From the IMG/VR virus record IMGVR_UViG_3300042860_002533, positions 1-63,793 of that record: a stretch of DNA of 63,793 nt, one strand, 5' to 3'. Shown here piece after piece: positions 1-63,793 of this stretch (position 1 is the stretch's first letter; the number at the start of each line of letters is the position of its first letter). The stretch comes from a virus. The notes below the pieces were generated by a model. That model was not told where the DNA came from and searched no databases. It worked only from the letters and a program-made list of their open reading frames with translations. The position numbers were made by a program, and so were the translations under genes.

Positions 1-219
1 CGGCCAGCCATGCCCAGCTTTCCTCTCACCGTCAGTCCAATAGTCCCGCAGATTCCCCGAATAGCGGCTGTGCCGCCGCCAATCGAAACGGCCGGAATGC
101 CTACCCCTAGCCAACTTTCGCTCCTGCACACGATCCTGCACAAACATCAGGGCCAGAAACACGCCAACCGCTAAGTTCAACCCCAACCAGACCGCAACAA
201 CCACGCACAGGTGCGTCAA
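1..219 (-). CDS. small membrane protein (partial, cut by window start)
   Basis: Left-hand copy of the gene complete at 63463-63693. It starts at TTG 219, overlapping the stop of the upstream gene (TTGA), and runs off the window. A hydrophobic segment occupies roughly residues 6-26, followed by a basic tail rich in Arg and Lys. Relative to the right-hand copy it carries V10I, E33D, L36S and R40K plus one silent change. It is probably a single-pass membrane protein; its function is unknown. Confidence 0.6.
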   Translation of the reverse strand, partial: MTHLCVVVAVWLGLNLAVGVFLALMFVQDRVQERKLARGRHSGRFDWRRHSRYSGNLRDYWTDGERKAGHGWP

Positions 220-319
220 TCTTCTTCCCAGCCGTCGTCATGCTCCCCCGATAGAAGCTGGTACCAGTAGCCGCCGAAATAGGCGAACACACCAACACCG
301 GCCAAGATCAAAGAACCAA
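1..319. repeat. terminal overlap, left copy
   Basis: Bases 1-319 recur at 63475-63793. Comparing the two copies by eye gives five mismatches, all within the first 200 bases; the remainder is identical. This is the signature of a circular or circularly permuted molecule whose contig overlaps itself. The mismatches mean that the two ends come from slightly different templates, or that the duplication is real and has diverged. Confidence 0.93.
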
Positions 320-341
320 GAAGAGCCGCAACTGCAATCAC
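216..341 (-). CDS. 41-aa single-pass membrane protein
   Basis: A GTG-started 41-residue frame with a hydrophobic N-terminal stretch (VIAVAALLGSLILAGVGVF), then aromatic residues and an acidic tail ending DDGWEED. Its GTG overlaps the stop of the upstream gene and its TGA overlaps the TTG of the downstream gene, as expected for translationally coupled genes. It is probably an inner-membrane peptide. No family was recognised, and the call rests on hydrophobicity and the overlap pattern. Confidence 0.55.
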   Translation of the reverse strand: MIAVAALLGSLILAGVGVFAYFGGYWYQLLSGEHDDGWEED

Positions 342-493
342 TTGTAACACCCCACAGTCTCAGGGTTTTGCATGTGCGGGGAGCAAGCCCCGAACGTGAA
401 AACCACACCAACAAGAAACGCTAGAAAGCTGAAAGCGGCCACGTTCTCACGCGCCACCAGCCCAACACGCCACAGAGTCCAGCGGTCACTCAT
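338..493 (-). CDS. 51-aa small membrane or lipoprotein-like protein
   Basis: Starts at ATG 493, overlapping the end of the upstream gene (ATGAGTGA), and ends in a GTGA overlap with the next gene. Residues about 18-35 are hydrophobic and are followed by FTFGACS, which resembles a loose lipobox, so a lipoprotein is possible; a simple membrane anchor is equally possible. No family was recognised. Confidence 0.55.
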   Translation of the reverse strand: MSDRWTLWRVGLVARENVAAFSFLAFLVGVVFTFGACSPHMQNPETVGCYK

Positions 494-776
494 AGCTGAT
501 CGACTCCCACGTCAACGTGTGCAGCGTGACGATGCGCTTATGCCACCGCTCCCCCGGCACACTTGGGCGTTCCTCGCGGGTTTCGCTGCGCTTGTAAACC
601 ACATCACCCCAAGGGGCGAACAAACGCTGAACCTTCCCATCGTCCACCGTCACCTTGATGCCCTCAGGCTCACTTACCATGTTGTCCCGCTTCCCAAATC
701 GCAGATACATCGAAACCGACAGGGCCACAACCAAGACCGACCAAACGATCAACGCAGCCAATATCTCCCCGGTCAC
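486..776 (-). CDS. 96-aa membrane protein, unknown function
   Basis: The start is taken as GTG 776, which overlaps the upstream stop (AAGTGA). A longer frame reaches 842 but would invade the upstream gene. A transmembrane helix lies at about residues 5-25 (ILAALIVWSVLVVALSVSMY). A soluble domain of about 70 residues follows and contains KVTVDDGKVQRLFAP. It belongs to the overlapping leftward early operon. The function is unknown. Confidence 0.6.
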   Translation of the reverse strand: MTGEILAALIVWSVLVVALSVSMYLRFGKRDNMVSEPEGIKVTVDDGKVQRLFAPWGDVVYKRSETREERPSVPGERWHKRIVTLHTLTWESISYE

Positions 777-976
777 TTGACCGCCCTTTGGTAGTCCACA
801 ACGCCGTCCCACTTCGTTCCGCAACCAGACCGGCAGCACCACTTACCTTGATTGCCGTACTCAAAGGTCAGTAGCCAGACACCGGAGCGGTGCAGGCAGC
901 AGTTAGGGCACGGCTGGGAATGAACATCGTCGTACTGCCACTTGCCGGTTCCCCGGCACAAAGAACAGTCACTCAT
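773..976 (-). CDS. small DnaJ-type zinc-ribbon protein
   Basis: A 67-residue Cys-rich protein. The N-terminus has CSLCRGTGKW followed by PCPNC, the CxxCxGxG spacing of DnaJ-type zinc fingers; further cysteines follow in WCCRSGC. The ATG at 976 is preceded by AAGGATGACC. It probably binds zinc as a small adaptor. Such isolated CxxCxGxG proteins are common in actinophage early operons and have no known role. Confidence 0.6.
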   Translation of the reverse strand: MSDCSLCRGTGKWQYDDVHSQPCPNCCLHRSGVWLLTFEYGNQGKWCCRSGCGTKWDGVVDYQRAVK

Positions 977-1052
977 GGTCATCCTTAAACGCATGACGGA
1001 CTTCGGGGCGCTGCCAGAGCATCAAGAAACGCCACCACCAGTAGCGGATCAC
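969..1052 (-). CDS. 27-aa Trp-rich peptide
   Basis: A micro-frame fitting exactly between the protease gene and the zinc-ribbon gene. Its GTG overlaps the protease stop (GGGTGA) and its TGA overlaps the next ATG (ATGAGTGA). The peptide begins IRYWWWRFLMLW and ends FKDDHE. It could be a genuine micro-protein or only translation that bridges the two genes. Confidence 0.45.
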   Translation of the reverse strand: MIRYWWWRFLMLWQRPEVRHAFKDDHE

Positions 1053-1816
1053 CCGACCTCATCAATGAAGCCGTAAGACAGGGACTCAGCGGAGTCCAGC
1101 CACACATCACGCCGCTGCCACATCGTCTGAAACGCATCTAACGTGATCTTGCCTTCGGCGCGGGCCACAAACAGGCGTGCGATCCGCGAGGACATAACCT
1201 CAAACCAGCGGGCCATGTCTTTAATGTCTCCGGTAGACCCCTCGGCCACACCGGACGGCTCATGCACCAGCAAGTAGGCTTCGCTGCCCATTCGCCGCAC
1301 ATCAGCGGTCTGCAAGATGATCGCCGCCATGCTCGCAGCGAAACCACGCACAGTGATCGTAACTTTGTGAGTTCCGCCGCCCCGCAACGAATACTGAGTC
1401 AACTGGTCAACCAGAGACATGCCGTGGATCACCGATCCACCCGGCGAGTTGATGCGGATTTCCAGATCGCAGTCAGGGTCTTGCCGGTGCCACGCATCCA
1501 GCGTGCAAAGGCATGAGTTGACCGTTTTTTGGGTCACGTCGCCCTCAAAGCGGTAGACGTGATGGTAGAAGTCGCCCAACAAGTCGAAGTCCTCTTGGCG
1601 GATCACCTTGTCGCGGCTGATGCGCTGAATTTCCGACTCGTAGCGTGCCGATTCAGCTTCCCAGCGGGCTTGTTCAGCTTCGGCCTTCTTGATCGCGGAG
1701 TCGCAGTTGTAATCAGCAACCCCAGCCTCAGCCAGAGCCGCTTCAGCGTTCATCTTGCGGATTTCCGCAATCCGCATCTGCTCGTCAAGTTCTAGCGGAG
1801 TTCCGTTGCGTGCCAA
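1049..1816 (-). CDS. ClpP-like serine protease
   Basis: A protein of the ClpP/SppA fold, probably an intracellular serine protease. With the preferred TTG start at 1816 (RBS GAGGAAA just upstream) it has 255 residues. An extended start at 1924 would overlap the upstream gene by about 100 bases. Residues about 10-75 look coiled-coil (Ala/Glu/Lys rich). The protease domain has RINSPGGSV, a nucleophile Ser near 162 (GFAASMAA), His near 185 (VHEPSG) and an Asp near 241 (WLDSAESLSYGFID), giving the expected triad order. It lies in the early operon rather than beside the capsid genes, so a head-maturation role is unlikely and turnover of host or phage regulators is more plausible. Confidence 0.85.
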   Translation of the reverse strand: MARNGTPLELDEQMRIAEIRKMNAEAALAEAGVADYNCDSAIKKAEAEQARWEAESARYESEIQRISRDKVIRQEDFDLLGDFYHHVYRFEGDVTQKTVNSCLCTLDAWHRQDPDCDLEIRINSPGGSVIHGMSLVDQLTQYSLRGGGTHKVTITVRGFAASMAAIILQTADVRRMGSEAYLLVHEPSGVAEGSTGDIKDMARWFEVMSSRIARLFVARAEGKITLDAFQTMWQRRDVWLDSAESLSYGFIDEVG

Positions 1817-1826
1817 ATTGATTTCC

Positions 1827-2147
1827 TCAATCCCAGAGATAGTGAAAGTTGCCCCGTAGAAGCTTCCAGTGCTTTTTTTTCGGTTTCGGTTCGCCGGTCT
1901 TGCGGCTGAGAGTGAAGCCGTCACGAATCTCAGTGAGGATTGCGTGCCATTCGGACTCCGAAAGATGCCCTGGAATCGTGGAGCTTTTAGCGATCATGCG
2001 TTCACACCCGGCCACGATCACGTCGGCCAAGAACACATCGAAGTTCCACATATCAATTTCTGATATGCCGCTTTCGTACCGCTGGGTTGCGTGGCGCTTC
2101 TGCTGCCATTCGGTCATGCTGTTGACGAAGCGGTCTGCTCCGATCAT
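1827..2147 (-). CDS. hypothetical protein, 106 aa
   Basis: Starts at ATG 2147 in an ATGA overlap with the upstream gene. The middle is acidic and aromatic (MWNFDVFLADVIVAGCERM). The C-terminus is strongly basic (KTGEPKPKKKHWKLLRGN), suggesting nucleic-acid contact. No membrane segment or recognised motif. It sits between SSB and the ClpP-like protease. The function is unknown. Confidence 0.7.
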   Translation of the reverse strand: MIGADRFVNSMTEWQQKRHATQRYESGISEIDMWNFDVFLADVIVAGCERMIAKSSTIPGHLSESEWHAILTEIRDGFTLSRKTGEPKPKKKHWKLLRGNFHYLWD

Positions 2148-2491
2148 GTGCTTTCACCAAACAGAGGGCGGTCAATTTCGTAGCCGCGCAACACTTCCTT
2201 GAAATGCTCGGTCATGCTCTGCTCCTTGAAGCCGCCAAACTCGTTAAAACCGCCAAACATTACCGCAACCAGCTTGTCGGCAATTTCGCCCAGTAGGGCT
2301 TCTTGCTCAAGAGCCGCTTTGATGTGCTTTAGCTCAAAGAGTAGCGAATCGTGGCTCCATTCACTGATTTCGGGATAGCCTTGGTCGTAGAGCTTGCTGA
2401 CCTTCTTCAGAACCTCAGCGGCCTGTTCAACGTCAGCGACCGTCAACTGATCGCCGCCGACGTTTACACCGAAGTTCAAATCTCGGCTCAC
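2144..2491 (-). CDS. hypothetical helical protein, 115 aa
   Basis: Begins at GTG 2491, overlapping the SSB stop (TGGTGA). It is mostly helical, with regions such as VEQAAEVLKKVSKLYDQGY and an acidic, Phe/Gly-containing middle. No family was recognised. The tight coupling to SSB places it in the replication and recombination part of the early operon. Confidence 0.7.
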   Translation of the reverse strand: MSRDLNFGVNVGGDQLTVADVEQAAEVLKKVSKLYDQGYPEISEWSHDSLLFELKHIKAALEQEALLGEIADKLVAVMFGGFNEFGGFKEQSMTEHFKEVLRGYEIDRPLFGEST

Positions 2492-2856
2492 CAGGCGGCT
2501 TCCTGAACCGGGGCGGCAGCCGACTTGCGGGAACGCACGCTTGAACCGATTTCCTCAGCGGCAAGCTCAAGGACAGTGTTCTTCTTGCCGTCCTTCTCCC
2601 ACGAACGCTGCTTGAGCGCCCCGGTAACAATCACCAGATCGCCCTTTTTCAGCGAGTCAGCAGCACCCTCAGCAAGCTGACGCCACGCAGTCACAGTCAG
2701 GAACAGGCTCTCGCCGTCCTCCCACTGCGAGGTCTGCTTGTTGTACTTGCGGTCGTTGCGGGCCACCGTGAACTTCACCACCGCATCACCGGCCGGGATG
2801 AAGCGAATCTCCGGATCGGCAGTCAGACGGCCGACAATCGTTGTGGTAACACTCAT
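2488..2856 (-). CDS. ssb: single-stranded DNA-binding protein
   Basis: A 122-residue SSB with an OB fold: N-terminal TTTIVGRLTADPEIRFIP, then KFTVARNDRKYN and the FLTVTAWRQLAE strand-loop, ending in a short Ala-rich tail. It lacks the acidic DDDIPF tip of bacterial SSB, as do many phage SSBs, so recruitment of host partners through that tip is unlikely. It should coat single-stranded DNA during replication and ERF-mediated annealing. The ATG at 2856 overlaps the previous stop (AAATGAG). Confidence 0.92.
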   Translation of the reverse strand: MSVTTTIVGRLTADPEIRFIPAGDAVVKFTVARNDRKYNKQTSQWEDGESLFLTVTAWRQLAEGAADSLKKGDLVIVTGALKQRSWEKDGKKNTVLELAAEEIGSSVRSRKSAAAPVQEAAW

Positions 2857-3488
2857 TTCTTTTGCTTCCCCTTAATCATTTCCAGGCAATAAGCCTGATA
2901 GTCGGTGTCGGGTTTCCGCTCACCACAGTTGGAACACTCCACAGTTGCCGATCCAGTCAACTGCCCCAGGAAAGGCATTGAGCATGACCAGCAAGGTGCC
3001 GAACGGCGCTCCCACTGAGCCTCAAAGCCCAGTAGTTTCGTCGCACGGCGATGGACGGCAGCAACTTGTAGTGCTAGATCAGCGCCGTCCCAATACACCA
3101 GTTGCTCGCAGTCGCCACGCCACACCTTGAATAGCTTCGACGGCTGCGCCACCAGATCGCGGATCATGTAGTTACCTACCCGCGAAACAATCTCGTCAAT
3201 GTCGGTCACCAAAGCCTCGGCCGCGAGGTTCAAAGGCGACTGAGGCTCTTTAGTCGCGGAGACACGCGACTGCATAGCAGTGACCGGCTTGATGCCAACA
3301 AACAGACGAACCGCTTCCTGAATCTGGATCAGTTTGTCCCGCTTCAACTGAACCGCGTCCAAGCAACTGACACACAGAGTGTCCGGTTTACTTGTTGCCG
3401 CAGCAGAATCGCCAGAACGCGCCACGCACCAACGACCAGACCGGCAGCGGTGATCTACGACGCTTGGTTCCGATGCTTCTGATGCCAA
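2853..3488 (-). CDS. zinc-ribbon protein, 211 aa
   Basis: Preferred start TTG 3488, with AAGGAAG six bases upstream; this overlaps the end of the WhiB gene by 34 bases. Three cysteine clusters suggest zinc sites: HRCRSGRWC, LCVSC and CWSC...CSNC near the C-terminus. A long helical middle lies between. Proteins of this layout occur in actinophage replication operons without a defined role; DNA binding is plausible but inferred. Confidence 0.7.
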   Translation of the reverse strand: MASEASEPSVVDHRCRSGRWCVARSGDSAAATSKPDTLCVSCLDAVQLKRDKLIQIQEAVRLFVGIKPVTAMQSRVSATKEPQSPLNLAAEALVTDIDEIVSRVGNYMIRDLVAQPSKLFKVWRGDCEQLVYWDGADLALQVAAVHRRATKLLGFEAQWERRSAPCWSCSMPFLGQLTGSATVECSNCGERKPDTDYQAYCLEMIKGKQKK

Positions 3489-3865
3489 ATCCGGCTTCCT
3501 TCGTACTTGCAAATCCGGCAGCGACGGCTTCCGCTCCCAGGCTCGACGTAAAGGTTGTCGCCCTCAATGACGTGGCCGCGTTTGCACGTCGGCTTGGGTG
3601 GCACGACCCGGCGAGCTTGAAGCTCCTTCCAAAGACGGTGCCGCTCAAGCGGACCTAAGCCACCCCAAACCCCGGCCCGCTCAGAAGCGATATGGGAACG
3701 CTCGTAGTACAGGGCAGCCGATAGGCAATGTCGGCGCACCGGGCATCCGGCACAGATCGCTTTAGCCAACCTCGACTCCGCGCTGTTACCGCCGCCCTTT
3801 GTCTGCTCAAAGAACGGCTCAGTGCCTATCTCTTGGCAGGATGCGTATTCTCGCCAGTTCTCCAT
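3455..3865 (-). CDS. whiB: WhiB-family regulator with extra C-terminal zinc ribbon
   Basis: Residues 1-85 are a WhiB domain: Cys10, Cys38, Cys41 and Cys47 (CxxCxxxxxC) to bind a [4Fe-4S] cluster, then GVWGG at 65-69, the turn that contacts the housekeeping sigma factor. Residues 94-119 add CKRGH...RRCRIC, a treble-clef-like ribbon usually seen in phage HNH nucleases and also present in the HNH protein at 9312-9788. The ribbon may supply DNA contact. WhiB proteins are restricted to actinobacteria and their phages. Start ATG 3865 follows GGGAGAGG. Confidence 0.9.
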   Translation of the reverse strand: MENWREYASCQEIGTEPFFEQTKGGGNSAESRLAKAICAGCPVRRHCLSAALYYERSHIASERAGVWGGLGPLERHRLWKELQARRVVPPKPTCKRGHVIEGDNLYVEPGSGSRRCRICKYEGSRIWHQKHRNQAS

Positions 3866-3876
3866 GTTGCCTCTCC

Positions 3877-4212
3877 CTAACCGTCCCGCGACGGCCGGAA
3901 CCAGCGCGACACAAACCGGTACTCACGGTCGACGCGATTTACGTCCTTCACCGTCTTAAACACATATTCGGCTTGACTGAAGTTCTCTGCCGGTGGCAGT
4001 TCAGTCCCGTCGTCCCGTGAGGGAATCCACTGCAAGTCCCGGTTCACACCCAGGTCGGCCACAATCTCCTGAGCGACGTGGTGCGCAAACGTGGTGAAAC
4101 CCTGGCCCCACTTGTTACAGAACTTGCAACGCCAAAGCTCATGCGGATTCAGAATGTCGTGGTCGGCTATCCGCTCCGCGATCCGCTGAATCACTTCGTA
4201 GTGGTCACTCAT
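3877..4212 (-). CDS. zinc-finger-like hypothetical protein, 111 aa
   Basis: ATG 4212 overlaps the stop of the upstream nuclease gene (ATGAGTGA). A C2H2-like element, CKFCNKWGQGFTTFAHH, sits at about residues 29-45. The C-terminus is rich in Arg and aromatic residues (YRFVSRWFRPSR). Similar modest zinc-finger proteins occur throughout this genome. A DNA- or RNA-binding role is only an inference. Confidence 0.72.
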   Translation of the reverse strand: MSDHYEVIQRIAERIADHDILNPHELWRCKFCNKWGQGFTTFAHHVAQEIVADLGVNRDLQWIPSRDDGTELPPAENFSQAEYVFKTVKDVNRVDREYRFVSRWFRPSRDG

Positions 4213-4594
4213 AACGTCCCTTTTGTGGCTGCCCGGTGATTAGTGCGACCAGATCGCGTAGCTCCATCACACAGAAGTAACTTCCTGGGTCTGTAGTTCC
4301 TCGCCGCTTCGCCACGACCACCCCACACAGGGCATCGTCGTTACCCGCTTCGACGTGCGCCTCACGAATCCAGCCGGGAAAGTCAAGCCGCGCACAATCC
4401 TTGGCTTCAATAACGAGGCGTTGGCCGTGAACGCGGACACCGCCAATGTCTCCCCGGTCGGCGCTGCCCGTTTTCACCTTGCGGTCGATGCGGTCGTCAT
4501 CCAGGGCGGCAGCCAGATAATCGGCTACCGCCCTTTCAGTGCGGCTCCCAGCGGCCTTAGCTGACCTTCGTGAGCGTGCCACCGCTTCCGCCAA
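4205..4594 (-). CDS. Holliday-junction-resolvase-like PD-(D/E)XK nuclease
   Basis: A 129-residue protein with the core of archaeal Hjc/RecB-like nucleases. An N-terminal Ser-Arg-Thr-Glu (residues 17-20) begins helix 1, D46/D49 lie in ADRGDIGG, and the E63-A-K65 pair lies in VIEAKD. This fits resolution or nicking of branched DNA formed by the exonuclease/ERF pathway in the same operon. The start at ATG 4594 overlaps the second WhiB gene. A generic restriction-like endonuclease is the alternative. Confidence 0.8.
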   Translation of the reverse strand: MAEAVARSRRSAKAAGSRTERAVADYLAAALDDDRIDRKVKTGSADRGDIGGVRVHGQRLVIEAKDCARLDFPGWIREAHVEAGNDDALCGVVVAKRRGTTDPGSYFCVMELRDLVALITGQPQKGRYE

Positions 4595-5021
4595 TCTCTA
4601 AGTACACGTCACCGGTTTTCTCGTCGTAGCGGTAGCGGTACTTCGACATATCCTCACCGCCCCACACACCATGAGTTTCGTAGTGGTCGAAAGCGTTCCT
4701 GCGGCACTGCTCAATCACCGGGCAAGTAGCGCAAATCGCCTGTGCCTGTTTGATGTACTTACGGGCACCAATACCCGCCTTCGGCGGGAAGAACAGGTTG
4801 GTATCCGCGTCCTTGCAAGCCGCATCTTCACGCCAACCCTCAGGACCGGCCTCCGCGTGCTTAAGGCGAGGCTTGGGGCGGCTCAGCCACACCCAAACAT
4901 TGCCCTCGGAAATCTGTAAGCGTTCAGCGATTTCCTCGGCCTTCACGCCGTTGGCGTGCAGTTCATGAATCATGTAGCGGCGGCGTAAAGCCGACAGATC
5001 GAAATAGGTTGGGTTTGCCAA
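4557..5021 (-). CDS. whiB: WhiB-family protein with N-terminal helix-turn-helix
   Basis: Preferred start TTG 5021 with GAGAGG eight bases upstream (154 residues). Residues about 17-48 form a helix-turn-helix-like segment (ANGVKAEEIAERLQISEGNV). A WhiB domain follows: Cys69, Cys97, Cys100, Cys106, then GVWGG near 118-122. Most WhiB proteins have no separate HTH, so this protein may recognise DNA through its N-terminus while the Fe-S domain touches the sigma factor. It is the second WhiB in 1.6 kb. Confidence 0.87.
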   Translation of the reverse strand: MANPTYFDLSALRRRYMIHELHANGVKAEEIAERLQISEGNVWVWLSRPKPRLKHAEAGPEGWREDAACKDADTNLFFPPKAGIGARKYIKQAQAICATCPVIEQCRRNAFDHYETHGVWGGEDMSKYRYRYDEKTGDVYLEIGGSGGTLTKVS

Positions 5022-5034
5022 TTCGGGAACCTCT

Positions 5035-5100
5035 CTAATACAGAACAAGCAACAGGCACAAGGCCCAGCACGCCAGGATCGCCAAGACCCTCACGGCCAC
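5035..5100 (-). CDS. 21-aa hydrophobic micro-protein
   Basis: A GTG-started frame directly after the helicase stop (TGA-A-GTG). After AVRV it is almost entirely hydrophobic (LAILACWALCLLLVLY), so it would be a single membrane helix. It ends just before the second WhiB. It may be a real micro-protein or only a translational bridge. Confidence 0.45.
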   Translation of the reverse strand: MAVRVLAILACWALCLLLVLY

Positions 5101-5101
5101 T

Positions 5102-6421
5102 TCAATTTGAAAAGAATCCATCCGGCATATAACCCATCTGTTCCATGCAGTCCTTTTCCTCATCAGATGAGGACAGTCGTGCGTATCGGCCCTCAAAATG
5201 CAGGTCAACCGAACCGGTACGGCCGACACGGTTTTTGCCGCAGATCATCCGCACTGCCGCCTCGTCGTCGTCGGGGCGGTGCAGCAACAACACCTGATCT
5301 GAGTCCTGCTCAACCGCTCCTGACTCACGCAGGTCTGCAATCGTCGGATCGCGTGGCTTGCCGTCCTTTACCGGGCCGCGATTCAACTGCGCCGCAACCA
5401 CAACCGCAATACCCAACTCGCGTGCCATGATCTTCAAGCTGCGCGAAATGTGCGCCACCTGCTGCTCGCGGGACACCCGGCTGTCGGATGCCGTCACAAG
5501 TTGCAGATAGTCCACAACAGCAACTTCAAGATTCGGGATCGTGCGGCACCGTGCAGCGATCTGCTCGACGGTCAGCTTCTCCCGATCATCAACCCACAAA
5601 GGCATCGCTGAGTACTTGTGTGTATAGCTGTCGATCCGGCCAAGCGAGTCAGCTTCCAGCTTGCGGCGAAGAAGCTGCCGCATTTCCACATCACCGCCAC
5701 ACGCCAGAATCCTCGTCGTGACCTCCTGGCGGCTCATCTCCAACGAGAAGAAAATTGCCGGGTGGCCGTTCTCCGCTGCATGGGCGGCAATGTTCAACCC
5801 GCCCAACGACTTTCCCACGCTGGGACGGCCACCAATAGTGACCAGACGGCCCTTAGCCAGACCGCCGTTAAGCCAGTCGTTGACCTCCCACCACGGCGTA
5901 GGGATGCAGTCAGAGTTGTCGTCGTCCCACAGCTTCCACTGCTCAATCAACTCATCGAACTTCGTTGTGCCGCTGGATTCCGGCTCGCTCATGTTACGGA
6001 TAAGCTTTGTGGCCTTGGCGTAAACCTCAGCCGACTCGTAGCCGTCTGTATAGGCCAACTGCTGCAACTGCACACCAAGCTCCGCTAGACGGCGCAGGCG
6101 TGACTTCTCCGCGATCACAGCGGCGTACTCAGGTGCGTTCTGGACAAGGGGAACCGTCTGGATCAAATCGACCAGATAGTGCGCCCCGCCTGTGCGGGTT
6201 GCCTGACCGCGAGACTCCAACTCTGCGCCCACGGTCACCGGGTCAATGGCATCACCGCGAGTGAACATTTCGATGATCGCCGCGTGGATCAACTGGTGCT
6301 TAGGCAGGTAGTAGGAGTCGTGCGAGATGGTGTCGATGATTTTCGGAATGGACTTCGGTGATGTGAGAATCGCTCCCAGGAGAGACTTTTCAGCGAACTC
6401 GTCGTTAGGTGGCTGTGTCAT
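5102..6421 (-). CDS. dnaB: replicative DNA helicase, DnaB-like
   Basis: 439 residues, the usual DnaB length. An N-terminal helical domain (1-150) is followed by the RecA-like motor: Walker A GGRPSVGKS at 197-205, the FFSLEMS motif near 224-230, Walker B VVDYLQL at 302-308 and the DLRESGAVEQDSDQ segment. It unwinds the fork as a hexamer. The neighbouring upstream gene encodes the probable loader and its stop overlaps this start. With no polymerase or primase visible in the window, it probably recruits host replisome components. Confidence 0.95.
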   Translation of the reverse strand: MTQPPNDEFAEKSLLGAILTSPKSIPKIIDTISHDSYYLPKHQLIHAAIIEMFTRGDAIDPVTVGAELESRGQATRTGGAHYLVDLIQTVPLVQNAPEYAAVIAEKSRLRRLAELGVQLQQLAYTDGYESAEVYAKATKLIRNMSEPESSGTTKFDELIEQWKLWDDDNSDCIPTPWWEVNDWLNGGLAKGRLVTIGGRPSVGKSLGGLNIAAHAAENGHPAIFFSLEMSRQEVTTRILACGGDVEMRQLLRRKLEADSLGRIDSYTHKYSAMPLWVDDREKLTVEQIAARCRTIPNLEVAVVDYLQLVTASDSRVSREQQVAHISRSLKIMARELGIAVVVAAQLNRGPVKDGKPRDPTIADLRESGAVEQDSDQVLLLHRPDDDEAAVRMICGKNRVGRTGSVDLHFEGRYARLSSSDEEKDCMEQMGYMPDGFFSN

Positions 6422-7094
6422 TTCGTAAACCTGCCTCTACCTCGTCTAGCCACTCGTTCTTGCTGTGCCGCATAAATTCGCGGGCTTTGTTCAAGCCGAT
6501 ACGCGGCGGGGTGTCCGGTGCCGTCCAGCGGTATCCGTACTCAGCGAGTAGGGTCATGTTCCCCGTTTCGCGTGCGTGCTTGATCGCCGCGTGTACGCCG
6601 GTTTCACCCTCGCGGATTGCGTCGGAAACAAAGTAGGCAAGCCAAGTCACCCTCGCGTCCGGTCGCGCCGCCCACTTGCGGAGGGCGAACTCAATGACCG
6701 GCTTAGTGGCCCCTTCGTCAATCAGCTTCTCGACCTCTTTAGCCAGCCGCGACTGAATCTCCGCTGGATGGTCACCCAAGACGTTGAACACAATCCGGAC
6801 GGCCGACGTGCGAGCGCCCTTGCCCACAAAGTCGGGATTCCACTCAAGCCAGTCCTTGAACTCGTATCCGCCGTCGACCTCATGCCACAAACCGGCATCG
6901 ACCAAGGCGCGAATCTCTGACTCGCTGCCCAAGTCCAATGCCTGCTCGCGGCTCAACCGCCCCTGCTGCCGGTGATCCCGGCAGAAGCAGTTAGCGAACA
7001 GCCACAGGGCGATAGACCCCGGCTCAGATACCCGCGCTTTGACTGCCTTGGGGTGGCAGTAGAACCGTTTGTCAATCTTGCTCAACTCGGGCAT
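6405..7094 (-). CDS. replisome organiser / helicase loader-like protein
   Basis: 229 residues. Residues 1-75 look like the winged-helix domain of phage replisome organisers (SKIDKRFYCHPK, then SIALWLFANCFCRDH, then LVDAGLWHEVDGGYEFKDW). The C-terminal half is helical and basic. Its position immediately before dnaB, overlapping it by 17 bases, supports a role in origin recognition or loading the helicase. The family assignment rests on pattern and context. Confidence 0.78.
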   Translation of the reverse strand: MPELSKIDKRFYCHPKAVKARVSEPGSIALWLFANCFCRDHRQQGRLSREQALDLGSESEIRALVDAGLWHEVDGGYEFKDWLEWNPDFVGKGARTSAVRIVFNVLGDHPAEIQSRLAKEVEKLIDEGATKPVIEFALRKWAARPDARVTWLAYFVSDAIREGETGVHAAIKHARETGNMTLLAEYGYRWTAPDTPPRIGLNKAREFMRHSKNEWLDEVEAGLRNDTAT

Positions 7095-7103
7095 CTGGAT
7101 ACC

Positions 7104-7301
7104 TCATTCCAAGGGTTGAACCGCGCTTTCACGGACAATTACGTTCGACACCGGGGCCAGCCGTGACCCAATTCCCCCGAAATCGGTAGCAGGGTCAATC
7201 AATACCCGCGCCAAAATCCATCCGTGATGAGTCTCCACAACCTCGCCCCGGCAGACTTCCCCATCGAAATCAACTAATACGTCGTCGCCAATTTCAAACA
7301 A
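7104..7301 (-). CDS. small SH3/Tudor-like barrel protein, 65 aa
   Basis: TTG start at 7301 overlapping the preceding small gene. The sequence GDDVLVDFDGEVCRGEVVETHHGWILARVLIDP looks like a small beta-barrel that binds a ligand or peptide. No cysteine ribbon or membrane segment. Proteins of this form are common and uncharacterised in actinophages. Confidence 0.65.
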   Translation of the reverse strand: MFEIGDDVLVDFDGEVCRGEVVETHHGWILARVLIDPATDFGGIGSRLAPVSNVIVRESAVQPLE

Positions 7302-7410
7302 TGCCGCTTACCCCTAGTTCCCTCTTGCCCTTCAGCGATACGACAGAACCGTCACTGCCGACTAGGTACTTGCCGCCGTAGCCGGGTACCTCCCGCCATT
7401 CCTCAAACAT
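7294..7410 (-). CDS. orphan NUMOD4-motif protein, 38 aa
   Basis: Nearly the whole protein is a NUMOD4 DNA-binding motif: EEWREVPGYGGKYLVGSDGS followed by VVSLKG. NUMOD4 normally sits at the N-terminus of HNH homing nucleases; here it stands alone, directly downstream of and overlapping an HNH gene (ATG 7410 lies inside the last codons of that gene). It is either a remnant of a homing endonuclease or a separate DNA-recognition partner. Confidence 0.7.
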   Translation of the reverse strand: MFEEWREVPGYGGKYLVGSDGSVVSLKGKRELGVSGIV

Positions 7411-7723
7411 CAATCACTTTTCCCTCATCGTCTAAATAGGCCCAGCGGCTCATCCGCCACTGAACAGGGACTTCCAACGGGTTTTCCCAAGGCTTCACAT
7501 GGAATCCCTCAGCACTGGCAGCCGCAGAGTTGGCACCGGCCCAGCCGTGGCAGCCGGTAACCCCGGTGCCGCATAACAGGACACAGTTTCCGGCCGTCCA
7601 GCCGCCCCCCTGAGAGCGATTCTTGCGGTGATGCACAGTCAGTACCGGCCCGCCGCTACAGCAGCGTTCACAGAAGCGTTCAGCCCGTTCGTACACAATT
7701 GCGCGGCAGGACTTCTCACCCAT
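7403..7723 (-). CDS. HNH endonuclease
   Basis: The ATG at 7723 (ATGGGTGAG) overlaps the upstream stop and gives 106 residues; a longer frame to 7882 lies within the upstream gene. The HNH core reads AERFCERCCSGG, VLTVHHRKNRSQGGGW, then GNCVLLCGTGVTGCHGW, with the paired His and zinc-binding Cys of the ββα-metal fold. It could act in packaging, restriction or homing. It sits in the early operon far from the terminase, which argues against the usual packaging partner. Confidence 0.82.
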   Translation of the reverse strand: MGEKSCRAIVYERAERFCERCCSGGPVLTVHHRKNRSQGGGWTAGNCVLLCGTGVTGCHGWAGANSAAASAEGFHVKPWENPLEVPVQWRMSRWAYLDDEGKVIDV

Positions 7724-7904
7724 TCGGGTTATTGGCACTCTCCGCCACCGGAACAGTCGAGTAAACCGAACGCCGCTCGTTCCACAGCACGCACCGCATG
7801 GGAATCTCGCGGTGGCCGTGCCGCCCCTCATGGCCGAACTCTTTGGTGCAGACCACCCACTCCCGTGAAGGATGGGAAGCACCGCAAATCTGGAAACCAG
7901 TCAC
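7716..7904 (-). CDS. hypothetical Cys/His protein, 62 aa
   Basis: GTG at 7904 has GGAGAG eight bases upstream; a second GTG at 7913 is also possible. It contains ICGASHPSREWVVCTKEFGH followed by EGRHGH, a C...H...C...H...H set that probably binds a metal. This short family is widespread in mycobacteriophage-like genomes and its function is unknown. Confidence 0.62.
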   Translation of the reverse strand: MTGFQICGASHPSREWVVCTKEFGHEGRHGHREIPMRCVLWNERRSVYSTVPVAESANNPNG

Positions 7905-7906
7905 CG

Positions 7907-8260
7907 CTACCACTCTCCGCGTCCCGCATCCTGATACGCCTGCCGCACCGATACACCAATGGACCGCAAGGCATCCAGCTTCTTCTCCAAAGCCTTGTTC
8001 CGGCGTTCCGCGTGCCGGTATGCCACATCAGCGGCATCGCGCAGTGTGCGCTCCACGTCAGTAGCAATCTCGGCCGCATACTTCTTCGCGTGCGCCGCAC
8101 CCTCGTAAGACATATACGCTTTGGCGAACTCCAAATCGTAGATGCGATCAGCCTCAAGGAAGCGGTCATAACCCTCAGTGGCAACCTGAATGCCGCGAGC
8201 AATCTCGTTGACCGTTTCCAGAATTTCTTTCTCGACCCGAACCGGGTTGTAATCACTCAC
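7907..8260 (-). CDS. hypothetical coiled-coil protein, 117 aa
   Basis: GTG 8260 overlaps the upstream stop (CTGTGAG). Almost entirely helical and charged (KEILETVNEIARGIQVATE, then YRHAERRNKALEKKLDALRS), ending SVRQAYQDAGRGEW. This resembles a small conserved protein often found near recombination genes in actinophages. A structural or accessory recombination role is possible but unproven. Confidence 0.7.
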   Translation of the reverse strand: MSDYNPVRVEKEILETVNEIARGIQVATEGYDRFLEADRIYDLEFAKAYMSYEGAAHAKKYAAEIATDVERTLRDAADVAYRHAERRNKALEKKLDALRSIGVSVRQAYQDAGRGEW

Positions 8261-8496
8261 AGGTAGTCCTTCTTCCGCCACACGGCAGCAGGAAAGTTCT
8301 TCTCAACACCGCTACGTTGCGCGGCCGCATCGGACGTATCCCCATAGACACGGCAGCCGAACACGCAAGGGTCGAAACCCTCAAAGTATTCCGCAGCCTC
8401 AGCCTCAGTGGTTGGTGTCCCGTCATGGGTGAGGCAGACCGGGGCGGAAATCCATCCAGCTTCCACCCCGGCCGTGATCCACTCGCGGTAGGTCAC
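8257..8496 (-). CDS. conserved small hypothetical protein, 79 aa
   Basis: GTG 8496 overlaps the upstream stop (GAGTGA). It contains APVCLTHDGTPTTEAEAAEY and GFDPCVFGCRVYGD, a signature I associate with a small protein common in actinophages. The Cys, His and Asp residues could bind a metal. No catalytic activity can be assigned. Confidence 0.7.
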   Translation of the reverse strand: MTYREWITAGVEAGWISAPVCLTHDGTPTTEAEAAEYFEGFDPCVFGCRVYGDTSDAAAQRSGVEKNFPAAVWRKKDYL

Positions 8497-8735
8497 TCCG
8501 CAGTCTCCCCAAACTGCTCGGCAATGTACTGCTCAACCTGGGACCGCCGCGCCTTCACCCGCCGCCCAAAGTAGGCGAACTTGATTGGCGTAGTGCCCTT
8601 CGCCCGCCAAACGTGAATCGTTGAAACGCTCACCCCCAGCATTTCGGCAACGTCCTCAATGTTGATGAGGTCAGACGAAACCTTTGCTGTCTCGTAGACC
8701 TCGCCGGTATCGCGCCAGTATTGGCTCCTTGCCAT
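8493..8735 (-). CDS. helix-turn-helix DNA-binding protein (HTH_17/excisionase-like)
   Basis: 80 residues with a MerR/Xis-type winged helix: LINIEDVAEMLGVSVSTIHV, then W and FAYFGRRVKARRSQVEQYIA. This is the layout of HTH_17 excisionase-like proteins. It sits after erf (one-base overlap, TAATG) rather than beside the integrase, so it may be a transcription regulator rather than a true excisionase; either is possible. Confidence 0.78.
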   Translation of the reverse strand: MARSQYWRDTGEVYETAKVSSDLINIEDVAEMLGVSVSTIHVWRAKGTTPIKFAYFGRRVKARRSQVEQYIAEQFGETAE

Positions 8736-9367
8736 TACACCTTCACCAATCCGCCCTCAACGGAACGGATGAACGCCTCAACGTCCTCCGCAGATGCCGT
8801 CTTAAGCTCCCCAGGTTTACCGTCAGCCAGCTTGACCGACTTTGCGTATGCTTCGGCCACCGCTTCCAGCGTCCAGTCGTTCTTAGACGCAAGAGCCTTG
8901 AGTTGGTTCCGCTTAAGGTCGGCTGGCGAAAGCGGCTCGGCGTTTTTCACCGGAGCGGCCTTAGCTTTCGGGGCAGGCTGTGACGCAGTGTTACCGTCGT
9001 CGTCAGTCTCAGTCACTAAGCCAAGCACAGCGGAATATGCGTACCGCCGTGCGTAGGTGATCGCGCTCCCCAACGCCTGCGGGTCACTCTTAACGGGGTT
9101 AAGGGGCATTTCATGGCTGATGTACTGCCCCGACTTGTGCATCAAGTAGGTGGTAAGCACAGGCCCACCAGATTGTCCGACTGCCGGGAACTGCGAGACA
9201 GCCAAACCGTTCTTCGCAAGAATCGGAGCGGCCGCTGTAACAACAGTCGCAAGATCAGCGTAACTTGAATGAAAGTATGGGTTTTCCGATCCACGAGGAA
9301 TCGCTGTGAACTCACCCTGAGCAGCTACCAGTGCGGCGGCTAGCTCGTTCAGCTCTGCGCTCGGCAT
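8735..9367 (-). CDS. erf: ERF-family single-strand annealing protein
   Basis: 210 residues. The N-terminal ERF domain has LAAALVAAQGEFTAIPRGSE, NPYFHSSYADLATV, then a region ending ALGSAITYARRYAYSAVLGL. ERF proteins form rings that anneal complementary strands. A low-complexity Ala/Lys/Pro linker near residue 130 leads to a small C-terminal helical domain. The start has an excellent RBS (AGGAGAAACGC-ATG). It works with the exonuclease encoded just upstream; an HNH gene is wedged between the two. Confidence 0.9.
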   Translation of the reverse strand: MPSAELNELAAALVAAQGEFTAIPRGSENPYFHSSYADLATVVTAAAPILAKNGLAVSQFPAVGQSGGPVLTTYLMHKSGQYISHEMPLNPVKSDPQALGSAITYARRYAYSAVLGLVTETDDDGNTASQPAPKAKAAPVKNAEPLSPADLKRNQLKALASKNDWTLEAVAEAYAKSVKLADGKPGELKTASAEDVEAFIRSVEGGLVKV

Positions 9368-9788
9368 TGCGTTTCTCCTGTTGCGCTTCTTTGCAGGCTC
9401 GGCATTTCCGGCCTTGCTTAGTGGTAATCAGATTGCTTCCAGAAAACGGATGACCCCTAATGCAATGGGTTTTCACGGCATGGCCGTTGAGTCGACCGTT
9501 CTCAGCGTTGGTGAGCAGACGTAAATGTCTTGGGTTGACACACTTGCGAACTCGGCACATGTGATCGACCGTCATTCCGGCTGGAATCTCACTAATGAAA
9601 GACCGCCACATGACTCTGTGGGCAAGCTCTAGGTGATGCACACCATTGGTAGACCAGTTGAGTTGCGCGTAGCCATGCGAACCGACGCTGTAATCGGTTA
9701 TCCAGCAGTCATAGTCATTTATCTTCACGCTTTTCAGCAGACGCTCGGCTACCCGATCGGGGATCGGCGGCTTACCAGTCGGCTTCAT
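9312..9788 (-). CDS. HNH homing-type endonuclease
   Basis: The ATG at 9788 overlaps the end of the exonuclease gene. The central His-Me finger reads HRVMWRSF...MTVDHMCRVRKCVNPRHLRL, with catalytic His and Asn as in I-HmuI-like nucleases. A C-terminal ribbon CIRGHPFSGSN...GRKCRAC matches the one fused to WhiB. The gene overlaps the start of erf by 56 bases, the look of a mobile gene inserted between two partners of a recombination module. Confidence 0.87.
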   Translation of the reverse strand: MKPTGKPPIPDRVAERLLKSVKINDYDCWITDYSVGSHGYAQLNWSTNGVHHLELAHRVMWRSFISEIPAGMTVDHMCRVRKCVNPRHLRLLTNAENGRLNGHAVKTHCIRGHPFSGSNLITTKQGRKCRACKEAQQEKRNAERRAERASRRTGSCSG

Positions 9789-10587
9789 CGCCAACACGAA
9801 CCAACTTCTTAGTGCCGCCCTTGCGCTGACGAACCGTGTAGGCCAACTGCGCCAACTCCCAGCCCTCAGTCAAATCCAGCCAGTACAGGTGGCACTGCGG
9901 CTCACCCAGCCGGATCGGTGTATGAATCAGCAAGCCCCGTAACTGATCGCACTCAATCGGGGTGCGCTCACCGGTCTGCTGGTTGTAAAGAACACTGCGA
10001 GAAGCAATAGCTACCTGGGTAGAAACCTTGTCCGGATACTTGTTCTCATCGGTGCCGGTCTTGTCGTCGGCCGCATACACGATGCCGGTCGGCTTATGCC
10101 GCAGATAGCGGTCAGGGCTGCCAGCGGCCTTCAACTCGTCGCACACCACAAACGGCTCGACCAGCACCGGCTCAAAATCTGCCAGCGCAGCTTGCCGCGC
10201 AGCGATCCACGGACCAAAACCCTCGGGAATGTAGGCGGGATCGCCGCCATTGTCGATGATTTCCCAGATGCCGTGGAGCGCGGTACCCATACCGGCCGCG
10301 TCCTCCGCACCGCCAAGCTCTTTCGCCTTTTGAACAAGCTCTTTCAGGGGCTTCTTGGCGGACTGCGAATACCACGGCGACTCGTAAGCACTCGCCAAAT
10401 GAGCAACCTGGGCGTAGATCGACTTCGACTTGACGGTCCCGATCATCGCCATAGCCGCAGCCCAATCAACCAGACCGCCCTTGTCGTCCAGCGCACCGGC
10501 CAACGTAGAAATGCGGGTGTACGGTTCCGCGTTAACCGGGGTCTTGCGACCGGCCTCAAACCTCAGCGGGCCACCATCGGTCGTCAC
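9772..10587 (-). CDS. RecB/Cas4-like PD-(D/E)XK exonuclease
   Basis: 271 residues from GTG 10587. Motifs of RecB-type exonucleases: GTALH at 101-105, Glu144, SPD at 157-159, D174-D-K176 in AADDKTGT, and a Gln191-containing helix. It should resect DNA ends for the ERF protein. The GTG has no RBS. The frame stays open upstream to an ATT codon at 10632, six bases after GGAGA, which would add 15 residues; an unusual ATT start is possible. Confidence 0.88.
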   Translation of the reverse strand: MTTDGGPLRFEAGRKTPVNAEPYTRISTLAGALDDKGGLVDWAAAMAMIGTVKSKSIYAQVAHLASAYESPWYSQSAKKPLKELVQKAKELGGAEDAAGMGTALHGIWEIIDNGGDPAYIPEGFGPWIAARQAALADFEPVLVEPFVVCDELKAAGSPDRYLRHKPTGIVYAADDKTGTDENKYPDKVSTQVAIASRSVLYNQQTGERTPIECDQLRGLLIHTPIRLGEPQCHLYWLDLTEGWELAQLAYTVRQRKGGTKKLVRVGDEADW

Positions 10588-10641
10588 ATAAGGACGGCCG
10601 TGAAAATCCCTGGCTATCGAATAGTCAGTAATGGGAATCTC

Positions 10642-10710
10642 CTACGAATAGAGCAGAACGACAACGGACAGCGTTCCAAGCGCAACAATCAGGGCAAAAA
10701 CAATGCTCAT
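10642..10710 (-). CDS. 22-aa hydrophobic micro-protein
   Basis: ATG 10710 overlaps the preceding stop (TTATGAGC). After MSIVF the peptide is a single hydrophobic helix (ALIVALGTLSVVVLLY). Third membrane micro-protein of this kind in the operon. Likely a single-pass membrane peptide if translated. Confidence 0.48.
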   Translation of the reverse strand: MSIVFALIVALGTLSVVVLLYS

Positions 10711-11006
10711 AAGCGAATCCATCTGAAGTGGTCGGAAATGTTGGTTCCAGTAACCGGAGTGAAGCATTGAGCGCAGCGGACTTCCTTTCCCGCTTTTATC
10801 GCATCGACCTCGCGGCGGGTTTCCAACTCCAACAAATTGCGGTGAACATCGCACCTGTAACCGTTGTAATCGCAGCCCTGAACATGGTGGTCAACCCACA
10901 CCGCGAAAGTAGCGGCATTATCGCAAGGCATCGTGCTTCCACACGGCTCATCAAAACTGAAGCCGGTTTCCCTGCGAACATCAACGTCTGTTTCAGTGCC
11001 CGCCAT
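10707..11006 (-). CDS. Cys-rich hypothetical protein, 99 aa
   Basis: Several Cys/His pairs: EPCGSTMPCDN, HHVQGCDYNGYRCDVH and a C-terminal CAQC. This suggests one or two zinc sites. The first ATG at 11006 follows the upstream stop by a few bases. Unknown function in the early operon. Confidence 0.65.
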   Translation of the reverse strand: MAGTETDVDVRRETGFSFDEPCGSTMPCDNAATFAVWVDHHVQGCDYNGYRCDVHRNLLELETRREVDAIKAGKEVRCAQCFTPVTGTNISDHFRWIRL

Positions 11007-11008
11007 AT

Positions 11009-11173
11009 TCAGCCGCCTCGCTTGCGGCGTAGAACAATGTCCAAATCATCGAAAAGCTCTCTGGCAACGTCGGGATTGACAACGATTCTTAGCCAGCCCT
11101 CTTTAGGGTGCGGCAGGAGTTGACCAATCACATCTATTTCAATAACCCAATCAGTTTTAGACCTGATCCCCAT
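11009..11173 (-). CDS. hypothetical protein, 54 aa
   Basis: ATG 11173 (MGIRSKTDWVIEID) overlaps the end of the upstream gene; the longer frame to 11341 lies inside that gene. The protein is short, with a beta-rich middle (GWLRIVVNPDVARELFDDLD) and a basic C-terminus (VLRRKRGG). No family recognised. Confidence 0.6.
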   Translation of the reverse strand: MGIRSKTDWVIEIDVIGQLLPHPKEGWLRIVVNPDVARELFDDLDIVLRRKRGG

Positions 11174-11405
11174 AATTAACTTCCTCATAAAGCGCGGGAT
11201 GGTCGTCAACTTCAACACCGAACTTAGACAAACGTTCAGCGATGCGGGACCGGAGGATAAACAAATCCTTTGCCCGCTCCGCCGCACGCTTACTCCCACG
11301 AAAAGACAGAACCTCGTAAATCTGCTCATCAATGTCGTCAATCATTTCGATGAGCTTTGTCCTGCGCTCCCAGAAGTCGGAAGCCTTCATACCTTTAGGG
11401 CGCAT
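11157..11405 (-). CDS. hypothetical coiled-coil protein, 82 aa
   Basis: ATG 11405 overlaps the upstream stop; an internal ATG at 11390 also has an RBS-like AAAGG. Helical, charged sequence (WERRTKLIEMIDDIDEQIYE, then AAERAKDLFILRSRIAERLS). Likely a small oligomeric coiled coil. Unknown function. Confidence 0.65.
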   Translation of the reverse strand: MRPKGMKASDFWERRTKLIEMIDDIDEQIYEVLSFRGSKRAAERAKDLFILRSRIAERLSKFGVEVDDHPALYEEVNYGDQV

Positions 11406-11733
11406 TATCCAAAATGGTGCGAACGACGGCACGCCACCGCGAACGGTAACCATCCGACAACGAATCCCATCCAGCAGGAGGATCATCGCAATCTTCGGTC
11501 GTGTGGTAAGCAATCCGCGCTTCTGCGGCCAGCTTGTCGATCAAGTCCTTGGATTCGTAATTCAACGCGGCAATCGCATCGGCAAGCATCTGCGCAAAAT
11601 ACTCCACGTCCTCAGACGGCTTTTCGATTTCGCTTTCGCCGACGTAGTAGCAGCCCTTACCGCCGTAAGAATTGCTCAGTTCCGGTTTGTAAACAATCTT
11701 GCCGGACGGTTCCGGCAGAATAAATGCAGTCAT
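11395..11733 (-). CDS. hypothetical acidic protein, 112 aa
   Basis: Strong RBS (AGGAAGAA) before ATG 11733. Acidic, with a helical centre (DVEYFAQMLADAIAALNYES) and EDCDDPPAGWDSLSDGYRSR near the C-terminus. No motif recognised. Part of the first genes of the leftward operon. Confidence 0.7.
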   Translation of the reverse strand: MTAFILPEPSGKIVYKPELSNSYGGKGCYYVGESEIEKPSEDVEYFAQMLADAIAALNYESKDLIDKLAAEARIAYHTTEDCDDPPAGWDSLSDGYRSRWRAVVRTILDNAP

Positions 11734-11745
11734 TTCTTCCTACTC

Positions 11746-12222
11746 TCAGTAAACGGAATGCAGCGACGGGATAATGCGGTACATCGACTCAAGCTGGCGG
11801 CGAACGTCCTCATAGGAGTGCATGAGTGAACGGGCCTGCGCAGCGGCGGAAAGGTCGGTGTCAGCCACCAACTCGTTCCACTCGCGGCGAATGCGGTCAG
11901 CCTGAGTCAGCAGACGATCAATGCGCTCAGAGGAAACCCGCTCCGAAACCGTCCTGGTGTAGCTGGTCGACACAACCCGGTGATGCCGGTGCTTACCGGC
12001 GTTCTTGCGGGCAAGCTTGCGTCCGACCATCTTCTCCATATCGGCCAGAGCATTCATCCGCGCCCGAACGTCAGAAGGGGTCAGGCCGGTGGTGTAGACG
12101 TGCCCGGTTTCATGGCTCTTGTAGCGCGGGTGGCCGCTGCCACTAATGCCGTCGAACACAAAGCCCAACAGTGCAGCCTGCCTGCTGAACTCCCGCAAAA
12201 AACTAGGTGCTTGCTTACTCAC
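11746..12222 (-). CDS. HicA-like fold protein, 158 aa
   Basis: The first 70 residues resemble the dsRBD-like HicA/YcfA fold: FLREFSRQAALLGFVFDGIS, then GSGHPRYKS...TGLTPSDVRARMNAL, with the GS-GH-x-x-Y pattern. In HicA the His in that loop is needed for mRNA cleavage. The C-terminal half is a basic coiled coil. No HicB-like antitoxin is visible next to it, so a toxin-antitoxin pair is not supported; an RNA-binding or host-interfering role is plausible. The GTG at 12222 overlaps the upstream stop. Confidence 0.6.
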   Translation of the reverse strand: MSKQAPSFLREFSRQAALLGFVFDGISGSGHPRYKSHETGHVYTTGLTPSDVRARMNALADMEKMVGRKLARKNAGKHRHHRVVSTSYTRTVSERVSSERIDRLLTQADRIRREWNELVADTDLSAAAQARSLMHSYEDVRRQLESMYRIIPSLHSVY

Positions 12223-12512
12223 GATGCCAACGCTCCATTTCCCTTACGGACACGCACCTGGCGAATCCGGTTCCCCGGCGTTGATTGCCGGTAGCTCCGC
12301 TTGCTGCTCCCATTGCGTCGGGACGCAGACTTACCCAAACCGCCGATCCAATGGGCGGCGTGCTTCGGTGGCAATTTCTCGGAAGAATCGACAGGATCGA
12401 CCACGGTCGGGCCAAGCAGACCCGCCACGCTCATCCAGCCCACCAAAGCGAGAGTTTCGTTGCGGGTTGGATAGCCCAACAACAACACACGCTCACGTTC
12501 AGAAAGATGCAC
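12219..12512 (-). CDS. hypothetical basic protein, 97 aa
   Basis: Starts at GTG 12512 behind an excellent RBS (AAAGGAGAAGCT). The first 45 residues are helical (LSERERVLLLGYPTRNETLA); the rest is Gly/Arg/Lys-rich and looks disordered and basic (SASRRNGSSKRSYRQ). It is the first gene after a 352-base gap and may mark the start of a separate transcript. Unknown function. Confidence 0.65.
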   Translation of the reverse strand: MHLSERERVLLLGYPTRNETLALVGWMSVAGLLGPTVVDPVDSSEKLPPKHAAHWIGGLGKSASRRNGSSKRSYRQSTPGNRIRQVRVRKGNGALAS

Positions 12513-12864
12513 AGCTTCTCCTTTTGTCTAAAGAGAGGTTTGAAACGGCCAGGGGAGCCGCGCTGCAATTCACCGCACTTCGCTTCCAGTCCTGCCCGAC
12601 AATGGAAACCGAATCGCAAGGGGCTACAACCCTGGCCGTCGCCCTCACAGCCGGAATCGAACCGGGCGCGAGGCAGCCACGACGAAACCAATGTTTTACC
12701 TCCCTAGCGCCAGCTAGGAGTCAAGGAAAGGAATGTGCAAGCCATTCCAAACCCATACAGACATTTGATTTCAGGGCCGAGTCTTGTATTTAAGTGCCGG
12801 ACGGCATCTGCTTTTTCGTACCGGCGTATTTTCGTATTACGTTATTGGGGCGCGGTAAGGGCGG
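12513..12864. other. non-coding gap with hairpin and possible leftward promoter
   Basis: No convincing gene on either strand. On the minus strand, after the end of the upstream gene, there is a TTGACT hexamer with a perfect CCTAGC-TGGC-GCTAGG hairpin directly downstream (around 12703-12720) and then TAAAAC. This may be a promoter or attenuator for the 12512 gene. A GGTTCGATTCC string in the gap resembles a tRNA T-arm, but no acceptor or anticodon arm fits around it. Confidence 0.5.
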
Positions 12865-13068
12865 CTATGAAAGCCCGTCCTCATAAACCGCGTCATGCAC
12901 CAACTCGTAGTGAATCGGCTCATTAAGCTCATCTGCGGTGTAGATCACCGGCTCCTGGCCGTCCAGCACGCGGCGAATCACACGCGCCAAATCAGCGCCG
13001 GACCATCCGAACAGAGCCGGATGCGAGCAGACCGCAGAAATCTTGGACAGCTTCTCCGCGTCGGTCAC
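12865..13068 (-). CDS. hypothetical protein, 67 aa
   Basis: GTG 13068 overlaps the upstream stop (CGGTGACC). Helical N-terminus (TDAEKLSKISAVCSHPALFG) followed by ADLARVIRRVLDG and a His/Tyr-rich, acidic C-terminus. Paired with the DUF6197-like gene in the divergent leftward transcript of the lysogeny region. Unknown function. Confidence 0.65.
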   Translation of the reverse strand: MTDAEKLSKISAVCSHPALFGWSGADLARVIRRVLDGQEPVIYTADELNEPIHYELVHDAVYEDGLS

Positions 13069-13436
13069 CGGGCCACCGACGCAATCGCCTTGTCCATGAC
13101 GGCAAGCACATCGCCGTGGGTCGTCTGAAGGTCGTCGTTGAACACAACCAGCGACTCGTAGCCCTCGGGCAAGAACTGGCGAACCACCCGCTGTGCGTCG
13201 TAGTCGGCAACGTAAGCCTCGTACACATGGTCGCTGGGGTCGTAGCGCAGGTACCCCACTGCGCCGTCCTGGTCGACAAAGGAACCGGCCGCAAGGCTGA
13301 CGGCGGCACGCAGGCAGTAGTTACCGCAGCCGTCCGTTAAGGAACCTTGATGCCAGCCGGACTCAACCAGCGAGCGTGCCTTCGCAAGCACCTCGCGTGT
13401 GCCCTGGCCTGCCTGACCTTTTGCCACTTCCACCAT
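13065..13436 (-). CDS. DUF6197-like protein, first gene of divergent leftward transcript
   Basis: ATG 13436 (MVEVAKGQ) is preceded by GGGACAGGGAG; longer frames run back through the operator region and are rejected. 123 residues with the pattern I associate with DUF6197: LAKARSLVESGWHQGS, CLRAAVSLAAG, and VVFNDDLQTTHGDVLAVMDK near the end. The family is common in actinobacteria and their phages and has no assigned activity. It is transcribed divergently from the repressor, so it is probably the first repressor-controlled lytic gene. Confidence 0.72.
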   Translation of the reverse strand: MVEVAKGQAGQGTREVLAKARSLVESGWHQGSLTDGCGNYCLRAAVSLAAGSFVDQDGAVGYLRYDPSDHVYEAYVADYDAQRVVRQFLPEGYESLVVFNDDLQTTHGDVLAVMDKAIASVAR

Positions 13437-13625
13437 CTCCCTGTCCCTGAGAGCTGAACTACAACAATGTAACTCTATCATGTATGCGGTACCAGATGTC
13501 AACTCAAACATCGGATTGATACCGTATGCGGTGAATGTACGGTCTGCAACTACTTCCATAGTCAAGCATACATGATACTCATACGCCTCTATGCAGGAGG
13601 GGCACGCATAGAGTAGGCTTGAATT
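13437..13625. promoter_or_regulatory. divergent operator/promoter region between repressor and lytic operon
   Basis: It holds related dyads: ATCATGTATGC at 13477-13487 and its perfect inverse GCATACATGAT at 13566-13576, the palindrome ACCGTATGCGGT at 13521-13532, TATGCGGT again at 13483-13490, and an 8-bp inverted repeat CTCTATGC/GCATAGAG at 13587-13594 and 13606-13613, just before the repressor start. Repeated half-sites between divergent genes are the expected layout of repressor operators controlling both promoters. Exact promoter hexamers were not fixed. Confidence 0.75.
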
Positions 13626-14183
13626 ATGACCACAGCACTTAGAGCAACGGTCGGCCCAGCTTGGACGTGGGGGGACCGCATCAGAAAAGTCAGACGAGAC
13701 ATAGCAAGACTCAGCCAGGGCAACATGGCCCACAGGCTCGGAGTCAACACGGCAACACTTAGTTCGTGGGAGGGCAACAGGGCCACCCCGCACCGCACCG
13801 TGGCCGAAAGACTGGCGCACAAGATGGAGGAACTGTTTCCTGGTAAAGTCACTGCTGCGTGGCTGCTGGGCCAGGAACCGGGCGATCCGGAGGCAAGTCC
13901 AGTCGGAACGGCCGGGATTACCCGCGATCCGAACTACGTCGACCTCATCGAAAATCCCTGGCTCCCCCGGATGGACTCGAACCATCAACCGCCCGATGGA
14001 AGTGTTCTTGCTGGTCAAAGCCCCGAAGTCCTTTCCGTTTCCAGGTCGCGCCAGATTAGGCAGCTAGAAGATAGACCGTTCTTGTTGAATACGCAAGAAG
14101 ATTCTCCGGTTTGCGGATTTTCTGCACGTCTGCTAAATAGTTTCATCCGCAAGGACCGTCAAGACCTGGGCGGTGCGGCATGA
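13626..14183 (+). CDS. HTH repressor containing attP (immunity repressor candidate)
   Basis: 185 residues. Residues about 17-66 form a Cro/C1-type helix-turn-helix (RIRKVRRDIARLSQGNMAHR, LGVNTATLSSWEGNRATPHR). Residues 112-122 are encoded by the tRNA-like attP core at 13959-13990. The tail after the core looks unlike a folded domain and ends LGGAA, an Ala-Ala terminus like ssrA-type degradation tags. Integration would replace everything after the core, as in mycobacteriophages BPs, Brujita and Charlie, where only the shortened prophage repressor is stable. Its stop overlaps the integrase start (ATGA). Confidence 0.82.
   Translation: MTTALRATVGPAWTWGDRIRKVRRDIARLSQGNMAHRLGVNTATLSSWEGNRATPHRTVAERLAHKMEELFPGKVTAAWLLGQEPGDPEASPVGTAGITRDPNYVDLIENPWLPRMDSNHQPPDGSVLAGQSPEVLSVSRSRQIRQLEDRPFLLNTQEDSPVCGFSARLLNSFIRKDRQDLGGAA
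13959..13990 (-). other. attP core (3' end of a tRNA, Asn-like)
   Basis: Read on the minus strand, this is a tRNA 3' portion: a perfect five-base T-stem (GATGG/CCATC) around the loop TTCGAGT, the acceptor half CGGGGGA, discriminator G and CCA. No matching 5' half lies nearby. Such cores are the usual target of tyrosine integrases. The TTCGAGTCCA arm, G discriminator and GCCA end resemble bacterial tRNA-Asn; the isotype is inferred. It lies inside the repressor coding frame and 190 bases before the integrase. Confidence 0.85.
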
Positions 14184-15097
14184 CTAGGCGGCGAGGTAGC
14201 GGAATGCATTGCACCAGTTACCAACTGCCCCAAGCGTGGGAGGACGCAGTTGAGGGGTGGATGCACTGGATGGTGGCCGCAAGTATCGCCAAACGGTCCA
14301 GGGAAACCAGGAGAAGTCACATCCGATCCACGGCCAGGGAACTCGACACCCGAACACCGGGCGAAGTGACAACACCCATGCTGGTGACCCTGTTCGCCAT
14401 GCAGCCGGGATGGGGACAGGAGCATCGGCGCGGCATCCGAACCTCGCTAGTGCAGTTCTACAACTGGTGTCTGAAGAACGAAGCTTCAGACCACAACCCC
14501 GCTGATGGGCTGCCGCAGATACCGGAATCCAAACCCAAGCCCAGGCCCGCACCCGAATGGCTGTGGGACGAAATTCTGGTCAACTCGGAACCGCGAGTGC
14601 GGGTGATGATCCGGCTGGCCGGTGAAGCTGGACTCCGCAGGGCCGAAGTCTCCCAAGTCCATCGTGACGATGTTGTGTGGGACGGCGACGGGTGGAGCCT
14701 CGTCGTCCACGGCAAGGGCGACAAGCAGAGGGTCGTCCCGATCAACGAAAGCCTTGCTGAAGTGATCCAGCGAGGACCGACGTGGGCACCACCGGGATAC
14801 CCCAACCTGGGCTACTTGTTCCCCTCCTATGACCAGTGGGGGAACAAGCTGGCTCCGCACATGAGCGCGGATCGGGTCGGCCGTCTAGTCGGTGAAGTGA
14901 TGGGACAAGGCTGGACGATGCACAAGCTGAGGCACCGCTACGCCACTAGAGGTTTCGCCGGAACGAAGAACCTCAGGGCCGTACAAGAGGCTTTGGGTCA
15001 TGCCTCGGTTGCCACGACTCAGCGTTATGTGGCGGTGTCGGCACCGGAGATACGGGCCGTTTCGGAAGCTGTTTACCAAGGCGGCAAGACGGCGTGA
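14180..15097 (+). CDS. int: tyrosine integrase
   Basis: 305 residues, a short tyrosine recombinase. The N-terminal core-binding domain is helical. The catalytic set is complete: Arg153 (AGLRRAE), Lys182 (GKGDKQR), His248-x-x-Arg251 (MHKLRHR), His274 (ALGHAS) and Tyr283 (TTQRYVA). It should recombine attP with a host tRNA gene. ATG 14180 overlaps the repressor stop by four bases, so expression is coupled to the repressor transcript. The C-terminus GGKTA is a weaker candidate for a degradation tag. Confidence 0.95.
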   Translation: MTRRRGSGMHCTSYQLPQAWEDAVEGWMHWMVAASIAKRSRETRRSHIRSTARELDTRTPGEVTTPMLVTLFAMQPGWGQEHRRGIRTSLVQFYNWCLKNEASDHNPADGLPQIPESKPKPRPAPEWLWDEILVNSEPRVRVMIRLAGEAGLRRAEVSQVHRDDVVWDGDGWSLVVHGKGDKQRVVPINESLAEVIQRGPTWAPPGYPNLGYLFPSYDQWGNKLAPHMSADRVGRLVGEVMGQGWTMHKLRHRYATRGFAGTKNLRAVQEALGHASVATTQRYVAVSAPEIRAVSEAVYQGGKTA

Positions 15098-15682
15098 CGT
15101 GAGTATTTGCAGAAATCTTCTTCATTGCCTTGACTGCTGACTTACATTATCTGTATGGTGGTTAAATCAAGCTCCCCGATGGGGTCAGCCGACGTTTGTC
15201 TATCGGTCAGTGTAACGGGTCAGAACCGTGCGTTTTCGTGGTAGCCAGGGACAAGCGCCACAATCAGATTGATGAGCGAGAGCTATCCAAGCCGGAACCT
15301 GAGTAGCTGCATGTGTTCGCCTTCAAGTGCCCGTCCCGGCCGATCAAGGGGCAAGGTATGAAACCGCGCAAGCGGCATACAAATTGCGTCTTGTGTTTCT
15401 CTCCACCTACGCAACTCAAGGCTTACTCCTGAAATAACCACAGGATTAACCACCTACAGAACGTCACTGTTAGTGGTTAAAGGGAGTGGTGGTTGCCTTT
15501 GTTGGGTACGTTACTAGGGTGGTTGTTGGGCGCTTTCGCGCCGCCTGGAAAACGAAAGTTGTTGAACCGCAATGTCAAGCTGAAGCCCAAAATGGCTTTT
15601 CTGGAACTCTGACCTGCGGAAACATTCAGAAAATAGGGTTTGACCTGGGGTTATAAAAACATCGAATTGGTAGAATGGATAT
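15098..15682. other. non-coding region after integrase with repeats and promoter-like signals
   Basis: No convincing gene. Features seen: TTGACT near 15130 followed by TATGGT (18-base spacer), promoter-like on the plus strand; a CCCC-GAT-GGGG hairpin near 15175; an inverted repeat TAACCAC...GTGGTTA around 15446-15479; repeated GTGGTT words between 15160 and 15530; and a GGCGC-TTTC-GCGCC hairpin near 15530. The GTGGTT repeats could be arm-type integrase sites or regulator sites, but this is only suggestive. Confidence 0.5.
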
Positions 15683-15922
15683 ATGACAGGTTCAGACCAA
15701 ATCCGATTCAACGCCCGAATGACCTTGACCCCCGGTACCGAAGTGTCGATCACCAATCAGCGCGGCCGGTTCCGTTTCGTCAATGCCCAAACCACCAGCC
15801 AGGGGAAGCTGGTGCTGAACTTTATCGGCGGTTCTTCTGGGCATGAGGCGTTCCGCTCGTTTTACCCTGAGCGGGTTAAACGGGTGCATCGCATCGCCCG
15901 CACGCGAGCCAACGCCAGTTAG
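15683..15922 (+). CDS. small conserved hypothetical protein, 79 aa
   Basis: The ATG at 15683 has no obvious Shine-Dalgarno and may be leaderless. The sequence reads GTEVSITNQRGRFRFVNAQT, then NFIGGSSGHEAFRSFYPERV and VHRIARTRANAS. This G-R-F-R-F-V...F-x-G-G...R-S-F-x-P-x-R-V pattern is one I associate with small proteins of actinophages. Beta-rich with a basic tail; possibly nucleic-acid binding. Confidence 0.75.
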   Translation: MTGSDQIRFNARMTLTPGTEVSITNQRGRFRFVNAQTTSQGKLVLNFIGGSSGHEAFRSFYPERVKRVHRIARTRANAS

Positions 15923-15925
15923 TTA

Positions 15926-15978
15926 ACTAAACGCAATTAGTGTAAACTTAAAGTAGATGTATTGCTAGAGACAGGAAC
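15926..15978 (+). promoter_or_regulatory. promoter-like element and start-associated sequence
   Basis: AGTGTAAACTTAA followed by TAGATG is the same right half-site plus -10-like string found near 52420 and 56380. AGAGACAGGAAC at 15967-15978 ends five bases before the ATG and supplies the ribosome-binding AGGA. The left half of the TTACA palindrome is degenerate here (GCAATT). Confidence 0.6.
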
Positions 15979-15983
15979 AACCC

Positions 15984-16223
15984 ATGAAGAACTACGAACT
16001 CGGTGAACTGCTCGCCGTGCAGTGGAATCCAGAACTAGCCGAACTGTTCCCCAGCGCAGACCACACCGGCTGCCGACAGGAAATGCGGCACGACGGCACA
16101 AGCTGGTTCCCCTACAACCCTGTACGGTGCGCCGGGTGGCACTGCCACCGTTGCGGCCAACCCACCAACATGATGGGCCACCACAAATGCACCAACCCGC
16201 CCTGCACGCGAGGAAGCCGGTAA
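15984..16223 (+). CDS. zinc-ribbon protein, 79 aa
   Basis: ATG 15984 follows the conserved AGAGACAGGAAC leader. The C-terminal half has CAGWHCHRCGQPTNMMGHHK and CTNPPC, enough Cys/His for a zinc ribbon; the N-terminal half has aromatic residues and a short helix. First gene of a two-gene rightward operon with a membrane protein. Unknown role. Confidence 0.7.
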   Translation: MKNYELGELLAVQWNPELAELFPSADHTGCRQEMRHDGTSWFPYNPVRCAGWHCHRCGQPTNMMGHHKCTNPPCTRGSR

Positions 16224-16231
16224 CACCAATC

Positions 16232-16504
16232 ATGGGACAGGTACTCGCCCTCATGCTCCTGCTGGGCACAATCGGTGTAGTTGTCAGCGCCGTCGCACCA
16301 TTCCTCGTGTTCCTCATCATCGCGGCAGGAATAACGTGGATGCTGGTCGCCGTGGCACAAGAAGCGGACAAGCAACGCAACGCCAAGCTGATGCAAAAGT
16401 TTAGCCTGCTCAACCGCGCCGACAAGCAACACAACCAAATAATGTCTGGAAACCTGGAATCAGGAACATACGGAATCTACCAACCACCCAAAGGGCTGCG
16501 GTAG
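16232..16504 (+). CDS. two-helix membrane protein, 90 aa
   Basis: From ATG 16232 the first 45 residues are hydrophobic (QVLALMLLLGTIGVVVSAVA, then FLVFLIIAAGITWMLVAV), giving two membrane helices or one hairpin. A charged helical cytoplasmic tail follows (QEADKQRNAKLMQKFS). It lies between integrase and late operon in a position where superinfection-exclusion or host-envelope functions are often found; this is an inference from context only. Confidence 0.68.
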   Translation: MGQVLALMLLLGTIGVVVSAVAPFLVFLIIAAGITWMLVAVAQEADKQRNAKLMQKFSLLNRADKQHNQIMSGNLESGTYGIYQPPKGLR

Positions 16505-16511
16505 AAACACG

Positions 16512-16567
16512 AAAAGGCGGCAGGCTCGACCGGTTGGGGATGTACCGGGAGCCTGCCGCCCTTTCTA
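16512..16567. terminator. strong bidirectional terminator
   Basis: A perfect 12-bp stem, GGCGGCAGGCTC (16516-16527) with GAGCCTGCCGCC (16549-16560), flanked by CTTTCTATTT on the right and GAAAA on the left. It sits between the convergent rightward small operon and the end of the late leftward operon, so it can stop transcription from both sides. Confidence 0.92.
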
Positions 16568-16571
16568 TTTC

Positions 16572-16820
16572 TCACCCGATAAGTTGGGCAAGCCTTTTAA
16601 TATCATCGAACCGGTAACCGCTCCACGACCATGAAGCATCATCACCGCAATCGACTTTCACTACCGGAAACGCAGAATGCCCCTCGCGGCGCAACTGATC
16701 GGCAGCCTCATCGTCAACCTCAACAACCGTGTACTCAACACCAACCTTGTTGAAACCGACTTTCGTTGCCCTGCACGCCGAACAATCATCGGGCGGCGTA
16801 AACATAGTCACCTGAACCAT
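16572..16820 (-). CDS. glutaredoxin / NrdH-like thioredoxin-fold protein
   Basis: 82 residues from ATG 16820, which overlaps the previous stop (TGATG). It has the redox motif Cys-Ser-Ala-Cys in PPDDCSACRATK, then VEYTVVEVDD, a cis-Pro in HSAFPVVKVD, and SGYRFDDIKRL. This matches NrdH/glutaredoxin-like electron donors. No ribonucleotide reductase gene is visible, so it would serve the host enzyme or reduce other proteins. Last gene of the late operon, next to the terminator. Confidence 0.85.
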   Translation of the reverse strand: MVQVTMFTPPDDCSACRATKVGFNKVGVEYTVVEVDDEAADQLRREGHSAFPVVKVDCGDDASWSWSGYRFDDIKRLAQLIG

Positions 16821-17773
16821 CACATACCGTCCTTAGCTGCCCACGCCGAAGGCTCCGCACCGGGAGTGAACAACGACGTGTTCCACACCAAACCGGTGTA
16901 CCTGTAACCCGGCCCCGTAGCGATCAAATCATTGGTATCTTCCCAATACGCAAGCGGAGTGGCACCCGAGTTCTTAAAACAAGAAACACTTCGGTTCTGG
17001 CGGATATACCGGATGACGTAAATGTCGTTGTTCCGCACAATGTTATTCACCGGGCTATAACCAGGAACATCATCGTAAGTCGTTGGGGTTTTTCCCCGAA
17101 CAATGCGAACCTTGTCGTTGAAAATGCCGGTAGTGAACTGGACTCCCACCCAAGTTTTCATTGAGTAGTCGCTGCACAAAACCACCGTGCATTTACCGTC
17201 ACCCACATACATCATCGACACAGTTACAGTCAACGTATCTGTGTTCAAAGGTGCATACCACAACGCAGCCGCACTATTGAACAGTGAAAAGTTAGGGCCA
17301 AGAGTATTCGGTATATTCAGCGGATTGTCGTGAATGCTGATCGCATTACCGGAGCTACGCGGCACCCAATACTTGCCGACCTCTTTACGGTCAAACGTGT
17401 CAGAGAACTGCAATGCGTAGTTCGTAGAATCCGCAGTAGGAATCAACGGGTAACGGTGATCCGAACGCACCACCTTGCCGTAGGCCAAGTTCGCCACATC
17501 GCCGCTATCCTCAGTGAGCCGCAAGACGAAACGTGCGCCGTGAGGAATCGAATCCGCCTCATCAATCTCATTGAAATCAGCGAACCGGCCTTCCCACCGG
17601 CCTTGCACGCTGCCCGACCAAAGGGCCAGCTCAATACCGGCCTCGTCAGTGATGATAATTTCCGCCTTGGTCGACGCAGCATAATCCTTGCCAAGCCGAA
17701 CATTGCGGATGAAATTCTGGCCCTTGCTCAAATACAAAGAGTCAAGCCTCGGTGCCACCCCAATAGGCATCAA
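16820..17773 (-). CDS. minor tail protein, LtfC-like N-terminus
   Basis: 317 residues. Residues 1-110 form a beta-rich domain beginning APRLDSLYLSKGQNFIRNVR, which resembles the LtfC-like/DUF7264 domain. The rest (SDTFDRKEVGKYWV to WNTSLFTPG) resembles a beta-sandwich carbohydrate-binding domain such as DUF7257, also suspected at 28344-29537. It is a probable surface or receptor-contact protein of the tail, placed after the lysis genes. Family names are from memory and moderate in certainty. Confidence 0.65.
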   Translation of the reverse strand: MMPIGVAPRLDSLYLSKGQNFIRNVRLGKDYAASTKAEIIITDEAGIELALWSGSVQGRWEGRFADFNEIDEADSIPHGARFVLRLTEDSGDVANLAYGKVVRSDHRYPLIPTADSTNYALQFSDTFDRKEVGKYWVPRSSGNAISIHDNPLNIPNTLGPNFSLFNSAAALWYAPLNTDTLTVTVSMMYVGDGKCTVVLCSDYSMKTWVGVQFTTGIFNDKVRIVRGKTPTTYDDVPGYSPVNNIVRNNDIYVIRYIRQNRSVSCFKNSGATPLAYWEDTNDLIATGPGYRYTGLVWNTSLFTPGAEPSAWAAKDGM

Positions 17774-17781
17774 TACCTCTT

Positions 17782-18489
17782 TTACATAATGGGCAGCAGA
17801 AGCATCTTCGCTACCGCCACCAACAACAACACCAAAGACAACGACCCCAGCGACAACTGAATCTTCGGGCTAGTGAACTTCGTTGCCACACTGCCGAAGA
17901 ACAACACCAAGGCGAACATGATCGTCAGAAGCGTGTACTTGCCGCCCGTGTCGCCGTAACTAGCGGACTCCTGCAACAGAGACTCCGCTTCAGCGGAGAA
18001 CCTTTCGGCTTTCTCCTGCCCTGGCGGAACATACTCATCCAACGTCAACGGGGTGCCCTTAGGTAGAGTCCCGTCAGCCGGATTACCCTCTGCGTCAACC
18101 GTGCTGCGAGACAACCACACAACCTGAGCCGAATCCAAAGCCGGGGAGAAACGATCCCGCAGAAAACCCGCAAGATCGTCCCGGTTCAACAGAACCGACT
18201 TCTCCCACTCCAACCACACAGCCGAATCAATGGCCGTTTCCTCAACAGCCTTCGCCGCGAACCGGTTAGATTCGGCCCGCACAATCGCGGCCTTGTCCCA
18301 CAACCCGTTTGCCTCGCCACCCCACCGGGAAGCTTCAAACGAAGCCCAGGTAGCCAAGATCGCGGCCACCGCCATGATGATCGCCATGACGTTCTCAAAC
18401 CAGCGTTGCCGCCGCTCCGGAACAGTCTCAGCGTGGCCCCTCGGCGGCTGCGCGAACAGAAACCCCTTGACCGCAGCCCACTGAATCAC
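17782..18489 (-). CDS. three-helix membrane protein, possible moron
   Basis: 235 residues. Membrane helices at about 35-55 (MAIIMAVAAILATWASFEAS) and two near the C-terminus (LLTIMFALVLFFG and SLVLLLVAVAKMLLLPI), with a soluble middle of about 130 residues. This arrangement resembles host membrane proteins of the DUF4337 type rather than a usual phage holin. It lies within the lysis segment; roles in lysis timing or superinfection immunity are both possible. Confidence 0.68.
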   Translation of the reverse strand: MIQWAAVKGFLFAQPPRGHAETVPERRQRWFENVMAIIMAVAAILATWASFEASRWGGEANGLWDKAAIVRAESNRFAAKAVEETAIDSAVWLEWEKSVLLNRDDLAGFLRDRFSPALDSAQVVWLSRSTVDAEGNPADGTLPKGTPLTLDEYVPPGQEKAERFSAEAESLLQESASYGDTGGKYTLLTIMFALVLFFGSVATKFTSPKIQLSLGSLSLVLLLVAVAKMLLLPIM

Positions 18490-18683
18490 AGCACCCCAGC
18501 AGTCTCAATATCAGTGATCGCCTGCATCAACTCCCAGGCATCATCCTTGTCCTGCGCGGAAGCCTGACAGTGCGCCAAATGATAGACAGCTAGCGCATCA
18601 GACATAACAAGCTGTTCCTCAAAAGTGGAATCGTCTGGCACGTCGGCGTAATGCTCATTGCACGCCGCACACACAACCCTCAC
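18486..18683 (-). CDS. small zinc-binding protein, 65 aa
   Basis: GTG 18683 overlaps the holin stop (AAGTGAG). CAACNEHY near the N-terminus and VYHLAHC in the middle form a CxxC...HxxxC zinc site. Helical remainder. A small conserved-looking component of the lysis region with unknown role. Confidence 0.65.
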   Translation of the reverse strand: MRVVCAACNEHYADVPDDSTFEEQLVMSDALAVYHLAHCQASAQDKDDAWELMQAITDIETAGVL

Positions 18684-19231
18684 TTCGCCTCAATTCTTGT
18701 CGCCCAACTCATCGCCGTAGTGACCAGAGTCTTTATCAGGGAAGTGCCCACTATCAGCCATGCTGCCCGATCCGTAACATCGAACGTAGGCTGCGAAATC
18801 GTTGTCACCACAGCCATAACGGTCACACCCATATCAACCACAATGTTCTGAAGAAATGTTCTCTGCGTAGTTGCGCCACCGGAGAACTTTTCTTCAAGAA
18901 TCTTGTCGTCAACTTCTTCTTCGACCTCGGACTTAATCATCCGCGCAATCGACTGATTCGCCCTGACACCCATCGCTTCTCGGCCCTCAACAACCGACTG
19001 GGTGATCGCAGAACGGATCGCCTCACGCAACTCCGCACCCACATCAACCCGAACCGCTTCCCCCGTCTGAGGGTTACGGGCAACCAAAGGAATATCGGGC
19101 TGCATCTGCTGAGGCGGCTGCTGATAATTCTGCTGTGGCGGCGGCTGGTACTGCTGTGGCGGCGGCTGGTAAGGCTGCACAGGCGGCGACGGCTCCCGGC
19201 GAGGCGGCGGACTCTCCCAAGGCATACTCAT
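18680..19231 (-). CDS. putative holin with proline/glutamine-rich N-terminus
   Basis: 183 residues. Residues 1-48 are a Pro/Gln/Tyr repeat (QPPPQQYQPPPQQ), then a charged helical segment. The C-terminus has two hydrophobic segments (VVDMGVTVMAVVTTISQ and AAWLIVGTSLIKTLVTTAM). It directly follows the endolysin, the usual place for a holin in actinophages. The holin call depends on that position and the two C-terminal helices. Confidence 0.7.
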   Translation of the reverse strand: MSMPWESPPPRREPSPPVQPYQPPPQQYQPPPQQNYQQPPQQMQPDIPLVARNPQTGEAVRVDVGAELREAIRSAITQSVVEGREAMGVRANQSIARMIKSEVEEEVDDKILEEKFSGGATTQRTFLQNIVVDMGVTVMAVVTTISQPTFDVTDRAAWLIVGTSLIKTLVTTAMSWATRIEAK

Positions 19232-20640
19232 CAGAAGCCCGCTCTCACATGGTCATACAACTCCCGCGCATTAACCCCAACCGACTCCGCAATGGCAAAC
19301 ACCATCGCCTGAGTCAGCAAGCCCTCGGCACGAACATTGAGAATCTGGCCTTCCAAATCCTCAACCCCAGAGTGGTGATGCGGCCGACCAGTCAGCGCAG
19401 TATTCGCACCAACCGGTTGGGGATCAGATACAGCGGGAGCCACAGGCTCTCTTGAAGGTACAAACTGAGCGGCAACCTGAAGGGCTTTGTGGTACCGCTG
19501 CACACGGTCGTCGTAGCCATGAAGCCCCCCATTAATAAGCCTACAGGTTTTCTCGTGATCCTCTCGGTCAGCAGCTTCATTGATCTGCGAACCTCTCGCC
19601 ACCGTCCAATACCAAGCAGCGCCAAGGAAACCAAAGGTATCACCGGCCAACTCATCAGGATGATCCAAGAAGTACGTCGGGGAAGGAACATGACCTTGTG
19701 CATACGCCCACTCCGAAACAAGTCGATGGTTTTCGGCCCCGGTGATCTGGATAGGACCGTGACCCTTATACTTTCTGCCGAAACCGGGCTGGGTATTTCC
19801 AAGATCGGCGCGGCCCTCATAAGCCGAACCATCAGCCAACTCCTGCATGTATTTCAGGCCCGCGCTCTCATGCCCGATTTGGGCGAACCACTGAGCAACC
19901 CGGCGCTCATTCGTACACTCCGACTGCGCCAGAGCATATTTCACCGCAGGAAGCAAAGCCTCATAACGCTCAATCGGCAAGCTGTCCCCCATAGCGAAGG
20001 ACAAAGCCTTAGCCTCATCCAAAGCCGAAGCAGGCCCAGGAAGCGTAGGAACTCCAACAGGCTCAGCATGGCCGTAGATGTAGCCCTTCGGCGGTACGAG
20101 GGTCGCACATTGGTCGAATTTTATCCAGTACACCGCAGGCTGGAAACCCGAATCCACAATCAGCACATGGCGAACACCGTTCTCATCCTCGCAGCATCCA
20201 AAAGCCGTAACGTAGTGATAAACGGTCCCGCCGCCGTAACTAGGATTGCGGACCTGCCCGTCAACCGGCGAAGGCCGCGAAGCCTTCGGATAATTGAACT
20301 GCGGCGCAACAAAGTTCAGTACCAGCGGCGCACCAGCATCAACAATCGACGTACAAATGTCGCGCCAGAACCTATCCTTTTCCGCAGGAGTAGGAGGATC
20401 GTGCGGCATCTCGACCAGCCGCCAATCCATGTGATGCGCCCTCTGCTGCAACACATCCCGAATCTGACCGATCCAGTCAGTTCCGCCCTCATGGGTGCGG
20501 CAATCACGCGCCAGGTCAAACTCATCAGCGTCAATTCCCAACGATAGGAGAATGTTCTCCGCACTCGCGGGGCCGCAATGGAAAATAGTGAGCTGAGTTG
20601 TACGGTCTACGGGAGGTAGTTGCAAAATCTTTTCAAACAC
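19231..20640 (-). CDS. lysA: endolysin: C39 peptidase + GH19 domains
   Basis: 469 residues. Residues 1-190 are a papain-like C39 peptidase: Cys22 (FHCGPAS), His142 (TVYHYVTAFG) and Asp163 (VDSG). Residues about 205-395 are a GH19 chitinase-like muramidase with Glu258 (IGHESAG) and YKGHGPIQITG at 291-301. The last 60 residues are helical and may bind the cell wall. It should cut both the peptide and glycan parts of peptidoglycan. This domain combination is typical of actinophage LysA. No LysB was recognised. Confidence 0.92.
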   Translation of the reverse strand: MFEKILQLPPVDRTTQLTIFHCGPASAENILLSLGIDADEFDLARDCRTHEGGTDWIGQIRDVLQQRAHHMDWRLVEMPHDPPTPAEKDRFWRDICTSIVDAGAPLVLNFVAPQFNYPKASRPSPVDGQVRNPSYGGGTVYHYVTAFGCCEDENGVRHVLIVDSGFQPAVYWIKFDQCATLVPPKGYIYGHAEPVGVPTLPGPASALDEAKALSFAMGDSLPIERYEALLPAVKYALAQSECTNERRVAQWFAQIGHESAGLKYMQELADGSAYEGRADLGNTQPGFGRKYKGHGPIQITGAENHRLVSEWAYAQGHVPSPTYFLDHPDELAGDTFGFLGAAWYWTVARGSQINEAADREDHEKTCRLINGGLHGYDDRVQRYHKALQVAAQFVPSREPVAPAVSDPQPVGANTALTGRPHHHSGVEDLEGQILNVRAEGLLTQAMVFAIAESVGVNARELYDHVRAGF

Positions 20641-20675
20641 GGTTCTCCCCGCTGTTCAGTTGTTGTATTCAGTTC

Positions 20676-21041
20676 TTAACTGTTGTGCTGGCCGCGATCC
20701 TGCGCCAAGGCTGCGACCACATCAGACGGTTTAATCATCTTCGCGTTCCCCTGAAGGGAGAACGGAACTTTCCCAGCGCCCACAAGCTTCTTCAACCCGC
20801 TCGCGGTCACACCAATGACCATGCCTGGGATATATGACTGCGGCACAGCAGCATCAGGGTCTACCCCTGCCGCGTAAAACTGCTTCCCGCCACCAAGATC
20901 GGGCAACAGTGTTGCCTCGGAATCCATGAACTCCTGATAATCGCTGTCGCTGATCGTCACCCATCCGCACCTGAGCATCATTTCGCCCAACCTGTCAGGC
21001 AAGTCAGCTACCTGGGTGCCCTCAGAATTTTTTATATGCAT
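20676..21041 (-). CDS. hypothetical tail-region protein, 121 aa
   Basis: ATG 21041 overlaps the upstream stop (TGATG). Mixed alpha/beta sequence with RCGWVTISDSDYQEFMDSEA and a C-terminal half containing IGVTASGLKKLVGAGKVPFS. It lies between the tail fibre genes and the endolysin; it could be a small tail component or a chaperone. No family recognised. Confidence 0.65.
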   Translation of the reverse strand: MHIKNSEGTQVADLPDRLGEMMLRCGWVTISDSDYQEFMDSEATLLPDLGGGKQFYAAGVDPDAAVPQSYIPGMVIGVTASGLKKLVGAGKVPFSLQGNAKMIKPSDVVAALAQDRGQHNS

Positions 21042-21778
21042 CAGTCAACTCGCACAAAGAAATTCACAACGAAGTGCTTCGGCCTAGTTTCGGGGTCGCC
21101 ACCATCTACACGGTTGCTGTTCAGACCGGGACGCAGGTACGCCTCGCCTGCTGCATACGAGGCAGAACCCGCTATGCCCCGTCCGCTGTCGCCTTGTCGG
21201 ATCGGGTCACGCGACGTGACGGTGAAGTCGGTGCGCGGTGCCCTAGTTGAGTCCTCGACGTGGGCGTTGAGCGCCCCGCCAGCCCACCCGGTTACGCCGC
21301 TTCTAGTTCCTGCACCACGCAGGAACGAGCCGCGCAGATCAGGCACCGTGTTGCGTTTGGTGAGCGTTGCATACGCGGTTCCTGCCACGCTGCGCCCATC
21401 GCAGAGCACCCACACCCCGGTCATGCCGCTGATCTCAGCCTCGGTGAGCAGCGACGAGATGACCGTCCCGATAGGTGACGGCTCCGCTTTGATCGCCGCG
21501 ACTTCGGCCTGGAGTTTGGTCAACTCGGCCCGCATCGCCACCGTCACCCCCTGCAACGCAGACGATTTACCGTTCAGATCAGTAAACCCGGCCTGCACGG
21601 TGTCCATCCGAGCCGAGATGGCGTTCAGGTAGGCCGCCATCTGATTACTGACCTGCGCCAAAGGCAGTGCAGGGTCCATCAGAGCATCGGAGATGAGCGT
21701 CTTTGTGTCGGCAGGAATCGTGCGCGGGAACTGCGCCCGCTGGCCGGGGCGATCCTGGTTACCGAAAATTGTCGCCAT
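21041..21778 (-). CDS. tail fibre protein with collar-like tip domain
   Basis: 245 residues. The N-terminus MATIFGNQDRPGQ shares a motif with the next gene. A coiled-coil stalk runs about residues 45-100. The C-terminal half has the phage tail collar pattern GTVISSLLTEAE...VWVLCDGRSVAG...VPDLRGSFLRGAG and ends ETRPKHFVVNFFVRVD, the standard trimeric fibre tip. It probably contacts the host surface. Confidence 0.85.
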   Translation of the reverse strand: MATIFGNQDRPGQRAQFPRTIPADTKTLISDALMDPALPLAQVSNQMAAYLNAISARMDTVQAGFTDLNGKSSALQGVTVAMRAELTKLQAEVAAIKAEPSPIGTVISSLLTEAEISGMTGVWVLCDGRSVAGTAYATLTKRNTVPDLRGSFLRGAGTRSGVTGWAGGALNAHVEDSTRAPRTDFTVTSRDPIRQGDSGRGIAGSASYAAGEAYLRPGLNSNRVDGGDPETRPKHFVVNFFVRVD

Positions 21779-22323
21779 CAGAACACCTGATAAGAAATGC
21801 CGTCAAACTGCACGGTGTCGAACTTGCCGGTGGGGGCCGAAACGGAAATGCCGCCGTCTGTGCCGATGCGGACACCCGCAAGCCGGTACGACGTACCGGT
21901 GTCCACGGCGAACGCGGCGGCGTTGACTTCAAGCTGGGGATTCGGGATCGCGCCGTTCAATTTTCGGACACCCAACCCCGACCCCGGCGATGTAACCTTG
22001 ACAGCCACGGTGCCTCGCAGTTGCACCGTGCCGTTGATGAGTCGGGCCTCGACCAGTCCCGTGCCCGTGCCGTTGAGTGGGCAAGCCACCCAGTCGACGT
22101 TTGGCGGCACGGACTTGCCTCCGGTGAAAATGTTGCGGATCTCGGTGACGGTGCTGGCTGGCAGCGGAGGCGGTGCCGCCTTGTCGGCGGTCAGCGATTC
22201 CAGGTCTTTACGCATCGCTGCGATCACCGCTTCCATCACGGTGAAGTCACCATCAAACGGCGTTAGCGTGCGGGTGAACTTCTGAGGCTCACCCGCCCTA
22301 TCCTTGTTACCCAGGACCGTCAT
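21778..22323 (-). CDS. minor tail / fibre protein, 181 aa
   Basis: Start ATG 22323. The N-terminus MTVLGNKDRAGEPQKFTRTL parallels MATIFGNQDRPGQRAQFPRT of the adjacent fibre gene, suggesting a shared attachment peptide. The C-terminal 100 residues are beta-rich (VEARLINGTVQLRGTVAVKV, then TSYRLAGVRIGTDGGISVS), like a carbohydrate-binding or knob domain. Confidence 0.72.
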   Translation of the reverse strand: MTVLGNKDRAGEPQKFTRTLTPFDGDFTVMEAVIAAMRKDLESLTADKAAPPPLPASTVTEIRNIFTGGKSVPPNVDWVACPLNGTGTGLVEARLINGTVQLRGTVAVKVTSPGSGLGVRKLNGAIPNPQLEVNAAAFAVDTGTSYRLAGVRIGTDGGISVSAPTGKFDTVQFDGISYQVF

Positions 22324-23684
22324 CACTTACTCCCTGGGAAGTCGATGCCAGTAGCTTCGACCAACGCCGTCAGCAGATCGTTGAGTAGCCAGAACATTTC
22401 GGTGATGGACTGCACCGTCGCGGTCGGCCCGTTCATGGCGTTCATCACGTCCTGCACCAGCTTCGCTAGGTCGTTGTGGTTGGTATACACACCGCTGAAT
22501 AGGTCAACAATGGAGTTCTCCCACCGCTCAAAGAATTCCTTGTCTAAGTACTTCTCGGTCACCCAAGCGACAATCTCCGCGTCCTGCGCCTCAAGCCGCA
22601 CAGTCTCATCAACCGCGAACGCAGCCTGCTCACGCAGGGCAGCGATATCGGTTTCGCCGATCTTCTGCGCCAGTTCAGCTTTCATGGCGACGTTCTCCGC
22701 CTCAAGGGCGTCCAAGCGTGCCAGCAGCGAATCGACAACCGCCTGCGATACACCCTCACCGGAAAGCGCCGCTGCTTCCAACGCGGTGACGCGATCACCA
22801 AGCTCATCTTTGACAATCGCCTGAATCAGTACCGGCAACCCCGCCTGCACATCAGCCGCAGTCGGGTTGGCCGACACCGGCTTACCGGACAGCACCGACA
22901 GCAGTTGAGCAACAGCAACACTGCCGTCCGACAACGCCTGCCAGACCACCTCAACGTCAGCGACCGTCGCACCTGGCTTCACCGCAAGCAGATCAAGCAG
23001 AGGTTGAAGATTGGTTGCGTCGGGTAAACCGGCCAGGGCTGCGTCGATCTGCGTCTGGAACGTAGCCCCAAGGTTGCCGAAAACAGCAGCAACATCAGCG
23101 AGAGTGCCGCCGCCGCCAGGCTTCCCACCCAGAATGTTCACAACACCCTGAGACAAACCCACAGCGTCAGCGATCTGCTGGGCCTGCTCGGGACTCAGGC
23201 CAGCGGCAAGATCGCCGCCGCCAGCAGCCGCAGCGATCCCATCCCACACAGCCTGAACAGCCTGAGCAACCGACGCAGGGCCACCCGGCTTCTGAGCCAA
23301 ACCCCACACAAGCTCGTTCAGGCTTTCACCGGCCTGCCCAACTTCTGTATACATGCCCTTCAGGAGAACAACAGCCTGCTCTGCCGTCGCCGGTTTAACC
23401 GGGCTGCCGTCAATGTGCGCCAAGCGCGACAACAAATCCTTCAGAACGGCATCCACAGCGTTAGCATCACCCAACGCCGAAAAATCCAGTCCCGCAGCAG
23501 CATCCAAAATCATCTGCTCCAACAGAGCGTTATCCACCCCGCCAGCAGCCAAATTCCCTACCGCCGCAACAAGAAGCTCATAAGTAGGATTCGGCTTGCC
23601 AGTGATCGCAGCCGCGATCCTCTGGTCAAGCATCCAAGAGTTACTCCTAGGCAGCGCTTTAACCTTACTCATTGAAATCGTCAC
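22323..23684 (-). CDS. minor tail protein, long helical, 453 aa
   Basis: Preferred start GTG 23684 with GAGGAG seven bases upstream; ATG 23672 is the alternative. Near the N-terminus it carries NSWMLDQRIAAAITGKPNPT, almost repeated in the 25101-25361 protein. The body is Ala/Val/Leu-rich with several similar helical units (AQAVQAVWDGIAAA, ADVAAVFGNLGATF, ADVEVVWQALSDG) and a coiled coil towards the C-terminus. It is probably an elongated tail or fibre protein. Confidence 0.75.
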   Translation of the reverse strand: MTISMSKVKALPRSNSWMLDQRIAAAITGKPNPTYELLVAAVGNLAAGGVDNALLEQMILDAAAGLDFSALGDANAVDAVLKDLLSRLAHIDGSPVKPATAEQAVVLLKGMYTEVGQAGESLNELVWGLAQKPGGPASVAQAVQAVWDGIAAAAGGGDLAAGLSPEQAQQIADAVGLSQGVVNILGGKPGGGGTLADVAAVFGNLGATFQTQIDAALAGLPDATNLQPLLDLLAVKPGATVADVEVVWQALSDGSVAVAQLLSVLSGKPVSANPTAADVQAGLPVLIQAIVKDELGDRVTALEAAALSGEGVSQAVVDSLLARLDALEAENVAMKAELAQKIGETDIAALREQAAFAVDETVRLEAQDAEIVAWVTEKYLDKEFFERWENSIVDLFSGVYTNHNDLAKLVQDVMNAMNGPTATVQSITEMFWLLNDLLTALVEATGIDFPGSK

Positions 23685-23714
23685 CCACAGTCTCCTCGAC
23701 CCTCTCAAGCGTCA

Positions 23715-23969
23715 CTAGCAATCATCCCCAGAAAGCGACTGCTCCACCTGCCGCTGTTCGATACCGACAACTTGCTCGGATTGACGCAGAACCGCAGCCA
23801 AAGCGTTAGCGCGGGCCTCGTCAGTCGGATCGCCCACCGCAATTTCATCAGGGCTGGTCGTCCACGCGGCCTTAACCTCGTCAGCGATCTCTGGGTGCGC
23901 CGCGATCACCGCGAGCAGAGCCGACTGCTTGGCCTTCAGGTCAGCAAAAACCTCGTCATAACGTGCCAT
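23715..23969 (-). CDS. small helical tail-region protein, 84 aa
   Basis: Good RBS (ACAGGAGAAAAAG) before ATG 23969 (MARYDEVFADLKAKQSALLA). Acidic and helical throughout, ending EQRQVEQSLSGDDC. Located between two tail fibre genes; possibly a chaperone or a small structural adaptor. Confidence 0.68.
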   Translation of the reverse strand: MARYDEVFADLKAKQSALLAVIAAHPEIADEVKAAWTTSPDEIAVGDPTDEARANALAAVLRQSEQVVGIEQRQVEQSLSGDDC

Positions 23970-23983
23970 ATCTTTTTCTCCTG

Positions 23984-25099
23984 TCACCATGTTTGGAGCG
24001 CGGCCCTGCGCCACGCATGAGCCGTGCCATCACCTGTGTAGATGTACAAGTGGTTGCCGTCCTCAGCCCACATACCGGGAGCACCTGCGGTGGCTGAGTT
24101 GGTCGGAACGGTGGTCTTTACACCGACTGGGAAGGTCCGCGCTGACCCTGTAGGGCTGGCATCAGCGCCTACGTTGACTGTGACAGCGCCTTTGCCCTGC
24201 GGGGCCAAAGCGATCCCCACATCTGCCAACGAGCCAGAAACTCCACCGATCTGCACGAATGGAAAATCTTTTCTTGCAGTCCGAACCTCCACATACCCTT
24301 CGGGATCGCCCGTTGACCAACCAGTAACGCGAAACAGGGTTTCCCCGGAGTCTTTGACTTCAACCGTTTTGGCGTTAATCGCCGGGTTGTTCAACGTCGG
24401 ATCGTTCAAAAGCGGGGAAGTCAACGTCGGGAAGGTCAACGTCTTATTCGCAAGGGTTTGAGCACCCGTAGTGGTCACCACCGGCACGTTCCGCGCAGTC
24501 ACCACACCCGAACCCATAGGGAACAAATCAATGCCTGTGTTCGCGGAATTATCCACTGGCGTGGCATTGGAGAGCGCCTGGAATCGCACTACGTTGGCGA
24601 CTTCATCAACATTGACCTGCAACCGCGTCTTGAAGTTCTCGCTAGCACTGTTCTGGAAAACAGCGAACGGCACACTGTTCTTGTTCTCCAAACGAAGCCT
24701 GTAAAAGCCGGATGCGACAGTAGTCGAAGCCACAAGACGCACATCGCCATTCAGGTTAACCGAACCCAGAAGCACCGGGTCAGTCAAAGTTTTCTTCGAC
24801 CACACAGCCTCAAGATCGGTCAGCCACAGGGCGATCCGCGCTTTGAACGCCGACCAGGGGCTGCGTTTTACAACCCCGCCGTCCACGATCACAACCTCGT
24901 CGGACAAATCCGGCTCAGGCTTAACCGGAGCTAAATCTGGGTCAACCAAACCGTCAACGCCGTCCCGACCGGGTGCCCCGTCAACACCGTCGCTACCCGA
25001 CTCGCCTTTCTCGCCGCGAATACCGTCAACACCATCCCGGCCCGCAACACCACGATCCCCCTGCGGCCCCTTCAAATTCCCGGCAACAACCCACGCCAT
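23984..25099 (-). CDS. collagen-like minor tail protein
   Basis: 371 residues. Residues about 9-50 are Gly-X-Y repeats (GPQGDRGVAGRDGVDGIRG), a collagen-like trimerising stalk. A beta-rich body follows with repeats such as TLTFPTLTSPLLNDPTLNNP. The C-terminus WRRAALQTW matches the end of the 880-residue tailspike-like protein (WKRAPLTTW). These shared ends point to one assembly system for surface fibres. Confidence 0.82.
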   Translation of the reverse strand: MAWVVAGNLKGPQGDRGVAGRDGVDGIRGEKGESGSDGVDGAPGRDGVDGLVDPDLAPVKPEPDLSDEVVIVDGGVVKRSPWSAFKARIALWLTDLEAVWSKKTLTDPVLLGSVNLNGDVRLVASTTVASGFYRLRLENKNSVPFAVFQNSASENFKTRLQVNVDEVANVVRFQALSNATPVDNSANTGIDLFPMGSGVVTARNVPVVTTTGAQTLANKTLTFPTLTSPLLNDPTLNNPAINAKTVEVKDSGETLFRVTGWSTGDPEGYVEVRTARKDFPFVQIGGVSGSLADVGIALAPQGKGAVTVNVGADASPTGSARTFPVGVKTTVPTNSATAGAPGMWAEDGNHLYIYTGDGTAHAWRRAALQTW

Positions 25100-25100
25100 A

Positions 25101-25361
25101 TCAACTCTCCAATTTAAAAACAGTGCCCGAAACGGAATCTAAATACATGTCACCAGGCTTAGAACCAACAACATTCACAGGCGCACCATTACCAAAGAAC
25201 CAATTCGTCCCACCAGAAGAAACAGGCCCACCAGAACCAAGCCTTTTTAAAGACTCAACAATCAACTCCCAAGAAGGATTCGGAATACCAGTAATAGCAG
25301 AACCAATCCGCTGATCCAAAGTCCAACTATTCTTATTCGGCGGTTTAACCGGCTTCGCCAT
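25101..25361 (-). CDS. small tail protein with LDQRI motif, 86 aa
   Basis: ATG 25361 (MAKPVKPPNK). Residues 12-45 (NSWTLDQRIGSAITGIPNPS and onward) duplicate the N-terminus of the 453-residue tail protein. The rest is a small Gly-rich beta domain (SGGTNWFFGNGAPVNVVG). Probably a tail adaptor sharing a docking sequence. Confidence 0.7.
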   Translation of the reverse strand: MAKPVKPPNKNSWTLDQRIGSAITGIPNPSWELIVESLKRLGSGGPVSSGGTNWFFGNGAPVNVVGSKPGDMYLDSVSGTVFKLES

Positions 25362-25366
25362 GAAAA

Positions 25367-25639
25367 TCAAACCTTCAATGCGTTGTTCTCAGAAGTGTGC
25401 AGCACACCCCAACCGGCCAGATTCGTGGTTTCAATCCAAGTGCGGTCGTCGGTGGAATAAACCCGCCAATACGTTTCGGCGTACTGGCGCACCCGCAAAG
25501 CCACATCCCCAGTAGCAGGGTTATGCAGCACCGTCCCAACACCCCTCTCGACAGCAACAGCCTCAAGAGCCGCTATGACTTTCGCCGCATCATCGTCCGA
25601 CAAATTCGCTTTAATGACGTTCTGAATTACTACGTCCAC
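25367..25639 (-). CDS. hypothetical tail-region protein, 90 aa
   Basis: GTG 25639 follows AAGGAGAAAC; a longer frame lacks an RBS and overlaps the tailspike gene. It has a helical first half (IKANLSDDDAAKVIAALEAV) and a beta-rich second half (GDVALRVRQYAETYWRVYST). Typical of small genes among tail-fibre genes. Confidence 0.7.
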   Translation of the reverse strand: MDVVIQNVIKANLSDDDAAKVIAALEAVAVERGVGTVLHNPATGDVALRVRQYAETYWRVYSTDDRTWIETTNLAGWGVLHTSENNALKV

Positions 25640-25650
25640 ACGTTTCTCCT

Positions 25651-28293
25651 TTACCAAGTTGTAAGCGGTGCGCGTTTCCACACATTCGTTGCCACGCACA
25701 CATAATGAAAATTGCTGTCATAGGCTTCCTGGCCCGCAGTACCCGGCGCGTTTGCGTTAACGGGAACAGAAGCCCACGACCTAGCCCCAATCACCTGGGC
25801 GACAGTATGGGTGTGACCTTTAACCTCGACCTGCACGCCGTCAGCCCGCACCACCCCAGCGCCACGGGCACTGAGTTCCAGCGGCACATCCGCATCTGAT
25901 CCGGTTGCCAAAATGGTGGGAGCGCCGCCAGCTACAGCCCCGCTGAACCGCAGAAAGTTCACCGCCGACGTGACAGCCGAAAACTGGGCGCAGTTCGTTG
26001 CACCTGGGCTGACGAAAATTGTGGACGTACCCTTGGATTCGACGGACAGACCGATATCGGCCGCTGGCCCCGCCGCATCAATACGGGGCGAGCCAGCGCT
26101 GTTGCGGATTCGCACATGGTTGACGGGATCGCCAGGCCCATTGGGAAATTCGACCGCAGTTTTTCCGTTGTTGTCGTAGATCGTTGCGAGGCGCATACCG
26201 TTTAACAGGTCACGCTCATCAACAAACACGTTACTGCCGAGTGTTGCGCCGCCGGATAAAGAGTTTCTGAACTCAGCAGGGCAATTCCTGACGGTGTTGC
26301 CCGTCATCGACAGATTATCAACGGTCTTGCCTGCCCCGTTAGCCGTCAGAGCAACCGCTGAGTTGCCCAGGTTTGAGAACTGGTTGCCCGTAATTGCAAC
26401 CCCATTGGCAGAGTTCTCCATCTGAAGTCCAACGCTATTAGCCTTTGAACCGCCGTCAAGAATGTTGCCCGACACAGCCACACTGTTTGTCGCACCGGCA
26501 AAAAACAACGGCCGATCAGCAACAACGGTGTTACCGGATACGGTGCTATTCGTCACCGTAGCACCACGCCCACCGACAATGATTCCCCAGGTATCAGCGC
26601 CAGCAGTGAAACCACCTATAGTGTTGTTGCTGATCGTCAGATGGTTGACCTGAGTAACGCTCGGCCCTGCGGTGCAACTGATCCCGCAGCCGTAAGGCTC
26701 CGGTGGTTCAATCCCTCCCTGGTCAATGACGTTTCCGGTTACCGTGCAGTAATCCAGGTTAATCCCGGCGCTCGGAATCTCAATGCCGTAGGTACTGAAC
26801 CTGCGGATCGAATTGTTGCTAATAACGGCCCTGCGAGGCGAACCACACGTAATTCCGAATAAGCCGCCAGTAATGACATTGCTGTCAATGATCCAGCTTT
26901 CCCCGTACATGACGGAGATACCCACTGAAACATTGTCTATCGTCTGCGAACCCTCCCCCCCTGCGTTTGGGCCTAACGCCCCGCCAATCGGCAGCCGGAT
27001 GACATTGCGGCTCACAATGATGTTCGACGGTGTCCATGTTCGCCGTCCTATTTCCCCGCCTTCCCCACGTATCACAATTCCGACGTGATACAAACCGCCG
27101 TTTTCTGCGTCAATGAAATTGTCGGAAACAACAATGTCTTTGATGAACTCGCCCGAATCGTAAATACATATGCTAGCTCCACCGAAGTCAATCAATTTGT
27201 TGTTAGTAACGGTGAGCCGGTTGCAGCCCTCGCCCTGAATGGCGAAACCGGAACCATTCTTCGCTGTGATGTTACGAACCGTCACACCGTCAGCGTAAGA
27301 AACTGTAATGGCATGATCTGCACTCCCGGTGGACGCACTAGCGTCAAACACGCCACCATCAACAGTAACATTGTCGGCAACGATCCGTAACAGATCAGCC
27401 GACGCTGAAAGCTTCAGTATCGCCTTATCAGACAGCAACCATTTCTGCCCTTCCACGTCGGCAACCATCTGCGACACCGAATAAGTGCCGGGAGGGAAAT
27501 ACACCGTACCGCCAACACCCGCAGCGTCCCTCGCCGCGTGAACAGCAGCCAGATCATTAGCGGCACCATCACCCAACGCACCGAAATCCCTGACGTTAAA
27601 CGTCAAACGCTCAGGCAAATGCTCATCAGGAACCCTGGATTTAGCGTCCAGCACCGGAAACCCGCCAGGAACATTCTCAGGCCGATCCGGAATCGCATCC
27701 CAAGACGAAGGGCCAGGATCGCCCTTCAGACCCGACTTATCCAACGGGCTAGGAATGTCAACCCCGCCGTAACTAAACACAACCCTGCCAGCGCCGTCGA
27801 TCCGCACGCTACCAGGGGCGACCTTAATAACCCCAGACGGCGGCTGCCCAGGCTGGCGCATAACACTGATGAGATTGATTTCGGTGTCTCGTGTCGGCGC
27901 TTGGAAAGAAAATGCGGTGATAGCACCAGGCTTATTACCCAGCCGAACCTCGGAGAACGTCACCCGATAAAAGAGCGGGTCTTTCAACTCAAGGAACGGG
28001 CCGTCCGCAAGCAACCTGACAGGGGCGAACTCGGCAACACCGTCGTCGGAAAACGGGCGCATCTTGACCCGCCCATCAGCACTGTCGATGATCCCCACAA
28101 TCGGCACAGGCACATACCCGGTGGGGCGAGGATCGGCGCTCGTCGCCAGAATCACATCACCCGCCGCCAAAATCGGAGTAAAAGTCACCTTCGCTGAAAT
28201 GGGCGGCAGATCAGGATTATGGTCAGTGTCGTTAACGCTATCTTCAAGAACAGCGCGGAAATCACCCGTCACTGTAAAAAACACAGGCTTCAT
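25651..28293 (-). CDS. tailspike-like protein with right-handed beta-helix
   Basis: 880 residues. Residues 1-215 are an attachment domain. At about 230 begins NVRDFGALGDGAANDLAAVH, the Pectate_lyase_3 entry motif, followed by YFPPGTYSVS and some 400 residues of short repeats rich in VTNN/ISNN/VSGN, the rungs of a parallel beta-helix. The C-terminus ends WKRAPLTTW. Such proteins bind and often cut surface polysaccharide; this is the best candidate for the main receptor-binding or depolymerase protein. Confidence 0.85.
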   Translation of the reverse strand: MKPVFFTVTGDFRAVLEDSVNDTDHNPDLPPISAKVTFTPILAAGDVILATSADPRPTGYVPVPIVGIIDSADGRVKMRPFSDDGVAEFAPVRLLADGPFLELKDPLFYRVTFSEVRLGNKPGAITAFSFQAPTRDTEINLISVMRQPGQPPSGVIKVAPGSVRIDGAGRVVFSYGGVDIPSPLDKSGLKGDPGPSSWDAIPDRPENVPGGFPVLDAKSRVPDEHLPERLTFNVRDFGALGDGAANDLAAVHAARDAAGVGGTVYFPPGTYSVSQMVADVEGQKWLLSDKAILKLSASADLLRIVADNVTVDGGVFDASASTGSADHAITVSYADGVTVRNITAKNGSGFAIQGEGCNRLTVTNNKLIDFGGASICIYDSGEFIKDIVVSDNFIDAENGGLYHVGIVIRGEGGEIGRRTWTPSNIIVSRNVIRLPIGGALGPNAGGEGSQTIDNVSVGISVMYGESWIIDSNVITGGLFGITCGSPRRAVISNNSIRRFSTYGIEIPSAGINLDYCTVTGNVIDQGGIEPPEPYGCGISCTAGPSVTQVNHLTISNNTIGGFTAGADTWGIIVGGRGATVTNSTVSGNTVVADRPLFFAGATNSVAVSGNILDGGSKANSVGLQMENSANGVAITGNQFSNLGNSAVALTANGAGKTVDNLSMTGNTVRNCPAEFRNSLSGGATLGSNVFVDERDLLNGMRLATIYDNNGKTAVEFPNGPGDPVNHVRIRNSAGSPRIDAAGPAADIGLSVESKGTSTIFVSPGATNCAQFSAVTSAVNFLRFSGAVAGGAPTILATGSDADVPLELSARGAGVVRADGVQVEVKGHTHTVAQVIGARSWASVPVNANAPGTAGQEAYDSNFHYVCVATNVWKRAPLTTW

Positions 28294-28343
28294 CAGTAAC
28301 CTCTTGCAATCGTAAGCCCAACAAGCTTCGTCATCGTTTCCTT

Positions 28344-29537
28344 CTAAGTCTTAGGGACGTTATCGGACACAGTCACCGAATTAATAGAACTGGGCTTCAA
28401 ATTGCCCTGCGAGATACCGCCGAATCCCCACCCGGTATTAGCATCCAGAACAGCAGTCCTATCCGCCAAATCTGCATGAACTAAAACAACCTGACTGTTC
28501 CGCAACACCCGATAAACCCGCAAACCATCCGCAGTCCCACACTCAAGCGTGTACGCCGAAGCCACAGAAGGGCCAGGGCAACGTCCGCTCTCAAGTTCCT
28601 GCGACGAAGCCCCAACAACCAAATGCAAAGAAACACCATCACGGTTAGCCCGCATCTCAATGAAATCCTTGCGGTCAGCCGACACCCGGCCCTGCAACAA
28701 ATCGTTCGTCTCAGCCAACAGAAAATTCTGGGCCACCTGAGTTCCCGTCACCCGGCTGATCTTCTGATACGGAGTCTTAGTGTTCCCATCAGCGGCAGCC
28801 GTCGAACGGAAATAGCGGGCCACATCCTTATCCCCAGGCAAAGGATTAGACCCCGAAACCCACTCGGCCTGATGCCCATTCTTCACAACCATCCGGCCGT
28901 CACCATTCAACTCCTGCACCCAGCCACGGCTCGACCACTCAGGCGCAGAATCAATCACCAAAGAAGTCTCAAAATCATCGCCGCCGTTAATGCCCTGAGG
29001 AATCCCCATCGCCGTCAACTCGGCCCGCAACTGCTGAATCAAAGTCTGATTTGAAATAATCGTCGCAGCCAACTCCTGAATCTCAGAAGTCGTCAAAGAC
29101 GTAGTTCCATCCTCGCCGCCAAGATCAATACCCAAAGCGCCAAGAGTCTGATTCAAGAAGTCCTGCCACTTATCCAACCCCAACTTCTTCGCTAATTCCT
29201 CAAAGAAATCGGCAACCTTCTCCGCAATATCAGCGAACTTGTTCACCAGATCAGTGAAGAACTCGCCAATGTCCTCAAGTGTTCCGCCCACCGAACCGGA
29301 CAAGACCGCAGCCAGCTTCTCAATGAACTCAGTGAGCGACTTAAAGCCACCCATCAAACCGTCAAACAAAGACGTTTGAGCGAACTCCCAAGAACTATTC
29401 AACTCAAGACCCTTGAGGTAATGATCCTCAACCCGGCCCCTCGTGCGATCCTGCAAACCGGAAAGAGTGTCCTGAGACACCCACTCCCGCATCCACCCAC
29501 CAGGCTCAATGCCGGTAGACCCCTGCGGCATCGTCAC
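28344..29537 (-). CDS. minor tail protein, 397 aa
   Basis: The N-terminal 45 residues are acidic and aromatic. A long amphipathic coiled coil follows (residues about 65-135, e.g. FFTDLVNKFADIAEKVADFF). The C-terminal 200 residues look like a lectin-type beta-sandwich (WVQELNGDGRMVVKNGHQAE...VARYFRSTAAADGNTKT...WGFGGISQG). I suspect DUF7257-like, shared with 16820-17773. Its start overlaps the upstream stop. Confidence 0.78.
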   Translation of the reverse strand: MTMPQGSTGIEPGGWMREWVSQDTLSGLQDRTRGRVEDHYLKGLELNSSWEFAQTSLFDGLMGGFKSLTEFIEKLAAVLSGSVGGTLEDIGEFFTDLVNKFADIAEKVADFFEELAKKLGLDKWQDFLNQTLGALGIDLGGEDGTTSLTTSEIQELAATIISNQTLIQQLRAELTAMGIPQGINGGDDFETSLVIDSAPEWSSRGWVQELNGDGRMVVKNGHQAEWVSGSNPLPGDKDVARYFRSTAAADGNTKTPYQKISRVTGTQVAQNFLLAETNDLLQGRVSADRKDFIEMRANRDGVSLHLVVGASSQELESGRCPGPSVASAYTLECGTADGLRVYRVLRNSQVVLVHADLADRTAVLDANTGWGFGGISQGNLKPSSINSVTVSDNVPKT

Positions 29538-29983
29538 AGCGAACCGTCCCCCCTCCGCAGCCGCTCAGTAGCAGCCTTCAGCCGCTCCATAGCCGACAGC
29601 AACTCCTCGGCCTGCTCCTGAATGAACTGATCCCGGTTCTCCGGAGTGACCTTGCTCAGCTTCTCCGCGACGGCCGGGAACTGGTCAATCAGCATCTCCG
29701 CAGCCAAAGCAGTCAACTTCTCAGGCTCCTTATCGGTCACACCCAAAGCCAGCAAGTTGCGATCCGGCCCTGGATACTCGGGCACCCACTTCGTTTGCAG
29801 ATCGGCGTGATGCCGAAACCCGAAATCCCACAACATTTGACTCAACGCCGGGAAACACGGCGCAGGAATCAAAGGCTGGTTACCGAACCGATCACCGCGA
29901 GGATCAGGCACACCAGCCGCGAACGCCCACGCCGCGAACTCGGCGGGATTCTCCATGTCACTTTCATGCTGACGATTAGGCAT
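29534..29983 (-). CDS. minor tail protein (DUF2744-like), 149 aa
   Basis: ATG 29983 (MPNRQHESDM). The centre reads SQMLWDFGFRHHADLQTKWV followed by PEYPGPDRNLLALG, a pattern I associate with small tail-module proteins of mycobacteriophages (DUF2744). The C-terminus is a charged coiled coil. Probably a baseplate or tail-tip accessory. Confidence 0.7.
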   Translation of the reverse strand: MPNRQHESDMENPAEFAAWAFAAGVPDPRGDRFGNQPLIPAPCFPALSQMLWDFGFRHHADLQTKWVPEYPGPDRNLLALGVTDKEPEKLTALAAEMLIDQFPAVAEKLSKVTPENRDQFIQEQAEELLSAMERLKAATERLRRGDGSL

Positions 29984-30008
29984 CACATAACTCCCCACTG
30001 CTCATAAA

Positions 30009-31727
30009 TCAACCCTGAATGAGCGAAATTCCAACATTGTTAGCGGCCTCGCTGATCTTCTTCGTCAAGCGTGCAAGGCGTTCACCCAACGACAACGCAC
30101 GCTCACTGCGGCCCGCCTTGATCGTCCAAGCGTAAGGCTGCTCACTGCCCATAGTGTTATCCCAACTAGGAACCATTTCCTCAAGCTGGTTAACCCAGAT
30201 AATGTCCTCAAGACCCTTAGAGTCCAAAGTGGAACCAATGCGATGCCCAATATCGGCATGAACACCCGGTATGACCCAAGAGTCATGCAGTTCCATCACA
30301 TGAGCCGTTTCCGACTTGCCCACCAAAAAGCCGCCACGCAACGCAGCCACCGCAGACAGCGACCAAGAATTAGCCTCAGCGCCGGTCTGGAACGCCTCAA
30401 CGTAATGCACCCAGCCAAGCTCCTTAGCCCGACCAGAGTTACGCCAATAAAGCCACGCCGCAATAGTTCCGACAAGGAAAGGCATCACCACATCAGAAAT
30501 AATTGTACCAATTGACGAGAAAAGAATCAGCGCACCCAAAAGGTTGCCGATAGTCTCAATGGTCAACTTAGCAATAGCATCCGCAGCCGGGTTATCGCCA
30601 CCCACACACACAGCAACATTCTTCGACGGACCCCACGACAACGAAGAAGAATTAATGGGTGTCCACTCATTGTCACGAATCACCAGCCACGGCTGGCGGG
30701 CCACAGTGCCCAAGAAACCATTCTGGAAATACTCATCCGGAGCTAACCCAGAATCCTCGCTGACCGCATTGAACAAATCCTCAACGAAACCCGACCCGTA
30801 CTGGATCGTGGAACGCACCATGCCGTCGATGACCGTTCCCGACAAGAACGTGCCCTCAAGTGCGCTGACGTTGCTGTTATCCACAACCTCAAACACCAGG
30901 GCGCAATTCTTGACATTCTGCACAAACGGATTAGGTGAACATGTCTCACCGTCGTCGGTCACAATTCTTCGGTACTGCACAGATAACTGCGCATCATCTA
31001 ATGAGTCCGCGATTACGGCATCGACGGGATTCATTCTTGAGGACAAGAAAGTCCACAATGAAGAATCGCCCACAAACGTCGGAGCCTTAATGTGCATCTG
31101 CCAATCAGACCAATCCCACAAATCATCCCAAGACTCATAATCAAACGGGTCGTCAGGCAGCATCCAGTTATTGCCCTCATTGCGGGCGATCTGGATGAAA
31201 ATAAGTTGACTTATGCACCAGCGAGCAGGCCCAGCCAGCGCAAAAATTCGTGGAAATTGAAAAACCGGAATTGGCAACACAGGGTTAGGTGGAACCAGAA
31301 GGTACTGCAAAAAAGTCAAGTCGTCCTGAAATGAAACCTCAAGAGTTTTGATGCCGTCTTTTTTCTTGACTTCCCACTTATCTAGAATACCCGACCAGCG
31401 TTTCGCCCCACCGTAAAAATCGACCGTGATAATCACGTTCTTACGCAGCGCAGGATCATTCGGAAGCTTCTTCAACCACATCGCAATGTAATGCTCGTCC
31501 CGAATCTCAAACATCCCCTCACAAGGAGTGTTGTTCTTAAACGGAAACGAACCGCGAATCGTGTCATCAAAATCCACGCGGCCCACATACTTCGCCCCAG
31601 CCACAGAAGGATCAGGGTCATTCATCCACAAACGAATAAGAGGCTTCGCATACCGCAGCGAACGGTGAGACTTCCTGATATCCTCGCACTGCAACTCAGC
31701 AACACTTAAAGCATCCAACAATCTCAC
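30009..31727 (-). CDS. tail-tip protein (Tal-like minor tail protein)
   Basis: GTG 31727 overlaps the stop of the upstream distal tail gene (CTGTGAG) and gives 572 residues. It begins with a beta-rich domain (PLIRLWMNDPDPSVAGAKYV) typical of tail-hub proteins. A hydrophobic stretch lies near residues 395-435 (LLGALILFSSIGTIISDVVM), and the end is basic and helical. In siphoviruses the gene after Dit encodes the tail-associated hub protein that opens the tail tip. Confidence 0.78.
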   Translation of the reverse strand: MRLLDALSVAELQCEDIRKSHRSLRYAKPLIRLWMNDPDPSVAGAKYVGRVDFDDTIRGSFPFKNNTPCEGMFEIRDEHYIAMWLKKLPNDPALRKNVIITVDFYGGAKRWSGILDKWEVKKKDGIKTLEVSFQDDLTFLQYLLVPPNPVLPIPVFQFPRIFALAGPARWCISQLIFIQIARNEGNNWMLPDDPFDYESWDDLWDWSDWQMHIKAPTFVGDSSLWTFLSSRMNPVDAVIADSLDDAQLSVQYRRIVTDDGETCSPNPFVQNVKNCALVFEVVDNSNVSALEGTFLSGTVIDGMVRSTIQYGSGFVEDLFNAVSEDSGLAPDEYFQNGFLGTVARQPWLVIRDNEWTPINSSSLSWGPSKNVAVCVGGDNPAADAIAKLTIETIGNLLGALILFSSIGTIISDVVMPFLVGTIAAWLYWRNSGRAKELGWVHYVEAFQTGAEANSWSLSAVAALRGGFLVGKSETAHVMELHDSWVIPGVHADIGHRIGSTLDSKGLEDIIWVNQLEEMVPSWDNTMGSEQPYAWTIKAGRSERALSLGERLARLTKKISEAANNVGISLIQG

Positions 31728-32626
31728 AGCAAACTCACCGGCCTCGACCACGGCCGCGAGAACCAACGCGGAACCACCAGACGGCACGCCGCCCCACCAT
31801 TAGCGCCAGTCACCCGAACAGGAACATCAGCCCTCTTACCCGGCTGAACCGGATACAAAAGATCATTGCCCTTCCAATGATGCTGCGCCGGATACTCATT
31901 CGCGCAAATGATAGTCTGCACACGCGGATCGGAGTCCACAACAGCGTGCGCCAAATCCGGAAGGTCCGGAATCCAAATCGTCCGACCCAAATCCAAATCC
32001 CCACGCGAATAAATGTCACTACCCCAAGAGAAATCAGGCAACACCCAGCTACCCGGCGCAGACAGCGACCAGCGCGGCCACACAGTCACGTCCCCCTGAT
32101 TATGAACAGGGAAAGTCGTCCGATCATTGTCCTTATCGGTTTCCCACTCATACAGGTCAGGTTCTTCCTGCCAATACGGGAAAACCGCAGTCACCGTCAT
32201 AACGACTTCCTCGTCGCCAGTCAGATGCGGGTCTTTATCCCCATACGACTGCGGAGCCTCAAACAGCCGAACATTAATCCACCGCACACCATCACTGGTC
32301 GTCACAACCAGCTTCGACTCGGCCTCATAATCCCAAGCCCAGCGCCACGCAGCATCAATCGAAGCCCAAGTTTCCGGATCAATGCCCTCCCCGCCGACCT
32401 GCACAGTGAAAACCATCTCGCGGCGCTGAACACGCTTACCAGCGAACTCCTCACCAAACGGGCCAGGAACATACAAAGTCTTAACCGGCGTGTCCATGAA
32501 CTGAGAAACCTTAGGCTTCAGGACCACACCCTCTTTACCCATGCCAGGGCCAGAAAGACACCAATACGAGCCGTCGCGCCCGTAAAGCTCAATCTTCAAG
32601 TACTCGCTCAATTTTCCCCTAAACAT
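31724..32626 (-). CDS. distal tail protein (Dit-like)
   Basis: 300 residues. N-terminal beta domain with DTPVKTLYVPGPFGEEFAGK and RREMVFTVQV, then SIDAAWRWAWDYEAESKLVV, as in siphovirus Dit proteins. The C-terminal domain is beta-rich. It follows the tape measure, the canonical Dit place. No Shine-Dalgarno precedes ATG 32626; instead a long hairpin lies just upstream. Confidence 0.82.
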   Translation of the reverse strand: MFRGKLSEYLKIELYGRDGSYWCLSGPGMGKEGVVLKPKVSQFMDTPVKTLYVPGPFGEEFAGKRVQRREMVFTVQVGGEGIDPETWASIDAAWRWAWDYEAESKLVVTTSDGVRWINVRLFEAPQSYGDKDPHLTGDEEVVMTVTAVFPYWQEEPDLYEWETDKDNDRTTFPVHNQGDVTVWPRWSLSAPGSWVLPDFSWGSDIYSRGDLDLGRTIWIPDLPDLAHAVVDSDPRVQTIICANEYPAQHHWKGNDLLYPVQPGKRADVPVRVTGANGGAACRLVVPRWFSRPWSRPVSLL

Positions 32627-32635
32627 GCGGAAGCA

Positions 32636-32677
32636 CCGGAAACGGCCCCTCGACCAAACGGGAGGGGCCGCTTCCGG
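32636..32677 (-). terminator. long hairpin between tape measure and Dit genes
   Basis: An inverted repeat pairs CCGGAA-CGGCCCCTC with GAGGGGCCG-TTCCGG, with a short bulge, about 15 pairs in all. On the minus strand it follows the tape-measure stop and ends nine bases before the Dit start, where a ribosome-binding site would be expected. No T-run follows, so it may be an attenuator, RNA-processing site or translation control rather than a plain terminator. Confidence 0.65.
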
Positions 32678-32698
32678 ACTCTTACTTACAAAACGGAA

Positions 32699-35600
32699 CT
32701 AACGGCGAGCCAATAACGGAGAAGCGTTCTGCAACTCCTTGCGCTGCTGAATCCGGTAGAACTCATCAGGATTCGACGTAGTAACGCCACCCCAGTTATT
32801 CACCACACCAGACTGCCCGCCACCAAAACCCTCCGGATTCTTGCCATTCGGCAACATCGGAGCGCCATAAGCGCCAGCCGTGCTATTCGGTGAACCGGAC
32901 GACAAAGTGCCAACCATCAACGAGGACAACACATTCACCGCACCAGAAACCGCGCCACCGATAGCCGCAGCAGTGCCGCTGACCAAAGAACCAGCACCCG
33001 AAGCGGCAGGGCCAATAGCCGCACCAGCGCCAGGAGCGCCACCCGCAGCAGCGCCAGCCCCAGCAGCAGCACCGGCAATCGAAATCGCCGTACTGATAGC
33101 CCCACCAATAGCCGCCGCAGTTCCCTGAATCGCCCCATCCACAGCAGACAGATTGTGATTCAGGTTCTTCGGCGCAGCACCCAAAACGGCACGCGGATCA
33201 GTAGTGGGATCGCCACCCTCAGGAGCCGCAGCACCTTCCAGGCCACCGGAAGCGCCACCAACCGCCGCACCTAGCTGCCCCGCAATATCCGCAGCCTGCT
33301 TGAGAGGATCGCTCGCAGCAGGATCAACCGGGTCACCCGCTTCAGGTGTTGTTGCCTGAAGCGGAGCCTGGTCAGCGGGTACGGCACCTGTAGGTGCGTC
33401 GGGGGGAGCTTGCATAGGAGCAGCGGCAGGTGCAGGCGGCGGTGGCGGCGGGGCCGCTTTAACTGGCGCAGGAAGCGGAACCGGAACAACAGGCGGAACA
33501 ACACCACCGGAAGCAAACTTCGGCAACGTCCCAGAATTAATGGCCTGCAACAAGCCAAGATTCTTGCCGACCTCGGAAGCCTTAACGATGAACTCGCCGT
33601 TAGACACCCGCGCCAGAATCGAATCAGAAGTGCCAGTACCAGGTCCGCTAATCGAACCGCCCTGAGCGTAACCCTTATTGTTACGCCACCCAACACCCTT
33701 CCAATTCACACCACCACCAGGAATAACCCCATACTTCGGGGAAGCCAGGTAGTCCACCATCGCGTAAATCTGTGCGACAGGATCGCGCAAATCGCCGCCA
33801 GTGACGTTGTGCTTGGCGAAAGTCTCCGGAAGGAACTGGCCCAAGCCGAACACCTGCTGAGTTCCGCCCTTGCCGTCCGAATCATTCAGATTGTCGACGT
33901 TAGGATTGCCCCGAGACTCAAGGTTGATCTGACCAATAATGTCATCTTCCCAAGCCTTCAGGTTCGTGATCCCATACTTCTGAGCCACGTTATTCAACAC
34001 AGCCTGAACAACAGGTCGCCACTGCTCGGCACCCTTGCTCGGATCATAAGCGGCAGCCGGACCTTGAGTTGGGTCGTAACCGGAACCGGCACCCTGCCCC
34101 TGGATCATCTGCTGGGCCTGAATCGCAACATCCCGCAGAGCCTCAAGAGCATTGAACTGAGAACCGCTAGCCGACGCTTCCTGATACCTCTTGTAGTAAT
34201 CCGCCTGGGCCGCAGCGGGAAGCTGACCGAACTGTGCGCTCTGAATAACCTCACCGACAGTCGGATCGGCAGGCAACGAAGCCAAAGGATCAAACTGCTC
34301 GGCATCAGCCTGCCCAGGATCAAACAAGTCAGCGATACCACCGCCAACATCACCCATCACCGCGTTCGCGGCGTTGACAATCTGCGAAAAATCCAAACCG
34401 AAGAACGAGCCAACAAACTGCAAAGCAATCTGACCGGCGTTCTTGACAAGGTTCTCAATGATGTTCGACCACGAACTTGAAACAATCTTGATGTAGTTCT
34501 GCAAAAGCTGTTCGCCAGTAATCGGCTGCTGAACAGCCGCGCCACCAACATCAAGACCACTGCCAAACGTGTACTGCGGCAACCCAACACCCGCAGGAGT
34601 CAACCCCAAAGGCATGTTCGACGGCGAAGTGCCCACCAAACCAGGCGCAAGCGAATTGAGCCACCGCGAAACAGCGTCAGGAATAGGGATGCCACCGATG
34701 GAGTTACCGCCACCCGCCTGCTGCTTCTGCAACTTCTCAAGCGCACCAGGCTTCCACGCAATATGAACATGGTCGCCGTGATAGCCAGCCTGCGCCAGCG
34801 TGTACGGGCTTCCCGGCTGACCAATAGCCGGAACGATCTTGCCGTCAATCACGTTGTACGGAATGCCGGAATAGATAAGCTCCGAAATGTACGGGGCGTA
34901 ATTCCTAACCATATCCGTAGCGAACGAATTCATTTCAGGAGTCGGCGGACCCCACTGCACCTGATTGCTGTAATCGCCAGCCTGACCAGTCGAATGATAC
35001 GAACCAGCTTCGGGACGGTACCCAGAAGTAACGGAAAGCCCATACCTCGCCGCATTTTTCGCGCCAAAGTTGACCTCAGCAGTGACCCCAGGAACCTGCT
35101 GATACGCAATCGGAGCCGCGTTCAGCAGACCACTATTAGTGGGTGGCTTGGGTCCGGTGAAACCGGCCTCAGCGGGCAAAGGCGCACCCGTAGGCTTAAC
35201 CGGAGCAGGAGCCTTAACCGGACTCGGCGGTGAGGACACCGCAGGAGAGGAAACCGGAGAACTCGCAGGCGTAGGCTTAGGAGCCGCAGGCATCGGCTTC
35301 GGAGCCGCAGGCATCGGCGCAGGAGCCGCAGCAGGCGCAGGAGTCGCAGCAGGCGCAGGAGTCGCAGCAGGAGCAGGAGTCGCAGCAGGAGCAGGCGCAC
35401 CCACCCCATACAACGCACCCAAACTAGCCGAACTACCCAAACCGCCAACAGCCTTCGTCGTCCCCCCAGGATTGGGAGAGGGCGAAGGAACAGGCGGCGA
35501 CTGCGGGAACAGCCAATTCAAGCCGCCAGTGCTGAAATTCGGGTAGTCAAGCGCACCGCTATTCAGCTTCTCCAACAACGGCAAATTCTGGCGAGTCGAA

Positions 35601-38503
35601 GCCGCATTAACCACAAACTCGCCATGCGACAAACGCGCCAAAATGCTATCCGACGTACCCGTACCAGGCCCGGTGATCCGACCGCCCGCCGCATACTTAT
35701 CGAACGTAGCGAACTCACGCGCCACAACAGGATCAATGAACTCAATCGTTGAACCGTTAGCGTCAGCCTGAACGCTGCCGCCCTTCTCCTGAATCAACTT
35801 GTCGATTTCAGGGAACTTCAGCTTAATCTCAGGGGCGGGAGTGTTAACACTGATCTTCACGCCACCAGAGGTAGTCGCAGAAGCCTGAGGGCTACCCAAC
35901 TGATCGAAAACCGTACCCGGCTTGATCGTCGCGTTCCCATTCAAAGCCGCGTTAGCGGACGTAGACCTGTCTGCCTGAGCCTGAGTGTTCCGGCGCTTCT
36001 CAATCAACCCACGGTTAAGGTTACCCGCAATGATAGCGTCCTCACCCAAACCGGGTGTGCTGTAGATGCCCAGCGGACCTTTAATACCCTGAAGCAAGTC
36101 AACAGCATTAAAGCCCTGATTAGCTTCAGTTAGGCGGCGATTCTGTTCCTCGTCGCCCAGCACCGCAGACACCACATTGTCAAAGGTGATGCCGCGCTTA
36201 TCCAACTCGGCTTTAGCCCCGTAATACGGGCTGTCCTGCTTCTTACGCAGAGCCTCAGAAACAACCTCGCGGTTACGGTTCTGAATGGAATCAAACTCGG
36301 CCTGACCCTCCGCACCAGGCTTGAGAGCCTTAACGATCTGATCTTGCCCGATCCCCAAGCCCTGAGCCTTGGTGACAAGATCAAAGATCGGGTCGCCAGC
36401 CATGTTGAAGTTCTGGAAGTTACCAAGTTCCTTCAACTGCTCAATCAAGCCAGACTGCGTGAGCTTGCCCGTAACCGAATCAACTTGGTTGGCTACGTTA
36501 CGCAAAGCGTCGGCATGGGACTGCGCCGACTGCGCCGCCTCATTCTGAACATCAATGTACTTGTACGCCAACAAGGTAATCAGAGAAGTCAGGCCGACAG
36601 TGACAACACCGCCAACACCAACCATCCCCGCCAGCGTGCCCAACGCGCCCGTCATGCCGCCAGACTTGTAGCTAGTCCCAACAGCACCAGTAGCGTTCTT
36701 CAGCGCCGTGACCATATCGCCATTTAGGACACCCGAAATGCCGCTAATGACAGGGCTGATGACCTTCCACGACAAATACGCCTGAAGGACCGCGCTCACC
36801 AAACCAGGATGATCGCCCAAGAAATCCGTAGCCACCGTAAGGAACGGCAACAGCTTCGATGCCCAAGACTCACCAGCAGAACCAATCGCCTGCATCAAAC
36901 CGGGAATCTCAACCAGGAACGGCTTCCACTCAGCCAACTGCCCGCGAGCTTCCCGAAAGAAATTCATCAAACGCTGTTGACCTGCATCGCTTTTCAGGAA
37001 CTCAGACATACGGCCGGTAGATTCCTCAAGAAGCTCCAGCATCCCCTTGCCGCCACCACCAGTAAACGCATCACTGATCGAATTGAGGATCGAACCAACA
37101 TTCAGCAGCGAGTTACCCAGATCGCTGAACGCATCAATCCCACTCTCAATCCAACGATCAAGAGAACCATCACCATCGGCAACCGAAACGAAACGCTCAA
37201 ACCGTTCCATCACATCGCCCAGGCCGCGATACAACCTCGGCAGGTAATCAGACCCAGCAGCCGACAACCGCATCATGCCGTCAATGAAAGGCTGGATCGC
37301 CTGATCTAACTCCCCCTGCGCCTCAGCAGTATTGCCAAGAATCTGAGACAGGAAACCCCGGTTCTCACCGGTCTGTAGCGACTGCATCGCAGTCTTGAGA
37401 TTGCCGTTAATCTCACCAGCAATAGCCGAAAGGCCAGACTGCAAAGCAGGCAACTCCGACTGCGCGAGGCGTGTAACTTCGCCAGCCAAACCGTCAAACA
37501 GCCGATCCTGCACCGTGGTACGCAAAGCCGACCACTGAGAATCCATCCCCGACACAGCCTCAACGAACTGCTGGGCATTCGGAGAAAGCTGACGCAAAGA
37601 ATCAGTCAGCTTTGTGTTCTTCGTCGCCGCATCATCAACAGCCTTCGACAGCCGCTCAGTGGCCTCAACCACCGAATCCGACGCAGCCACACCCTTAGCG
37701 TTAGCCTCGGCAACATCCTGAACAGTCCGCGAAGAACGCAGCCTCGTATCAGTCAGATCGTTCTCGGCGCGGATAACCGCAAGAGCATCCTTCTGCTGCT
37801 GAAGCGCCGACTTCTCAAAAGTCACCGCCGCCTCAGCGCGAGCCTCTTGCAACCGGATGATCGCCTCAGCCTCATCCAAAGGCGCATCCCGCAACTGTGC
37901 GTTCAAGTCCTCAAGTTCACGACTAGCATCCTTGATGGACCGGCCCAAATCCCGGTAAGCATTCCGCACATTCGCCGCAGCATTACGGGCCTTCAAGCCC
38001 TCCTGCGCGGCGTTCTTCTGAGCATCCCCATACTCTTTGAACGCATCCTTGACACCACGAACACCAGTAGTCGCCGCAGCAATCGACGCAGCAACACCAG
38101 AGAACACGCCAGGAAGCAACAGGGCGCTGCGGGTCAACTCGACCATCGAATCGTTCGCAGCAGCCAACGCCTGCGCCAACTGAGGCAGCAAAGAAATACC
38201 CGAAACCTTGACGCTCAGCATCAAGCCGTTCTTGAACTGCCGCGACAAGTTATCGTACTTCTCCCGAATCTCAGTCAGATAACGGGTATCAACCTTGGCG
38301 TTAATCTCAATCTCTTGAGACTCAATCCAGCCCTTTGCCGCAGCGTAGTCAGCAAGCAGCTTCTTCGTATCGCCCTCAATCTTGATGGCGATAGCATCCT
38401 GGGCCTTCTCAATCGCCTTAAGCTGAGCTTCCAGCTTCGCTTGAAAGTCCTTCAGGGACGGCACAATTAGGACTGCCGCCTGCGCGACCACATACTCAGA
38501 CAA
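32699..38503 (-). CDS. tape measure protein with two peptidoglycan-hydrolase domains
   Basis: 1934 residues, the largest gene. The N-terminal 550 residues are coiled-coil. A Pro/Ala repeat linker lies near 1035-1105. Around 1160-1245 is an M15-type peptidase (SGYRPEAGSYHSTGQAGDYS ... YHGDHVHIAW) with the His/Asp/His zinc pattern. Around 1500-1610 is a lytic transglycosylase (NLESRGNP, GLGQFLPETF). The motif GPGTGTSDSILAR occurs twice, near 950 and 1620. It sets tail length and probably opens the cell wall during DNA entry. Confidence 0.93.
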   Translation of the reverse strand: MSEYVVAQAAVLIVPSLKDFQAKLEAQLKAIEKAQDAIAIKIEGDTKKLLADYAAAKGWIESQEIEINAKVDTRYLTEIREKYDNLSRQFKNGLMLSVKVSGISLLPQLAQALAAANDSMVELTRSALLLPGVFSGVAASIAAATTGVRGVKDAFKEYGDAQKNAAQEGLKARNAAANVRNAYRDLGRSIKDASRELEDLNAQLRDAPLDEAEAIIRLQEARAEAAVTFEKSALQQQKDALAVIRAENDLTDTRLRSSRTVQDVAEANAKGVAASDSVVEATERLSKAVDDAATKNTKLTDSLRQLSPNAQQFVEAVSGMDSQWSALRTTVQDRLFDGLAGEVTRLAQSELPALQSGLSAIAGEINGNLKTAMQSLQTGENRGFLSQILGNTAEAQGELDQAIQPFIDGMMRLSAAGSDYLPRLYRGLGDVMERFERFVSVADGDGSLDRWIESGIDAFSDLGNSLLNVGSILNSISDAFTGGGGKGMLELLEESTGRMSEFLKSDAGQQRLMNFFREARGQLAEWKPFLVEIPGLMQAIGSAGESWASKLLPFLTVATDFLGDHPGLVSAVLQAYLSWKVISPVISGISGVLNGDMVTALKNATGAVGTSYKSGGMTGALGTLAGMVGVGGVVTVGLTSLITLLAYKYIDVQNEAAQSAQSHADALRNVANQVDSVTGKLTQSGLIEQLKELGNFQNFNMAGDPIFDLVTKAQGLGIGQDQIVKALKPGAEGQAEFDSIQNRNREVVSEALRKKQDSPYYGAKAELDKRGITFDNVVSAVLGDEEQNRRLTEANQGFNAVDLLQGIKGPLGIYSTPGLGEDAIIAGNLNRGLIEKRRNTQAQADRSTSANAALNGNATIKPGTVFDQLGSPQASATTSGGVKISVNTPAPEIKLKFPEIDKLIQEKGGSVQADANGSTIEFIDPVVAREFATFDKYAAGGRITGPGTGTSDSILARLSHGEFVVNAASTRQNLPLLEKLNSGALDYPNFSTGGLNWLFPQSPPVPSPSPNPGGTTKAVGGLGSSASLGALYGVGAPAPAATPAPAATPAPAATPAPAAAPAPMPAAPKPMPAAPKPTPASSPVSSPAVSSPPSPVKAPAPVKPTGAPLPAEAGFTGPKPPTNSGLLNAAPIAYQQVPGVTAEVNFGAKNAARYGLSVTSGYRPEAGSYHSTGQAGDYSNQVQWGPPTPEMNSFATDMVRNYAPYISELIYSGIPYNVIDGKIVPAIGQPGSPYTLAQAGYHGDHVHIAWKPGALEKLQKQQAGGGNSIGGIPIPDAVSRWLNSLAPGLVGTSPSNMPLGLTPAGVGLPQYTFGSGLDVGGAAVQQPITGEQLLQNYIKIVSSSWSNIIENLVKNAGQIALQFVGSFFGLDFSQIVNAANAVMGDVGGGIADLFDPGQADAEQFDPLASLPADPTVGEVIQSAQFGQLPAAAQADYYKRYQEASASGSQFNALEALRDVAIQAQQMIQGQGAGSGYDPTQGPAAAYDPSKGAEQWRPVVQAVLNNVAQKYGITNLKAWEDDIIGQINLESRGNPNVDNLNDSDGKGGTQQVFGLGQFLPETFAKHNVTGGDLRDPVAQIYAMVDYLASPKYGVIPGGGVNWKGVGWRNNKGYAQGGSISGPGTGTSDSILARVSNGEFIVKASEVGKNLGLLQAINSGTLPKFASGGVVPPVVPVPLPAPVKAAPPPPPPAPAAAPMQAPPDAPTGAVPADQAPLQATTPEAGDPVDPAASDPLKQAADIAGQLGAAVGGASGGLEGAAAPEGGDPTTDPRAVLGAAPKNLNHNLSAVDGAIQGTAAAIGGAISTAISIAGAAAGAGAAAGGAPGAGAAIGPAASGAGSLVSGTAAAIGGAVSGAVNVLSSLMVGTLSSGSPNSTAGAYGAPMLPNGKNPEGFGGGQSGVVNNWGGVTTSNPDEFYRIQQRKELQNASPLLARR

Positions 38504-38517
38504 AGCAACCCACCTTA

Positions 38518-39017
38518 TTAAATTGTGTCCTTCAAGGCGCGACGAGCAGCATTAGCTTTACGGGCCTTCTCAATGGCGTTCTCTTGAGTGTCGATAATCC
38601 GCCGCTTACGTTCCTTCGCAGCAGGATTCGATGGACGCGGATAGAACTTCACGTCAGCACTGGTAGCGCGAGAAGCAATCAACTGGTCAGCAATATCAGT
38701 CAGCCGGTGCATCTCATCATCGAACCTCCACCACGGCGGCGGCTTCGGAGTGTCGTCCGTTTTGATCTTGCACAACGCATCAATCACGTCAGGATCGTTG
38801 ATTTGAACAGCCTGCGTGTAAGAGCCAGTAATCTGCGAAACGGACTGGTACAGGCGAAGGAACTGGCCCCAATCACGCAACTGCCAAACACGGTGGCGGC
38901 ACTGCCGACAATCACAGGGAGACAGAAAGAACTCCAAGCCGTTAACGCTTAGATACTCAGCCAAATCCCACTCGACGGCAACCCACCACTTGTCAACGAT
39001 CCCCGCGACATGCCTTA
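38518..39017 (-). CDS. tail assembly chaperone, T part (made by -1 frameshift)
   Basis: The frame from 39017 to 38518 has no good independent start. It is continuous with the upstream chaperone after a -1 slip at GGGAAAA (39018-39024). After the slip it reads IRHVAGIVDKWWVAVEWDLA, then EYLSVNG. The sequence has CRQCRHRVWQLRDWGQFLRL and a basic helical tail. As in lambda gpGT, the fusion product should coat the tape measure during tail assembly. A weak TTG at 38964 is the alternative start. Confidence 0.87.
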
Positions 39018-39341
39018 TTTTCCCGAATCTTTGTCACCAAAGAAGTGCTTGTTATACCGCTCCATGAACTTGTTCCAAACCTCAATCGGAGCGGAACCAA
39101 ACAGTTCCTCAGCGACCTCATAATCCTCACCGAACACGGCGCGAATCTGGCCGTCCACGCTCACCGCAGACAGCAGTTGGTTCACCCGGCGGGCGGGAGG
39201 GTAAGCCACTTCAAGCTTCCCTGGCACCACAACAAGAGGCTCAGGCACCCGCACAGATGCCACCAGTTCCGCGAACAGGCTCTCACCGTTCTCGTCCACA
39301 ACCTCACCGTCAACAACCTGAACTTTACGATTATTAGCCAT
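39015..39341 (-). CDS. tail assembly chaperone, G part
   Basis: 108 residues ending HFFGDKDSGK just before the slip site. The sequence includes KVQVVDGEVVDENGESLFAE and VFGEDYEVAEELFGSAPIEV, typical of the short chaperone of actinophage tails. It lies between major tail protein and tape measure, where the G/GT pair always occurs. The tandem codons GGA-AAA before TAA provide the -1 frameshift. Confidence 0.88.
   Translation of the reverse strand: MANNRKVQVVDGEVVDENGESLFAELVASVRVPEPLVVVPGKLEVAYPPARRVNQLLSAVSVDGQIRAVFGEDYEVAEELFGSAPIEVWNKFMERYNKHFFGDKDSGK
39018..39024 (-). other. -1 programmed frameshift slippery site GGGAAAA
   Basis: The minus strand reads TCG GGA AAA TAA in the chaperone frame. 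G-GGA-AAA is a canonical X-XXY-YYZ heptamer. Slipping back one base avoids the TAA and joins the downstream frame. Location, direction and context agree with the conserved tail-chaperone frameshift. Confidence 0.9.
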
Positions 39342-39384
39342 AACTTTTTATCCCCAAATATTCTGTAAAGCAACAAAAGAGAAA

Positions 39385-39432
39385 GTTGAGGCGGGGAGAC
39401 GCTCACCTCCGAAACGTCTCCCCGCCAACTCA
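39385..39432 (-). terminator. intrinsic terminator after the major tail protein gene
   Basis: A 12-bp stem GGCGGGGAGACG/CGTCTCCCCGCC (39390-39401 with 39415-39426), extended by GTTGA/TCAAC. On the minus strand it is followed by TCAACTTTCTCTTTTG. It probably lowers read-through into chaperone and tape-measure genes, keeping capsid and tail-tube proteins abundant. Confidence 0.88.
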
Positions 39433-39450
39433 ACCAACAGAAACAGCTAC

Positions 39451-40233
39451 CTAGCTGATCGTGGGATCAGCGGCGGTAGCGGAAAACGTCGAAGCCTTTC
39501 GGCCTGACGGGGTAGCTTCAGCCTCAGGAGTGACCTCAGGAGTTACTACAGGAGGGGTTACCTCACCCTTGCCGCCGCCAGAGCGAACCTTGCCGAAACC
39601 GGCAGCGTCAGCAAGGGCCTTCCAGCCCGGTCCACAGAAGCCCTGAGCAACGCTGTAACCCAGATCGTCGTCCTTGAACGCGGTCAGAGTCGGCTTGTAC
39701 TCAAGCACGTTGTCGTCGTTGAGGGTCTGGTTGTCAACCTTGTCCAGCTTCACCTTCGGCATCAGCCAGTAGATGAAAACCTCGCCGTCGTCGGTGTCGT
39801 CATGCCCAACCAGGATCGCACGGTAGTAGCGGTTCTTCGGGGTCGACGGGGCCGGAAGAACAACGCCGCCATTAGCGGACGGGGTAACGTCAGAGAAGTC
39901 AGCCGAATGAATAACCTCAAGAACAAGCTTCTTGTTCTCAAACATCACGAAGTCGAACATCGTTTTCTTGCGAGAAATGATGTTGCGAATCGGGTCCATT
40001 TCGCCATACGCCTCAATGTCCTGCGAGGACATATCGGTCGACAGGGTAAGACCGGCCTTTTTCTGGAAGTGACCGACCGACTCATACTCGGCGGGAACAT
40101 CCAGGCTGCCGTCCGCACCCTCAAGGGTTTCAGCGGGATCGGCGCTGTACGGCGCAAGCAGCACCGTCAGGTTAAGCGGAGCGAGGGCCAGGTCAGCCCG
40201 CGCATCCTTCAGAGTGAGAAAATCAGTAGCCAA
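39451..40233 (-). CDS. major tail protein
   Basis: 260 residues from a TTG with AAGGA upstream. The N-terminal 200 residues are beta-rich tube-protein-like (GHFQKKAGLTLSTDMSSQDI, then AYGEMDPIRNIISRKK). After SVAQGFCGPGWKALADAAGF a Pro/Thr/Glu linker (PPVVTPEVTPEAEATPS) leads to the end. Gene order (before the G/GT chaperones) and the following terminator support the major tube subunit. Confidence 0.88.
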   Translation of the reverse strand: MATDFLTLKDARADLALAPLNLTVLLAPYSADPAETLEGADGSLDVPAEYESVGHFQKKAGLTLSTDMSSQDIEAYGEMDPIRNIISRKKTMFDFVMFENKKLVLEVIHSADFSDVTPSANGGVVLPAPSTPKNRYYRAILVGHDDTDDGEVFIYWLMPKVKLDKVDNQTLNDDNVLEYKPTLTAFKDDDLGYSVAQGFCGPGWKALADAAGFGKVRSGGGKGEVTPPVVTPEVTPEAEATPSGRKASTFSATAADPTIS

Positions 40234-40248
40234 TTTGAAAAATCCTTA

Positions 40249-40746
40249 CTAAAACTTGGGCCTTAAAGCAAGCCCTGAAATGATTTGGTCGTACCGTTTG
40301 CGGCTCCGCAAACCAACCCTTAGGTAGAACACCGCAGTAACAACGCGGGTGTCGATCTGCTGCTCAGGAGTCAGCAACTCCGGCCCAGACACATCATCGG
40401 TACACCACACCGTCGCGGTGTGGCCGTCCTCCATTGCGATACGGAAACCCTGCATCGGGAGAATGACCGAACGAGCAAAATCCAGCAGCCGCCAGGAGTC
40501 GTCCCGCGAGGGAGTGACCGCAACGACCTGCACATGACACACATCGGAATTGCGGTCGTAGTCAACCCTCACGCCGGGAAGCCGGAAGAACAACAACTGA
40601 GGCTCAGGAGTCGGATCATCCAGCCAATCGTCAGCCGTCCAACACCCGCACTCGACACCCGGCAGCAACTTAGAGAACAAATCAATCATCATCGACTCAA
40701 CATCGACAAAGTTGTCCTCGTACCAATCCGGTAACTCAAGGCTCAT
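40249..40746 (-). CDS. tail terminator-like protein
   Basis: ATG 40746 overlaps the upstream stop (CCATGAGC), giving 165 residues. Alpha/beta fold: LPDWYEDNFVDVESMMIDLF, then VRVDYDRNSDVCHVQVVAVT and SWRLLDFARSVILPMQG. This is how siphovirus tail terminators look and is their normal place just before the major tail gene. Confidence 0.78.
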   Translation of the reverse strand: MSLELPDWYEDNFVDVESMMIDLFSKLLPGVECGCWTADDWLDDPTPEPQLLFFRLPGVRVDYDRNSDVCHVQVVAVTPSRDDSWRLLDFARSVILPMQGFRIAMEDGHTATVWCTDDVSGPELLTPEQQIDTRVVTAVFYLRVGLRSRKRYDQIISGLALRPKF

Positions 40747-41159
40747 GGGTTGGGACTCCCCCGCCATTGCTGCGCCGCACGACGCAACTCGTAGTAGCCG
40801 GGACGCGGACCACGCGCACCATCAGGATTGCGCCGACGCGCCCGCTTGCTGTTGAGCGTCCCCTGTTCGTGATAGACACCGTAGTAGAAGGGCTTGCCCT
40901 TCCACTCAGCCTGAACAGAAGAATCGTTGATCGAAGCGACCCCGATAATCCGGTCGTTGCTCTGACCGCCCATGCGGACCTTCGCCTCAGCGGAAGCCGC
41001 CAGCCGCCCGGTTTTCTTACCGACCCGCGCCTGATACAGACGCACAACCTCCTGTGCCTTGCCATACACCATGATCCCCAAAGACGGGGATTTCAAAATG
41101 CGGGAATACGCAGGGGCGTTACGGTAAATCTCAACATCGGTCAAGAAACTATCAGCCAT
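40743..41159 (-). CDS. head-tail joining protein, HK97 gp10-like
   Basis: 138 residues: AEVVRL-type helix (MVYGKAQEVVRLYQARVGKK), then TGRLAASAEAKVRMGG and YYGVYHEQGT, the pattern of HK97-gp10/neck proteins. It should connect the head completion proteins to the tail. Overlaps both neighbours by a few bases. Confidence 0.8.
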   Translation of the reverse strand: MADSFLTDVEIYRNAPAYSRILKSPSLGIMVYGKAQEVVRLYQARVGKKTGRLAASAEAKVRMGGQSNDRIIGVASINDSSVQAEWKGKPFYYGVYHEQGTLNSKRARRRNPDGARGPRPGYYELRRAAQQWRGSPNP

Positions 41160-41484
41160 TCATCGACTCCAACTTGAACACAACCCAAACCTGACCAAAC
41201 ACAGGAACCTCATGGGGCTGCTCCCAAACAGGATGCCCAACAACCGAATAGCGTTCACCGTTCCCGCGCTCAATCCGGTCCCTCGCCTTCAGATCGGCAC
41301 CTTTCGCCACAAACACATGCGGAGTACCGTTCGCGGACTCGGCGCGATCAAACTCGCCCATCGACCGGGACAAACCACTGCCCCAATCGAAAGCAACCTC
41401 AACCTCACCCACAACATCCTTCGACACATTTCCTTTACGGTCAGTGCCGCCACGGTAAACAGTGACCGACTCAAGGGCGATCAT
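41152..41484 (-). CDS. head-tail stopper-like protein
   Basis: ATG 41484 lies in the end of the connector gene and gives 110 residues; the longer frame is not needed. Beta-barrel type sequence (ALESVTVYRGGTDRKGNVSK, ARDRIERGNGERYSVVGHPV). Third of four small head-tail genes in canonical order. Confidence 0.76.
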   Translation of the reverse strand: MIALESVTVYRGGTDRKGNVSKDVVGEVEVAFDWGSGLSRSMGEFDRAESANGTPHVFVAKGADLKARDRIERGNGERYSVVGHPVWEQPHEVPVFGQVWVVFKLESMNG

Positions 41485-41950
41485 TGGGAATCCACGACTG
41501 CTCGTAGCCAGGATCATTCGGCCAAATAACCGGCATCGGTTGACCTTCCACATACAGATGCCCGATCCGGCCCCAGTTAGCCTTCTCGCCGCGAGAAAAC
41601 CCGACAGTGAAAAGACCGTTGTTCGACTTCGGGCGGTGCCGCTTCAGAATCGACAACTCGGCCAGCGTGAAGAAATCCTTCGGCGGCTTCTCATACGACT
41701 TGGAGAACGGCCCCATCGACTCCTGGGTAACCCCATCAGGATTAACCAGAACACGCCGCGCCGCCGCCAGCACAACATACATAACATCGGACGGCACTCC
41801 GACCGGAGCGTCAGGCCAAGGCTGGCCCGAAACACTTCTTGCCCAGGCGGATACCGCATCAAGAATGATATCCGCCTGGTCAAGATCGGAACCGGAGAAC
41901 GTCCGCTTCATCAACCTCTCAAGGTCAGATACGGACGCTAACGGATTCAT
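41471..41950 (-). CDS. head-tail connector (adaptor) protein
   Basis: 159 residues, helical: SVSDLERLMKRTFSGSDLDQ followed by ADIILDAVSAWARSVSGQPW, the fold of gp6/gp15-type adaptors that ring the portal. The position directly after the capsid agrees. Overlaps the stopper gene by 14 bases. Confidence 0.8.
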   Translation of the reverse strand: MNPLASVSDLERLMKRTFSGSDLDQADIILDAVSAWARSVSGQPWPDAPVGVPSDVMYVVLAAARRVLVNPDGVTQESMGPFSKSYEKPPKDFFTLAELSILKRHRPKSNNGLFTVGFSRGEKANWGRIGHLYVEGQPMPVIWPNDPGYEQSWIPNDRP

Positions 41951-41955
41951 AGGGT

Positions 41956-42888
41956 TTAGTTTTCAGCCTTCGGAGTGGCGGGAGCCTTCTTCGGCGCAGC
42001 ACCAGCAAGCTTCATCTTCACACCGCGAACGAAAGAGCCGTCCTTCTCAGTGATGACCTTGTAGCCGGTGAACAAGTCAACCAGCGAACGCAGACCGATT
42101 TCGCTGTACGACCAGTCGGCCAGCCAGCGCAGAGCCACATTGTCGGCACCATAGGAAGCCGAAGCAACAATGCCCTCAGAAATCTTTGGCGCACGGTTGA
42201 CGTACACGAAAGCAGTCGGATGCCACTCGTAAGCAACATCAGGGTCAATCGCGTTGGAACGGAAAGCCGACATACCGGCAATCTGGCCCAGGTAAGCACG
42301 CCGCAGAGCGTTGTTGTCACCCGAACGCTCCGCATAACGGAACTGCGGGTCTTTCAGGATCGCGGCCTCGACCGCGCTGCCCACAACCAGCACACGGTTC
42401 TGATCCGGCACATTCGCGTCATTCAGCTTCTTACGGCCGTCAACGAAAGCCGGGAACGTGTCAGCCGGGTCAATCTCAATAACCTCGTCATACGTTGCCG
42501 AATCAATCAGTTCAGCGATCAAATCCTCAAGCTTGTAGGCAACAGCCGAAACCTGGGGGAAAAGAACCTGACGGGCGAAATCACGAATGTCGAGAGTCCG
42601 CTGCTCATCAGTGAGCTTGATCGCGGAGTACACATGCTCAGTGAGTTGCACCGGGATGTTGTGCTCGACCAGATCGTCCGTAGTCAGGCTGCGATCAGTG
42701 TCGCGCAGAGTACGAGTGTGCGCCCCGGCAATCGCAGGAACGCGGATGTTGATGGTGTCGTTGGCGGAGCCTCCGAAATCACCAAGACCATCGGTGGTCA
42801 CAAGTGCCTGAAGCACCCGTTGACGCTGAAGAATCTCGACCGCAGTCTCAACAACGAGACTCGGCTTAACAAAAACATGTCCAGCCAA
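41956..42888 (-). CDS. major capsid protein
   Basis: 310 residues from a TTG with AAAGG nine bases upstream. P22-coat/HK97-fold features: N-terminal KPSLVVETAVEILQRQRVLQ, then NDTINIRVP, LRDTDRSLTTDDLVEHNIPV and DEVIEIDPADTFPAFVDGRK. Ala/Lys/Pro-rich C-terminal tail. Located between scaffold and connector genes. A small hairpin CACATA-TCCA-TATGTG lies upstream at about 42915-42930. Confidence 0.9.
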   Translation of the reverse strand: MAGHVFVKPSLVVETAVEILQRQRVLQALVTTDGLGDFGGSANDTINIRVPAIAGAHTRTLRDTDRSLTTDDLVEHNIPVQLTEHVYSAIKLTDEQRTLDIRDFARQVLFPQVSAVAYKLEDLIAELIDSATYDEVIEIDPADTFPAFVDGRKKLNDANVPDQNRVLVVGSAVEAAILKDPQFRYAERSGDNNALRRAYLGQIAGMSAFRSNAIDPDVAYEWHPTAFVYVNRAPKISEGIVASASYGADNVALRWLADWSYSEIGLRSLVDLFTGYKVITEKDGSFVRGVKMKLAGAAPKKAPATPKAEN

Positions 42889-42950
42889 TTTAGCTAACCT
42901 TTACAAAGGGTCCACACATATCCATATGTGCAGACGATTCAGTTTTCAAA

Positions 42951-43604
42951 TTAAAAGTTGAGGAATCCACCCATTTTGTCAACGATGCTTTTCGCGTTCT
43001 CCTCAAGCTCAGGCTCCGCATTGGTGGCCTGAACACTCACCTTCGGAGCCTGCGTAAGCGGCGCACCCTGGCGTTCGCTGCGAGGCAAACCCTCAAGCAT
43101 ATCGTTAATGTCGGAGATAATCTCGTCGTCGGTGTCTCCCTGCACCCGGCCCCAAAACTTTTCCGGCAAACCCATCTCGCGTGCCAAAGACTCCACAACG
43201 CGGGTCCGTTCAAGTTTCTGATACCGGTCATTCGCCTCAGCCAAGCTTTGCTCAAGCTCAGTCAGACGCTTGTCCTTCTTCTCATCCACAGAGAGCTTCG
43301 CGTCCTCAAACCCCTTGAGCCGTGACGCAAGTTCATCAACCTGCTTCTGATACTTCTTCTCCGCGCTCCGCTGTGCGCGTTCCAGACGGCCCTTCAACAC
43401 ATTCTCAAGAGCCTCTTGCGATTCAATTGGGCGGAACTCCGATGCCTCAACTTCGGTAACTTCATTCTCGACCGCTCCGGAGTCGGCCGGACTGTCAGTT
43501 ACCGGAGCCTCAACCGCGACACCCAAGGACTCAGAAGCTTTACCGCTTCCCCCGCCCACAGCCGCCAGAGCCTCGTCAACTACTGCCGAATCATTGATAT
43601 CCAC
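42951..43604 (-). CDS. capsid scaffolding protein
   Basis: GTG 43604 (VDINDSAVVDE) follows GAGGGAAG; a TTG at 43619 is also open. 217 residues: acidic N-terminus, a long coiled coil (residues about 65-135, e.g. LERAQRSAEKKYQKQVDELA) and a helical capsid-binding end (ENAKSIVDKMGGFLNF). This is the normal composition and place of a scaffolding protein. Confidence 0.86.
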   Translation of the reverse strand: MDINDSAVVDEALAAVGGGSGKASESLGVAVEAPVTDSPADSGAVENEVTEVEASEFRPIESQEALENVLKGRLERAQRSAEKKYQKQVDELASRLKGFEDAKLSVDEKKDKRLTELEQSLAEANDRYQKLERTRVVESLAREMGLPEKFWGRVQGDTDDEIISDINDMLEGLPRSERQGAPLTQAPKVSVQATNAEPELEENAKSIVDKMGGFLNF

Positions 43605-43690
43605 AACAACTTCCCTCAACCAGCCAATTCAACGGCGCAGGCTGTCACGCGCCTTCCAGGGACAACCCCTGTAACTTCACTTCAGGAAAA

Positions 43691-44698
43691 TTAAGCCAAC
43701 TGCTTCAACTGCCGGTTAAACCACGCCACCTGAGGGGCCTGCTCACCCAGCCGGTCAGCCACCAAATCCCTGTTACGGCGAACCGCCGCCAAATCAACCG
43801 GAGGTTCCTCCGGATACGGCTCAGGACGTACATACCTGCGCCGAAACTCTTTCAGCCCGCCAGGAGAATCACTCCACTGCTTCAGGAAGAACCTGGCACG
43901 CTCGTCATACTTGTCGTCCCGGCTATACACCGGCCGCAACTGGCACTTGCAATGATCGTGAACCTTCGCAGGCCCATCGCCCACAAACTTTCGGTTCGAC
44001 GCATTGAAAGCGCCCTTAGCCAAATACACCGCGCCCTGCGAAGCCAACACCGCGCAGAAATAACACGGCCCCGTAGCCGAATCCTCAGTGAAACGGGCGT
44101 AGCCAACCGGCTTACGCTCCCGAATCCGCTCAGCCGCATCCGCAGCCACAAGCTGCTCGACCTCACCCCGGCCACCATTCAACGCAAACTTCACGCCAGC
44201 CCCGGTGGAGTTCAACTTCCCCCACCCCATCAACTCGTCTACAAGCGAACCTAAATCGCCCTCCGGTATAGACTGCCCAGAGCGACCCGAAAGTGCGCCA
44301 GAATCGCCGCCAGGGGCCGCAAAAGTGGTACTGGTGGCCTTCTTCACCGCAGCAGGGCCGGTAGCACGCATCGCCAACTGGAAATCCCGCACCGGGAACT
44401 CCGTATCAATCTTCACCAACGGATCAGACAAAGGCTCAGCAGCCCACTTCGCGCCCTGAACGTACTCAAAAGCAACCTGCTCAGAAACCCGAAACTGCTG
44501 CTCCGCTTGCAAAGTCGACGCATGAAGCCACGCAGGAGTTGTCTCATCAAGCTCACCGAACCGCAAAATCGGCCACAACAGCGACAAACCCGCCGCCGTC
44601 GTCGCAGCAATCTCCTGCTGCTCACCCACATGCTTCACAGCAAGATAAAAAGCCAAATCCTCAAGGGCAACAGGCTCATCCGCCAAAGGCTGAGACAC
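43691..44698 (-). CDS. MuF-like head morphogenesis protein
   Basis: 335 residues. Helical N-terminus, then RKPVGYARFTEDSATGPCYF followed by CAVLASQGAVY and VHDHCKCQLRPVY, the Cys/His pattern of SPP1 gp7/Mu gpF minor capsid proteins. Such proteins bind the portal and enter the head. It follows the portal gene, as usual. Confidence 0.86.
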   Translation of the reverse strand: MSQPLADEPVALEDLAFYLAVKHVGEQQEIAATTAAGLSLLWPILRFGELDETTPAWLHASTLQAEQQFRVSEQVAFEYVQGAKWAAEPLSDPLVKIDTEFPVRDFQLAMRATGPAAVKKATSTTFAAPGGDSGALSGRSGQSIPEGDLGSLVDELMGWGKLNSTGAGVKFALNGGRGEVEQLVAADAAERIRERKPVGYARFTEDSATGPCYFCAVLASQGAVYLAKGAFNASNRKFVGDGPAKVHDHCKCQLRPVYSRDDKYDERARFFLKQWSDSPGGLKEFRRRYVRPEPYPEEPPVDLAAVRRNRDLVADRLGEQAPQVAWFNRQLKQLA

Positions 44699-44711
44699 CG
44701 AAACCCCCTAC

Positions 44712-46196
44712 CTACTGAGTATCCGGCCCAACATCGACCGGAGAATCAGACACAGACGGCGTATCAGGATTCTGATTACCGTTCTGCGACTGCTGATTAC
44801 CGTAAAAACGCAAGAACTCGGCCTCAGGCGACTGCTCCAACAAGTTGTCCCACCACATACGGGCCTCATCGTCAGTAACACCAGGAATCTTCCGCCAAGT
44901 AGCCCACTTAGGCACACCAAGCATTTGGGCCGCTTTCCCCCACGCATCCACAACCTGCGACAAAGAACGAATCTCAGTGTCAGCCCACGTCACAGAAGCC
45001 TCAAAATCGGCAGCCGCAACATCATCGCCCTCCACATGCGCCGCCAAACGAAGAAGCTGATTATGCGAAACCCCGAAATTGACCTTCCGCTCAAACAACT
45101 TCTGCGTAGTAGCCGCACGCGCAGCAGCCAACGCATCCGCAGACAAGTTAACCAGGCGGCTCGACCACGACGGCGGCAACTGAGCCACCGACTCCAACGT
45201 CGCAATATCCGACTCAAAAGCACTTACGAACGGATTCAACGCAGTCTCCGGAATCACCCCGAAACTCGCATCCGGATTGCCCGTCGCCAACACACGCCGA
45301 TTCTGCGAAAGCTCATACTCCGCATCCTCACGGTCAACATCAGACGCATCCGCCGTCAACTCATCCAAACCAGTCGCCGTAATGATCTTGAAGCTGTTGT
45401 AATGCTGGCTCAGAAGCCGGTCATACAAAGTCTTATCAATACGGCTGGCAATAGGAACCAGCTTCTCAACCTCGCCAAGAACCTTCCCGTCCAAGTCCAT
45501 AGTGTTGAGATACCGCACAATCGGAACAACACCAGTGCCGTGATAAACTTGCTTAACGGGCAAGTTGGCTGGGAAATCTCCCGCAGAAGGCATCGGAACG
45601 TCATACCAACGCTCATCATCAAAGAAACGCAGCGTCTTGCCGTCCTGCAACAACACCAAAGCGTACTTCGCCCAATCGTCGGCAACATTGTCCTCATACA
45701 GAGCTAGACAACGGCGCGGCGACCAGCCACGCAACACAGCCTGATTCTTACCATCCAGCGCAGTACCCAACACCACAGACGCATACGCATACCCGTAAGT
45801 GAACGCCGACCGGTGAATAGCCACCTGGCGGGCCTGCATCTGATTCGCATTCCACGTTTTCCACGGCCCAGGAATGTTCTGCTTGCTGCCCTCAGCCCGG
45901 TAACCATCCACATACAAACACTGCGTGAACGAATCGACCACCAAACCAACCCACGGCGTTTTCGCTAACGCCAACAACGCACGCTTCTCCGACGTAGCAT
46001 CCGTATCAAGCAGATAATCCGGCTGCAAACCAGAAGCCCACCGCTTAATCTCATCGTTGACCGTCTTGGTTTTCAAGAAATGCGGATAGATGATTTCAGC
46101 GACATACTCCCGAACCTCACCAGGCTTAATGCGAGAAGGTATCTCAACACCATAACCGGTGTTATAGCGATTAGTTTCGCTCGTATAGTAACTCAA
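44712..46196 (-). CDS. portal protein
   Basis: 494 residues, SPP1-gp6-like. N-terminal region (PSRIKPGEVREYVAEIIYPH, RALLALAKTPWVGLVVDSFT), central wing and stem (YHGTGVVPIVRYLNTMDLDG), then RIDKTLYDRLLSQHYNSFKI and AAARAATTQKLFERKVNFG, standard portal sequence. TTG 46196 overlaps the terminase stop. It forms the dodecameric DNA gate. Confidence 0.93.
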   Translation of the reverse strand: MSYYTSETNRYNTGYGVEIPSRIKPGEVREYVAEIIYPHFLKTKTVNDEIKRWASGLQPDYLLDTDATSEKRALLALAKTPWVGLVVDSFTQCLYVDGYRAEGSKQNIPGPWKTWNANQMQARQVAIHRSAFTYGYAYASVVLGTALDGKNQAVLRGWSPRRCLALYEDNVADDWAKYALVLLQDGKTLRFFDDERWYDVPMPSAGDFPANLPVKQVYHGTGVVPIVRYLNTMDLDGKVLGEVEKLVPIASRIDKTLYDRLLSQHYNSFKIITATGLDELTADASDVDREDAEYELSQNRRVLATGNPDASFGVIPETALNPFVSAFESDIATLESVAQLPPSWSSRLVNLSADALAAARAATTQKLFERKVNFGVSHNQLLRLAAHVEGDDVAAADFEASVTWADTEIRSLSQVVDAWGKAAQMLGVPKWATWRKIPGVTDDEARMWWDNLLEQSPEAEFLRFYGNQQSQNGNQNPDTPSVSDSPVDVGPDTQ

Positions 46197-47671
46197 CGCC
46201 TCTTAGCCATTCTGTATTTGCGTGGCGCAGCAAGCGTGCGCTCAACGTCCACCAAAGTCAGGACATGGTTGGCGTAGCTCGCCGCCACGATCCCCGTAAT
46301 GTCCACCGACGTACCACGCCGCAACCAACCCCAGCCGCCGCCACGCTCATTACCAATAAGGTACTTATCGGCACCGCCCAAACCGGACTTCAAATGCGGA
46401 TCGTCATAATGCGTCAACGACCGCTCAGCAATATCCGACTCAAACCTCGCCGTAGCGCGACCAACCTCCTGCTGCGACAAATACACAACCTTAAAACCAA
46501 GCTGCTCAAGCTCAGGCCCAAACATGCCCGACTTACCGCCAGCCTGCAAAGCAACAGCCACCGGGCAATGCTCCGAAGCAACCATCCGCCTAAACGTAGG
46601 GATAACCCAATCGGTGCCCCTATCGTTCTTCACAACCTCAACATGGGACCGCTCAATCAAATCCCGGCCAGCACCTACAATGCTCGCCCACTCCATCTGC
46701 GGAGCCACGTCAAGAGCAACAACCCGATCACCCACAATTGGCGACACACCATCAAACTCCCGCGTACACGCTTCCCAAGCATCAAACGGAACAACACTCG
46801 TCATAGCCGGGTCATCCCACATCCCCAAATGCTCGCGGGCGAACTCCTGCACAGAAAGCGTCATAAAGTTATCTTCAAGCGCATCCAACGGCGCAATACC
46901 ATCCACACCCAACGACGGATTAGCGATACGCCAATTCTCCCGATCAGTCGGATCAGCACCCTCAGGGCACGACCACTCCGCGAACAACAAACGCGGATTA
47001 GACCCCTCAACACCCTGCTCGCGGAACCGCGACAAAACCTCACTGGTATCAAACCCAGCCGAAGAAGTCAGCCACAACTGACGGCGCTCAGCCGCCTGCA
47101 TAATCGGCTTAAAACTACCCATCTGCCGGTCATCCAAAGCAAACGCCTCATCAGCCACCACCATGTTGATGCGAGTAATCCCACGCATCGACCCATTCCC
47201 CCTGGCCCGATACCGGATAAACCCGCCATTGCGGTGCCGGATGGAAACCTCAGCCCCGCCATGAAGGTGAGGATGCAAGCATTCCTCGTCCAAATCGCAA
47301 CTCTCAACGATGCCCTTCAGTTCCTTCCACGCATCGTCAGCGGTGGCGAACTCATGAGCGGTGTGGATAATCCGTTCGTTCAAAAGGAACAGACCCGCCA
47401 ACTCCCTCACATAGACAACGAAGTTCTTCCCGTTCTGACGCGGCGTAATGAGACAAACATTCGACGCAGAGAACTTCGGAGTCCCATTAGAAGTCCTCTC
47501 CTTCGACTCCCCCAACGACTCCCGAATCAAAGTCTCCTGCCACGGCAACAACCTCAACCCGGCAAGCTCAGCCAAATCAATCGCATCATCACCCAACGTC
47601 GTGTGATACAGCGGAAAATTACTCAGCCTCGGAGCCTGGTAACCCACAAGCTCCGCAACAGCCGCCGTCAA
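46193..47671 (-). CDS. terminase large subunit
   Basis: 492 residues. ATPase domain: Walker A-like LITPRQNGKN near residue 75, Walker B MVVADEAF near 170, then LWLTSSAG coupling. Nuclease domain: VVALDVAPQMEWASIV with the first acidic residue, and a C-terminal TLTHYDD-like segment (ERSLTHYDDPHLKSGLGGAD). It packages DNA into the head with the small subunit encoded just upstream. Confidence 0.94.
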   Translation of the reverse strand: MTAAVAELVGYQAPRLSNFPLYHTTLGDDAIDLAELAGLRLLPWQETLIRESLGESKERTSNGTPKFSASNVCLITPRQNGKNFVVYVRELAGLFLLNERIIHTAHEFATADDAWKELKGIVESCDLDEECLHPHLHGGAEVSIRHRNGGFIRYRARGNGSMRGITRINMVVADEAFALDDRQMGSFKPIMQAAERRQLWLTSSAGFDTSEVLSRFREQGVEGSNPRLLFAEWSCPEGADPTDRENWRIANPSLGVDGIAPLDALEDNFMTLSVQEFAREHLGMWDDPAMTSVVPFDAWEACTREFDGVSPIVGDRVVALDVAPQMEWASIVGAGRDLIERSHVEVVKNDRGTDWVIPTFRRMVASEHCPVAVALQAGGKSGMFGPELEQLGFKVVYLSQQEVGRATARFESDIAERSLTHYDDPHLKSGLGGADKYLIGNERGGGWGWLRRGTSVDITGIVAASYANHVLTLVDVERTLAAPRKYRMAKRR

Positions 47672-48006
47672 CCCGCAGCCCTCGCAGCACGACGCACCGC
47701 AAGCTGATCCCGAATGCTCCGATCCCCAGAACGAACCTTCGGCAACTCACCAACACCCAGCTTCGCCAACACCTGAGACAACGCCGACGTAACCATCCGC
47801 AACTCAGACAACACCGGATTAATAGTCTCAGTCCCCTGCGAATTAATCGTCGTCAAACGACCACCCACCGCAGCCGACAACTCATCAGCCTTATCCGCCA
47901 ACCGCGCCGCATTCAACGCCAACGCACGATGAGCCGCAGAAACCTCACGACCAGCCACTAAACCCTCAAACAACTCCCGGCCAGACGGCCCCAAATCCTC
48001 AGACAT
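47668..48006 (-). CDS. terminase small subunit-like protein
   Basis: ATG 48006 follows GAGGGG (112 residues); earlier starts lack a ribosome site. Helical and Ala/Arg-rich: SGRELFEGLVAGREVSAAHR, then ALNAARLADKADEL and LRMVTSALSQVLAKLGVG, with a basic end. Position before TerL (ATGA overlap) is the main evidence; the fold is consistent with a helical TerS. Confidence 0.75.
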   Translation of the reverse strand: MSEDLGPSGRELFEGLVAGREVSAAHRALALNAARLADKADELSAAVGGRLTTINSQGTETINPVLSELRMVTSALSQVLAKLGVGELPKVRSGDRSIRDQLAVRRAARAAG

Positions 48007-48195
48007 AAATACACCCCTCATAACGTTAATTGCATATTTGCTGGACAGGCCCACAGAGCAGAGTGAGCCGAAGGTCGGATTTTCCCCAGGAACCGCCAGA
48101 GAGAGAAAAGACGCTGGCCGTCCGTGGCGGGCTAACGGGGCGCGGCAGGCCCCCCACCAGGGGTTTTACTGCATCGTCGCAGGTCAGGGGGGGTG

Positions 48196-48211
48196 TCGAA
48201 CATCCGTTCGA
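48196..48211. promoter_or_regulatory. SOS (LexA) box
   Basis: TCGAACATCCGTTCGA is a perfect copy of the mycobacterial SOS box TCGAAC-N4-GTTCGA. It lies 190 bases from the terminase small subunit start and 200 bases from the amidoligase start, so host LexA could repress either or both until DNA damage. Confidence 0.82.
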
Positions 48212-48394
48212 TTCATGATTTTTGGTTCGTGGTTTTGGGTACGTGTTACCGCCGGTTACAGTGTTTGCTACCGGGGTCTATGGTACATGCCTTATATATA
48301 TATGCGCCGCAAAGTGCCTGGTAGTGTGGTTAGTGGTGATTGCTGCCCGCGATCCCCTGCGCGAATTCAATTCCGAATTGGCGTATTCAATTCC

Positions 48395-48406
48395 AGAGAC
48401 AGGAAT
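48395..48406 (+). promoter_or_regulatory. start-associated sequence before the amidoligase gene
   Basis: AGAGACAGGAAT ends six bases before ATG 48413. It matches the leader of at least seven other rightward genes in this genome (15967, 52702, 52976, 54551, 56403, 57519, 57788) and contains the AGGA ribosome-binding core. Confidence 0.7.
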
Positions 48407-48412
48407 TAGGCA

Positions 48413-49510
48413 ATGGCGAAAATGCTTGAGTGCGACGGTTGCTATCAGGAATTCGCGGCCGGTCAATTGCACTTTGCATATGACCGTAGTGGTGAATACT
48501 GCGACGATTGCGTAGACCAGTGCGGCGATTGCAGCGAATGGTTCTATTGGGGCGTAGATGACCACATGTTCTATTGCTGCATGTGCGACCGTAGTTTCTG
48601 CCCTGATTACCGGTCGTATGACAGGTGCGATTCCTGCGGCGATATTTACTGCGAGAATTGCGACCCGTGCTGCATGACGCCGAATATGGAAATCGGCGGT
48701 ATCCACGCTTGGTCTAGTCCCCGTTACCAGCCGCCTAATTTCCAATTCCACGGTACCGGCGTGCATATGGGTATCGAATTGGAGGTTGGCGGCGAACCTC
48801 GTGAGATTCAGACCATTGTTAACGAATTCGACGGTAACGAGGAATTCGTTTATATGTGCGAGGACGGTTCGGTCGACGGCGTGGAAATCATTACGTTGCC
48901 TATGACGCTGGAATTCATTCGTAGCGGATTCCCGTTTAGGGATATGTTGGCCGAATTGAATCAGGCGGGTTGCACTGCGGATGGCGGCTTTGACGGCCGC
49001 GACGGTATCGGCATTCATATCCATGTGGGCCGTGAACAATTCCGCAACGATAAGGGCCGTCACAATGCGGCGCATGTGTACCGGTGGATTAAGTTCCTGT
49101 ATTCGGTACGCACGGAAACGGAAACGCATATTGCACGCCGTTCTAGTGAACGGTGGGCGAAGTACGCGAAGCTTGACCGTGGCGAATTGGCGCGTAAGTC
49201 CCGCCGGTATGCCACGGGCGACAATCGGTATGTCGCAGTGAATACGACTAACGCCGCAACCTATGAGGTTCGGGTATTCAAGTCGACACTTGACTACCGG
49301 GAATTCATGCGCAACGTGGAATTTGTCGCCGCTAGTGTCGAATACGCCCGTACCGGGATGCGGGACATTCCACTAACGCAAGCTATGACGTGGGCTGGTT
49401 TCGCCGACTTCATTCGGGACAACGCCGGTACTTACCCGCAATTGGCGGCGTATTTCGTATTCGTTACCGGTGACATTGCCCTCGACAACAACAACAACAA
49501 CGGAAAGTAA
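48413..49510 (+). CDS. amidoligase-family protein with Cys-rich zinc N-terminus
   Basis: 365 residues. Residues 1-90 hold 16 cysteines in CxxC pairs (ECDGC, CDDC, CGDC, CDSCGDIYC, CENC-type), probably two to three treble-clef zinc modules. From about 117 the amidoligase fold follows: HMGIELEVGG, EDGSVDGVEIITLP, GIGIHIHVGREQF, then a Tyr/Arg helix and TYEVRVFKSTLDYR near the end. Amidoligases are glutamine-synthetase-like enzymes that join amines to carboxylates using ATP. The class II amidotransferase three genes on could supply ammonia. Confidence 0.82.
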   Translation: MAKMLECDGCYQEFAAGQLHFAYDRSGEYCDDCVDQCGDCSEWFYWGVDDHMFYCCMCDRSFCPDYRSYDRCDSCGDIYCENCDPCCMTPNMEIGGIHAWSSPRYQPPNFQFHGTGVHMGIELEVGGEPREIQTIVNEFDGNEEFVYMCEDGSVDGVEIITLPMTLEFIRSGFPFRDMLAELNQAGCTADGGFDGRDGIGIHIHVGREQFRNDKGRHNAAHVYRWIKFLYSVRTETETHIARRSSERWAKYAKLDRGELARKSRRYATGDNRYVAVNTTNAATYEVRVFKSTLDYREFMRNVEFVAASVEYARTGMRDIPLTQAMTWAGFADFIRDNAGTYPQLAAYFVFVTGDIALDNNNNNGK

Positions 49511-49521
49511 GGACTAGAACA

Positions 49522-49761
49522 ATGGCAAAACGGACCTATTTCGTTTCTGGCAATTTCCAGAATGTCGACCAGGCGATAGCGGCGTTCTACGCGGCTAGGG
49601 ATGCGGCATGGCAGGCCAGTCATGCCGCATGGCTGGCTGGCCGGACGGCGGCCGGTCTACCACCGTTGTGTCCGGACCCGCATGGAACGGACTACTGCGA
49701 TCTCTGCGCCCCACAGGGCGACCAGGGCGACCAGGGCGACCAGAACGGCGGTATGGCATGA
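49522..49761 (+). CDS. small protein with GDQ repeats, 79 aa
   Basis: Starts MAKRTYFVSGNFQNVDQAIA, with an Ala/Trp-rich helical middle, a CxxC (CDLC) and a repeat APQGDQGDQGDQNGG. The repeat codons (GGC GAC CAG) are the reverse complement of the GTCGCCCTG words filling 50.9-51.3 kb. It lies between amidoligase and amidotransferase; possible substrate or carrier peptide, but that is speculative. Confidence 0.65.
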   Translation: MAKRTYFVSGNFQNVDQAIAAFYAARDAAWQASHAAWLAGRTAAGLPPLCPDPHGTDYCDLCAPQGDQGDQGDQNGGMA

Positions 49762-49928
49762 GTCCCGCAATGGCGGCGCGTAGGGACGCTATGCGCGATA
49801 TGGCAGACGTATTCGCAGTGCACTGCCCGCACTGCGATAAGCGAATGTCAGAACGCAAGCTAGTTATCCACCTGACTGAAGTAATTGGCAATCGTGTTTG
49901 TTCACGTATCGAGAATGGAAACTACTAA
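49758..49928 (+). CDS. small zinc-finger protein, 56 aa
   Basis: ATG 49758 overlaps the previous stop (GCATGAG). VHCPHCDKRMSERKLVIHLT followed by VCSRIENG gives a CxxC...H...C zinc site. Helical N-terminus. Part of the amidoligase cassette, directly before the amidotransferase gene. Confidence 0.65.
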   Translation: MSPAMAARRDAMRDMADVFAVHCPHCDKRMSERKLVIHLTEVIGNRVCSRIENGNY

Positions 49929-49931
49929 CTT

Positions 49932-50711
49932 ATGTGCATTCTGTCTTTCATCCCCGCCGGTATCGGTATCGGGGATGCTGCAATCGAATCGCTATGGAAT
50001 GGCGGTCGCAACAATCCGGATGGCTTTGGTTATGCCATTGCATCCCCGGCCGGAATGATCGTCGGTAAGTCGTTAAGGCTCGAAAGTGCCTTAAGCGACT
50101 TTATTGATGCCCGCGAATTGCATCCCAATTCACCGGCACTATTCCATTCACGGTGGGCGACGCATGGCAGTATCAAGCAAGACAATTGCCACCCGTTCTA
50201 TGTTGGCAATTCCGGTAAAACGGTAATGGCGCATAACGGCGTATTGCCTAAGGCGGCGCATCCCGCTATGGGCGACGATCGTAGCGATACCGCAATTATG
50301 GCGTCGGAATTGTTACCGCGACAATGGCGGCGACTGGATAAACCATCTGTCCGTAAATCCCTAACGGAATTTTGTGGCCGTGGAAACAAACTAGTAATTC
50401 TGACAGTCGACCCGAAATACCGTAGCGACTATTACATCATTAACGAGTCGGCCGGTAATTGGGATGCGGAAACAGGCATATGGCATTCAAACCATGATTA
50501 CCTGTATGTCATAGGCGATTCCAAAACCTACGCCACATATCCGCAATGGACGGCCGAAGCATTGGAATTGCTAGACCCTACGGCGTGTGATTTGTGTAAT
50601 CAGCGTGTGAACGATTACGCAATATGCACCACATGTGGAACCTGTCAGGATTGTTATGAAGCAGAACAGGATTGTTTGTGCCTCATACCGGAATCCTTAA
50701 AGCGTATGTAA
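49932..50711 (+). CDS. class II glutamine amidotransferase
   Basis: 259 residues. Met-Cys at the N-terminus gives the Ntn nucleophile Cys2 after Met removal. Family motifs: NPDGFGYAIAS, FHSRWATHGS, NCHPF and VMAHNGVL. The last 50 residues add cysteine pairs (CDLC, CTTCGTCQDC, CLC), a zinc extension. It releases ammonia from glutamine. With the amidoligase it forms the ligase/amidotransferase pairing predicted by comparative genomics to modify peptides or proteins. No other synthetase domain is attached. Confidence 0.87.
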   Translation: MCILSFIPAGIGIGDAAIESLWNGGRNNPDGFGYAIASPAGMIVGKSLRLESALSDFIDARELHPNSPALFHSRWATHGSIKQDNCHPFYVGNSGKTVMAHNGVLPKAAHPAMGDDRSDTAIMASELLPRQWRRLDKPSVRKSLTEFCGRGNKLVILTVDPKYRSDYYIINESAGNWDAETGIWHSNHDYLYVIGDSKTYATYPQWTAEALELLDPTACDLCNQRVNDYAICTTCGTCQDCYEAEQDCLCLIPESLKRM

Positions 50712-50784
50712 TTGCGCGACTAGGTTTAGGTGCGGCCGGTAGCGATACCGGCCGCATCTATGTTTAGTCGACAATTCCCATACC

Positions 50785-50885
50785 GGCCGTGTCTATTCCG
50801 GCCGTCACTATTTCGGCCGTGTCCATTCCGGCCGTTCTGCCTTTACCGGCCGTGTCCATTCCGGCCGTGTTCAATACCGGCCGAA
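50785..50885 (+). repeat. 15-base CGGCCG repeats
   Basis: About seven units built on ATTCCGGCCGTGTCC, spaced by 15 bases or multiples, with point variation. Translated in one frame they give Ser-Ile-Pro-Ala-Val pentapeptides, but the frame has no clear start or RBS and breaks down after 50885. Confidence 0.8.
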
Positions 50886-50894
50886 TTGCGCCGG

Positions 50895-51300
50895 TAGTCC
50901 GGTCGCCCTGGTCGCCCTTATTGCGCCCTGGTCGCCGCCCTGGTCGCCGCTACGTTCTGCCAGTCTTGCCAGAACTAGCGTTAAAGCCGCCTAGAACGGC
51001 CGTAGGGCGACGAACGTAGGTCGCCCGGTATCACCGTCTAGGGCTACCAGGGCCGTCTAGGGCGATATGCGCCGGTCGCAGTACGTTTCCGCCCCGTTCT
51101 AGCGGTCGCCGCTATCGCGTGCATAGCGATTAGACCCGTCTAGAACGGCCGTAGGGCCATTTTCCCTGGTTTGTCCGGCCGGATTGTCGCCCTGGTCGCC
51201 GCCGTCGCCCTGGTCGCCGCTAGCGGCCGGTAATCCCTGGTAGCGGCCGGATTGTCGCCCTGGTCGCTATTCCGGTCGCCCGGTCGCCCTGTTTTGCGCC
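50895..51300 (-). repeat. GGCGACCAG-type repeats, scattered
   Basis: Clusters of GTCGCCCTGGTCGCC at about 50900-50950 and 51180-51300, separated by GGCCGTAGGGC-type words. On the minus strand the units read GGCGACCAGGGCGAC, identical to the Gly-Asp-Gln repeat of the 49522 gene but inverted relative to it. Confidence 0.75.
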
Positions 51301-51571
51301 GGATAAACAATGGCAAAACGTGTCGTATTCGACGGTGAGAATTGCGCGTAAATCAGGCATTCAAAAACCATGCTTGACCTGCATAAACGCCATTCTAGCT
51401 GCAATTTAGTGCATGAGTTTATGCCCGTAGCTAATCTCTAAGAGTTCCTTGAGAATTACATACATGCACGTCAACGCCCTAAATTGGGCGGCGACCATGC
51501 ACGCCAGCGCATACCGGCAAACAGGTGTCAGGCACTGTCAGAATCACCCAAAACCGGTAGCTAGCGGCCTA

Positions 51572-51587
51572 TCGAACACCTGTTCGA
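51572..51587. promoter_or_regulatory. second SOS (LexA) box
   Basis: TCGAACACCTGTTCGA, again a perfect TCGAAC-N4-GTTCGA palindrome. No gene starts within 250 bases on the plus strand; on the minus strand only the repeat region lies downstream. It may be a relic of a lost gene or control a non-coding transcript. Confidence 0.78.
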
Positions 51588-51728
51588 TACCCCGGAAAGC
51601 ACGAATTCCAATTCGTAATTCCGGATACGCGAACCGGGTGTCTGCGATGCCCCGTTTCCGGTGTTGTGCCTCCCACCAGGCATGATACCGGTGGGACAGT
51701 TGTCAACAATCGGGGGGGTCGCATTCTT

Positions 51729-51753
51729 AAAATTCTATTAAATATTAAGCTGG
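51729..51753 (-). repeat. HNH 3'-end remnant, copy A
   Basis: AAAATTCTATTAAATATTAA then GCTGG resembles the last codons of the HNH gene at 51836; on the minus strand it can be read as ...VQLNI-stop. It lies 100 bases beyond the end of that gene. Likely a remnant of another insertion or of a duplication. Confidence 0.6.
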
Positions 51754-51795
51754 ACGATTTCAACCTGAAAAGCCCAGGTCAGGACGAAAATTTGT

Positions 51796-51885
51796 GGCGG
51801 AAGTGAACGATTCACTACCCCCCGTTCTTAAAATTCTAATAAATCGCAAGCTGGGTGTTTTCAACCCGGTAAGGCCAGGTGTTCC
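51796..51885 (-). repeat. HNH 3'-end repeat, copy B (includes live HNH 3' end)
   Basis: Contains GGCGGAAGTG (51796-51805) and AAATTCTAATAAATCGCAAG (51831-51850) then CTGGG; the same two blocks in the same order and nearly the same spacing occur at 56295-56353. Here the second block encodes the C-terminus of the HNH protein (TQLAIY). Confidence 0.7.
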
Positions 51886-52378
51886 GCTTGCTTGCGTTGC
51901 ATGACCGGCAGGCGGGTCGGCAGTTCGCAAGCATATCCGATCCGCCCTTGGATAGCGGCTTGACGTGATCGGTTTCGGTGGCCGGTGTTCCGCACATCCA
52001 GCAGTTGCCGCCGTAGTAGTCCCACCGCTGCTTGAGTTGGGCGGGTGTGTAGGGCACTGATGGTGCGGCTAGTTTTCGTGCGCGGCGAATGGCTGCGTGG
52101 CACAGAAACTTCGCGTTGATTTCTTGGCGGTTTTCGTTTCGCCATTTGGCGATGCGTTCTCGCCTGCGGTCGGCGTTCTCTGCATCCCACCGTAATGCGG
52201 CTTCAATGGCCCTCTCGCGGTGTTCAGGATCGTTCCGGTACCTGTCCCGCATGTAAGCATTCATGCACTCTTTACAGTGCGCTTGAAGCCCATTCCGCGC
52301 ACGCTTGTATTTGTGGAACTCGCTTGCGTCTTTGTCTGTCATGCACTTGCCGCATGTGTAGACAACCCCGACCCTCAT
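51836..52378 (-). CDS. HNH endonuclease with N-terminal zinc ribbon
   Basis: ATG 52378 (MRVGVVYTCGKC) gives 180 residues; the longer frame runs through a promoter-like palindrome. Residues 9-40 are a zinc ribbon (CGKCMTDKDASEFHKYKRAR ... CKEC). The C-terminal HNH reads GNCWMCGTPATETDHVKPLS, KGGSDMLANCRPACRSCNAS, K. Free-standing HNH genes with this layout are usually homing endonucleases. It points leftward into the repeat region, against its rightward neighbours. Confidence 0.86.
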   Translation of the reverse strand: MRVGVVYTCGKCMTDKDASEFHKYKRARNGLQAHCKECMNAYMRDRYRNDPEHRERAIEAALRWDAENADRRRERIAKWRNENRQEINAKFLCHAAIRRARKLAAPSVPYTPAQLKQRWDYYGGNCWMCGTPATETDHVKPLSKGGSDMLANCRPACRSCNASKRNTWPYRVENTQLAIY

Positions 52379-52410
52379 CAGTAACCCAGTTCCCTTATTT
52401 GACTTCAGCC

Positions 52411-52437
52411 TTACACTGGGTGTAAACTTAATATATG
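52411..52437 (+). promoter_or_regulatory. promoter/operator with TTACAC-TGG-GTGTAA palindrome
   Basis: The palindrome at 52411-52425 is followed by ACTTAA and TATATG (52432-52437), a -10-like hexamer 15 bases after TTACAC. Close relatives occur at 54498, 56371 and, as a half-site, at 15935. It probably starts the rightward accessory operon; binding of a dimeric regulator to the palindrome would block the promoter. Confidence 0.7.
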
Positions 52438-52473
52438 AGCCGCTGCCACGGCAACCCAACAGTTAGGAACCGC

Positions 52474-52674
52474 ATGAACAACCTCTCCACAACCGCAATC
52501 GTCACCTGGCTCAACAACCACCGCGCCGCAATCGCAGCCGGAATGAACGTCGGCCAACTCGACCGCAACAAAGCCCAACAATTCCGCTTGGAACTCGCCA
52601 AACGGGACGCAACCGAAACCTACATCGGCATGGAATCCCCACGGTCTGCCCGACCCGGCCAACTGCCTTTCTAA
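52474..52674 (+). CDS. hypothetical protein, 66 aa
   Basis: ATG 52474 with AGGA upstream; an earlier ATG at 52435 would overlap the -10 hexamer and is rejected. Small helical protein (STTAIVTWLNNHRAAIAAGM, then LDRNKAQQFRLELAKRDATE). First gene of the accessory operon. No family recognised. Confidence 0.68.
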   Translation: MNNLSTTAIVTWLNNHRAAIAAGMNVGQLDRNKAQQFRLELAKRDATETYIGMESPRSARPGQLPF

Positions 52675-52718
52675 CCCCCGCTTAAACCGCACACACACCC
52701 AAGAGACAGGGAAAACGA

Positions 52719-52964
52719 ATGACCTATAACGGACGCGCAATCATGGCCGACGCAGCCACCACCGCAGGCTGGACCGTCGAAACCATGAGCTTCCAGCCCG
52801 ACCCCGCCGTCGAGTGGGTCGCCTACTACAACGGCACCGAGGTCGACGTACTCATCGCCTGGACACCGGAGAACACCGCACCCTACGTCGCCATTGGCGG
52901 CAAGCAGGTACGCGGAATGGGCGCACTGATTGAGGCACGCCGCCGCATCGAAGCCCACGCCTAA
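52719..52964 (+). CDS. hypothetical protein, 81 aa
   Basis: Preceded by AGAGACAGGGAA (52702-52713). The sequence has a small alpha/beta look: IMADAATTAGWTVETMSFQP, VEWVAYYNGTEVDVLIAWTP, ending GALIEARRRIEAHA. A DNA-mimic or small binding fold is possible but not shown. Confidence 0.7.
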   Translation: MTYNGRAIMADAATTAGWTVETMSFQPDPAVEWVAYYNGTEVDVLIAWTPENTAPYVAIGGKQVRGMGALIEARRRIEAHA

Positions 52965-52991
52965 CCCAAGACCGCAAGACAGGAACACAGC

Positions 52992-53243
52992 ATGAACCGC
53001 TGCACACTCACCGTATTCGGCAAGCCCCTCGCCAACATGACCAAACCCAACGCCGACTCCATGCGCGGCCACCTGGCAATCACACCGGCAAGCTGCCGCT
53101 GTAACGACTGCCTTGAGTTCTGGAACCGCTGGGCAGCCACGCGGATCGACATTGAAGCCGACCGAATCGCCAGGGATCGCGGCATGGAGGAACCACTGGC
53201 TGAGTGGGAACGCGAACTGCTCAGCGAGGCTTTCGGAGTTTAG
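52992..53243 (+). CDS. hypothetical protein with CRCNDC motif, 83 aa
   Basis: The leader AAGACAGGAAC (52976-52986) supplies the ribosome site. The middle, ASCRCNDCLEFWNRWAATRI, has a CxCxxC cluster that may bind zinc; the C-terminus is an acidic helix. Unknown function. Confidence 0.68.
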   Translation: MNRCTLTVFGKPLANMTKPNADSMRGHLAITPASCRCNDCLEFWNRWAATRIDIEADRIARDRGMEEPLAEWERELLSEAFGV

Positions 53244-53253
53244 GAGAAACCAA

Positions 53254-53427
53254 TTGCTTACCCGATTCGACTACTGCCCCGACTACGGGCCAGCCGGTTC
53301 CCACTACTACAGCGACGAGGACACCGGCCGGTACACCGGCACCTGCTCATGCGGCTACATCGACACGATGCCCCTGTGTGACGCGGGGACGCTGATCCCC
53401 TCTGGCCCAATTGATCCCCCGTTCTGA
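53254..53427 (+). CDS. small Cys protein, 57 aa
   Basis: TTG 53254 directly after AGGAGAAACCAA. It contains YCPDYGPAGSHYYSDEDTGR and TCSCGYIDTMPLC, four cysteines that could form a small zinc knuckle. Too short to assign. Confidence 0.6.
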   Translation: MLTRFDYCPDYGPAGSHYYSDEDTGRYTGTCSCGYIDTMPLCDAGTLIPSGPIDPPF

Positions 53428-53438
53428 GAGGAACCACC

Positions 53439-53723
53439 ATGCAGACCGGAATCTACTGCGACCCATCGACCCGCGACTTCTACTACCCGATCCGGCGTGG
53501 CATCGGCTACAGCGCAGCACAGCTAAACGAGCGGGTCAAGGTCTGGAAAGGCGCAGGCGGCAGAACCTACGCCGAAATTGTGGTGCGGGAAACGGACGGG
53601 CTTGAGCCAGTCGGTTTCTACGGCGACCGGCTTACGTCGATCTGGCTGTCGCAACGCACGATGCTCGACCACATGACCGCCGTCGCGCAAGAACTCTCAA
53701 GCCTGGAAAGGCAACTGCAATGA
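53439..53723 (+). CDS. hypothetical protein, 94 aa
   Basis: ATG 53439 after GAGAGGAACCACC. Sequence: IYCDPSTRDFYYPIRRGIGY, then VKVWKGAGGRTYAEIVVRET, ending in a coiled coil (LDHMTAVAQELSSLERQLQ). Its stop overlaps the next start (AATGAG). Function unknown. Confidence 0.7.
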   Translation: MQTGIYCDPSTRDFYYPIRRGIGYSAAQLNERVKVWKGAGGRTYAEIVVRETDGLEPVGFYGDRLTSIWLSQRTMLDHMTAVAQELSSLERQLQ

Positions 53724-53845
53724 GCAAGCTCGACACCCAGTACTGCCTCGACTGCGAGGAACTGCGCGAGGTAACCCGCGCTTACTTTCACGGGCAGCTA
53801 TGCCAAGTCTGCCTGTCCGACCGATTGGAAACGGAGAAACCATGA
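53720..53845 (+). CDS. 41-aa zinc-ribbon peptide
   Basis: ATG 53720 overlaps the preceding stop and the TGA overlaps the next ATG. YCLDCEELREVTRAYFHGQL followed by CQVC: two CxxC pairs at the right distance for a zinc ribbon. A compact zinc-binding micro-protein. Confidence 0.62.
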   Translation: MSKLDTQYCLDCEELREVTRAYFHGQLCQVCLSDRLETEKP

Positions 53846-54129
53846 CCGCCAACCTCACCATCGCTGACGTGACCGCACTCAACGAAATCATCAACGCCGC
53901 CACCACTACCGCCAAAGTCGCATGGGTAAACACAGACGGCGACATTCGATTCGGAACCGCCAGGGCAATCACCGCAGCATGGGGTAATTCTTCCTACATC
54001 ACAAGCAGCCACGACATTCGGGACGGATACCTGCGGATCACCAGCCGCGAGGGATGGGAAAACTGGCTGATCGTTTCCGACCTCATGGAGTCGTACCACG
54101 ACGGCCATTTCCGCATCTACGACTGGTAA
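53842..54129 (+). CDS. hypothetical protein, 95 aa
   Basis: ATG 53842 preceded by GGAGAAACC. Contains ADVTALNEIINAATTTAKVA, WVNTDGDIRFGTARAITAAW and ENWLIVSDLMESYHDGHFRI, a beta-rich small fold. No recognised family. Translationally coupled to the zinc-ribbon peptide before it. Confidence 0.7.
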   Translation: MTANLTIADVTALNEIINAATTTAKVAWVNTDGDIRFGTARAITAAWGNSSYITSSHDIRDGYLRITSREGWENWLIVSDLMESYHDGHFRIYDW

Positions 54130-54135
54130 GGCCGC

Positions 54136-54207
54136 ATGTACTACCTCATCCCGCTAGCCACATTCATCACGTCACTGCTCATCTGGGCAGCAGTAAACCC
54201 CAAGTAA
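54136..54207 (+). CDS. 23-aa hydrophobic micro-protein
   Basis: ATG 54136 after AAGG. After MYY the peptide is LIPLATFITSLLIWAAV, one membrane helix, then NPK. Comparable micro-proteins occur in the leftward operon (5035, 10642). Confidence 0.45.
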   Translation: MYYLIPLATFITSLLIWAAVNPK

Positions 54208-54216
54208 GGATTGCTA

Positions 54217-54468
54217 ATGAGCCACCTGAAAACCACCGTCACCCTAGAGACAATCGGCAAGGTCGACGTGTCCACCATCGACCTGTCGGTCAACACCCCG
54301 TTCTGGACAGGCTACGAAACCTGCCTGTTCTGGCGCACCCGCGACTCTGAGGTAGTCGAAACCTACGGGTCGTGGGAGGAAGCCCAGGCCGGTCATGCGC
54401 GGTGGACAGACCCCGCAGTGCTGGCCGAATGGTTCCTCAACAACGTCCGGTTCGACTGGGTTACATGA
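54217..54468 (+). CDS. hypothetical protein, 83 aa
   Basis: ATG 54217 preceded by AAGGA. Contains HLKTTVTLETIGKVDVSTID, a Trp-rich middle (PFWTGYETCLFWRTRDSEVV) and ARWTDPAVLAEWFLNNVRFD. Beta-rich with exposed aromatics; unknown function. Confidence 0.7.
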   Translation: MSHLKTTVTLETIGKVDVSTIDLSVNTPFWTGYETCLFWRTRDSEVVETYGSWEEAQAGHARWTDPAVLAEWFLNNVRFDWVT

Positions 54469-54495
54469 CCCACCACATACCGGATTAGACAACTG

Positions 54496-54560
54496 CTTTA
54501 CAGCTATTGTAAAGTTAATTAAGTAAGCGCGGAACACACCGCGACGATTCAGAGACAGGA
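54496..54560 (+). promoter_or_regulatory. palindromic promoter element plus start-associated sequence
   Basis: CTTTACA-GCTAT-TGTAAAG is a perfect 7-bp dyad (54496-54502, 54508-54514), the best of the TTACA-N5-TGTAA family. AGAGACAGGA lies at 54551-54560, eight bases before the ATG of the DUF932-like gene. Confidence 0.72.
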
Positions 54561-54568
54561 TCAACCAA

Positions 54569-55609
54569 ATGCCACACGAACTTGAGACAGTCAACGGCAC
54601 CACGTTCTTCGCGGACAGCCGCGACGACGCATGGCACCAGTTGGGTCAGAAAGTCGGCCACAACATGACCGCCCAGGAAGTCATGGAGTACGCGCACCTT
54701 GGCGGGTGGAACGTCCGTAAGGCACCGCTCACCGTTGCCGCTGAGGTCGGTGAGGACGGCGTGCATCCGGAGATTGAAGTGCCGGATCAGTTCGCCGTTG
54801 TCCGGACGAATCCCATCACCGCTGCACGCGAGTACCTGGGCGTGGTCGGCTCGGTCTACGACCCGATCCAGAACGAGGCAAACGCGGAGTTCCTGCAACT
54901 CCTGTCCGACGAGTTCGGTGCCCCGTTTGAGACTGGCGGTTCCCTCTACGGTGGCCGCGACGTGTTCATCACGATGAAGCTGCCGCACACAATGGAGATT
55001 CAGGGTCAGGACGGCTACGTCGACAAGACTGAGTACTACCTGGCCGCGCTGAACAACCACACCGGTCAGTCAGCGTTCCGCGTGATCCTTACGCCAATCC
55101 GGATCGTCTGCAAGAACACCCAGCAGGCGGCACTGGCCCAGGCCAAGTCTGTGTGGAAGATTCGCCACACCGAGACTGCCACCCAGCGGGTTGCTGAGGC
55201 ACGCGATTCCCTGCGGATCACCTGGAAGTCGATTGACCTGATCGACGCGGAGTTCCAGCGCATGGCGGAGATTCCCGTCACGCACCGCGAGGCAACTGAG
55301 TTCGCGGAGAAACTGGTCGACCTCGACCGTGTTGATCCGGACGGCTCAGCGGCAACCCGCCGCCGCAATGCGTCGGGGATGATCGTCAACCTGTTCGCTA
55401 ACTCCCCGACCATCACCCCGGTCGGCGGTACCCGGTTCGCGCTCTACAACGCGGTCACCGAGTACGTCGACTGGTACCAGGGAGTGCGCGGCGTTGGCCC
55501 CGACGCAAGCGACAAGGCCAAGCAGGACGCACGCGCCCTGCGGTCGATCCGCGAGTTGGAGTCGTCCTCCACGCTGAAGCAGCAGGCGTTCTCGCTGCTG
55601 CGGGTCTAG
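54569..55609 (+). CDS. DUF932 / TIGR03299 phage-plasmid protein
   Basis: 346 residues. It shows the pattern of the phage/plasmid-like TIGR03299 family: MPHELETVNGTTFFADSRDD, AWHQLGQKV, LGVVGSVYDPIQNEANAEFL, YYLAALNNHTGQSAFRV and IRIVCKNTQQAAL. The family occurs in actinophages and plasmids and has no settled biochemical role. It has its own palindromic promoter and is followed by a terminator, so it is an independent transcription unit. Confidence 0.83.
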   Translation: MPHELETVNGTTFFADSRDDAWHQLGQKVGHNMTAQEVMEYAHLGGWNVRKAPLTVAAEVGEDGVHPEIEVPDQFAVVRTNPITAAREYLGVVGSVYDPIQNEANAEFLQLLSDEFGAPFETGGSLYGGRDVFITMKLPHTMEIQGQDGYVDKTEYYLAALNNHTGQSAFRVILTPIRIVCKNTQQAALAQAKSVWKIRHTETATQRVAEARDSLRITWKSIDLIDAEFQRMAEIPVTHREATEFAEKLVDLDRVDPDGSAATRRRNASGMIVNLFANSPTITPVGGTRFALYNAVTEYVDWYQGVRGVGPDASDKAKQDARALRSIRELESSSTLKQQAFSLLRV

Positions 55610-55623
55610 CACCCAACCCCATC

Positions 55624-55651
55624 GCCCCGTCACCTACCCAGGTGGCGGGGC
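55624..55651 (+). terminator. intrinsic terminator after the DUF932-like gene
   Basis: GCCCCGTCACCT-ACCC-AGGTGGCGGGGC forms a 12-bp stem with one G-T pair, followed by TTTCGGGG. Short T-run, so probably a moderate terminator. Confidence 0.8.
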
Positions 55652-55693
55652 TTTCGGGGTAAAGGCACCTTTTCTGCCCGAAAGGAAACCATC

Positions 55694-55972
55694 ATGCGCT
55701 CAAGCACCGAGTATCCCATGCTCACCGAATGCCACAACTGCGGCCAAAACTTTGCGGAACACTGCGCCGCCGACGATGCCTGCCCCGCACCCCGATACCG
55801 GGGAATGCACGGCGGCTGGGTAGCAGGGCAGCGGTTCCAAAACCTGTTCGCCACACCGGGCAACGACCCCGACTGCGGGTGCGGTCACGGCTTCTTCGCC
55901 CACGGCTATCTGGGTAAGTCTTGCGAGGAATGCGAAAGCTGCCCCGCATACACCACACCGGACAACACCTAA
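55694..55972 (+). CDS. Cys-rich zinc protein, 92 aa
   Basis: ATG 55694 after AAAGGAAACC. Ten cysteines: ECHNCGQNFAEHCAADDACP and DCGCGHGFFAHGYLGKSCEE, CESC. Two probable zinc knuckles. Cys-rich small proteins are a theme of this genome; function unknown. Confidence 0.7.
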   Translation: MRSSTEYPMLTECHNCGQNFAEHCAADDACPAPRYRGMHGGWVAGQRFQNLFATPGNDPDCGCGHGFFAHGYLGKSCEECESCPAYTTPDNT

Positions 55973-56014
55973 ACGTCGCCCTACAGGGCTTCTAGGCACC
56001 ATTACGGAGGACTC

Positions 56015-56254
56015 ATGGACAACCTCACCAGTTACGCGCACTGCTACGCCACCGCGAGCGTCAAGCTGATGGACGCAATCGCCAACCCCACCCAGGCAGC
56101 CTTTGAGGTTGCGCTCAAGTGGGCCGTTCGCGCAAAGGCAAGCAGCTATCAGGTCAAGGGGCTGGGCAGCAGGCTCGGTGACGAGTTCGACCTCGCCAAT
56201 CGGCTCACTGAAGCCGTGTTCGCGGCCGCGCTCTACAACGGCTACCGCATCTAG
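56015..56254 (+). CDS. hypothetical helical protein, 79 aa
   Basis: ATG 56015 with GGAGG upstream (ACGGAGGACTC). It is fully helical and Ala-rich (SYAHCYATASVKLMDAIANP, FEVALKWAVRAKASSYQVKG). Possibly a small dimerising protein. Unknown. Confidence 0.7.
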   Translation: MDNLTSYAHCYATASVKLMDAIANPTQAAFEVALKWAVRAKASSYQVKGLGSRLGDEFDLANRLTEAVFAAALYNGYRI

Positions 56255-56294
56255 GCTGAGTAGCCAACCCGCCAACCAGGGGTGATACAGGTGG

Positions 56295-56353
56295 GGCGGA
56301 AGTGGCAGACCGCCCCACCCCACTCACCAAATTCTAATTAATCGCAAGCTGGG
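56295..56353 (-). repeat. HNH 3'-end remnant, copy C
   Basis: GGCGGAAGTG (56295-56304) and AAATTCTAATTAATCGCAAG (56329-56348) then CTGGG repeat the blocks seen at 51796-51855. On the minus strand the second block can be read as ...QLAIN-stop, close to the HNH C-terminus TQLAIY. No other HNH sequence remains here. It probably marks a deleted insertion or a hotspot. Confidence 0.65.
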
Positions 56354-56370
56354 CCAATTGGACCCAGCAG

Positions 56371-56412
56371 TTACAGCCAGTGTAAACTGGATATAACGCG
56401 CCAGAGACAGGA
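56371..56412 (+). promoter_or_regulatory. TTACA-N5-TGTAA promoter and start-associated sequence
   Basis: TTACAGCCAGTGTAA at 56371-56385, then TATAAC at 56392-56397, 15 bases after TTACAG. AGAGACAGGA follows at 56403-56412, nine bases before ATG 56422. Same architecture as at 52411 and 54496. Confidence 0.72.
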
Positions 56413-56421
56413 GCGAACCAC

Positions 56422-56604
56422 ATGATCCGATGCGCCGACCCTTGGAGCCTGTGCGACCGACCCGCACTCGCACGGTTCCGATCAGCAGACAAAGCCCCAG
56501 GCTTCAGCTATACGGTGGAACTCTGCGCCCTCCACCTGAAAGAACACTGCGGCGACTTCGCCCATGAGGGCTTTACCGTAGTCCAGTTAGCATCCAGCGG
56601 ATAG
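56422..56604 (+). CDS. small Cys/His protein, 60 aa
   Basis: Contains RCADPWSLCDRPALARFRSA, then LCALHLKEHCGDFAH. The C...C...C..H...H-C pattern suggests one zinc site resembling those of small actinobacterial regulators. First gene after the 56371 promoter. Confidence 0.68.
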   Translation: MIRCADPWSLCDRPALARFRSADKAPGFSYTVELCALHLKEHCGDFAHEGFTVVQLASSG

Positions 56605-56615
56605 GAGCCGCCAAA

Positions 56616-56909
56616 ATGACTATCAAGAAAATGACAGAGCGAGAAGTATTCCAGCTAGTAGAAGCATCAGACCTGCTGGGCGAGTACGGCTACGAGGACG
56701 AGGCAGACCTCATCGCCCGCATCAGCGAGAACGAACAGATTCTTCTCTACACCCCCAATGCCAGCGCGGAGCAGCGGCAAACCGCACGCATCCACCGGCA
56801 GCGCGACGTAGAGGACGAATCACTCAAGCTCGCAGAGAAGAACCAGGGCAACGGCGAGTATTGCCGCGCACTCTTTGAGCTAGTGACCGCCCTCAACAAC
56901 CGGCAGTAA
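56616..56909 (+). CDS. hypothetical acidic helical protein, 97 aa
   Basis: ATG 56616 after AGGAG. Acidic helical protein: TEREVFQLVEASDLLGEYGY, EDEADLIARISENEQILLYT, then KLAEKNQGNGEYCRALFELV. Followed by a terminator. No family recognised. Confidence 0.7.
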   Translation: MTIKKMTEREVFQLVEASDLLGEYGYEDEADLIARISENEQILLYTPNASAEQRQTARIHRQRDVEDESLKLAEKNQGNGEYCRALFELVTALNNRQ

Positions 56910-56919
56910 CCCCACAGAC

Positions 56920-56960
56920 GCAGCCGCCGCGCCAGACCACAAGTTAGGTGCGGCGGCTGC
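56920..56960 (+). terminator. hairpin terminator
   Basis: GCAGCCGCCGC (56920-56930) pairs perfectly with GCGGCGGCTGC (56950-56960). The T-run is weak (ATTCC), so strength is uncertain, but the placement after a gene end fits. Confidence 0.75.
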
Positions 56961-56995
56961 ATTCCAACCGGCCGTGACGGGCTACCATCGCCCGT

Positions 56996-57202
56996 ATGCC
57001 CAACAAAGACCCAAACCTTACACAGCTAGAAGAACTCTCCGACGAATACCAAGCCGCCTTAAAGCAGCTAAACAGTATTCGCATTCGGCTAGACGCGCAC
57101 ATACAAGAACTCAAACGGCGCGGATACAGCTACCCCACACTCACAAAACATTCCTGCTTCGCGCAAGGAACAATCCAACTCATCATCGCCAAGGAAGCAT
57201 GA
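56996..57202 (+). CDS. hypothetical coiled-coil protein, 68 aa
   Basis: Contains QLEELSDEYQAALKQLNSIR then LDAHIQELKRRGYSYPTLTK, a basic coiled coil with possible DNA-binding tail. Its stop overlaps the next start (GCATGA). Confidence 0.66.
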   Translation: MPNKDPNLTQLEELSDEYQAALKQLNSIRIRLDAHIQELKRRGYSYPTLTKHSCFAQGTIQLIIAKEA

Positions 57203-57375
57203 ACGAACTCATCGACCTCGCAACGAAAATCCTCGACCACGCCTGCCCCAACTACGTTGACGGCACCGGCTGGAACCACTACTACATCGAAACCCACTGC
57301 GTTGCATGGCGCGTGACAGCACGCAAACGCGACGGCCAATGGGAAATCGACGCTATCTCAGGGGAGGGCTGCTAA
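57199..57375 (+). CDS. hypothetical protein, 58 aa
   Basis: ATG 57199 in an ATGA overlap. Reads NELIDLATKILDHACPNYVD, then HYYIETHCVAWRVTARKRDG. Small alpha/beta protein with three cysteines. Unknown. Confidence 0.63.
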   Translation: MNELIDLATKILDHACPNYVDGTGWNHYYIETHCVAWRVTARKRDGQWEIDAISGEGC

Positions 57376-57455
57376 TGACCAACAACAGCGACTACCACAA
57401 ACGCAGCGGCTACTACACCCCATTCTGGCGAGATCCCCGGCGCTGGCTGTACTAA
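57375..57455 (+). CDS. 26-aa aromatic peptide
   Basis: ATG 57375 overlaps the preceding stop (TAATG) after GGGGAGGGC. The peptide is rich in Tyr, Trp and Arg (SGYYTPFWRDPRRWLY). It may be translated by coupling; no function can be assigned. Confidence 0.42.
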   Translation: MTNNSDYHKRSGYYTPFWRDPRRWLY

Positions 57456-57518
57456 TTCGCCCGCCAGCTTTACACCCGGCCAGTCAAGCCGCCTTTACAT
57501 AGGTAGAGGCAAGCGAGA

Positions 57519-57530
57519 GGAGACAGGAAC
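57519..57530 (+). promoter_or_regulatory. start-associated sequence
   Basis: GGAGACAGGAAC ends two bases before ATG 57533. TTTACA half-sites lie upstream near 57470 and 57494, a degenerate version of the palindromic promoter. Confidence 0.6.
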
Positions 57531-57532
57531 CC

Positions 57533-57787
57533 ATGAGCGAAACCATCACCCTCGACGGTGACCCCATCACCCTCGCCTACGCACTAGCCAACTACATCCG
57601 GCAAGAACAGAAAGGCGAAACCGAATACCTGGAGAAAGGCGACACTGAATACGCCGCCATCTGCACCCGCAACATTAAACGAGCCGCCGAACTGCAAGAA
57701 CAGATCAGCCGCCACCTCGGATACTGCCACTCCGCTGGGCGCTCAGGCTGTTTCGATCCGCTCCCCCACACCATCTGCGAAATATAA
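57533..57787 (+). CDS. hypothetical protein, 84 aa
   Basis: Contains ETITLDGDPITLAYALANYI, a charged helical centre and GYCHSAGRSGCFDPLPHTIC. The C-terminal Cys/His residues may bind zinc. Unknown. Confidence 0.68.
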   Translation: MSETITLDGDPITLAYALANYIRQEQKGETEYLEKGDTEYAAICTRNIKRAAELQEQISRHLGYCHSAGRSGCFDPLPHTICEI

Positions 57788-57801
57788 GGAGACAGGAAAC
57801 C

Positions 57802-58224
57802 ATGAGCCAAGAAGCACTACTGCCATGCTTCAAGTGCGGCAAAACCCTAGAGAACGTCACCCCCAACGGGGAGAACCAGCCCTACGCAGGCACCGAGTTC
57901 CGCACAGAGGGCCACTACGGAAGCACCTTCTGGGACTCGTTCGACGGCGAGGAAATCGTCATCAACATCTGCGACCCATGCTTGCACTCACACACCCAGC
58001 GGATCGCCCAACACAAGCGTTACCTGCCGGTGCGCTGCGAGGGCATGACCGGCTTCGGGCGGCAATGGGTCGACCGGCCAATGGTTCCCTACACCGGCAA
58101 CCCCGACAACACCAAAGCCCACGTCAACATCAACGAACTAGGCACCCCAATCAAAGACGTTGAGTGGGTTTCCGACATTGAGGAACTCCGCTTATGGATG
58201 GAGCAGAAGAAATGCTTAAAGTAA
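57802..58224 (+). CDS. zinc-binding hypothetical protein, 140 aa
   Basis: Leader GGAGACAGGAAA (57788-57799). CFKCGKTLENV near the N-terminus and NICDPC about 50 residues later make a split zinc ribbon around an aromatic loop (GHYGSTFWDSFDGEEIVINI). The pattern recalls host CxxC...CxxC ribbon proteins. The end overlaps the next gene. Confidence 0.72.
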   Translation: MSQEALLPCFKCGKTLENVTPNGENQPYAGTEFRTEGHYGSTFWDSFDGEEIVINICDPCLHSHTQRIAQHKRYLPVRCEGMTGFGRQWVDRPMVPYTGNPDNTKAHVNINELGTPIKDVEWVSDIEELRLWMEQKKCLK

Positions 58225-58445
58225 TCGTAATCGCGGCCCTCACAGCCGCTCTCGCGGCCGGAACACCCACAGCCGGGGCCAAACCCTGCCAAGGTGTCTA
58301 CAACCAGTCAGGATGCCAACCGGCACCCTGGCCGGGACAGATGCAAGACACCTGGAACATACCGGGAAGCTACGGCGGATGGGTAAACACACCAATCGCC
58401 TGCAACCCCCGCACCACAAAATGCGAAATGTGGGCACAGCCATAG
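58212..58445 (+). CDS. small secreted protein with signal peptide, 77 aa
   Basis: ATG 58212 (MLKVIVIAALTAALAAG) gives a clear N-terminal signal peptide with a likely cut near PTAGA-KP. The mature part has four cysteines and Gly/Trp/Pro motifs (KPCQGVYNQSGCQPAPWPGQ, GSYGGWVNTPIACNP). It resembles small secreted proteins of mycobacteria. It could act in the envelope, for example in superinfection exclusion or as a lysogenic-conversion factor. Confidence 0.74.
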   Translation: MLKVIVIAALTAALAAGTPTAGAKPCQGVYNQSGCQPAPWPGQMQDTWNIPGSYGGWVNTPIACNPRTTKCEMWAQP

Positions 58446-58453
58446 GAGCAGAA

Positions 58454-58876
58454 ATGACCAACGCCTACTTCAGCAGCAACAACCCCTACCAACTCGCACT
58501 ACCGGCACCACGCCAACGCCCAACCCCATGCGCGAAAACAACAGACACGCGAGTCACCAAAGAACAACTCGTCAAAGAACTCGCCAAGATGGTTGCGCGG
58601 GCAGACCGCTACGAACAACGCGAAACAACATCGGCCACCGAGGTCGAATCGTTCATGTACTGGTCGGGCTACAAAACCGCGCTCTACGACCTCATCAACA
58701 CCATTGAGGGCGGAACGCACACAGAGAACTACCACGCCGTAGTGGTAGACGCGACCGAATGGCCCCAACTAGAGCAGGTCGTGACCTACGCCGCGAAAGA
58801 AAGCATGAGCATCGAACTCGCGGTCCGCGAGTTAGTCAACATCGCGGTCGACTGGGAAGAAAACCTTGGTGGCTAA
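58454..58876 (+). CDS. hypothetical protein, 140 aa
   Basis: ATG 58454 after AGGAGCAGAA. N-terminus Pro/Asn-rich, then KEQLVKELAKMVARADRYEQ, FMYWSGYKTALYDLINTIEG and SIELAVRELVNIAVDWEENL. A helical protein, last of the rightward operon, followed by a strong terminator. Confidence 0.72.
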   Translation: MTNAYFSSNNPYQLALPAPRQRPTPCAKTTDTRVTKEQLVKELAKMVARADRYEQRETTSATEVESFMYWSGYKTALYDLINTIEGGTHTENYHAVVVDATEWPQLEQVVTYAAKESMSIELAVRELVNIAVDWEENLGG

Positions 58877-58881
58877 ACACG

Positions 58882-58915
58882 AAAGCCCCGCTTGCATCGC
58901 AGGCGGGGCTTTTCG
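58882..58915 (+). terminator. strong intrinsic terminator
   Basis: AAGCCCCGC-TTGC-ATC-GCAG-GCGGGGCTTTTC: a GC-rich stem with a run of four T immediately after. Ends the rightward accessory operon. Confidence 0.92.
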
Positions 58916-58927
58916 TTTACAGAAAGA

Positions 58928-58973
58928 CGCACCCGGCCGCTGTCAGAGACAGGTAGACCAGCGGCCAGGTGCG
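58928..58973. terminator. second hairpin between convergent operons
   Basis: CGCACC-C-GGCCGCTG (58928-58942) pairs with CAGCGGCC-A-GGTGCG (58959-58973), 14 pairs around one mismatch. The loop contains AGAGACAGG, the start-associated word. It may act as the terminator for the facing leftward genes. Confidence 0.72.
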
Positions 58974-58992
58974 CCACTCAAATCATACACGG

Positions 58993-59085
58993 CTAACCCT
59001 TGCAACCACTTCCATGATTGTGGCAATGGGTATTACCGTGCTTCCGATCACACAGGCCGCAATGACATTCGCAGCCAGGGATCAC
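58993..59085 (-). CDS. 30-aa Cys/His-rich micro-protein
   Basis: GTG 59085 overlaps the upstream stop (AAGTGA). The peptide is CECHCGLCDRKHGNTHCHNH after MIPG, then GSGCKG: six cysteines and five histidines in 30 residues. It looks like a metallothionein-like or very small zinc-binding peptide. Too short for gene callers; supported by the overlap and composition. Confidence 0.55.
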   Translation of the reverse strand: MIPGCECHCGLCDRKHGNTHCHNHGSGCKG

Positions 59086-59501
59086 TTCTCTACTTCTTCG
59101 TCCTCATCGACCTCGACCGCCTCGTCAACGGCCACAACCTCATCAACCTCGACAACTTCCTCGTCATCGAACTCATCGACCTCAACCTCGCCAAGACCCT
59201 CGTACTCGACCTCGACCTCAGCCTCAACAGCCGCGTCCGGCACAATCGCGTCAAGCGCATCAGCGATAGCCTGAAGCCCCGACAGATCAACCTGATCCTC
59301 AACACCGGCCCCAACGACCTGAGCCTCAACCTCAGCCAAACGGCCGACGATCTCATCGCGGACCTTAGTCAGTTGGGCCACAACCGCGTCAACAACACTC
59401 TGAACAGCAGACAACACATTTCCTTTCAATAACCAAGCAACACCAACTAACACCACAACGGAGTTAGCCCAAACGAATAACCACAAGCCCCAACCAGGCA
59501 T
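59082..59501 (-). CDS. membrane-anchored acidic protein, 139 aa
   Basis: ATG 59501 (MPGWGLWLFVWANSVVVLVG) starts with a membrane helix. A coiled coil follows (VVDAVVAQLTKVRDEIVGRL, AEVEAQVV). The last 45 residues are almost only Glu, Asp and Val (DEFDDEEVVEVDEVVAVDEA), a highly acidic tail. Function unknown; a charge-rich membrane-tethered protein could be a DNA mimic. Confidence 0.7.
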   Translation of the reverse strand: MPGWGLWLFVWANSVVVLVGVAWLLKGNVLSAVQSVVDAVVAQLTKVRDEIVGRLAEVEAQVVGAGVEDQVDLSGLQAIADALDAIVPDAAVEAEVEVEYEGLGEVEVDEFDDEEVVEVDEVVAVDEAVEVDEDEEVEK

Positions 59502-59644
59502 CACTTACACGCCACCGATCCAGCCGCCGCCAACTCATGAATCTGAAGCTGATAACGCTTCCGGAACTCACGCCCACACAACGGGCACATATGCCACTGC
59601 TTAACCGGATTCAGAACCGGACACGTCGAATCCCAAGCGACCAC
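59501..59644 (-). CDS. C2H2-type zinc finger protein, 47 aa
   Basis: GTG 59644 overlaps the upstream stop (TAGTG). MCPLCGREFRKRYQLQIHEL followed by ...VACK has CxxC, then His and Cys at classical zinc-finger distance. Its stop overlaps the next ATG (TGATG). Confidence 0.66.
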   Translation of the reverse strand: MVAWDSTCPVLNPVKQWHMCPLCGREFRKRYQLQIHELAAAGSVACK

Positions 59645-59904
59645 TACTCGTAGCCCCCACGATCGCCGTCCTCGTATTCCTCACCGGAATCCTCAAAAGC
59701 ACGCATCATCTGATAAACCATCGGAGCCAACACAGACGCACGCGCCCACTCAATCAACTCCAAAGCTTTAGCAGGCTCAATCTCACTGCCGTCATTCGAC
59801 TGCGAAACGTCATAAACGTGAATATCGCCGTTAGCATCTAGCGACTGCACGATGCGTAGCTCCGCGATCATTATTTCTTGATCGCTAATCACACCGTCAC
59901 TCAT
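59644..59904 (-). CDS. hypothetical acidic protein, 86 aa
   Basis: ATG 59904 preceded by GGGAG. Reads ISDQEIMIAELRIVQSLDAN, GDIHVYDVSQSNDG, then helix and an acidic end (EDSGEEYEDGDRGGYE). Unknown. Confidence 0.68.
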   Translation of the reverse strand: MSDGVISDQEIMIAELRIVQSLDANGDIHVYDVSQSNDGSEIEPAKALELIEWARASVLAPMVYQMMRAFEDSGEEYEDGDRGGYE

Positions 59905-59915
59905 AAAAACTCCCT

Positions 59916-60323
59916 TTAAAACCAGTCGCCCGACGAAACGAACTTCTCCCGAGTCGGCCCATCACCGGCACCCTTAATCTGATTGCAACGCAAATGCGTA
60001 GAACGGAGATTCTTCTTAGAAGTGAGCAAGGGAGAACCGGCCGGAAGCTGCTCAACCGGAACAACGTGGTCGGCAGACGCAGACCAAGGATTCGGCTTCT
60101 TCTGGTGTCGACACTGATCCCCACAAGACGCGGGAATCTCATGGGCGAACTCAACCGTGTAGCCCCTAGTGTCAACCTTGCAGCAGATGGGCTTCAGGGA
60201 TAGATCAATCGCGTCGAAACAGATCGCGCAGATTTGCGACTCCCTAAGAACCTGGCGGCGGGCGCGGAGGTACTGCTTCTCGCGCTGCCCATGCCCCAGC
60301 TTCTTCCTTACGTTTCCCGGCAC
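59916..60323 (-). CDS. HNH endonuclease
   Basis: 135 residues from GTG 60323. Zinc pair CAICFDAI, then CGDQCRHQKKPNPWSASADH, VVPVEQLPAGSP and LRSTHLRCNQIKG, the HNH His/Asp and second zinc cysteine. Basic N-terminus (RKKLGHGQREKQYLRARRQ) likely binds DNA. Fourth HNH gene in the window. Confidence 0.87.
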   Translation of the reverse strand: MPGNVRKKLGHGQREKQYLRARRQVLRESQICAICFDAIDLSLKPICCKVDTRGYTVEFAHEIPASCGDQCRHQKKPNPWSASADHVVPVEQLPAGSPLLTSKKNLRSTHLRCNQIKGAGDGPTREKFVSSGDWF

Positions 60324-60418
60324 TCAAACCCACCAAACTGCTCAAGCTCATCCACAGACAAGCCCGTAAAAACCGCCATATGGTTCGCCATAGCGTCACA
60401 GTCGTAGCAGCGGGTCAT
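60308..60418 (-). CDS. 36-aa small zinc-knuckle protein
   Basis: ATG 60418 (MTRCYDCDAMANHMAVFTGL) overlaps the preceding stop (AAATGA), and its end overlaps the HNH start. CxxC plus His gives a possible zinc site; the C-terminus is SVDELEQFGGFECRET. Supported by both overlaps. Confidence 0.58.
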   Translation of the reverse strand: MTRCYDCDAMANHMAVFTGLSVDELEQFGGFECRET

Positions 60419-60660
60419 TTATCGTCCCGGTGGCTTGCATCGCCCGTATAGCGTCCTGTGGCCGCTTTATGCATCAGTTGGCAATACCCTTCGGCCTCAT
60501 CCTTGGACATATAGCGGCCAACGAGTTTCACACACCTTGTCCAATCGCCGGGAGTGTTCCACGCGATCTTGAGCTAAAGGGAGCCGGAACCAGTAAGCCA
60601 GTAACGGCGCAAACGCTCCGCGTTCCCGTCACCTGGGCTTGTATCTTTTCCAGCAGTCAT
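60415..60660 (-). pseudogene. conserved small gene interrupted by one amber codon
   Basis: From ATG 60660 the frame reads AERLRRYWLTGSGSL, then TAG at 60576-60574 (codon 29), then continues LKIAWNTPGDWTRCVKLVGR and EAEGYCQLMHKAATGRYTGD to TGA at 60415. The two halves together match a well-known small actinophage protein (RRYWLTG...KIxWxTPGDWTRCV...GYCxLxHxxATGxYTG). The stop is thus either a recent nonsense mutation, an assembly error or a read-through site. Confidence 0.8.
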
Positions 60661-60701
60661 ATGGCATCACCCCCAAAATTGAATTAATTCACCTAACTAA
60701 T

Positions 60702-60734
60702 AAGTGAAGTCAACACAGGCGGCTAACTTCACTT
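60702..60734 (-). promoter_or_regulatory. 9-bp inverted repeat
   Basis: AAGTGAAGT (60702-60710) and ACTTCACTT (60726-60734) are perfectly inverted. They lie after the DnaQ-like gene and 40 bases before the amber-interrupted gene; either a terminator hairpin without T-run or an operator. Confidence 0.65.
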
Positions 60735-60737
60735 GGG

Positions 60738-61502
60738 TCACACCGGGCGTAAAAGCTCCCTGTTCGCAACAAGCTCTGACTTGGCAGATCGCATCCAACC
60801 ACCACAATCAGTGCAAACCATTCGCTTATACCGCGTTGTAGTTGTGTACGCCCACCCTCGCTGCTGAATACGTTCGCCGCCGCACCGCGCACAACAAACC
60901 AGCGATTCATCACCACTGGCGTGCAAGGGAACATTAAGACCGTCAATCCAGGGCAGCAGCCGCTCAAACAACTGGGCAGTCACCTTGCAGTCCTGACGGC
61001 AATAGCGAACCATCCTTCGCTGGGCGGCATCACGGTCAGGGCTATTCGGATCAAGAATGCTTTTCCAAGTTTTGAAGCCACCTGGATCAGCCTTCAAATC
61101 CAACCCCAACGCTTCACACACATACGCCAACTTGTTTGACGGGAACCGAAAATTCTTCTTCACAACCCGTAGCAAATCTATCGAACGATACGGGCTTGGC
61201 GGCGGCATCCCGGCCCGCGCAAAAGCACCTTTAACGTGTTTGTCGTCAAAGCCGATCTGGTTGTAGCCAACAATGTAGTCAGCCTCATCCATCATTTCCC
61301 AAAGGCACTTCAACATGGAATCGTAGCTGTCCCACGACGCATGGGACTTGATCTTGTTTGAACCAATCTCGGTGGCGGCAAAGCATAGTATGTCTTGCGG
61401 CTCGACAATCTGGCTTATGCCGATCTGCTGGTCGAAAAGACCCCAAGAGTAAACCAAATTGGGGCTTGTCTCAATGTCGTAGCAGATTATCTTAGGGGAC
61501 AA
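60738..61502 (-). CDS. DnaQ-like 3'-5' exonuclease
   Basis: TTG 61502 with AGAGG upstream (254 residues). RNase-H-like DEDDy exonuclease motifs: ICYDIETSPN (Exo I), IVGYNQIGFDDKHVKGAF (Exo II) and YCRQDCKVTAQLF (Exo III). After residue 205 a zinc ribbon follows (CARCGG...CTDCGG). It may proofread or process ends; no polymerase gene accompanies it, so it could assist the host enzyme or recombination. Confidence 0.87.
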   Translation of the reverse strand: MSPKIICYDIETSPNLVYSWGLFDQQIGISQIVEPQDILCFAATEIGSNKIKSHASWDSYDSMLKCLWEMMDEADYIVGYNQIGFDDKHVKGAFARAGMPPPSPYRSIDLLRVVKKNFRFPSNKLAYVCEALGLDLKADPGGFKTWKSILDPNSPDRDAAQRRMVRYCRQDCKVTAQLFERLLPWIDGLNVPLHASGDESLVCCARCGGERIQQRGWAYTTTTRYKRMVCTDCGGWMRSAKSELVANRELLRPV

Positions 61503-61506
61503 GAGA

Positions 61507-62199
61507 TTAACCTCTTTCCGCTTCCCATTTAGCAAGGTATTGGGCCGCTGACATTGCCCGTTGAGGACTATCGCCTAGATGCCCAATGCCAAGGTTGCAT
61601 CCTGAACACAGAAGCCCGCGAACACACTTTCCGCAACTGCCAACACCAGGGCAGCACTTGTGATCGTGGTCGATTTGTATGCCATTGCCAAAATCAATCG
61701 GAGTTTCACAAATTGCACAGCCGCCCGCTTGGGATCGCAAAATCTCAGCAAATTCTTTTTTAGAGAGTCCGTAGAGATTTTCAGCCCTCCATTTTGACAT
61801 GCGGGCACGATCACACCCTTTGCAGCTTCCGGTGAGCTTGTCCATCGTTCCCTTAACTGAGTAGAAGGAACTCTCGGGTAGCCACTTATGGCAGCTAATG
61901 CACTCTTTCTGCCCCTCAGAGTCGCGCACCATGCAATGACCTTTGGGACGCTTTGGGCGTGGCGGGAGGTTCAATTCTCGACCGTTTAACCAGCGGTCAT
62001 AGTGCATCGCGCACAGGTTGCGAGATAACGTGCGCTTGCCGCAACCGTCGATCCCGCAAAAGTCCGATAGTTTCTTTTCCGGCCCAGTGGAAAGCACAAC
62101 ATTCGGGTCGCCGTGTTGACGCAATCTCGCGTAGTGCTTTCCGCAGAAACCGCGAGATTTATGTTTCCCGTCGCAGTTATCTACTTTGCAAACCCGCAA
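61507..62199 (-). CDS. endonuclease VII-like resolvase with tandem zinc modules
   Basis: 230 residues. Residues 1-35 and 48-80 are repeated zinc modules (CDGKHKSRGFCGKHYARLRQ and CGKRTLSRNLCAMHYDRW). Next is CISCHKWLPESSFY...CKGC. The C-terminal 85 residues are recombination endonuclease VII (GGCAICETPIDFGNGIQIDH, DHKCCPG, VRGLLCSGCNLGIGHLGD). It probably cuts branched DNA before packaging. The gene ends five bases before the DnaQ start. Confidence 0.9.
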   Translation of the reverse strand: MRVCKVDNCDGKHKSRGFCGKHYARLRQHGDPNVVLSTGPEKKLSDFCGIDGCGKRTLSRNLCAMHYDRWLNGRELNLPPRPKRPKGHCMVRDSEGQKECISCHKWLPESSFYSVKGTMDKLTGSCKGCDRARMSKWRAENLYGLSKKEFAEILRSQAGGCAICETPIDFGNGIQIDHDHKCCPGVGSCGKCVRGLLCSGCNLGIGHLGDSPQRAMSAAQYLAKWEAERG

Positions 62200-62630
62200 T
62201 TGTCCCCCTGATCCTTTCGGGGAAAAGTATTCTGCGTTGATAAACCAGTCGCAGCCCTGGATTCCCCCACGTTGAAGTCCCAGGCGAGAACTAAGGCCAG
62301 CCGCCGCGCAGCGTTAAGTGAGGAACTGACCGCTCAAACCTGGGACTGCCACGCTACGGACCCAAACCCGACCCCAAAGTGCCGGGGCTAATGGGGAGCG
62401 TGGCAACCCTGAAGTAAAATCCCCAGGAATTTTCTTCAAGAATGATGGGCAATGCTGACCTGTCGCCGCTTTTCGCAAATAGCAACAATAGTAGATCGGC
62501 CGGTAACAACAAGCCCAAACAAAAACCCGCTCCCATTAGGAGCGGGTGGTAATCTTGAATTGGGCATAAAAGTGCCCACAACCAACGTAACACGTTACTT
62601 TAAACAAATCAAGCTAATTCAACGAATTAA
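62200..62630. other. structured non-coding region
   Basis: No convincing gene. Nested inverted repeats: GTCCCAGG (about 62276) with CCTGGGAC (about 62338), and immediately TGCCACGCT with AGCGTGGCA (about 62347 and 62393), enclosing CCCGACCCC...GGGG. A palindrome GTAAC-AC-GTTAC lies near 62586 and GGGCA...TGCCC near 62567. The 62270-62405 part could fold as a structured RNA or leader of the endonuclease VII transcript. Confidence 0.6.
62520..62546 (-). terminator. intrinsic terminator of the leftward early operon
   Basis: CCCGCTCC-TAATG-GGAGCGGG on the minus strand (62526-62533 with 62539-62546) followed directly by TTTTTG. A textbook terminator closing the long operon that begins near 13.4 kb on the circular map. 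Confidence 0.92.
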
Positions 62631-62933
62631 TTACACGTTGATCCTTGCGGAAAGAATGTCACCCAACCGGTACAAGTAGGAGTTACCTAAACGGCCGCGT
62701 GAAGAAACACCATTGCGGCGGATAAAGGCCCGCAATGCGGCCCCGCTTATCCCGTAGCGTTTCTCTACGTCCCGCGTGGTGACAAGCTCATCGGGATCAG
62801 CGACGGTGTTGTCGCATACCCAGCCCTGGCCGACGTAGACCATTTGTTCGTCTAGCTCGCGGCAGTAAGCGGGGTCTACTTCAAGTAGGCGTTTACGGTA
62901 TTGGTCAACCATCCACCGTAGAACGTCAGTCAT
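62631..62933 (-). CDS. helix-turn-helix protein, 100 aa
   Basis: ATG 62933 overlaps the upstream stop. The second half is an HTH_17/MerR-like winged helix: ELVTTRDVEKRYGISGAALR, AFIRRNGVSSRGRLGNSYLY and RLGDILSARINV. The N-terminal half is a helical domain (LRWMVDQYRKRLLEVDPAYC). Last gene of the operon; it may be a regulator or Xis-like accessory factor. Confidence 0.78.
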   Translation of the reverse strand: MTDVLRWMVDQYRKRLLEVDPAYCRELDEQMVYVGQGWVCDNTVADPDELVTTRDVEKRYGISGAALRAFIRRNGVSSRGRLGNSYLYRLGDILSARINV

Positions 62934-63051
62934 TGCCGGAACTCCAACTCAGCATGATCCGGCAATTCCCGACAGCTATCTCAATGCGCGGGTCACCTTC
63001 GGTGAGTGATTCCACTACCGCCATGACAAGCCGTTCTTGGAGGTCACTCAT
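62926..63051 (-). CDS. 41-aa hypothetical protein
   Basis: ATG 63051 overlaps the upstream stop (ATGAGTGA) and the TGA overlaps the next ATG. It reads SDLQERLVMAVVESLTEGDP then RIEIAVGNCRIMLSWSSGND. Small alpha/beta unit; probably real given perfect tiling. Confidence 0.58.
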   Translation of the reverse strand: MSDLQERLVMAVVESLTEGDPRIEIAVGNCRIMLSWSSGND

Positions 63052-63292
63052 CGTCGGCCTTCCATTCGGTGACGTAGCGGTGCCGCCAATCTCCTTGCCA
63101 ATCGTGGCGCGTGGAGTATGGGCGGTCTCGTTCTTCCTTCATCCCCAATTCGCGGATCACCGCGTCGGCCACATGCTCAGCCCAATCTTCCTGTACCTCA
63201 ATCTCAAGGTTTGGATCACCGCAGCATGTGCCGTCCCACTTGTCAGGGTGCGCCATCAGTACGGCGGCGATACGGGTGCGAAGGTCACTCAT
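63044..63292 (-). CDS. hypothetical protein, 82 aa (paralogue of next upstream gene)
   Basis: ATG 63292 in an ATGAGTGA overlap. SDLRTRIAAVLMAHPDKWDG, then AEHVADAVIRELGM and TEWKADDE. The core (R-x-A-x-V-L ... A-D-A-V-I-x-E-L-G) matches the 63285-63485 protein, indicating tandem duplication. Function unknown; common in actinophages. Confidence 0.7.
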   Translation of the reverse strand: MSDLRTRIAAVLMAHPDKWDGTCCGDPNLEIEVQEDWAEHVADAVIRELGMKEERDRPYSTRHDWQGDWRHRYVTEWKADDE

Positions 63293-63485
63293 TCTCAAAC
63301 CGCCAATCAGTAACCCAACGAGTCAAATAGCCGCCCTCGTAAGACTCAACCCGCAAACCCAACTCGGCAATCACCGCGTCAGCGCACCACGCAACTTCCC
63401 CCGGCCGCATCGCCGGAACGAAATCCCTCAACACCTCGGCCACACGGTCACGCAAACCGTGCTCATTCGCCTCGCGGCCAGCCAT
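63285..63485 (-). CDS. hypothetical protein, 66 aa (paralogue)
   Basis: ATG 63485 after GAGAGGAAAG; the longer frame to 63617 lies inside the upstream gene. LRDRVAEVLRDFVPAMRPGE, then CADAVIAELGLRVESYEGGY and TDWRFENE. Shares its core with the gene at 63044. Confidence 0.68.
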   Translation of the reverse strand: MAGREANEHGLRDRVAEVLRDFVPAMRPGEVAWCADAVIAELGLRVESYEGGYLTRWVTDWRFENE

Positions 63486-63693
63486 GCCCAGCTTTCCTCT
63501 CACCGTCAGTCCAATAGTCCCGCAGATTCCCCGAATAGCGGCTGTGCCGCCGCCAATCGAAACGGCCGGAATGCTTACCCCTGGCCGACTTTCGATCCTG
63601 CACACGATCCTGCACAAACATCAGGGCCAGAAACACGCCAACCGCTAAGTTCAACCCCAACCAGATCGCAACAACCACGCACAGGTGCGTCAA
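63463..63693 (-). CDS. small membrane protein, 76 aa
   Basis: TTG 63693, overlapping the stop of the preceding gene (TTGA). A membrane helix at about 6-26 (VVVAIWLGLNLAVGVFLALM), then a basic tail (DRKSARGKHSGRFDWRRHSR). It is the complete copy of the gene truncated at the window start. Confidence 0.62.
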   Translation of the reverse strand: MTHLCVVVAIWLGLNLAVGVFLALMFVQDRVQDRKSARGKHSGRFDWRRHSRYSGNLRDYWTDGERKAGHGWPRGE

Positions 63694-63793
63694 TCTTCTT
63701 CCCAGCCGTCGTCATGCTCCCCCGATAGAAGCTGGTACCAGTAGCCGCCGAAATAGGCGAACACACCAACACCGGCCAAGATCAAAGAACCAA
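63475..63793. repeat. terminal overlap, right copy
   Basis: Repeats bases 1-319 with five mismatches. It also contains the 3' part of the 41-aa membrane protein gene (63690-63793, minus strand), whose start lies beyond the window and is complete at 216-341. Confidence 0.93.

What the first reader, a model, noticed from the sequence alone, without database searches (positions are those of the whole stretch)
13626..15097. attP lies inside the repressor gene: integration-dependent immunity switch
The HTH repressor frame (13626-14183) runs straight through a tRNA 3'-end core at 13959-13990. The integrase begins in a 4-base overlap with the repressor stop. The viral repressor ends LGGAA, an Ala-Ala terminus like ssrA tags. 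In BPs, Brujita and Charlie the same layout makes integration remove a degradation tag, so only the prophage makes stable repressor. Here the prophage form would keep about 122 phage codons and then read into host DNA antisense to the tRNA. The site is embedded differently in sequence from those I know, so this may be a new branch of the system.
Basis: partly seen in the sequence, partly recalled or inferred. Interest (0 to 1): 0.88.

Follow-up and report, generated by a model that had tools for sequence, protein, structure and literature searches.

The report
tRNA-Asn integration-dependent phage repressor switch
This phage keeps its chromosomal insertion site inside its own repressor gene, so that inserting next to a bacterial tRNA-Asn gene cuts off the repressor's tail; this is a new member of a switch already known from related phages, here using a tRNA-Asn insertion site that the papers I could read do not describe for it.

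Summary
A helix-turn-helix repressor ORF (13626-14183, 185 aa) overlaps a tyrosine integrase ORF (14180-15097) by ATGA. It contains 37 bp (13961-13997) identical to the antisense 3' half of mycobacterial tRNA-Asn(GTT). An exact 36-mer search of one genome per GTDB species returned 23 places. 22 are tRNA-Asn genes, 17 of them in records titled Mycobacterium or Mycolicibacterium. In silico integration at all 22 gives the same 124-aa repressor, ending ...LPRMDSNHQPPD and then TAA. That stop is the antisense of the anticodon loop, and the tRNA is rebuilt intact. Seven Mycobacterium lysogens carrying related integrases show the predicted junctions. In two, both junctions lie about 51-52 kb apart on one contig, and relatives keep the empty site. 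The degron is the weakest link: 11 of 17 viral-frame tails in this branch end in -AA, against 2 of 34 in the unused frames, but the closest relative ends in SLEP and this integrase ends in KTA. No protein stability was measured. This is integration-dependent immunity of the BPs/Brujita/Charlie kind: a new member using tRNA-Asn, not a new mechanism.

The parts
13626..14183 (+). Immunity repressor gene, viral form (185 aa, C-terminus QDLGGAA)
   Evidence: ORF; PHROG 2328 repressor 8e-8, HTH_31 6.8e-5; AlphaFold HTH domain residues about 11-88 at pLDDT about 90, residues 91-185 mostly low-confidence
13626..13997 (+). Part of the repressor gene kept in the prophage (124 codons); the stop TAA comes from host DNA
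   Evidence: In silico attL for 22 tRNA-Asn hosts: all give 124 aa ending ENPWLPRMDSNHQPPD
13961..13997 (+). attP common core: antisense copy of the tRNA-Asn 3' half (anticodon stem to acceptor end)
   Evidence: Exact 36-mer in 22 tRNA-Asn(GTT) genes; identity 37-41 bp; same core in L002
13998..14183 (+). Virus-only repressor tail (61 codons and stop), removed by integration; ends GGAA
   Evidence: Rep similarity to L002 ends at residue 131; -AA in 11/17 rep-frame tails vs 2/34 in other frames
14180..15097 (+). Tyrosine integrase, 4-bp overlap with the repressor; C-terminus GGKTA
   Evidence: PF00589 4.8e-19; residues R153/R154, H248, R251, H274, Y283 invariant in 13 relatives; tRNA-Asn integrase clade 99/97
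13521..13532 (+). Candidate repressor operator ACCGTATGCGGT; second GTATGCGGT at 13482-13490
   Evidence: CCGTATGCGGT also lies in the L002 rep upstream region; not tested
13587..13613 (.). Inverted repeat CTCTATGC-N11-GCATAGAG just upstream of the Rep start
   Evidence: role unknown
13065..13463 (-). Divergent gene (DUF6197) in the place where cro lies in BPs-type phages; exact start not determined
   Evidence: PF19698 1.5e-15; apparent homologue in the same place in L002 (by eye)

Best explanation
The locus is an integration-dependent immunity switch. In the virus, Rep and Int are made from overlapping genes as one module, and Rep carries a 61-residue C-terminal tail ending GGAA. Int recombines the attP core inside rep with the 3' half of host tRNA-Asn(GTT). 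At attL the rep frame then runs through the core and stops on TAA, the antisense of tRNA positions 35-37 (anticodon UU and A37), giving a 124-aa Rep that keeps its HTH domain. The tRNA is rebuilt intact. The tail and int move to the far end of the prophage, away from the rep promoter. The long form is most likely kept low by proteolysis and the short form is stable, so immunity follows integration. Shown from sequence: layout, core, joined products and tRNA repair for this phage; real junctions in relatives. Inferred: co-transcription, Int activity, degradation of the long form, repression by the short form.
For: Layout and core. In silico attL gives a 124-aa product and an intact tRNA-Asn with 22 of 22 host genes. 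Integrase relatives (48-56% identity) in Mycobacterium genomes lie beside tRNA-Asn cores. At the intact tRNA-Asn of seven of these genomes a rep frame reads into the core and stops: six on the anticodon-loop TAA, one (G270) 19 codons on in another frame. HTH matches in G206, G241, G202, G270. G241 and G306 have both junctions on one contig, about 51.4 and 51.8 kb apart; relatives G097, G063 and G080 have the G241 flanks contiguous. Rep-frame tails end in -AA in 11/17 versus 2/34 control frames, Fisher p=1.5e-5; the odd-frame G270 Rep has its LALAA end in that very frame. Precedent: PMC4557955, PMC9262239, PMC8092301, PMC5559632.
Against: No lysogen of this phage itself was found. The host is inferred from the core alone, and phage GC (56%) is well below mycobacterial GC (about 67%). 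The nearest relative L002 ends SLEP, so the tag is not conserved even in its own pair. Int ends KTA, without an ssrA-like tag. The divergent gene is DUF6197, not a Cro-like HTH protein. Some integrases of the clade, such as prophi79-1, show no repressor at the prophage end, so the integrase alone does not prove the switch. The 17 tails are not independent by descent.
Confidence: 0.86

Rival explanations
1. attP lies inside rep and integration truncates Rep, but the tail is not a degron. The long form is active, or is made inactive by interfering with oligomerisation or DNA binding, and the -AA end is incidental.
For: L002 ends SLEP; G312, G202 and L087 end VSGF, ASGM and SVSC. BPs long and short forms bind DNA alike in vitro, and mixed tetramers were suggested (PMC4557955).
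Against: -AA in 11/17 rep-frame tails versus 2/34 control frames. Known functional degrons in this family include non-AA ends: Angel gp33 of the BPs group ends DKAS and A135E stabilises BPs gp33 (PMC4557955).
Confidence: 0.25
2. Ordinary integrase with a tRNA-Asn attP whose core happens to lie in an upstream ORF; truncation has no regulatory meaning.
For: prophi79-1 carries an integrase of this clade but no repressor at its prophage end.
Against: In seven lysogens and several viral contigs, repressors of different sequence all read into the same core and stop just past it. The same layout is experimentally proven in BPs, Brujita and Charlie relatives.
Confidence: 0.07
3. Decayed or mis-assembled locus: a chimeric contig joining a tRNA fragment to phage genes.
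For: Virus record from a metagenome-type collection, with no isolate.
Against: An independent contig (L002) has the same gene order, the identical core and the same 4-bp overlap; both reading frames are intact; complete virion gene set.
Confidence: 0.02

Closest known systems
Mycobacteriophage BPs and cluster G (Angel) rep33/int32 (Broussard 2013, PMC3557535, cited from other papers; PMC4557955)
   Same: attP inside rep; rep and int overlap; attB is a tRNA 3' half read antisense; host DNA supplies the stop just past the core; Int 45% identical
   Different: BPs uses tRNA-Arg, a 33-residue tail and a DKAS-type end; here tRNA-Asn, a 61-residue tail, GGAA, and no Cro-like divergent gene
M. abscessus prophage clusters with integration-dependent immunity (MabB, C, H, K, N, O; PMC8092301)
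   Same: Truncated Rep at attL with a stop formed at or near the junction; some with -AA on Rep, others without
   Different: Those systems use attB-1, 2, 8, 12, 13 and 14. prophi79-1 (MabQ, attB-4) has an integrase of the tRNA-Asn clade but is not listed as integration-dependent and shows no repressor at its prophage end
Gordonia phages Obliviate, CaptainKirk2 and others (PMC4929511, PMC5559632)
   Same: Repressor HTH region 37-39% identical; attP in rep; -DAA tag on Rep
   Different: tRNA-Thr, -Arg, -Ser, -Lys and other targets; more distant integrase; no tRNA-Asn site in their table
Mycobacterium prophages at tRNA-Asn found here (G306, G125, G241, G270, G206, G312, G202)
   Same: Same integrase clade, same tRNA, same attL logic
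   Different: Mostly different repressor domains; G270 reads another frame; tails of different length and ending

Membership tests
Integration-dependent immunity (BPs/Brujita/Charlie type) | attP common core inside the repressor reading frame | tested here: met
Integration-dependent immunity (BPs/Brujita/Charlie type) | Repressor and tyrosine integrase adjacent and co-directional (co-transcribed) | tested here: met
   ATGA overlap; co-transcription itself not testable here
Integration-dependent immunity (BPs/Brujita/Charlie type) | attB overlaps the 3' end of a host tRNA, rebuilt by the phage core | tested here: met
   22 tRNA-Asn genes; ARAGORN on in silico attL 22/22
Integration-dependent immunity (BPs/Brujita/Charlie type) | Stop codon at or near attL gives a truncated prophage repressor | tested here: met
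   124 aa in silico; real junctions in relatives
Integration-dependent immunity (BPs/Brujita/Charlie type) | Viral repressor bears a C-terminal degradation signal | tested here: inconclusive
   GGAA present; branch 11/17 -AA; nearest relative SLEP; degradation not measured
[quoted passage not shown]
   GGKTA. Not diagnostic: MabC, K, N, O and H integrases lack it too (PMC8092301)
Integration-dependent immunity (BPs/Brujita/Charlie type) | Divergent cro-like gene across an operator region | tested here: inconclusive
   Divergent gene present but it is DUF6197; candidate operator repeats
Integration-dependent immunity (BPs/Brujita/Charlie type) | Only the prophage form gives immunity; viral form unstable | not testable with these tools
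   needs bench work

The most novel reading that the evidence does not exclude
A tRNA-Asn branch of the switch in which unrelated repressors have been placed in the one frame whose stop is templated by the conserved anticodon loop (UU-A37), so that a host with tRNA-Asn(GTT) supplies the same TAA. In part of the branch (L002, G312, G202) the viral form may be switched off by a signal other than an ssrA-like tag.
Probability: 0.4. Interest if true: 0.5.

Novelty: new member of a known kind. Interest (0 to 1): 0.36.

Why it matters
It adds a tRNA-Asn target and a set of naturally swapped repressor/tail pairs to a switch in which one recombination event decides integration and immunity together. 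Tails ending LAA, DAA, SAA, RAA, GGAA, VA, SGF and SLEP beside similar integrases make the open question of which C-terminal signals work testable by direct comparison. The junction rule (stop from the anticodon loop) also gives a simple way to find such prophages in mycobacterial genomes.

Tried and rejected
Megablast of the locus against phage records: no match. Exact core in IMG/VR: only L002. M. brisbanense L010/L011 looked like an occupied site, but its integrase is different and no repressor reads into the core. The 'Bifidobacterium breve' MAG hit (L027) briefly looked like a junction (Rep residues 91-124 aligned); the frame has no repressor and the flanks look mycobacterial, so it is probably a mis-binned contig. 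G270 first seemed to lack a repressor and an -AA tail because only one frame was read; in the third frame both appear. prophi79-1 (tRNA-Asn clade integrase) has no repressor at its end and is not such a switch as far as seen. Promoter scan: no sigma-70-like site upstream of rep; the one hit lies downstream of int. A first version of the tail-count script failed on one locus and was rerun.

Full report
What is there. A repressor-like ORF (13626-14183, 185 aa) is followed with an ATGA overlap by a tyrosine integrase (14180-15097). The repressor has a weak HTH_31 match (7e-5) and matches PHROG 'transcriptional repressor' 2328 (8e-8). The integrase matches PF00589 (5e-19), and the residues R153/R154, H248, R251, H274 and Y283, which I read as its catalytic set, are invariant among 13 relatives. 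The window is a virus record with terminase, portal, capsid, tape measure, endolysin, helicase and exonuclease genes.

The core. The sequence CTCCCCCGGATGGACTCGAACCATCAACCGCCCGAT (13962-13997) lies in the repressor frame. An exact search of one genome for each of 84,980 species returned 23 places. ARAGORN of them tRNA-Asn(GTT); the 23rd (L010) is an attachment-site remnant in M. brisbanense. Of the 22 tRNA genes, 17 are in records titled Mycobacterium or Mycolicibacterium, one is an uncultured Mycolicibacterium MAG and most of the rest are unnamed actinobacterial MAGs. All 22 continue GATTAACAG where the phage has GATGGAAG. Identity between attP and these attB sites is 37-41 bp. The core thus spans the tRNA from the anticodon stem to the 3' end.

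What integration does. Joining the phage left side to each of the 22 host sides gives the same 124-residue repressor...ENPWLPRMDSNHQPPD, ending on TAA, and ARAGORN finds an intact tRNA-Asn in each join. The stop is the reverse complement of tRNA positions 35-37. The 61-residue viral tail, ending GGAA, and the integrase go to the other end of the prophage. A structure prediction from six sequences places a confident HTH domain at residues about 11-88 and almost nothing confident after residue 90, so the truncation leaves the DNA-binding domain whole.

Relatives. An independent virus contig (L002) has an integrase 74% and a repressor 65% identical, the identical core and the same 4-bp overlap, and an apparent DUF6197 gene in the same divergent place, but its viral repressor ends QDLGSLEP. 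Among 396 Mycobacterium genomes, 46 carry an integrase at E<=1e-40. The nearest (48-56%) mostly lie beside tRNA-Asn cores. The intact tRNA-Asn copies in those genomes have a repressor frame reading into them: G125, G206, G241, G312, G202 and G306 end on the anticodon-loop TAA, and G270 reads a different frame and stops 19 codons on. Pfam HTH matches were found for G206, G241, G202 and G270; G306 had none, and G125 and G312 were not scanned but resemble scanned relatives by eye. In G241 the two junctions are at about 4264884 and 4316289 on one chromosome; relatives G097, G063 and G080 have the same two flanks next to each other, i.e. the empty site. The integrase tree puts the window and L002 together (100/100) inside a clade (99/97) of largely tRNA-Asn integrases, sister to a clade with the BPs-group (Angel) integrase.

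The degradation signal. Reading the tail in the frame of the repressor for 17 tRNA-Asn systems (10 virus contigs, 7 lysogens), 11 end in -AA; reading the same DNA in the two other frames, 2 of 34 do (Fisher p=1.5e-5). The G270 repressor, which uses another frame, has its LALAA end in that frame. The exceptions are L002 (SLEP), L087 (SVSC), L139 (ELVA), G241 (RFVA), G312 (VSGF) and G202 (ASGM). Non-AA ends are known in this kind of system: Angel gp33 ends DKAS, and A135E stabilises BPs gp33 (PMC4557955). M. abscessus systems also include Reps without -AA (PMC8092301). So proteolysis is the likely but unproven means of silencing the viral form, and the alanines themselves are not essential to the branch. 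These sequences share descent, so the p-value is a guide only.

What is known. The published system has attP inside rep, a host-supplied stop at or near attL, an unstable viral Rep, a stable prophage Rep and, mostly, tRNA attB sites (PMC9262239, PMC4557955, PMC5559632, PMC8092301, PMC6109161). This locus meets the core structural features that could be tested. It differs in its tRNA-Asn target, the length of the tail, the untagged integrase and DUF6197 in place of a Cro-like divergent gene. I found no paper in the held library that describes a tRNA-Asn integration-dependent system, but the founding paper itself was not available to read, so that absence is weak.

Verdict. New member of a known kind, well supported structurally; the functional step is inferred. 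The host is probably a mycobacterium or close relative, with the caution that the phage GC content (56%) is well below that of the candidate hosts (about 67%).

Noticed in passing
window 1-319 and 63475-63793: The two ends of the contig are 319-bp direct repeats with 5 mismatches, suggesting a nearly complete, circularly assembled genome.
   Followed up: partly
window 8493-8735 (-): Small HTH_17/MerR-like protein matching PHROG 66 'excisionase and transcriptional regulator' (1.6e-11). A review says these switches do not evidently encode a directionality factor, so this is a candidate one.
   Followed up: no
L049 and L079 (G270): One lysogen's repressor reads the tRNA core in another frame, runs antisense through tRNA-Asn before stopping, and has a LALAA end in its viral form.
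   Followed up: partly
L048 (G312), L053 (G202): Viral repressor tails end VSGF and ASGM, resembling the VAGF end of the Angel integrase, possibly another degradation signal.
   Followed up: no
L046, L049, L050, L054: Several clade integrases end in -AS (GAAS, GQAS, GEAS, AAAS), like the DKAS end of the BPs-group repressor.
   Followed up: no
L010 and L011 (M. brisbanense): The same tRNA-Asn site is occupied by an unrelated element with a different integrase.
   Followed up: partly
L027 (MAG titled Bifidobacterium breve): The contig carries a mycobacterial-looking tRNA-Asn and flank; probably mis-binned.
   Followed up: no
MW584153 and MW584157 (M. abscessus prophages prophi79-1 and prophi68-1, both attB-4): Both clusters use attB-4, which looks like tRNA-Asn, but neither shows a repressor at its prophage end.
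   Followed up: partly
L003 3998-4870: The integrase reading frame of this virus contig is broken by a frameshift, although its repressor with core and -RRAA end is intact.
   Followed up: no
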